Positions 1 through 21,377 of a stretch of 21,377 nt of DNA are shown in pieces (position 1 is the first letter of the stretch; each line of letters begins with the position of its first letter). A program made the position numbers and the translations under genes. This stretch comes from a virus. A model generated the notes under the pieces. It searched no databases. It saw only the letters and a program-made list of their open reading frames with translations, and had not been told where the DNA came from. Where the stretch lies: IMG/VR virus record IMGVR_UViG_3300006802_000705, positions 1 to 21,377 of that record; one strand, given 5' to 3'.

Positions 1-1
1 A

Positions 2-688
2 TCAGGTGCAACAACACTTAGAATAGTAGGTACTGTAACAAATAAAGCTGGTGCTATTTTTCTTGATTCTTCTGATTCATCAGTATCTGCATATATTTAT
101 CCTGATTCAACAAATGGTCTTTCTATTAATACCTCAACTTCGCATCCTATTGTTTTTAGAACCGCTGGCTCCGAACGAATGCGCATCCAATCGGGGGGAG
201 AAGTTTTATTTGGAACTACAACTAATTTTTCACAAGAAGCAACACCAGTAATAGGTATAAGCGTAAAAAATTCAGCGTCAAAGTGGGGCATAAATATGCA
301 AGCCGATGCTTCAGGAGCATTTAGAGCAATAACATTTTATAATAGTGCAGGAACATCACAGGGTTATATTTCAGTTAACGGAACAGGTACAACTACTTAT
401 TCTACAACATCTTCTGATATTAGATTAAAACAAAATATTGAAGATTGGAATGAAAATGTGTTGGATGCATTTACTAGTATTGAACCAAAAACTTTTGAAT
501 TTATAGGATATGAAAATCCAGAAACTCAAAAAGGATTTATTGCACAAGATACGGCAGATAGTTTTCCTGAAGCCTATCCTGTAGATGAAAAAGGATTTTA
601 TGCATTCAATCCTTCGGGAATGGTAGTGTATTTAATGAAGGCTATCAAAGAATTAAAACAAGAAATCGATACACTTAAGAACCAATGA
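2..688 (+). CDS. Tail fibre protein, C-terminal part with intramolecular chaperone domain (5' truncated)
   Basis: The frame is open from base 2 to the TGA at 686-688, so only the last 228 residues are present and the start lies upstream. The first part is a β-rich, Gly/Ser/Thr-rich stalk containing the phrase GSERMRIQSGG, typical of phage fibres just before their chaperone domain. From about base 413 the motif SDIRLKQNI opens a peptidase S74 / endosialidase-type chaperone domain of about 90 residues, ending in a helical tail (MKAIKELKQEIDTLKNQ). In this family the domain trimerises the fibre and then cleaves itself off at the Ser of the S-D-x-R-x-K motif. The protein is therefore probably a host-recognition fibre matured by autocleavage. 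Its stop overlaps an ATG (ATGA) that opens a tiny reading frame. Receptor specificity cannot be judged from this part. Confidence 0.88.
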   Translation, partial: SGATTLRIVGTVTNKAGAIFLDSSDSSVSAYIYPDSTNGLSINTSTSHPIVFRTAGSERMRIQSGGEVLFGTTTNFSQEATPVIGISVKNSASKWGINMQADASGAFRAITFYNSAGTSQGYISVNGTGTTTYSTTSSDIRLKQNIEDWNENVLDAFTSIEPKTFEFIGYENPETQKGFIAQDTADSFPEAYPVDEKGFYAFNPSGMVVYLMKAIKELKQEIDTLKNQ

Positions 689-723
689 GCAAGAATACAG
701 GAACATCGGAACTGATTAAATAA
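685..723 (+). pseudogene. 12-codon remnant resembling the start of a tail fibre gene
   Basis: An ATG overlapping the fibre stop codon (ATGA) opens the peptide MSKNTGTSELIK and ends in TAA at 721-723. The peptide resembles, from memory, the N-terminal tag (…NTGTSELIN…) that begins many fibre proteins of Bacteroidota phages. The ATGA coupling is what a second fibre gene in the operon would have. It could be the stump of a deleted or recombined fibre gene, or a meaningless short frame. No further fibre sequence follows before the next gene at 742. Confidence 0.4.
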
Positions 724-741
724 TTATAAACAAAAAAAAAG

Positions 742-1077
742 ATGAAAACTATTCAACCAATTTTCGTTTGGAAAAACGGACAACTACTAGAAGGTGATTT
801 GCTTAACGCATACATCATCAATGACAACTTGCAATCTTCTTGCTCGTTCTATTATTCAATCCTTACTACCGTACAAGGAGAAGATGGTGTATCATCTTCT
901 GTTGGGCAAGCGGTGACAGATGGAAACGTAACTATGGATGGTGAAAACTACCAGCTGTGGAATGGCTCAAATGATGATGCCTATTCTTACATAGCTGCAC
1001 AGTTAAACCTAACCATCACAGGTGACTACGTGCCTCCTGTACCTCCAGCTCCTGAGCCTGAAGTTAGTGCAGAATAA
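742..1077 (+). CDS. Small conserved-type protein next to the tail fibre
   Basis: This 111-residue protein has no signal peptide or membrane segment. The first 95 residues look like a compact α/β domain rich in Asn, Asp and Tyr (MKTIQPIFVWKNGQ…, then a Gln-Leu-Trp and Tyr-rich stretch). They are followed by a Pro/Glu tail (VPPVPPAPEPE) that is probably flexible. The start is preceded by an A-rich run (aaacaaaaaaaaag) and no Shine-Dalgarno sequence. Its place directly behind a fibre, ahead of membrane proteins, suggests a fibre-associated or assembly role. That is inferred from position only. The opening pattern is familiar from small proteins beside fibre genes in Bacteroidota phages, but no function is known to me. 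Confidence 0.8.
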   Translation: MKTIQPIFVWKNGQLLEGDLLNAYIINDNLQSSCSFYYSILTTVQGEDGVSSSVGQAVTDGNVTMDGENYQLWNGSNDDAYSYIAAQLNLTITGDYVPPVPPAPEPEVSAE

Positions 1078-1082
1078 AAGCT

Positions 1083-1361
1083 ATGGGAGAGAATCTGCCT
1101 AAACTGAATGATGATTCTACAATGAGCATTAACATTAAATGGCTCATTCAAATCATCGTTCTAGTAGGCGGAGCCGTTCTCCTATACACAAGGCTTGAGA
1201 ATAGAGTTACAGATTTAGAGAACGATGCTAAGTCAATTCGCTTTAATCAAAACAACTATGTATTCCCTGATATTCGTACCTTGGAAGGAGAAATCTTGGA
1301 CTACAAGTTGTTTCGTGAGCGTATTAGCAAAGATGTTGAAACTTTAAAGAAGGATAAGTAA
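1083..1361 (+). CDS. Single-TM coiled-coil protein, spanin-like candidate
   Basis: This 92-residue protein has a short polar N-terminus, one strongly hydrophobic segment at about residues 19-39 (IKWLIQIIVLVGGAVLLY), and then a charged helical region to the end with heptad-like spacing (RLENRVTDLEND and later RERISKDVETLKKDK). The architecture fits an inner-membrane protein with a periplasmic coiled coil, as in i-spanins of Gram-negative phages. Many small membrane-anchored proteins look similar. Its stop overlaps the next start by one base (TAATG), coupling it to the holin-like gene. No lipobox-bearing outer spanin was seen nearby, so a lysis role is plausible but unproven. Confidence 0.72.
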   Translation: MGENLPKLNDDSTMSINIKWLIQIIVLVGGAVLLYTRLENRVTDLENDAKSIRFNQNNYVFPDIRTLEGEILDYKLFRERISKDVETLKKDK

Positions 1362-1597
1362 TGGCATTTAAAGACATATTTAAAGACAGCAACGACATAA
1401 ATGAAAAGAATGTGGTTGGATTCGCTTCTTTTGCAGTGATGGTAACATTTGCATTTGCAGATATTATCACAGGATTCTTTGGTAAAGACTTGGTAGTAAG
1501 TGAATTTATCTACAACTCGTTTGTAATTATTACCCTTGGAGCATTTGGAATAGACGGAATAACTAAGATATTTACTTCGAAAACAAATAAAATTTAA
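1361..1597 (+). CDS. Two-TM holin-like membrane protein
   Basis: This 78-residue protein has two predicted membrane segments, at about residues 18-38 (VVGFASFAVMVTFAFADIIT) and 46-68 (SEFIYNSFVIITLGAFGIDG). They are separated by a short loop with Lys and Asp. Both ends are charged, and the C-terminus is basic. Size and topology fit a class II-type holin or a related small phage membrane protein. Its start shares one base with the stop of the coiled-coil membrane protein, so the pair is probably co-translated. No endolysin lies nearby, so the assignment rests on topology and neighbourhood alone. Confidence 0.68.
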   Translation: MAFKDIFKDSNDINEKNVVGFASFAVMVTFAFADIITGFFGKDLVVSEFIYNSFVIITLGAFGIDGITKIFTSKTNKI

Positions 1598-1601
1598 TAT
1601 A

Positions 1602-1829
1602 ATGGATATAAGAAAAATATCAATAGGTCCTGATTACAAGGGTAGCGCAATGCATTACATTGTTGGACAGCGCATATTAGGAGATACAAATGAAATTCAT
1701 TTGATTCAATTTGATGAGAAAAAAAATTCCTATAAAATATTTATTATTAATGATAAATTAGAGGTGGTTCTTTGGAAAGAATTTAATGCTACAATACCAG
1801 TCTCAGTTGAATACAATATTCATATTTAA
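1602..1829 (+). CDS. Small hypothetical protein
   Basis: This 75-residue soluble protein is predicted to be mostly β-strand (MHYIVGQRILG, EIHLIQF, SYKIFIIN, VVLWKEFN). There is no membrane segment, signal peptide or cysteine. I do not recognise a family with known function. Strand density and size suggest a single small β-sheet domain. It lies 4 bp behind the holin-like gene, and its TAA shares a base with the ATG of the co-chaperonin-like gene (TAATG). It therefore belongs to the same transcript and is probably co-translated with that downstream gene. Confidence 0.75.
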   Translation: MDIRKISIGPDYKGSAMHYIVGQRILGDTNEIHLIQFDEKKNSYKIFIINDKLEVVLWKEFNATIPVSVEYNIHI

Positions 1830-2392
1830 TGAAGTCCCCATTTTATTTTATAGCTAAGCCATTAGATGGTAAGAGATATAATAACACTAAAGATATTGGT
1901 GGAATTGAATTAATCATAAGCACATCTGAAGAAGACCATAAGTTTTCAAATAGATTTGCTGAAGTAGTAGAGACTCCATTGGGATATAATGGACCTATTA
2001 AGCCTGGTGATACGCTGCTTGTTCATCACAATGTTTTTAAATTTTATAATGACATGAAGGGCAAACAAAAAAGTGGTAAATCATTTTTTAAAGATGATTT
2101 ATTTTTTATTGAAACAGAACAGTTTTTCATGTACAAAAGCAATGGGGTATGGAACTCATACGATAGATACTGTTTTGTTAAACCAATAAAGCCAACTGAA
2201 AGCTACATTAATAAACCTTTCAGCGAAGAGCCTTTAATGGGCATAATGAAATATCCAAATCAATATCTTATTGATAGAGGCATAAAAGAAGGGGACATGG
2301 TTTGTTTTAGTCCCGATAGTGAATATGAGTTTAATGTAGATGAGGAAAAACTTTACAGAATGTTTGACCACCAAATAACAATTAAACTATGA
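1829..2392 (+). CDS. Putative co-chaperonin-like protein with two GroES-type barrels
   Basis: This 187-residue protein shows GroES-like features twice. First copy: an opening strand ending in KPLD, the GGIEL tripeptide context at 24-28 (GroES has GGIVL in its GroEL-binding mobile loop), a Glu-Val strand at 45-48, and the IKPGDTLLV turn at 57-65 (GroES: VKVGDIVIF). Second copy: strand YCFVKPIKP (114-122), GIM at 138-140, GIKEGDMVCFSP at 151-162, and the closing strand pair EKLYRMFDHQITIKL, which parallels the GroES C-terminus. Copy two lacks an obvious mobile loop. Known phage co-chaperonins such as T4 gp31 recruit host GroEL to fold capsid protein, and this gene sits in the structural operon. 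Single-domain GroES is about 97 residues, so the length fits two domains. The family call is by eye. Confidence 0.55.
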   Translation: MKSPFYFIAKPLDGKRYNNTKDIGGIELIISTSEEDHKFSNRFAEVVETPLGYNGPIKPGDTLLVHHNVFKFYNDMKGKQKSGKSFFKDDLFFIETEQFFMYKSNGVWNSYDRYCFVKPIKPTESYINKPFSEEPLMGIMKYPNQYLIDRGIKEGDMVCFSPDSEYEFNVDEEKLYRMFDHQITIKL

Positions 2393-2865
2393 ATTTACTA
2401 TCTTTTGACCATGTATTAAAAAATCCACAAGATTATGTATCAGAAATTTATACATACGGGTTTCAAGACGTGGCAGATGGACGACACATATTCAGAAACA
2501 TACAACCTAGAGGGTATCACGATGACTTTGCCAAATTTGTGTCTAAATTATTTCCTGATTATAAAATAGAATTAAATTTTGTCAGGAGGTCTCCGTTAAA
2601 TCAAGAGGAACCAAATTTTATTCATAGCGATGAGATGATGGGAGACATTACTTGTATATTGTATTTAAATGAAATGGCTCCAGTTGAAGACGGTACCACA
2701 ATATATGATGAAGATAAAAATCCATTGTTTGTCATTTATTCTAAATTTAATAGAATGATTGCTTTTGACTCTAATGTTTTTCATTCTAGAAATATATTTG
2801 AGAACTTTGGATATGAAGAATCAGCTAGATTGATTCAAGTTATATTTCTAAAGTATAAGAAATGA
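2389..2865 (+). CDS. 2-oxoglutarate/Fe(II)-dependent dioxygenase-like protein
   Basis: This 158-residue protein has the double-stranded β-helix signature of 2OG-Fe(II) oxygenases. The metal-binding HxD motif is H79-S-D81, followed by ITCILYLNE. A DGTTIYD turn at 101-107 corresponds to the Gly-Gly-Thr of prolyl-hydroxylase-type proteins. The distal histidine is H132 in VFHS, and the 2OG-binding arginine is R147 in ARLIQVIF, 15 residues on. All four expected residues are present in the right order and spacing, so the enzyme is probably active. The substrate could be protein side chains, nucleic acid or a small metabolite, and nothing in the sequence decides. It overlaps the co-chaperonin-like gene upstream and the next gene downstream by ATGA, so it is part of the packaging/structural operon. 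Confidence 0.72.
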   Translation: MNLLSFDHVLKNPQDYVSEIYTYGFQDVADGRHIFRNIQPRGYHDDFAKFVSKLFPDYKIELNFVRRSPLNQEEPNFIHSDEMMGDITCILYLNEMAPVEDGTTIYDEDKNPLFVIYSKFNRMIAFDSNVFHSRNIFENFGYEESARLIQVIFLKYKK

Positions 2866-3152
2866 GGGATACAAAAGAAATTAAATTAAGAATTATAAAT
2901 GCAGGTTATAGGGCTGTTGATGAATTAATAAAAGTAGCCGAAGAGAATGTGGTAAAGAACGGTGATGAAGATGGTGAATTAGCAGCAGATAGATTAAAGA
3001 ATGCTGCCGCCACTAAGAAGCTAGCTATCTTTGATGCTTTCGAGATTCTAAATAGAATAGAGTCTGAGAAGGAAAGTCTTGATTCAATAGAAAAAGGAAT
3101 AAGTCGAACAGATACAAAACAAGGTTTTGCAGAAAGAAGGTCAAAACAATAA
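2862..3152 (+). CDS. Probable small terminase subunit
   Basis: This 96-residue, charged, almost entirely helical protein lies directly upstream of the large terminase gene. It has an N-terminal helical segment (IKLRIINAGYRAVDELIKVAE) and a central Ala/Lys helix (ADRLKNAAATKKLAIFDAFE) that could oligomerise. The C-terminus is basic (FAERRSKQ). Small terminases recognise phage DNA and form rings that stimulate the large subunit. Size, composition and position fit, but I see no clear helix-turn-helix, so the call rests mainly on context. It starts within the oxygenase stop (ATGA), and its last 26 bases overlap the large terminase reading frame. Confidence 0.5.
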   Translation: MRDTKEIKLRIINAGYRAVDELIKVAEENVVKNGDEDGELAADRLKNAAATKKLAIFDAFEILNRIESEKESLDSIEKGISRTDTKQGFAERRSKQ

Positions 3153-5376
3153 TCTACTCAAGGTATTAAAAGGAGCTATACCTTCGTCTGTTATCTCTAA
3201 TAAGAATAGAGTACGGTCTTGGGTATACGGTTATAACGAGCAGTATGATGTTGTTGTAATATCGAAAACAGGTCAGATAGGTGATGTCGTTGAAATCTCA
3301 AGATTGAGAATTGCACTACCTGCTGCTCCTGATAAATGTTTTCAGAGAGACTCTAAAAAAGAAGAGCAATATTGGGAACGTCAAGATATTCCAAAAGACT
3401 TAAACAAGATTCAGTCTATATTTCAATGGAATGATAAGCCAAAGGAATTTAAAGACAGTTGGGTAGACTACATTGAAAATGAGTTTGATTATAGAGAACA
3501 AGGCTTTTGGTTTATGAACAATGGTGTGAAGACCTACATTACAGGCTCACACTATATGTATCTCCAATGGTCTAGTATTGACGTAGGATATCCTGATTTC
3601 CGTGAAGCAAATAGAATCTATTGGATATTTTGGGAGGCTTGTCGTGCAGACCCAAGAAGCTTTGGAATGGTGTATCTAAAGATTAGACGTTCAGGATTTT
3701 CATTTATGTCTTCATCTGAATGCGTTAACATAGGTACTCTTGCACGTGACTCTCGAATAGGCATATTATCTAAGACAGGAGCGGATGCTAAAAAGATGTT
3801 TACAGACAAGGTTGTTCCAATCAATAGCCGTCTTCCTTTCTTCTTTAAACCAATCATGGATGGTATGGACAAGCCTAAAACTGAATTAGCTTTTAGGGTT
3901 CCTGCAGCAAAGATTACAAAGAAGAATATGTATGAATCAGATGATTCAGAGATTGATGGACTTGACACAACTATAGATTGGAAGAATACTGAAGACAACT
4001 CATATGATGGTGAGAAGTTATTATTCTTGGCACATGATGAAAGTGGTAAGTGGACAAAGCCTGTAAATATTAAAGAAAATTGGCGTGTAACAAAAACTTG
4101 TTTGCGACTTGGTAGTAAGATTATTGGTAAGTGCATGATGGGTTCTACATCAAATGCTTTAAGCAAGGGTGGTCAGAACTTTAAGGAGATTTACGAAGAT
4201 TCGAATGCAAAGACTAGAAATGCAAACGGTCAAACCAAGAGTGGACTTTACGCTATATTCATTCCTATGGAATGGAATATGGAAGGATTCATTGATATAT
4301 ATGGTCATCCTGTATTTAATAAGCCTGAGAAACCTATCAGAGGAGTTGATGGTAATTGGATTACAAATGGTGCTGTAGATTATTGGGAGGCTGAAGTAGA
4401 CTCGTTAAAGAACGACCCTGATGCCCTTAATGAATTTTATCGTCAGTTCCCTCGAACAGAAAGCCATGCTTTCCGTGATGAGAGTAAGTCATCGATATTT
4501 AATTTAACAAAGATATATCAGCAGATTGATTATAATGATTCAATGATTAAGGAACACTACCTTACCCGTGGGTCATTCTCTTGGAAAGATGGTATTAAAG
4601 ATACGCAAGTGATATGGACACCTGACCCAAGAGGTAGGTTTTTAGTAAGCTGGTTCCCTCAAAAACATTTGCAAAATAATGTGCATATTAGGAATGGGAT
4701 TAAGTATCCAGGGAATGAGCATATTGGTTCATTTGGATGCGATTCATACGATATATCTGCTGTGGTTGGCGGACGTGGTTCTAATGGAGCTTTGCACGGA
4801 ATGACTAAGTTCCACATGGATGATGCTCCTATCAATGAGTTCTTTTTGGAATACATTGCTAGACCTCAGACAGCTGAGATATTCTTTGAGGAAGTACTGA
4901 TGGCTTGTATATTTTATGGTATGCCTATCTTGGTAGAGAACAACAAACCAAGGTTGTTATACCATTTAAAGAATAGAGGATATAGAGGATTTTCAATTAA
5001 CAGACCTGACAAACAGTTTGCTAAACTGACAAAGACTGAACGAGAATTAGGCGGCATACCTAACTCATCAGAAGATGTGAAGCAATCTCATGCATCAGCT
5101 ATTGAATCTTATATTGAGAAATTTGTTGGGCTTGACCTGGAGGGTAAATATCGTGATACTGACCTTATGGGGACTATGCCTTTTACAAGAACTCTTGAAG
5201 ATTGGGCTAAGTTTGATATAAATGATAGGACTAAGTTTGATGCTTGTATCAGTTCAGGATTGGCGATTATGGCTAATCAAAAGCATATGTATATTCCTGA
5301 AAAAAAAGAATCGAAATTAATCATTAACTTCGCTAAATATAAGAACGAAGGGATAATAAGTCAATTGGACAAATGA
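3127..5376 (+). CDS. terL: Terminase large subunit (packaging ATPase-nuclease)
   Basis: The 749-residue motor cuts and pumps DNA through the portal. The ATPase half has a deviant Walker A (KIRRSGFS, 185-192), a Walker B ending in Asp-Glu (LFLAHDE, 299-305) and a coupling motif in MMGSTSNA (337-344). The stretch around 436-452 (EFYRQFPRTESHAFRDE) is the usual linker of TerL proteins in crAss-like and related phages. The RNase H-like nuclease half shows the expected acids: D539 in FGCDSYD, E604 in LVENNK and D705 in KFDACISSGLA. The likely start is TTG. The frame is closed by TAA at 3100-3102, and the first in-frame ATG is only codon 130, already inside conserved sequence. The stop overlaps the portal ATG (ATGA), so packaging motor and portal are translationally coupled. 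Confidence 0.95.
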   Translation: MQKEGQNNNLLKVLKGAIPSSVISNKNRVRSWVYGYNEQYDVVVISKTGQIGDVVEISRLRIALPAAPDKCFQRDSKKEEQYWERQDIPKDLNKIQSIFQWNDKPKEFKDSWVDYIENEFDYREQGFWFMNNGVKTYITGSHYMYLQWSSIDVGYPDFREANRIYWIFWEACRADPRSFGMVYLKIRRSGFSFMSSSECVNIGTLARDSRIGILSKTGADAKKMFTDKVVPINSRLPFFFKPIMDGMDKPKTELAFRVPAAKITKKNMYESDDSEIDGLDTTIDWKNTEDNSYDGEKLLFLAHDESGKWTKPVNIKENWRVTKTCLRLGSKIIGKCMMGSTSNALSKGGQNFKEIYEDSNAKTRNANGQTKSGLYAIFIPMEWNMEGFIDIYGHPVFNKPEKPIRGVDGNWITNGAVDYWEAEVDSLKNDPDALNEFYRQFPRTESHAFRDESKSSIFNLTKIYQQIDYNDSMIKEHYLTRGSFSWKDGIKDTQVIWTPDPRGRFLVSWFPQKHLQNNVHIRNGIKYPGNEHIGSFGCDSYDISAVVGGRGSNGALHGMTKFHMDDAPINEFFLEYIARPQTAEIFFEEVLMACIFYGMPILVENNKPRLLYHLKNRGYRGFSINRPDKQFAKLTKTERELGGIPNSSEDVKQSHASAIESYIEKFVGLDLEGKYRDTDLMGTMPFTRTLEDWAKFDINDRTKFDACISSGLAIMANQKHMYIPEKKESKLIINFAKYKNEGIISQLDK

Positions 5377-7808
5377 AGAATATAACAATCCAAATTAATG
5401 CGACATCTTTTCCTAGTCAATTGGCTACGGATGCAGAAAAAGCATCTGATACCTTTGGTTTACAAGTAGGACAAGCTATTCAATACGAATGGTTTAAAAA
5501 AGATGGAAATGCTTGTAGATACTATGGTCAATGGCAAGACTTTAAAAAATTAAGATTATACGCTAGAGGAGAACAACCTATAGGTAAATATAAAAATGAA
5601 TTAGCTATTGATGGAGACTTGTCTTATTTAAACTTAGATTGGACTCCTGTTCCTATTATTCCTAAGTTTATTGATATTGTTGTTAATGGTATGTCTGACC
5701 GATTATTTAAGGTTAAAGCATACGCACAAGACGCTATGTCACAATCAAAGCGTAGTAAGTATCAGGACATGATTGAAAGTCAAATGGTAGCAAAACCTGT
5801 TCTTGAAATAATTCAAGAAGAAACTGGTGCTAATCCATTTGTAATGAACCCCGATGAACTACCTCAAACAGATGAGGAACTTTCACTTTATATGCAGCTT
5901 AATTATAAGCCTGCAATTGAGATAGCTGAAGAAGAAGCTATTAATACTATCTTTGATGAAAATCATTATGATGACATTAGAAAAAGACTAAACTATGATT
6001 TAACTGTAGTTGGTCTAGGTGTTGCTAAACATGAGTTTCTTCAAGGTGAAGGAGTTAAGATTTCTTATGTAGACCCAGCCAATATAATTTATAGTTATAC
6101 TGAAGACCCATTTTTTAAAGATTGTTTTTATTGGGGAGAAATCAAAACAGTTCCGATTAGTGAGCTAATGAAGATTGACCAATCTCTTACAAAAGAAGAC
6201 CTACAAGAAATAACACAATACAGCCAGTCTTGGTATGATTATTACAATGTGGCTCAGTTTTATGAAGATAGTTTATTTTATAAAGATACCTGCACGCTAC
6301 TATATTTTAATTACAAGACCACTAAAAAAATTGTTTATAAGAAAAAGAATTTTGACGGGGGTGGTTCTAGAGTAATTGAAAAAGATGAAAACTTTAATCC
6401 TCCTGAAGAAATGATGGAGGAAGGTAATTTTGAAAAGATTGATAGAACCATTGACGTTTGGTACGAAGGTGTTATGGTCATGGGCACTAACATTCTTTTA
6501 CAATGGAAAATGTCTGAGAATATGGTTCGTCCTAAATCAGCATCTCAACACGCATTACCAAACTATGTAGCTTGCGCTCCACGTATGTATAAAGGAGTGA
6601 TTGAATCTTTGTGTCGAAGAATGATTCCATTCGCTGACTTAATTCAAATTACTCACTTAAAGCTTCAGCAAGTAATTGCACGTACTGTCCCTGATGGTGT
6701 ATTTATTGATGCAGATGGTTTGAATGAGATTGACTTGGGAACAGGCAATGCTTATAATCCTGAAGATGCTTTAAGGTTATATTTCCAAACAGGTTCTGTT
6801 ATTGGTAGAAGCTATACCCAGGATGGAGACTTTAATAATGCTAGAGTTCCTATTCAGCAATTAAGCTCTAATTCAGGCTCAGGAAAGACTCAAATGCTAA
6901 TCACCAATATGAATCATTATATTGATATGATTAGGTCTGTAACAGGTCTTAATGAGGCTCGTGATGGCTCTATGCCTGACCCTAATTCTTTAGTTGGGTT
7001 ACAGAAATTAGCAGCTCTTAATTCTAATACAGCGACAAGACACATACTTGATGGAAGCTTATATATTTATAGGTCACTATCAGAGGCATTAACTTATAGA
7101 GTAGCAGACATATTAGAGTATTCTGATTTTGCAGATGAGTTTGCAAATCAAATAGGAAAATATAATGTGTCTATTTTAAATGAAGTTAAGGGATTATATA
7201 TTTATGATTTTGGTATATTCATTGAAGTATCTCCTGATGAAGAACAAAAAGCTCAATTGGAAGCTAACATACAAATGGCTTTATCTAAAGGCGATATTAA
7301 TCTTGAAGATGCTATCGACATTAGAGAGCTAAAGAATCTGAAGCTTGCCAATCAATTGCTTAAATTAAAAAGAATAAAGAAGCAAGAGAGAGAGGAAAAG
7401 ATGCAAATGCAACAGCAAGCTATAGTTGCTCAACAGCAGATGCAATCTCAACAAATGGCTGCTGAAACAGCAATGCAGAAAATACAGTTGGAAACTCAAG
7501 CCAAGATGCAGCTCAAGCAGGCTGAGATTGCTTTTGAAATAGAGAAGAGTAAGAATGAGGCTATGCTTAAATCTCAATTGATGAGAGAGGAGTTTGATTA
7601 TAACATTCAACTTAGAAGTATGGATATAACTAATCTTACTGAAAGAGAAAAAATGAAAGAGGACTCCAAAGCTAAAAGAATTAGTCAGCAAAATACGGAG
7701 CAGTCTAAACTTATAAATCAAAGAAAAAACAATCTACCTCCTTTGAATTTTGAATCAAATGAAGATAGCTTAGATGGATTTGATTTAGCAGAATTTGAGC
7801 CTCGATAA
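5373..7808 (+). CDS. Portal protein
   Basis: This 811-residue protein follows terL by an ATGA overlap. It has the composition of podovirus-type portals: an N-terminal region with RLYARGEQ and YLNLDWTPVPIIPKF, a central α/β region (VGLGVAKHEF, then VDPANIIYSYTEDP), and the conserved EARDGSMPDPNSLVGLQK stretch near residue 530. The C-terminal ~150 residues become a long helix rich in Gln, Met, Glu and Lys (QQQAIVAQQQMQSQQ), resembling the helical barrel that extends into the capsid in P22-type portals. The last 25 residues are acidic and probably disordered. A dodecameric ring at one capsid vertex, docking terminase and later the connector proteins, is expected. The assignment is strong from length, order and these patterns. 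Confidence 0.92.
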   Translation: MKNITIQINATSFPSQLATDAEKASDTFGLQVGQAIQYEWFKKDGNACRYYGQWQDFKKLRLYARGEQPIGKYKNELAIDGDLSYLNLDWTPVPIIPKFIDIVVNGMSDRLFKVKAYAQDAMSQSKRSKYQDMIESQMVAKPVLEIIQEETGANPFVMNPDELPQTDEELSLYMQLNYKPAIEIAEEEAINTIFDENHYDDIRKRLNYDLTVVGLGVAKHEFLQGEGVKISYVDPANIIYSYTEDPFFKDCFYWGEIKTVPISELMKIDQSLTKEDLQEITQYSQSWYDYYNVAQFYEDSLFYKDTCTLLYFNYKTTKKIVYKKKNFDGGGSRVIEKDENFNPPEEMMEEGNFEKIDRTIDVWYEGVMVMGTNILLQWKMSENMVRPKSASQHALPNYVACAPRMYKGVIESLCRRMIPFADLIQITHLKLQQVIARTVPDGVFIDADGLNEIDLGTGNAYNPEDALRLYFQTGSVIGRSYTQDGDFNNARVPIQQLSSNSGSGKTQMLITNMNHYIDMIRSVTGLNEARDGSMPDPNSLVGLQKLAALNSNTATRHILDGSLYIYRSLSEALTYRVADILEYSDFADEFANQIGKYNVSILNEVKGLYIYDFGIFIEVSPDEEQKAQLEANIQMALSKGDINLEDAIDIRELKNLKLANQLLKLKRIKKQEREEKMQMQQQAIVAQQQMQSQQMAAETAMQKIQLETQAKMQLKQAEIAFEIEKSKNEAMLKSQLMREEFDYNIQLRSMDITNLTEREKMKEDSKAKRISQQNTEQSKLINQRKNNLPPLNFESNEDSLDGFDLAEFEPR

Positions 7809-7826
7809 AATATTAAAATAATTAAT

Positions 7827-7834
7827 TAAGTTTG
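7827..7834 (+). promoter_or_regulatory. Putative Bacteroidota -7 promoter element upstream of scaffold/capsid genes
   Basis: The sequence TAAGTTTG matches TAnnTTTG and lies in the 46-bp gap between portal and scaffold, 20 bp before the scaffold ATG. Transcription would start roughly 6-8 bases downstream, leaving a short A/T-rich leader. No good -33 TTTG box is found at the usual distance, so the call rests on the -7 element and its position. It would give the scaffold and capsid genes their own supply of mRNA. Confidence 0.35.
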
Positions 7835-7854
7835 TATAAATAAAATCTAATAAA

Positions 7855-8943
7855 ATGGAATTGAAAGTAAGGTCACTAGATGTAATTGAACCCAAGAGCG
7901 TTCAAGAGGTAGAAAATGAATTAATTGAAAAACATGAAGAGTCTTTAAACTCTGATAATAATTATGAATCAGAAGAAACTCAATTAGAGCAAGAGCCTTC
8001 TAATGAGTTTAATTTTAAAGACGAAGACGTTATTTCATATATTGGTAAAAGATATAATAAGCAGATTAACTCTTTAGATGATTTGGTTGCTGAGAGAAAA
8101 GAATCAGAGCCACTCCCTGAAGATGTATCTGCTTATTTAAAGTATAAAAAAGAAACAGGCAGAGGGTTTGAGGATTTTTTAGAATTGAAGAAAGACTTTG
8201 ATTCAATGAATCCCGACCAACTGCTAAAGCAATATTTAACTTCCACTCAAGAAGGATTGGATAGTGATGATATTGAAGCTTTAATGGAAGATTATTCATA
8301 CGATGAAGATTTGGATGATGAGTCTACCGTTAAGAAAGTTAAGATTGCTAGAAAAAAAATTATTGCTGAGGCTAAGAAATACTTCAACAATCAAAAGGAA
8401 AAATACAGAATCCCGCTTGAGTCAAGTATGGGTTCTATTCCTGATGAAGATAAGGAGTTATACGAAAGCTATAAGCAGTATGTGAGTGAGGCGAAGACTA
8501 TAGAGGAGGAGACGAATCGAAAGCGTAGATGGTTTGACCAAAAAACTGATGAGGTCTTTAGTAAAGACTTTAAAGGATTTGAGTTCAATGTCAACGATAA
8601 GAAAATTTTGTTTGCTCCTGGTGATGCCAATGAGTTAAAGAAAATTCAAGCTACACCTCAGAACTTTGTAAATAAGTTCTTGGATGAAAGTGGAATGATT
8701 AAAGACGCATCGGGATACCATAGGTCATTAGCCATTGCAATGAATCCTGAGAAGTTCGCTAAGTTCTTTTATGAGCAAGGTATGTCAGATGCTACTGACG
8801 ATGTTACTCGTAAAATTAAGAACATCAATATGACGGAGCGTAGAGCTCCTGAATTAGGTAAACCAACAGGAGGAATGCAGGTGAGAGCGGTAAACCCTGA
8901 TTCAGGTAGAAACCTGAAAATACGCAGTGCAAAAAAAATGTAA
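7855..8943 (+). CDS. Putative capsid scaffolding protein
   Basis: This 362-residue, highly charged, mostly helical protein lies between portal and major capsid protein, the classic scaffold position. The first 60 residues are acidic and low-complexity (many Glu, Asn and Ser). A segment at about 57-200 (DVISYIGKRYN, LPEDVSAYLKYKKETGR, then an Asp/Glu-rich helix and KVKIARKKIIAEAKKYF) follows a pattern shared by scaffold-like proteins of large and crAss-like phages. The C-terminus turns basic and flexible (GRNLKIRSAKKM), as expected for a tail that grips capsid subunits during prohead assembly. No protease catalytic motif is evident, so removal of the scaffold would need another protease or exit intact. 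The assignment rests on position and composition. Confidence 0.72.
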   Translation: MELKVRSLDVIEPKSVQEVENELIEKHEESLNSDNNYESEETQLEQEPSNEFNFKDEDVISYIGKRYNKQINSLDDLVAERKESEPLPEDVSAYLKYKKETGRGFEDFLELKKDFDSMNPDQLLKQYLTSTQEGLDSDDIEALMEDYSYDEDLDDESTVKKVKIARKKIIAEAKKYFNNQKEKYRIPLESSMGSIPDEDKELYESYKQYVSEAKTIEEETNRKRRWFDQKTDEVFSKDFKGFEFNVNDKKILFAPGDANELKKIQATPQNFVNKFLDESGMIKDASGYHRSLAIAMNPEKFAKFFYEQGMSDATDDVTRKIKNINMTERRAPELGKPTGGMQVRAVNPDSGRNLKIRSAKKM

Positions 8944-8962
8944 AAACTAAAAACTAAAAAAA
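8944..8962 (+). promoter_or_regulatory. A-rich translation leader of the major capsid gene
   Basis: The gap consists almost only of A with a doubled AAAACT unit and runs straight into the capsid ATG. There is no Shine-Dalgarno sequence. In Bacteroidota, A-rich, unstructured bases just before the start codon raise translation, so this is a plausible strong initiation region for the most abundant virion protein. Similar A-rich leaders precede the starts at 742, 10463 and 17376. Confidence 0.4.
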
Positions 8963-10381
8963 ATGGCAAGTGCATTATTGAGTAATCCTACCTACCAACT
9001 TCAGCCAAGTGCTGAGCAGGTGGCTTTGCAAACAAACTACATTACCAACTTCAACTTCTTGAATCAGTATCTTCCTGATACCTATGAGAAAGAATTTGAG
9101 CGTTATGGAAACAGAACCATCGCTTCCTTCCTTAGAATGGTTGGAGCTGAGATGCCTTCTAACTCTGACCAAATTAAGTGGGCTGAGCAAGGTCGTCTTC
9201 ACATTAAGTACACTGACGTAACTTCAGCTGCTGCTGCAGGTTCCGCTACAGCTACTTTCACAGTTGCTGATTCAGGTGTTACTTATATCGCTATCCGTGT
9301 TGGACAAACTGTAATGATTCAGAACAACGCTTCAGGTGTGTTCAACAAAGGTATCGTTACTGCTGTACCTTCTGCTACTACCTTTACTGTTGCTTTCTAT
9401 GAGGCTGCAGGTCAGGCTTTCGCTGTATCTACTCAGTGTACTGTATTTATCTACGGTTCTGAATTTAAGAAAGGTACTAACGGAATGGTTGGTTCTTTGG
9501 AATCTGAAGATGAAATCTTCTCTAACAACCCTATTATCATCAAAGATAAGTATGCGGTTAATGGTTCTGATATGGCTCAAATTGGTTGGGTTGAAGTAAC
9601 TACTGAGAACGGTGCTACAGGTTACTTGTGGTATTTGAAATCTGAGCATGAGACTCGTCTTCGTTTCGAAGATTATCTTGAGACTGCAATGATTGAAGCA
9701 GTTCCTGCTGCTACAGGTTCAGGTGCTAAGGTTGCTGGAATGATGGGTTCTGAAGGTATCTTCTATGCTGTTAACGAGCGTGGTAACGTATGGGGTGGTG
9801 GAACTCCTACTTCTCTTTCTGATTGGGATTCTATTGTTTCTCGTCTTGACAAGCAAGGAGCTATTGAAGAGAACGTAATCTTCGTTAATCGTGGTCTATC
9901 TTTCGATATCGACAATATGTTGGCTACATTGAATGGATACACTTCAGGTGGTGTTGCTCAGTCTGCATCATTCGGTTTGTTCGACAATGATGTTGATATG
10001 GCGTTGAACCTTGGATTCACTGGATTCCGTAGAGGTTATGACTTCTATAAGTCTGACTGGAAGTATTTAAATGACCCAACTATGCGTGGTGGTCTAAATG
10101 CTACTGCTGCTACCGCTACTGGTACTATCACTGGTTTGTTGGTTCCTGCAGGTTCTACTTCAGTATATGACCAAATCATGGGTAAGAACGCTAAGCGTCC
10201 ATTCTTGCACGTTCGTTACAGAGCTTCTGAGTCTGAAGACAGACGTTACAAGACTTGGATTACTGGTTCTGCTGGAGGGGCTGCTACTAGCGACCTTGAT
10301 GCAATGGAGGTTAACTTCTTGTCTGAGCGTTGTGTATGTACCTTGGGTGCTAACAACTTCGTATTGTTCAGATACGGATGA
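8963..10381 (+). CDS. Major capsid protein (HK97-fold type)
   Basis: This 472-residue protein is placed after the scaffold, and its pattern matches crAss-like and related capsid proteins. There is an N-terminal helical arm (about 1-80). A conserved core follows: FKKGTNGMVGSLES, FSNNPIIIKDKYAVNGSD, AQIGWVEVTTE, GYLWYLKSEHETRLRFEDYLE (given here in pieces, 168-240). The C-terminal half is α/β. Residues about 86-165 form a Thr/Val/Ala-rich β stretch (ATATFTV, IRVGQTVMI, GIVTAV, TFTVAFYEAAG) that looks like an inserted small β-barrel, probably surface-exposed. Codon use differs from neighbours: 14 of 20 Arg codons are CGT and most Phe codons are TTC, signs of selection for very high expression. 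A strong terminator follows directly. Confidence 0.9.
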   Translation: MASALLSNPTYQLQPSAEQVALQTNYITNFNFLNQYLPDTYEKEFERYGNRTIASFLRMVGAEMPSNSDQIKWAEQGRLHIKYTDVTSAAAAGSATATFTVADSGVTYIAIRVGQTVMIQNNASGVFNKGIVTAVPSATTFTVAFYEAAGQAFAVSTQCTVFIYGSEFKKGTNGMVGSLESEDEIFSNNPIIIKDKYAVNGSDMAQIGWVEVTTENGATGYLWYLKSEHETRLRFEDYLETAMIEAVPAATGSGAKVAGMMGSEGIFYAVNERGNVWGGGTPTSLSDWDSIVSRLDKQGAIEENVIFVNRGLSFDIDNMLATLNGYTSGGVAQSASFGLFDNDVDMALNLGFTGFRRGYDFYKSDWKYLNDPTMRGGLNATAATATGTITGLLVPAGSTSVYDQIMGKNAKRPFLHVRYRASESEDRRYKTWITGSAGGAATSDLDAMEVNFLSERCVCTLGANNFVLFRYG

Positions 10382-10395
10382 TAAGTTGAAAGATT

Positions 10396-10428
10396 GGAGG
10401 GTGTCTTTAAAGACACTCTCCTTTTTTT
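10396..10428 (+). terminator. Rho-independent terminator after the major capsid gene
   Basis: GGAGGGTGTCTTT (10396-10408) pairs with AAAGACACTCTCC (10409-10421) with a single G·U pair; in practice a few central A/T bases form the loop. Seven T residues follow at 10422-10428. It lies 15 bp beyond the capsid stop and is one of only two such structures seen, so it probably ends or stabilises the abundant capsid mRNA. Confidence 0.9.
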
Positions 10429-10462
10429 AATAAAATAAAATCAAATAAAATTAAATTATAAA

Positions 10463-11203
10463 ATGGCAAAGAACGCACCTGTAGACAAGGTCTACAAATT
10501 AAAAATTGGGAGTCCACTTTCATACACACTTGCATCAAGAAACCACCCTAGATTCCCGTTAATGTGGTTTGATGAGAAGAACAATGTTAATAGAGCTTTA
10601 AGATACGCAACCAATCAGAAGTCTCCTTTTGAGGATGAACAAGATGGAAATGCTATCATTGAGCCAATCATCTTTGAAGATGGTTTTTTAAGAGTTCCTA
10701 AAAACAATCCTGTACTTCAGCAATTTCTACACTACCATCCATTAAATGGTATTATATTTAATGAAGTAGACAAAGAGAAAGAAGCTGCTGAAGAAGTTGA
10801 GGATTTGAATATTGAGGTTGAAGCTTTAATTGAAGCTAGACAATTGAGTATTGAACAAATAGAAACCTTAACTAGAGTGATGTTTGGTAAAGACCCATCT
10901 ACTATATCTACCGCTGAATTAAAGCGTGATATTTTGGTATTTGCAAAGACAGACCCTAGAGAGTTTTTGAATATATTAAATGACCCCGAGTTAAAATTTC
11001 AAGCTAAAGTGAGAATGTTCTTTGAGAACAAGCTATTGGTTTTAAGGAACAACGATAAAGAGATTTGGTTTAATACATCAACTAACAAAAAGAAGATGAT
11101 GTCTATCCCTTACGGAGAAGACCCGTATGAAATTGCTGGTGGATTCTTACAGAGCGATGAAGGGATTGATGCATTGAAAATGTTAGAGTCAATTTTGTCT
11201 TAA
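10463..11203 (+). CDS. Unknown virion-module protein between two terminators
   Basis: This 246-residue soluble protein starts with a domain of about 105 residues (PLSYTLASRNHPRFPLMWFDE, cited here in part, then RALRYATNQKSPFEDEQDG and FLRVPKNNPVLQQFLHYHP). A charged coiled-coil linker follows at about 105-130 (EKEAAEEVEDLNIEVEALIEA), then a helical domain with LTRVMFGKDPSTISTAELKR and PREFLNIL. The same pattern is familiar from proteins placed just after capsid genes in Bacteroidota and other large phages, but I know no proven function. A head-completion or minor capsid role is inferred from position. The gap before it holds a terminator and then only A/T-rich DNA without a recognisable promoter. 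Expression may therefore depend on read-through from the capsid gene. A second terminator follows. Confidence 0.82.
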   Translation: MAKNAPVDKVYKLKIGSPLSYTLASRNHPRFPLMWFDEKNNVNRALRYATNQKSPFEDEQDGNAIIEPIIFEDGFLRVPKNNPVLQQFLHYHPLNGIIFNEVDKEKEAAEEVEDLNIEVEALIEARQLSIEQIETLTRVMFGKDPSTISTAELKRDILVFAKTDPREFLNILNDPELKFQAKVRMFFENKLLVLRNNDKEIWFNTSTNKKKMMSIPYGEDPYEIAGGFLQSDEGIDALKMLESILS

Positions 11204-11237
11204 ATTATTAATCGTTTTTCATTTTCATAGGTTAAAT

Positions 11238-11266
11238 AGGGGGCATAGTTGTGCCTCCTTTTTTTT
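11238..11266 (+). terminator. Rho-independent terminator before the connector genes
   Basis: AGGGGGCA (11238-11245) pairs with TGCCTCCT (11252-11259), with one G·U pair and a six-base loop. Eight T residues occupy 11259-11266. It ends the capsid-side transcript and is followed within 3 bp by a putative promoter for the tail genes. Confidence 0.88.
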
Positions 11267-11268
11267 AT

Positions 11269-11276
11269 TATATTTG
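11269..11276 (+). promoter_or_regulatory. Putative Bacteroidota -7 promoter element for the tail operon
   Basis: TATATTTG matches TAnnTTTG perfectly, sits immediately after the terminator and lies 15 bp before the ATG at 11292. A weak TTG lies about 17 bp upstream, inside the terminator loop, but a good -33 box is missing. Termination followed by re-initiation is the simplest reading of this 88-bp gap. Of the three -7 matches in this window, this one has the best context. Confidence 0.45.
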
Positions 11277-11291
11277 TAAAAAGGCGAAAAA

Positions 11292-12032
11292 ATGATAAAC
11301 TCTGTTAGAAATACGGTACTATCCGTTTTAAACAAGAATAATTACGGCTATATATCCCCATCAGACTTTAACTTGTTTGCCAAGCAGGCTCAGCTAGAAG
11401 TGTTTGACGAATACTTTTCTGAATACAATAAGATTGTCAATATGGAAAATGCTCGTATGGCAGGCACAGATTATGCGGATTTAAACAAGTCTATTGCAGA
11501 AGCCATGGAAACATTTATTACGACTTCAACTTTGACTCAGGTTTCAGTTGCTACTAATAGATTTTTTCTACCTTCTTTGACAACAACAGGCTCAGATTAT
11601 TTTCTTATAAATAAAATACTTTGTTTTGATGCGTCAGTTTCTCCTAGAGTTTATAAAGGAGAAGCTGAAAAAGTTACGCATTCAAAAATAACTTTGCTTG
11701 TAAATTCAAATCTTACTTCTCCTACAGAAACTTATCCTGCATATACGCAAGAAGGTAATTTTATTACTGTTTATCCAGCTACGATAAATTTACCAAACGA
11801 AGTAGACGCTAATTATTTCAGATATCCAAGAGACCCTAAATGGACGTACATTACTTTGTCCAATGGTGAGCCTGTATTTAATCAATCACAACCTGACTAT
11901 CAAGATTTTGAGGTTCCACTAGAAGACGAAATAAAATTAGTTTCAAAGATTCTTCAATATGCAGGAATGTCTATACGTGAGGTTGAGGCAATTCAGTTTG
12001 GTGGTAATGAAGAACAAAAACAATCACAATAA
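11292..12032 (+). CDS. Putative connector/ring virion protein 1
   Basis: This 246-residue protein opens the tail operon. The N-terminal half is helical (NNYGYISPSDFNLFAKQAQL, then EVFDEYFSEYNK). This pattern recurs at the start of structural proteins located after the capsid gene in crAss-like and related phages. A β-rich middle follows (VATNRFFLPSL, FITVYPATI), then the ANYFRYPRDPKWTY stretch and a helical C-terminus (VPLEDEIKLVSKILQYAG) with a Gln/Glu/Lys tail. Such proteins form rings below the portal in podovirus-like tails. The exact ring cannot be assigned. It is followed after 2 bp by a second connector-type gene, implying joint production. Confidence 0.68.
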   Translation: MINSVRNTVLSVLNKNNYGYISPSDFNLFAKQAQLEVFDEYFSEYNKIVNMENARMAGTDYADLNKSIAEAMETFITTSTLTQVSVATNRFFLPSLTTTGSDYFLINKILCFDASVSPRVYKGEAEKVTHSKITLLVNSNLTSPTETYPAYTQEGNFITVYPATINLPNEVDANYFRYPRDPKWTYITLSNGEPVFNQSQPDYQDFEVPLEDEIKLVSKILQYAGMSIREVEAIQFGGNEEQKQSQ

Positions 12033-12034
12033 TT

Positions 12035-12958
12035 ATGGCATACATCAGTCAATATCAGTATTACGAAAATGGTGGCGCTAGTCCTGAAGATGCCAATTGG
12101 GGTTCTTATCAGTACGTAAGCCTTAAAGACATTGTTAACAACTTTTTGTTAATGTATTCAGGTAACCATTCTTTAGTAAATAATGAAGAGAGATACAGAG
12201 TATTATTCCACGCAAAAAGAGCTATTCAAGAACTTAATTACGATGCGTTTAAGGAAATAAAAGTTTTGGAGCTTACTGTCTCTGATAACTTAAAATTTAT
12301 CTTGCCTTCTGACTATGTCAATTGGGTTAGAATATCTCTTTACAAAGATGGTTGGTTGAGGCCATTGTCTGAAAATATTCAGACCTTATCATCTAAAGCT
12401 TATCTTCAAGATAATCAGTATAGGATTTTATTTGATGAAGAAGGAAATGCATTGTCTCCTGAATACTCTCAAATTGATTTAGATAACATTACAGGAATTA
12501 AGAAAAGTATTTATCTAAATAAAGGTAATCAATTTGATGGAAGTGAAGGATGGAACTATGATGGGATGTGGTATTTTGAAGGAAATATTGGGGCTGCTTA
12601 TGGTTTAAATACTGAGACGGCTAACTTCAATCCTACATTTAATATTGACAGAAAAGCTGGTGTAATTAACTTTGATTCTCCAATGGCTGGTCAGCAATGT
12701 ATTGTAGAATACGTATCTGATGGCATGGAAAATGGAGACGACTCTAAGATTACTGTAAATAAATTATTTGAAAAATACATTTATGCTTACATTCAACATG
12801 AAATATTAAGCAGTAAATTGGGGGTTCAAGAATATATTGTTGCTCGTTCTCGTAAGGAGAAATCAGCATTGCTAAGAAATGCAAAGATTAGAATCAGTAA
12901 CATCCATCCAGGCAGGCTCTTAATGAACTTGAGAGGATTAGACAAGCAAATTAAATAA
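12035..12958 (+). CDS. Putative connector/ring virion protein 2 (head-to-tail adaptor type)
   Basis: This 307-residue protein has an N-terminal helical segment (SLKDIVNNFLLMYSGN, then EERYRVLFHAKRAIQELNYD) followed by a β domain with LPSDYVNWVRISLYKDGWLRP. That order is typical of gp4/gp11-type tail adaptor and ring proteins, which bind under the portal. The middle (about 125-215) is β-rich with aromatic residues and ends with AGVINFDSPMAGQQCIVEYVSDG. The C-terminus returns to a helix bundle (KYIYAYIQHEILSSKLG, then KEKSALLRNAKIRISNI) that probably contacts neighbouring subunits. It is separated by 2 bp from the gene before and by 1 bp from the giant tail gene after. No enzymatic motif is seen. 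Confidence 0.7.
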   Translation: MAYISQYQYYENGGASPEDANWGSYQYVSLKDIVNNFLLMYSGNHSLVNNEERYRVLFHAKRAIQELNYDAFKEIKVLELTVSDNLKFILPSDYVNWVRISLYKDGWLRPLSENIQTLSSKAYLQDNQYRILFDEEGNALSPEYSQIDLDNITGIKKSIYLNKGNQFDGSEGWNYDGMWYFEGNIGAAYGLNTETANFNPTFNIDRKAGVINFDSPMAGQQCIVEYVSDGMENGDDSKITVNKLFEKYIYAYIQHEILSSKLGVQEYIVARSRKEKSALLRNAKIRISNIHPGRLLMNLRGLDKQIK

Positions 12959-12959
12959 G

Positions 12960-15900
12960 ATGGCAAAGTTTAGCAGAAATTTCACAGCAGGGAGAATGAA
13001 TAAAGTCTATGACGAAAGAGTTGTTCCTGACGGAGAGTATATTGACGCTATGAATATAAGAATGGGTTCTACTGAGAACTCAGAGATAGGTGTTATTGAA
13101 AATACCAAAGGAAATCTCCCTCTAACTTCATTAGCATATATTGATGGCACTCCACTTAGTGCTTCTGCTAAATGTATTGGCGCTATCGAAAACAGTGTTA
13201 CAGAAACACTTTATTGGTTTGTTCACGACCCTGACTTTAGCGTTGGAGCTACAGGAAAGTTGGATTTGATTGTGTCATTTAATGTGAACACAAACATCTT
13301 AACGTATCATGTAATTAGTGTGGATGATGGTGGTGGGGTAAATACTACACTTAATTTTAATTCCAGTTATTTAATTACAGGAGTTGATATTTTGGACAAT
13401 AAGCTTTTGTTTTTTACAGACGACTACAATGCTCCAAGATATATAAATGTTCAAAAAAACTACCCTAACCCTATATCAAACATTGATGGCGTTAGTGCTG
13501 AATCGTTGTTGGTAATAAAAAAACCACCTATTGAATCACCTGCAATTCAGCCTTTTGTTAATAATGGACAAGAGAATTATTTAGAAACTAGGTTTATATC
13601 TTTTGCATACAGATATAAATATGCTGACGGTGAATACAGTGCCACATCTCAGTGGTCTGCTCCTGCATTTATTCCTAAACCTTTCAGTTTTAGTATTGAT
13701 AGTTTTTTGAATGAAGGCATGACAAACTTTTGTAATGCTGCAAAAATATATTACAACTCAGGAGGACCACTTGTGGTTGGCATTGACCTACTATTTAAGA
13801 AGGCTGATGGGAATATAATTAAAGTAATTGAAAAGTTAGACAAGTCTAACTTGGGATTAGTAGATAATACTGTATATGAATATGTATTTACTAACAGTAA
13901 AATTTTTACAATTCTATCTGAGTCTGAATTACTAAGATTGTATGATAATGTTCCTCGTTTTGCTAAAGCTCAAACTATCATGGGTAACCGACTTATGTAC
14001 GGTAACTATGTTGAAGGTTATGATTTAATTGATGGAAACGGAGAACCATTAAAGCTTGAATATACTACTGATTTAATTTCTCAAGATATTGGATTAACAA
14101 ATACAGATACCAATGTACAGTCCAGTAATTATTCTATTGATGGTGCTATAAGCGTCCCTAATTCAATTGTATATATTGACTTAGAGGATAAAGAATTAAA
14201 TGAAGGCTCAGCTTTTAGTCTTGATTTAACTATAGACCATGAACAATTTTCAGGGGATACTCCTTTCCCTGCTGAAACCACTGAGGGAGTTAGATTGAAC
14301 TTTTCATTCTTTCTAACTCGAAGTTACGACTCTGTTTATGCATTAGCTTCTAGTATAGAATTTCAAGATGCAATTGGTACTGCTCTTAATATAGAGATAG
14401 TTGATGACTCTTGTAATGGAGTAACATTTACAGACCAATTTAATTGCGCTGTTCCAAATGATTTATCAACATTTCAAAAGATTGCGAGTGGTATCAGTGC
14501 AGTAAATCAACCTATTGCAATTATTACATCCCCAGCCAGTAATCAAATAGGATTACAGCTTCCTGCGATGAAGTATGTTGATACTCCAACTCAGGAGGTA
14601 TATGAATATTACAGTATATCTTTTTCTCAAGCAACATTTCAAGAAGTAGCAAATACTCAAAGTCTTCATAGTAATAGAGACTATGAGATTGGTATTGTTT
14701 ACATGGATGACTTTAATAGGTCTAGTACCGCTTTAGTTAGCCCTAACAATACTGTCCATATTCCTTGTGGATTATCATCATCTAAGAACTCTATTCAGGT
14801 TAATATACCTATTGAACAAAAACCTCCAGTTTGGGCTACTAGATACAAGTTTGTTATTAAGCCTGATGAAGAGAATTATGAAACAATTTATTGTAACATA
14901 TTTTTTGAGGACCCTGAAAGCAACAATGCTTATTTCTTATTAGAAGGAGAAAACTCTCGTAAAGTTGAGGTTGGTGATAGGCTTATTGTAAAGGCTGATT
15001 CTGAAGGTCCTACTAATAATTGTGTTTATGCTACTGTTCTTGAGAAGTCATCTCAGCCATCAGGGTTTATTGAAATACCAACCGAAGATGACCCTACTGT
15101 ATTAATACCTGTTCCTGCTGGAGTATATGCAAAAATAAATCCTAACAGTTTCAGTATTGTTCGTGAAGAAAATGCAATCATTGCTCCTGGAAAAATAAGT
15201 GTAAAAGAGAAAAGTGGAGGAGAATATCCTATTCTATTTTACCCTATGAACATATTTAATGGTACTACATGGGAAGACTATAATGTTCCTGCAGGAAGTA
15301 GAATTGAAATATCAATAAAACAATTTAGAGCTGGCGAAGGAAGTAGATGTGAAGAAAGAAGAAACACTTTTATAAAAACATTTGTGTCTCCAAATGAATA
15401 CAACAATATGTATGATTGGTTTGTTGGGGAAAATATTGAGCAGTATTTAAATGACGGGATAAAGATTGTTGGAGGAGGTGGTTGTGAGATTCAAAATGAA
15501 TTTATTACAGGAATATCTTCTAGTACAAGTATTCCTACTAGCGTTTGTACTAACTATTATCAATTTTATAGAAATCCATCAACCAATCAACTTCAATTAA
15601 TGGTTACTGGAACCATTTCTTGTGAGGGTGCTGGATTTAAACCAAGAGCTAGAGATTCAAATGTAGAGGTAAACATAGTTGTATTCCGTTCAGATAAGAC
15701 TATTATATTTGAGACTCAGCCATCTGATGCTTTGCCTGATGTTTTCTTTGAGAATGATATGTCATTTGCAATTGTAAATGGAAACCATCAAGGAAATATT
15801 CAGAATCAAGACATTAACTTGGGAGTTCCTGCTATTATTGACACTAAGTTCTTTAACTGCTTTTCATTTGGAAACGGTGCAGAAAGCTATAAGATTCGTG

Positions 15901-17363
15901 ACTCAATAGTTGGTAGTCATTTTAATCTTGGAAATAGAGTAACTAGTGTTTCAGCTCAGGATTACAAGGCTGCTGATAGATTTGCTGACATCACTTATAG
16001 TGGTGTTTATAGTGCAGAATCAAATGTCAATAAGCTAAATGAGTTTAACCTTGGCCTACTTAACTATAAAGTTTGTGAGCCATCGTTTGGGGACATATAT
16101 ATTTTAGATGGCCGTACTACTGATATATTAGTTCTTCAAGAAGATAAAATATCTTATGTGTTAGCTAGCAAGAATCTTATTTCTGATTCGTCAGGTGGCG
16201 GAGTAATTGCTTCTGTTCCTGAAATATTGGGAACTCAAATTGCTAGAACAGAGAAATATGGTATTAGTTATAATCCTGAGAGCTATGTGCATTGGGGATT
16301 CAATAGATTCTTTACAGACGTAAAACGTGGTGCAGTTATTCAACTAGTAGGAGAGTCTTCAGGCAATGACCAACTAGCAGTAATTTCTGAATTAGGTATG
16401 CGTACTTGGTTTAGAGATACATTTAATGAATCTGCAGATACACAAAAGCTTGGAGGGTTTGACCCTTACATGAATGAATATGTGATTTCTACAAATGATA
16501 TAGATATACCATCTAATCCTGAGTGTTTAGCTTGTGGTGTTCTTCAAACATTTACGCTTAGTACATTAGAAGGTCAATCAAAAACATTTGAGTATTGTGT
16601 TGACTTAGGCCCTTTACTTGGCACATCTGATATCGACTATACTGTAAATACAATTAGTGCAGGAGCTTCATTCCAAATAATTGTTAATTATGATGGTACC
16701 ATTTATGATTCAGGATATGTTACAACTAGTGGTAATTTTGTTATTAACAAGGACAATATTTCTGAGGAGACAGCTACTATTACCATAAACTATACTGGGG
16801 ATATTTCATTGTCTATACTTGGTGGATGTACTACTACCAATAGTTTAACTATTGTTCAGGTAGTTGTTACAAATGATTTTGAAGCAGGTCAGAGTATTCA
16901 TACTGAATACAGATACATTAGCGGTGCTTATACAGCTCCATTACAATCATCGTTGACTACGTTCTCAACCTCAACAGATAACCCGTTAGTATCAAGATAT
17001 AGCCTTCTTACAGGTCCTGTTGGTTCAGGAGCATTCCCTCCTTCAGGAAGTACACTTAGAATAATTTCTAATAAACTTGCTACAGATACATTTGTATTTA
17101 ATCCTGCTATTGATAAATTTAAATATTTGACATCAAATACATTGTATTCGAATAATGATTTAGATATTACTACGTTGCTGGGATTAGCTAGTACAGCTTC
17201 TCCAAATCAAGGTGGTGGTACTAATAATTATGCTGAGTTTACAGTCCCTGTTTTACAGAATTATCTGTATCTTATTTGGGACTTTAGAGATTCTTTACCT
17301 ATAACATTATGTTACTCTACTTTAAGTACAACAAATGCTTGCTGTGGATGCGAAGTAGTTTAA
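12960..17363 (+). CDS. Giant tail hub / stabilisation ('muzzle'-type) protein
   Basis: At 1467 residues this is the largest gene here. The N-terminus FTAGRMNKVYDERVVPDGEY (7-26), followed by DAMNIRMGS and IGVIEN, is the hallmark opening of tail-tip stabilisation proteins of podovirus-like and crAss-like phages. A long β-propeller/sandwich-like body follows, interrupted by Ig-like β regions. The conserved segment at about 1050-1180 (LVLQEDKISYVLA, YVHWGFNRFFTDVKRGAVIQ, MRTWFRDTFNE, GGFDPYMNEYVIS) normally lies near the end of this family. Here about 285 more residues continue as Thr/Ser-rich β domains, ending in a cysteine cluster (CYSTLSTTNACCGCEVV). The protein probably seals the tail channel and carries adhesin-like domains. 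No signal peptide is present, as expected for a virion protein. Confidence 0.82.
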   Translation: MAKFSRNFTAGRMNKVYDERVVPDGEYIDAMNIRMGSTENSEIGVIENTKGNLPLTSLAYIDGTPLSASAKCIGAIENSVTETLYWFVHDPDFSVGATGKLDLIVSFNVNTNILTYHVISVDDGGGVNTTLNFNSSYLITGVDILDNKLLFFTDDYNAPRYINVQKNYPNPISNIDGVSAESLLVIKKPPIESPAIQPFVNNGQENYLETRFISFAYRYKYADGEYSATSQWSAPAFIPKPFSFSIDSFLNEGMTNFCNAAKIYYNSGGPLVVGIDLLFKKADGNIIKVIEKLDKSNLGLVDNTVYEYVFTNSKIFTILSESELLRLYDNVPRFAKAQTIMGNRLMYGNYVEGYDLIDGNGEPLKLEYTTDLISQDIGLTNTDTNVQSSNYSIDGAISVPNSIVYIDLEDKELNEGSAFSLDLTIDHEQFSGDTPFPAETTEGVRLNFSFFLTRSYDSVYALASSIEFQDAIGTALNIEIVDDSCNGVTFTDQFNCAVPNDLSTFQKIASGISAVNQPIAIITSPASNQIGLQLPAMKYVDTPTQEVYEYYSISFSQATFQEVANTQSLHSNRDYEIGIVYMDDFNRSSTALVSPNNTVHIPCGLSSSKNSIQVNIPIEQKPPVWATRYKFVIKPDEENYETIYCNIFFEDPESNNAYFLLEGENSRKVEVGDRLIVKADSEGPTNNCVYATVLEKSSQPSGFIEIPTEDDPTVLIPVPAGVYAKINPNSFSIVREENAIIAPGKISVKEKSGGEYPILFYPMNIFNGTTWEDYNVPAGSRIEISIKQFRAGEGSRCEERRNTFIKTFVSPNEYNNMYDWFVGENIEQYLNDGIKIVGGGGCEIQNEFITGISSSTSIPTSVCTNYYQFYRNPSTNQLQLMVTGTISCEGAGFKPRARDSNVEVNIVVFRSDKTIIFETQPSDALPDVFFENDMSFAIVNGNHQGNIQNQDINLGVPAIIDTKFFNCFSFGNGAESYKIRDSIVGSHFNLGNRVTSVSAQDYKAADRFADITYSGVYSAESNVNKLNEFNLGLLNYKVCEPSFGDIYILDGRTTDILVLQEDKISYVLASKNLISDSSGGGVIASVPEILGTQIARTEKYGISYNPESYVHWGFNRFFTDVKRGAVIQLVGESSGNDQLAVISELGMRTWFRDTFNESADTQKLGGFDPYMNEYVISTNDIDIPSNPECLACGVLQTFTLSTLEGQSKTFEYCVDLGPLLGTSDIDYTVNTISAGASFQIIVNYDGTIYDSGYVTTSGNFVINKDNISEETATITINYTGDISLSILGGCTTTNSLTIVQVVVTNDFEAGQSIHTEYRYISGAYTAPLQSSLTTFSTSTDNPLVSRYSLLTGPVGSGAFPPSGSTLRIISNKLATDTFVFNPAIDKFKYLTSNTLYSNNDLDITTLLGLASTASPNQGGGTNNYAEFTVPVLQNYLYLIWDFRDSLPITLCYSTLSTTNACCGCEVV

Positions 17364-17375
17364 AATAAAAAAAAA

Positions 17376-17999
17376 ATGGCTGTAAGTTCAACATATTATT
17401 TAAATGGTCCATCATTAGGCTCTGCTACGGCTGTGTTTTTAAATGAAGCCTTAACTGTTTGTGCACCTAATGGATTTTACTCAGATGGTGTAATAGTAAG
17501 AGAGCTAGTTGGATGTGTATTATTGCCTCAGCAAACTTGTCCTTCATGTGGTTCTACAGAGTCTTATAATTGCGTAAGTGGAACCTGTGTCGACCCTGGG
17601 GATGGTAGCGGAATATATTCAACATTAGCTGCTTGTGAATCCGCTTGTGGTGGTCCTCCTGTTGAGTTGAATGTTATAGCTGTAGGTGGCTACATGGAGC
17701 CATGCACAGGAGGTTCAATCGATGACTACATGGGTGCGGTGATTTCTCTTGATGGAATTGTAGATGTAGATACTACATTTGAAGTAGAAGTTTACTATGT
17801 AGAAACAGGAGGTACTTGTGGGGGAACTCAGTTCTTTGAAACATTGAATGTTGTTGTTCCTAATGGAAGTGATTTATCTAACTTTAATGCTTGTTCTCAA
17901 GGTGTTTATTTCCCTTCAGGTGCTGTAATATGCAGTGCTTGCATAGTAAGCTGTGACAATCCAAACGTAATAATTGGAGCATTTGAATGCCCATCATAA
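17376..17999 (+). CDS. Cysteine-rich β protein of the tail module
   Basis: This 207-residue protein carries 15 cysteines, extraordinary beside its cysteine-poor neighbours. It begins with a strand-rich unit (YYLNGPSLGSATAVF, FYSDGVIVRELVGCVLLPQQ) ending in CPSC. A compact motif of the form C-x4-C-VDPGDGSG-x7-C-x3-C follows, recalling small disulfide-knotted modules seen in metagenomic Bacteroidota phage proteins. The second half (from about residue 97) is a β domain with four more spaced cysteines and the ICSACIVSC cluster. There is no signal peptide. It starts 12 bp after the giant tail gene, whose own C-terminus is also Cys-rich. A disulfide- or metal-stabilised accessory tail adhesin is inferred. 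I know no proven function for this family. Confidence 0.8.
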   Translation: MAVSSTYYLNGPSLGSATAVFLNEALTVCAPNGFYSDGVIVRELVGCVLLPQQTCPSCGSTESYNCVSGTCVDPGDGSGIYSTLAACESACGGPPVELNVIAVGGYMEPCTGGSIDDYMGAVISLDGIVDVDTTFEVEVYYVETGGTCGGTQFFETLNVVVPNGSDLSNFNACSQGVYFPSGAVICSACIVSCDNPNVIIGAFECPS

Positions 18000-18005
18000 A
18001 ATAAT

Positions 18006-18812
18006 ATGGCAAACTACACACTAACATATAGCGAAGGGGCCCCTGGTTGGGTATCTTTTTATTCTTATTATCCTGATTGGATGATAGGAATGAACAATTA
18101 TTTCTACACATTTAAAGGAGGAGATTTATATCGGCATAATGTAAACCAAGAAAGAAATACATTTTATACTCCATGGCAAGTAAAGAATGGTACGCCTAAT
18201 GCTGATTTTACTCCAACTAGAATGAGAAGTGTATTTAATGCTTCTGTTTTAGAGAACAAAGTATTTAAGACAATAGACCTTCAGGGAGATGCTCCTTGGT
18301 CTATTACCTTAGCTACAGATATACAAACATCAGGATTTATTCAACAAAATTGGTTTGAGAAAAAAGAAGCAACCTACTTTGCTTTTGTTAGGAATAATTC
18401 TGTAGGAGAGTTATTTCTAAGAAGCGTAAATGGAATTGCGACAAGTAGTGAAGTAGTTGGAGGTAATGTAATTAAATTTCCTTTAACCATATCTATTGGA
18501 AGTATCATAAGTGTTGGAGACCTTCTTTATTTTTCTCTGCCACCTTCTTATGGTAGCCCCATATTAGCTGGTCGAGTTACCGCCATAGATGTAGACCTGC
18601 CTAATAATATTAATCAATTAACAATTGATACAACTATAAGCGGGACTACTCCAATACCTATTCAAGATGCTTTTATATTTTATGTTAAAAATTCAGTAGC
18701 AGAATCTCACGGAGTTCTTGGTCACTACTGTGTATTTGATATGGAAAATGATTATACAGAAAAAATAGAACTGTATGCTGTTGAATCTGATGTAATGAAA
18801 AGTTTCCCTTAA
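18006..18812 (+). CDS. Separately encoded tail-end domain of the stabilisation/muzzle complex
   Basis: This 268-residue β-rich protein contains GAPGWVSFYSYYPDWMIGMN (11-30), then YFYTFKGGDLYRHN. In related phages that signature usually occurs inside the C-terminal part of the large stabilisation protein, as recalled family knowledge. Its own end (HGVLGHYCVFDMEND, then KIELYAVESDVMKSFP) also matches how those large proteins finish. Between them (about 155-225) lies a small β-barrel-like unit (ISVGDLLYF, AGRVTAIDVDLP, QLTIDTTISG) resembling the inserted unit in the capsid protein. The domain has apparently been split off as its own gene, with the Cys-rich gene between it and the giant protein. 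It starts 6 bp after that gene and probably assembles with it. Confidence 0.68.
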   Translation: MANYTLTYSEGAPGWVSFYSYYPDWMIGMNNYFYTFKGGDLYRHNVNQERNTFYTPWQVKNGTPNADFTPTRMRSVFNASVLENKVFKTIDLQGDAPWSITLATDIQTSGFIQQNWFEKKEATYFAFVRNNSVGELFLRSVNGIATSSEVVGGNVIKFPLTISIGSIISVGDLLYFSLPPSYGSPILAGRVTAIDVDLPNNINQLTIDTTISGTTPIPIQDAFIFYVKNSVAESHGVLGHYCVFDMENDYTEKIELYAVESDVMKSFP

Positions 18813-18818
18813 AATCAA

Positions 18819-18826
18819 TATCTTTG
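18819..18826 (+). promoter_or_regulatory. Putative -7 promoter element before the acetyltransferase gene
   Basis: TATCTTTG matches TAnnTTTG and fills most of the 21-bp gap between the tail-end domain gene and the ATG at 18834. Initiation 6-8 bases downstream would give an almost leaderless mRNA. No -33 box is seen at the right distance, so this may be a chance match. It would let the acetyltransferase and internal-protein genes be transcribed independently. Confidence 0.3.
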
Positions 18827-18833
18827 TTATAGG

Positions 18834-19244
18834 ATGGCACTAACAATACGAGAGTTAAACGAAACAGATTACGAAGACATTCTTGTAGAATGGTGGGGAC
18901 AATGGGGATGGGAGCCACCACAAAAGGACTTCCTTCCTAACGATGGCAAAGGTGGAATCATAGTTTATGACGGTGATGTCCCAATTTGTGCAGGATATAT
19001 GTATCTTACTAATTCAAAAGTAGGATGGGTAGATTGGATTATATCTAATAAGTATTATACCAAGAAAGAACTAAGGAAATACGCACTTGAATTATTGGTA
19101 TCTAGACTAACTGAAATATGCGGATTAATTGGATGCAAGTATGTGTATGCACTTATTAAGAATCAAAGTTTAATAAAAACGTATGAGGAACTTGGATATA
19201 TCAAAGGTGACTCATATACATCTGAAATGATAAAAGTATTATAA
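18834..19244 (+). CDS. Divergent GNAT-type acetyltransferase
   Basis: This 136-residue protein has the GNAT fold order. It starts with IRELNETDYEDI, has a Trp-rich stretch (EWWGQWGWEPP), β-strands IIVYDGDVPICAGYMYL, the central strand VGWVDWIISNKYY, a following helix (RKYALELLVSRLTEIC), then YVYALIKNQSLIKTYEELGY and a C-terminal EMIKVL strand. The usual acetyl-CoA pyrophosphate loop R/Q-x-x-G-x-G/A between strand 4 and helix 3 is replaced by YTKKELRKYA, so cofactor binding may be altered. Trp-rich GNAT proteins of this form recur in structural regions of Bacteroidota phages. Possible roles include acetylation of a virion or host protein, or a non-catalytic role. It lies 1 bp upstream of an internal-protein gene, which suggests a link with that module. 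Confidence 0.78.
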   Translation: MALTIRELNETDYEDILVEWWGQWGWEPPQKDFLPNDGKGGIIVYDGDVPICAGYMYLTNSKVGWVDWIISNKYYTKKELRKYALELLVSRLTEICGLIGCKYVYALIKNQSLIKTYEELGYIKGDSYTSEMIKVL

Positions 19245-19245
19245 T

Positions 19246-20106
19246 ATGGCAGCATTTACAACAGTAGCGGCAGGTATTGGACTAGCGACTACAGCAGGTA
19301 CAACCGCAATGTCTTTTGCTCAGGCAGGCAAGCAGCGTAAGCTGATGAAGGAAGCGGAGAAAGCAGCTGACGAAGCAATGCAAGAGGCTCGTAAAAAGCT
19401 TGATGTTAATGTGTATGATAAGTTAGCTATACAGAAGGAGCCTTATGAATTGCAAAGAGAAGCTATGCTTTCGCAAGGAGCTCAGGCTATTCAAGCGGGA
19501 GTTGAAAGTGAAAGAGGAGCAGCGGCTACAGCGGGTCGTGTTCAAATGGCGGCTAATGAAGGACAAGCAGCAATTAGAAGCGCAATGGGTCAGGAGCTTA
19601 TGGGCCTTGAACAATTAAGCGCTCAAGAGGAAGGAAGACTTCGTGATATTGGTGTTCAGCTAGACCTTGAAGAAGTTGCAGGTGCACAGCTTGCTGCTGC
19701 TAATGCACAAGAGTTGGCGGCTAATGCTACAGCACAGGGTATGGAGGGACTTACTAGTCTTGGGAGTCAATTGGCTGAGCAGGCTCCATTGTTTGAGAAG
19801 AGCGATTCAGCTAGACAGATTGGAAGAATGGAAAAGTTTGGTAAAAGACAAGGGCTTGATGCTGCAGGTGTTCAATCTAAAGTCGCAGGTTTAGGCACGG
19901 TAAATGGAGTTGATTTCAGTAAAGTAGCAGGAATGGACAGAGGAAGTTTCTTGGAATTTATGGAGGGTCAAGATGCTGCACTTTTAGAAAATATTTCTAA
20001 GAATAAACTAGGCTTATTAAATAGATATGACCAAGCAAGAAAGGATGCCTTTTTAAATAAAATAAAGAAGGGGAAATATAATCCTTTTGGAGTATCTCCA
20101 TTTTGA
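19246..20106 (+). CDS. Ala-rich internal virion / ejection-type protein
   Basis: This 286-residue protein is Ala-, Gln- and Glu-rich and almost wholly helical. It opens with a weakly hydrophobic Ala/Gly/Thr segment (AAGIGLATTAGTTAMSFAQA, 8-27), a feature shared with T7 gp14- and P22 gp7-type ejection proteins that enter the host envelope. Long amphipathic coiled-coil stretches follow at about 29-180 (KLMKEAEKAADEAMQEARKK, ELQREAMLSQGAQAIQAG). A Gly-containing segment near 205-235 then leads to a basic C-terminus (KKGKYNPFGVSPF). Nothing indicates an enzyme. Position after the tail genes and before another large helical protein supports an internal protein released with the DNA. Its GC content seems higher than its neighbours, mainly because of Ala codons. 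Confidence 0.72.
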   Translation: MAAFTTVAAGIGLATTAGTTAMSFAQAGKQRKLMKEAEKAADEAMQEARKKLDVNVYDKLAIQKEPYELQREAMLSQGAQAIQAGVESERGAAATAGRVQMAANEGQAAIRSAMGQELMGLEQLSAQEEGRLRDIGVQLDLEEVAGAQLAAANAQELAANATAQGMEGLTSLGSQLAEQAPLFEKSDSARQIGRMEKFGKRQGLDAAGVQSKVAGLGTVNGVDFSKVAGMDRGSFLEFMEGQDAALLENISKNKLGLLNRYDQARKDAFLNKIKKGKYNPFGVSPF

Positions 20107-20128
20107 TATAAATAGACTTTAAAAATAA

Positions 20129-21377
20129 ATGGCTACATTTTATAAATATGCTGAACGTAGTGCTGAGTCTCAGGTCAATTGGGCTGAGATAGGTAAGAAC
20201 ATGACGGATATGCTCCGTCAAGAAGTTGATGTAAGAGAACAGAAGAAAGCAGCTATTGATGAGGCTACTCGTAAACTTGCTCAAGAAGTAGCTAATGCTC
20301 CTCAAGGAGAAAGTGTAAGCGCAAAAGAAGAGGCAATAAGATTGGCCGACCAAGTGAGCAAGTATATGCTTCAGCAAGAAAGACTATTGAAGTCAGGATT
20401 GTTAGACCCTAAAGATTACATGGTTTCTCGTCAGAACCTGACCGATGGTACAAGACAGGCATATCAAACCATGAAAGAATTCCAAACTAAATATGGAGAG
20501 CTGATGGAAGGGGTACGCCAAGGAAAGACTTCAATGATTTCTGTAAAGGAACTAGAAAAAATTCAAGGATACGGTAACTTTAGACAGTCAGGATTTTTTA
20601 TTGACGCTCCTACAGGAAAGCTAAATGTTGGTCTAAAAGAAGAACAGATAATTGATGGGCAAAAAGTAATTGGACTAAAGCCAGGAAGTACTGTTGGTAT
20701 GCAATACATTCAAGGTGGTATATATGGTGTCAGAGATGTTTATGATTACAGAACGGACATCATGAACTTAACAAAATCGCTAGGAGAAGAGATTAGGGTT
20801 AATGTAAAACCATCTACAATGAGCAAGTTAGGTAGTGCTACAACATTATCAGACCTGAGACAAAGAATTGTTAAGATTGCCACAGAAGACCCAACTCAAG
20901 AGAAAGAATTGTTTAGTTTTTATGATGCCATGGAGAAAGCTCTTGATGGCTATTTAGTAAATGAAAATAATCTAGGCTCTTTACTTGTTGATACCATTGG
21001 GTATGATTGGACAGATAATCCTGAAGAGGCTAAGAAAAATCCTAACACAGTTCTTGGAGGAGTAGACCCTAACACGGGTCAACCAAGTCTTGAATTTACC
21101 GATAGTAATAGACAAGCTGCTAAAGATTTTATGATGCAGCAATTCTTGGGTACTATTAAAGTTGAGGAAAAGTATCAAGGCATACCTCAAGTTCAAGACC
21201 AATCAAGGCCACCAACTGAAGCTGGAAAAGGAGAACAAGAAAATAAAAATGTTCTTAGCAATATTGCTAAATTGTACTATGGTGATGACACTGAAGTAAA
21301 AGAGGCTGCTGATTTCTTACGAAGCTTTAATACTAATATCGATACTATTGATAGACAAGGTACTGAAGTAACAATCA
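20129..21377 (+). CDS. Large internal virion / cargo-type protein, 3' truncated by the window
   Basis: An ATG at 20129 opens a frame with no stop to the window end: 416 codons, so the gene is partial. The start follows a TAAAAATAA-type A-rich leader 22 bp after the previous gene. The N-terminal ~140 residues are helical (SAESQVNWAEIGKNMTDMLR, then EVDVREQKKAAIDEATRKLA and MLQQERLLKSGLLDPKDYMV). This pattern is shared by cargo/internal proteins located behind the ejection-type gene in crAss-like and related phages. The middle (about 155-215) is Gly-rich β structure, followed by more helices and a polar linker near residue 360 (QVQDQSRPPTEAGKGEQ). Packaging inside the head or tail and ejection into the host are inferred from context. 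No catalytic motif is visible in the part present. Confidence 0.8.
   Translation, partial: MATFYKYAERSAESQVNWAEIGKNMTDMLRQEVDVREQKKAAIDEATRKLAQEVANAPQGESVSAKEEAIRLADQVSKYMLQQERLLKSGLLDPKDYMVSRQNLTDGTRQAYQTMKEFQTKYGELMEGVRQGKTSMISVKELEKIQGYGNFRQSGFFIDAPTGKLNVGLKEEQIIDGQKVIGLKPGSTVGMQYIQGGIYGVRDVYDYRTDIMNLTKSLGEEIRVNVKPSTMSKLGSATTLSDLRQRIVKIATEDPTQEKELFSFYDAMEKALDGYLVNENNLGSLLVDTIGYDWTDNPEEAKKNPNTVLGGVDPNTGQPSLEFTDSNRQAAKDFMMQQFLGTIKVEEKYQGIPQVQDQSRPPTEAGKGEQENKNVLSNIAKLYYGDDTEVKEAADFLRSFNTNIDTIDRQGTEVTI

Follow-up and report, generated by a model that had tools for sequence, protein, structure and literature searches.

What a protein of 207 residues with 15 cysteines contributes to the particle of a crAss-type phage is the question raised by the open reading frame at positions 17376-17999 (plus strand, ATG to TAA) of the window, the whole 21,377-base virus contig analysed here, which carries crAss-type structural genes. 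The cysteines of this ORF, referred to below as the cassette, are found at residues 29, 47, 55, 58, 66, 71, 87, 91, 110, 148, 173, 186, 189, 193 and 205, and represent 7.2% of the protein (15/207) versus 0.69% (47/6791) in the 20 other ORFs of the window (Fisher p = 1.9e-10). The initial annotation had described the surrounding operon as otherwise cysteine-poor, which is correct for the overall value, but 21 of these 47 cysteines belong to a single protein, the 1467-residue product of the preceding gene. The clusters singled out at the time (CPSC, C-x4-C at 66-71, C-x3-C at 87-91, and ICSACIVSC) are all present in the cassette, as is the ACCGC motif of the preceding protein, which ends in ...NACCGCEVV with the motif 3 residues before the terminus. 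An artefactual reading frame as the source of the cysteines is ruled out, since frame and cysteines are kept in homologues. Their spacing, named beforehand as the feature by which the idea of a cross-linked tail protein could be refuted, is conserved.

The neighbouring genes place the cassette at the tip of the tail, as had been proposed. The upstream protein (12960-17363, plus strand, 1467 aa) matches PF25731 (crAss_MUZ, 44.2 bits, cut-off 27) and phrog_14478, and the downstream protein (18006-18812, plus strand, 268 aa) matches PF25729 (crAss_MUZ_C, 47.8 bits, cut-off 27), so that both flanking proteins exceed the curated Pfam cut-offs for the crAss-type muzzle. In the cryo-EM description of phiCrAss001, the muzzle closes the phage tail, its distal part probably touches the cell surface, and differences in its length arise from insertions in its crass and IG2 domains (PMC10172136). 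The cassette itself (P0001) has no Pfam family at E up to 1 and chance-level matches only in PHROGs; it is unmatched by the muzzle Pfam models and shows no BACON domain (Pfam, E up to 1). It is counted with the muzzle by position, and by the fusions described below, only.

Comparison with related phages locates the site where the muzzle is interrupted. The phiCrAss001 protein gp44, of the same tail-tip family (Pfam crAss_MUZ and crAss_MUZ_C), is one chain of 1371 residues with 10 cysteines, whereas the window muzzle is encoded by two genes, separated by a mosaic gene rich in cysteines. The split corresponds to approximately residues 1185-1200 of gp44, just before its crAss_MUZ_C domain (1244-1333); PDB sequence searches with either muzzle protein, as single sequence or as profile, gave no credible match, so that this position rests on weak BLAST alignments. 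Thus defined, the cassette site, just before the C-terminal domain, differs from the insertion places in the crass and IG2 domains described for gp44 (PMC10172136). In the unbroken muzzle of Flavobacterium phage elemoF_6-3D, the upstream window protein aligns to residue 1238 and the downstream protein from residue 1260. About 20 residues there therefore take the place of some 290 muzzle residues (1177-1467, encoded at 16488-17360, plus strand) and of the 207-residue ORF here. Cellulophaga phage phi13:2 (Baltivirus, Pachyviridae) has its muzzle in two ORFs broken at the matching place, gp120 and gp121, whose annotation as structural proteins derives in both cases from similarity to phi8:3. Unlike the window, it has no separate cassette ORF (3-base gap) and only 9 cysteines in 1613 residues. 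The end of gp120 consists of an Ig/cadherin-like domain (Big_9/cadherin-like, PF17963, E 2e-20) followed by a CSAGITASG-type stretch that, judged by eye, is similar to the CGxxIxASG domain seen in other cassette alleles. Extra domains at the split in both phi13:2 and the cassette phages suggest that this site is a repeated landing place for added domains. A tRNA-Cys gene is annotated in phi13:2 shortly downstream of the muzzle genes (8256-8327 of locus L064); no tRNA gene was detected in the window or in 11 related loci.

Three parts can be distinguished within the cassette. Domain 1 (residues 1-58; 17376-17549, plus strand; 94 distinct copies) is the ORF-initial copy of a repeated FYSDG unit, with the co-varying pair C29/C47 and a closing C55-P-S-C58. 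It is followed by module 2 (residues 64-92; 17565-17651, plus strand), of pattern C-x4-C-x15-C-x3-C, which is also found in Flavobacteriales proteins, and by domain 3 (residues 93-207; 17652-17996, plus strand), predicted to be all-beta and weakly Ig/Calx-beta-like, with 7 conserved cysteines. A protein search with the whole cassette found 61 distinct viral loci, the closest (L002) at 83% identity and also with 15 cysteines, and the alignment of residues 1-58 confirmed 472 relatives, of which 80 were kept. In a scan independent of the cassette, with the C-terminal muzzle protein as query (at least 518 relatives, 80 kept), all 79 readable loci had domain 1 between the muzzle genes, 77 of them as a separate ORF and 2 fused to the muzzle; the remaining kept locus had no upstream muzzle gene in its contig. 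The same arrangement holds across 91 distinct loci with the C-terminal muzzle gene, the exceptions being phi13:2 with its 3-base gap and elemoF_6-3D with its unbroken ORF. Among 50,697 annotated phage records there was one match, to the uncultured podovirus MW202828 from Manatee Spring (cassette residues 1-68), and none to a cultured phage. This virus has the same gene order and a 183-residue ORF whose domain 1 is 46% identical, but the C-terminal part differs from that of the window cassette and the ORF has 5 cysteines; its annotation as "putative glycosidase" finds no support in Pfam. MW202828, Baltivirus (Pachyviridae) and Elemovirus are the nearest annotated relatives of the window phage, a relationship seen through the muzzle.

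Two further observations concern the muzzle proteins themselves. The C-terminal protein (18006-18812) has a lone cysteine (GHYC) in 113 of 126 distinct sequences, mostly without an intramolecular partner, and alanine there in 10. A disulfide between this protein and the cassette was discarded as a firm claim, 13 of the 126 being without the lone cysteine and the phages checked among them keeping a cassette with a terminal cysteine. In one locus (L014, 2101-6538) the N-terminal protein is spread over four ORFs and is intact in near relatives, probably because of assembly or sequencing errors.

Behind the conserved 58 residues of domain 1, the C-termini of cassettes are often non-homologous. Across 79 ORFs, cassette length ranges from 81 to 634 residues and cysteine content from 1.6 to 8.4% (median 3.4%). 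Between the window and locus L016, for example, the N-terminal muzzle protein is 80% identical, the C-terminal one 86% and domain 1 88%, and the rest of the cassette has no match; such swaps are seen between phages with muzzle proteins 78-95% alike. The interchangeable pieces following domain 1 are module 2 (in several copies in the L013 cassette), the seven-cysteine domain 3 (found in 7 loci by a dedicated scan), the CGxxIxASG domain, and further domain-1 units. In locus L092, a truncated domain-1 ORF of 83 residues between the muzzle genes is followed by a cysteine-free ORF of 579 residues starting MANVKISQLGSA, which gives the impression that another tail gene has entered the cassette. By these alignments, the cassette gene occupies the point where the muzzle is divided into its N- and C-terminal proteins, with domain 1 conserved, the remainder shuffled and the cysteines conserved within each module.

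Module 2 also occurs in 28 bacterial contigs, nearly all from metagenome-assembled genomes of Flavobacteriales or other Bacteroidota; one is labelled Euryarchaeota and may be a mislabelled bin. A T9SS type A sorting domain was detected in 11 of the 28 proteins with NCBIfam and in 11 with Pfam, and Omp28 in 3, and several of the remaining ones have, on visual inspection, the appearance of signal-peptide proteins or lipoproteins. The extracytoplasmic nature of these proteins favours disulfides. Kunitz/BPTI domains have six cysteines forming three disulfides; homology of module 2 to them was rejected, as it has four cysteines and its only match of this kind is a weak one to Ixolaris (phmmer, E 0.16).

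The cysteines of the cassette behave as expected for disulfides. Both C29 and C47 are present in 53 and both absent in 38 of the 91 complete distinct copies of domain 1, with no mixed case (the other 3 of the 94 have gaps at both columns). The patterns used to scan for domain-1 relatives lacked these two columns, and one pattern of the first cassette protein search included C29. Mapped on trees of the C-terminal (86 rows) and N-terminal (80 rows) muzzle proteins, C29 and C47 undergo 9 changes each, always together, although whole-domain recombination could move them jointly and the 9 concerted changes may therefore be fewer true events. With well-supported branches only, independent pairs agree in 3/3 cases on the former tree (p 0.25) and in 6/6 on the latter (p 0.031). 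Such pairwise gain and loss fits the disulfide-type cross-linking initially proposed. Module 2 has its full set of four cysteines in 93 of the 99 distinct viral copies and in 44 of the 51 distinct host copies; the one column missing in the others (6/99 and 7/51, respectively) always lies at one end of the matched stretch, which probably reflects alignment ends. All 7 cysteines of domain 3 are kept in the 8 rows of the alignment that cover it (by eye). Taken from these sequence patterns, the cysteines of the cassette modules are probably paired as disulfides, and since 15 is an odd number, at least one must be unpaired, inter-chain or metal-bound. The premise of the initial annotation that disulfides are rare in phage structural proteins is weakened for the crAss group by phiCrAss001, in whose cryo-EM description disulfides stabilise the tail barrel, the fibre hubs and a portal-vertex protein (PMC10172136). 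A phage-encoded thioredoxin was considered as oxidant and rejected: the PF00085 family, the only one searched, was detected in 0 of 20 related records, with 13 of 14 controls positive, so that oxidation would depend on the host or the medium.

The position of individual cysteines also points to a connection between the cassette and the tail of the preceding muzzle protein (CYSTLSTTNACCGCEVV, 17310-17363, plus strand), which contains four cysteines. The link that had been drawn between this ACCGC-type tail and the cassette is found realised in other phages: in 16 distinct muzzle proteins, domain 1 is fused directly behind the CCxC tail, and 15 of these 16 copies have a start cysteine and a closing CxxC. 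Among 92 internal copies of the unit located elsewhere than behind CCxC, 86 have one start cysteine and one closing cysteine. The start cysteine is absent from all 118 ORF-initial copies (0/118), which close with CxxC in 109 cases and with a single cysteine in 9 (counted with corrected ORF starts; 9 copies had no YY landmark). CxxC thus marks the copy adjoining the muzzle tail, be it part of that chain or encoded by the next gene. Furthermore, a cysteine is found within the last 6 residues in 45 of 48 mutually dissimilar clusters of cassette tails (11.5 expected) and in 29 of 31 clusters of muzzle tails, compared to 0 of 587 control proteins (homologues of eight other window genes). The simplest reading of fused and split forms with the same set of cysteines is that muzzle tail and domain 1 represent one disulfide-linked knot made as two chains. 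The CCxC tail of the muzzle would then lie against the CxxC of the cassette as in the fused versions, with at least one disulfide tying the two chains together. Of the steps of the mechanism proposed here this is the least certain, and we would place its chances somewhat short of even. More tentatively still, the muzzle gene may have been cut beside a cysteine-closed domain, with its chain providing the "start" cysteine and the next gene the "closing" one; a disulfide arising after assembly or after lysis would then restore a single covalent object. An alternative pairing may fit as well, with C55 bonded to C58 and the four tail cysteines among themselves, or with a shared metal site.

This last possibility can be extended to a general alternative, in which the CCxC tail and CxxC, perhaps with ICSAC..C of domain 3, act as ligands of zinc or an iron-sulfur cluster while in the reducing cytoplasm and form an inter-subunit assembly site. 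CxxC and CCxC spacings suit metal sites, the two motifs adjoin in both fused and split forms, and assembly in a reducing cell together with the odd number of cysteines would be accounted for. Nevertheless, we consider a metal site unlikely: P0001 has no match to a metal-binding family in Pfam or PHROGs, C29 and C47 change as a pair independently of the other cysteines, internal units with just two cysteines, at start and close, fit disulfides better than a four-ligand site, and module 2 is common to exported proteins.

Structure prediction gave some indication of what the variable parts may be. The AlphaFold model of the window cassette (35-row alignment) has a mean pLDDT of 83.9 and a pTM of only 0.53, and consists of three parts; domain 3 forms an all-beta sandwich with weak likeness to Ig/Calx-beta folds (best Z 5.4, 82 aligned residues, rmsd 3.6). 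Foldseek with this model gave nothing at E <= 0.001 against the PDB and 7 matches without usable names in a viral library. The alternative allele of locus L019 is modelled confidently as a beta sandwich (residues 60-220) resembling collagenase collagen-binding/PPC, GOLD and CUB domains (Z up to 10.3; Z 10.0, rmsd 2.3 and 91 aligned residues for the ColG domain); Foldseek with this model also gave nothing at E <= 0.001. Folds of the collagen-binding, GOLD and CUB type often bind surfaces, but function does not follow from fold.

The explanation we consider best, and moderately probable, is that the cassette is an interchangeable, disulfide-stapled, surface-binding decoration of the muzzle, possibly rejoined covalently to it. 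Its modules would be closed by disulfides on exposure of the particle to an oxidising environment, as in the secreted module 2 proteins, and such closure would make small modules independent of their neighbours and hence easy to swap. Exposed on the tail tip, the cassette would bind a host surface molecule, and its ends would turn over as receptors change. A role in host receptor binding may be proposed from position, mosaicism and fold resemblance only. The initial interpretation is partly upheld by this outcome, having missed the mosaicism of the cassette and the fact that module 2 is common to secreted bacterial proteins.

A purely structural function, i.e. a stiffening spacer between the muzzle halves with no role in host recognition and with variability due to relaxed constraint, would account for the fixed position and for domain 1 being conserved in 79/79 readable loci, and elemoF_6-3D manages with a linker of about 20 residues at the split site. 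It appears rather improbable, however, given that the variable parts are made of intact modules that look folded and keep their cysteines, and not of decaying sequence, that at least one of them is common to secreted host proteins, and that swaps occur between phages with 78-95% alike muzzle proteins. A secreted or moron-type effector encoded among virion genes and acting outside the particle, an idea to which the resemblance of module 2 to secreted bacterial proteins might lend itself, is very improbable, as no signal peptide is apparent by eye at the N-terminus (MAVSSTYYLNG) and 16 distinct proteins carry domain 1 in frame with the muzzle sequence.

Several other genes of the window deserve mention. 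A GNAT-like ORF (18834-19244) between the C-terminal muzzle gene and the next structural gene is unusually conserved for the operon: it is 96-99% identical in some relatives, against only 72-86% for the muzzle proteins of the same phages. The product of the gene at 11292-12032 has counterparts of 313-318 residues in many relatives, with only its C-terminal half (residues 124-244) or its N-terminal half matching, which suggests that this neighbouring virion gene also contains a swap point. At the start of the contig, an open fibre-like ORF (2-688) carries a C-terminal Peptidase_S74 (endosialidase-type chaperone) domain, and the ORF at 2389-2865 has a weak match to 2OG-Fe(II) oxygenases (22.3 bits, below the cut-off of 27).

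Tail-associated proteins with shuffled domains have a precedent in crAssphage, in which BACON tandem repeats, of a bacterial extracellular type, are shuffled or duplicated in a tail-associated protein for which host binding has been proposed (PMC6949934). The cassette differs from the repeats described there in having no BACON match and in its small, cysteine-closed domains at the muzzle split. By analogy, it may be viewed as a modular tail adhesin of the same general kind, the new elements being the muzzle-split site, the closure by cysteines and the predicted covalent bridge. In the open-licence literature found, no description of the cassette was encountered, nor is the receptor-binding part of these aquatic crAss-like phages described. 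If muzzle and cassette are indeed rejoined by a disulfide, the tail tip could be re-equipped by the swap of one small gene, without rebuilding of the 1467-residue muzzle protein, and every exchangeable part would have a cysteine of its own at its end. The cassette would present a case of domains common to T9SS-exported bacterial proteins being displayed on a phage tail, and it predicts inter-chain disulfides in a tail tip that is built inside a reducing cell. The cassette is thereby put forward as a specific and testable candidate for the host-recognition locus of widespread aquatic crAss-like phages, of which at least 518 are represented by relatives of the C-terminal muzzle protein.
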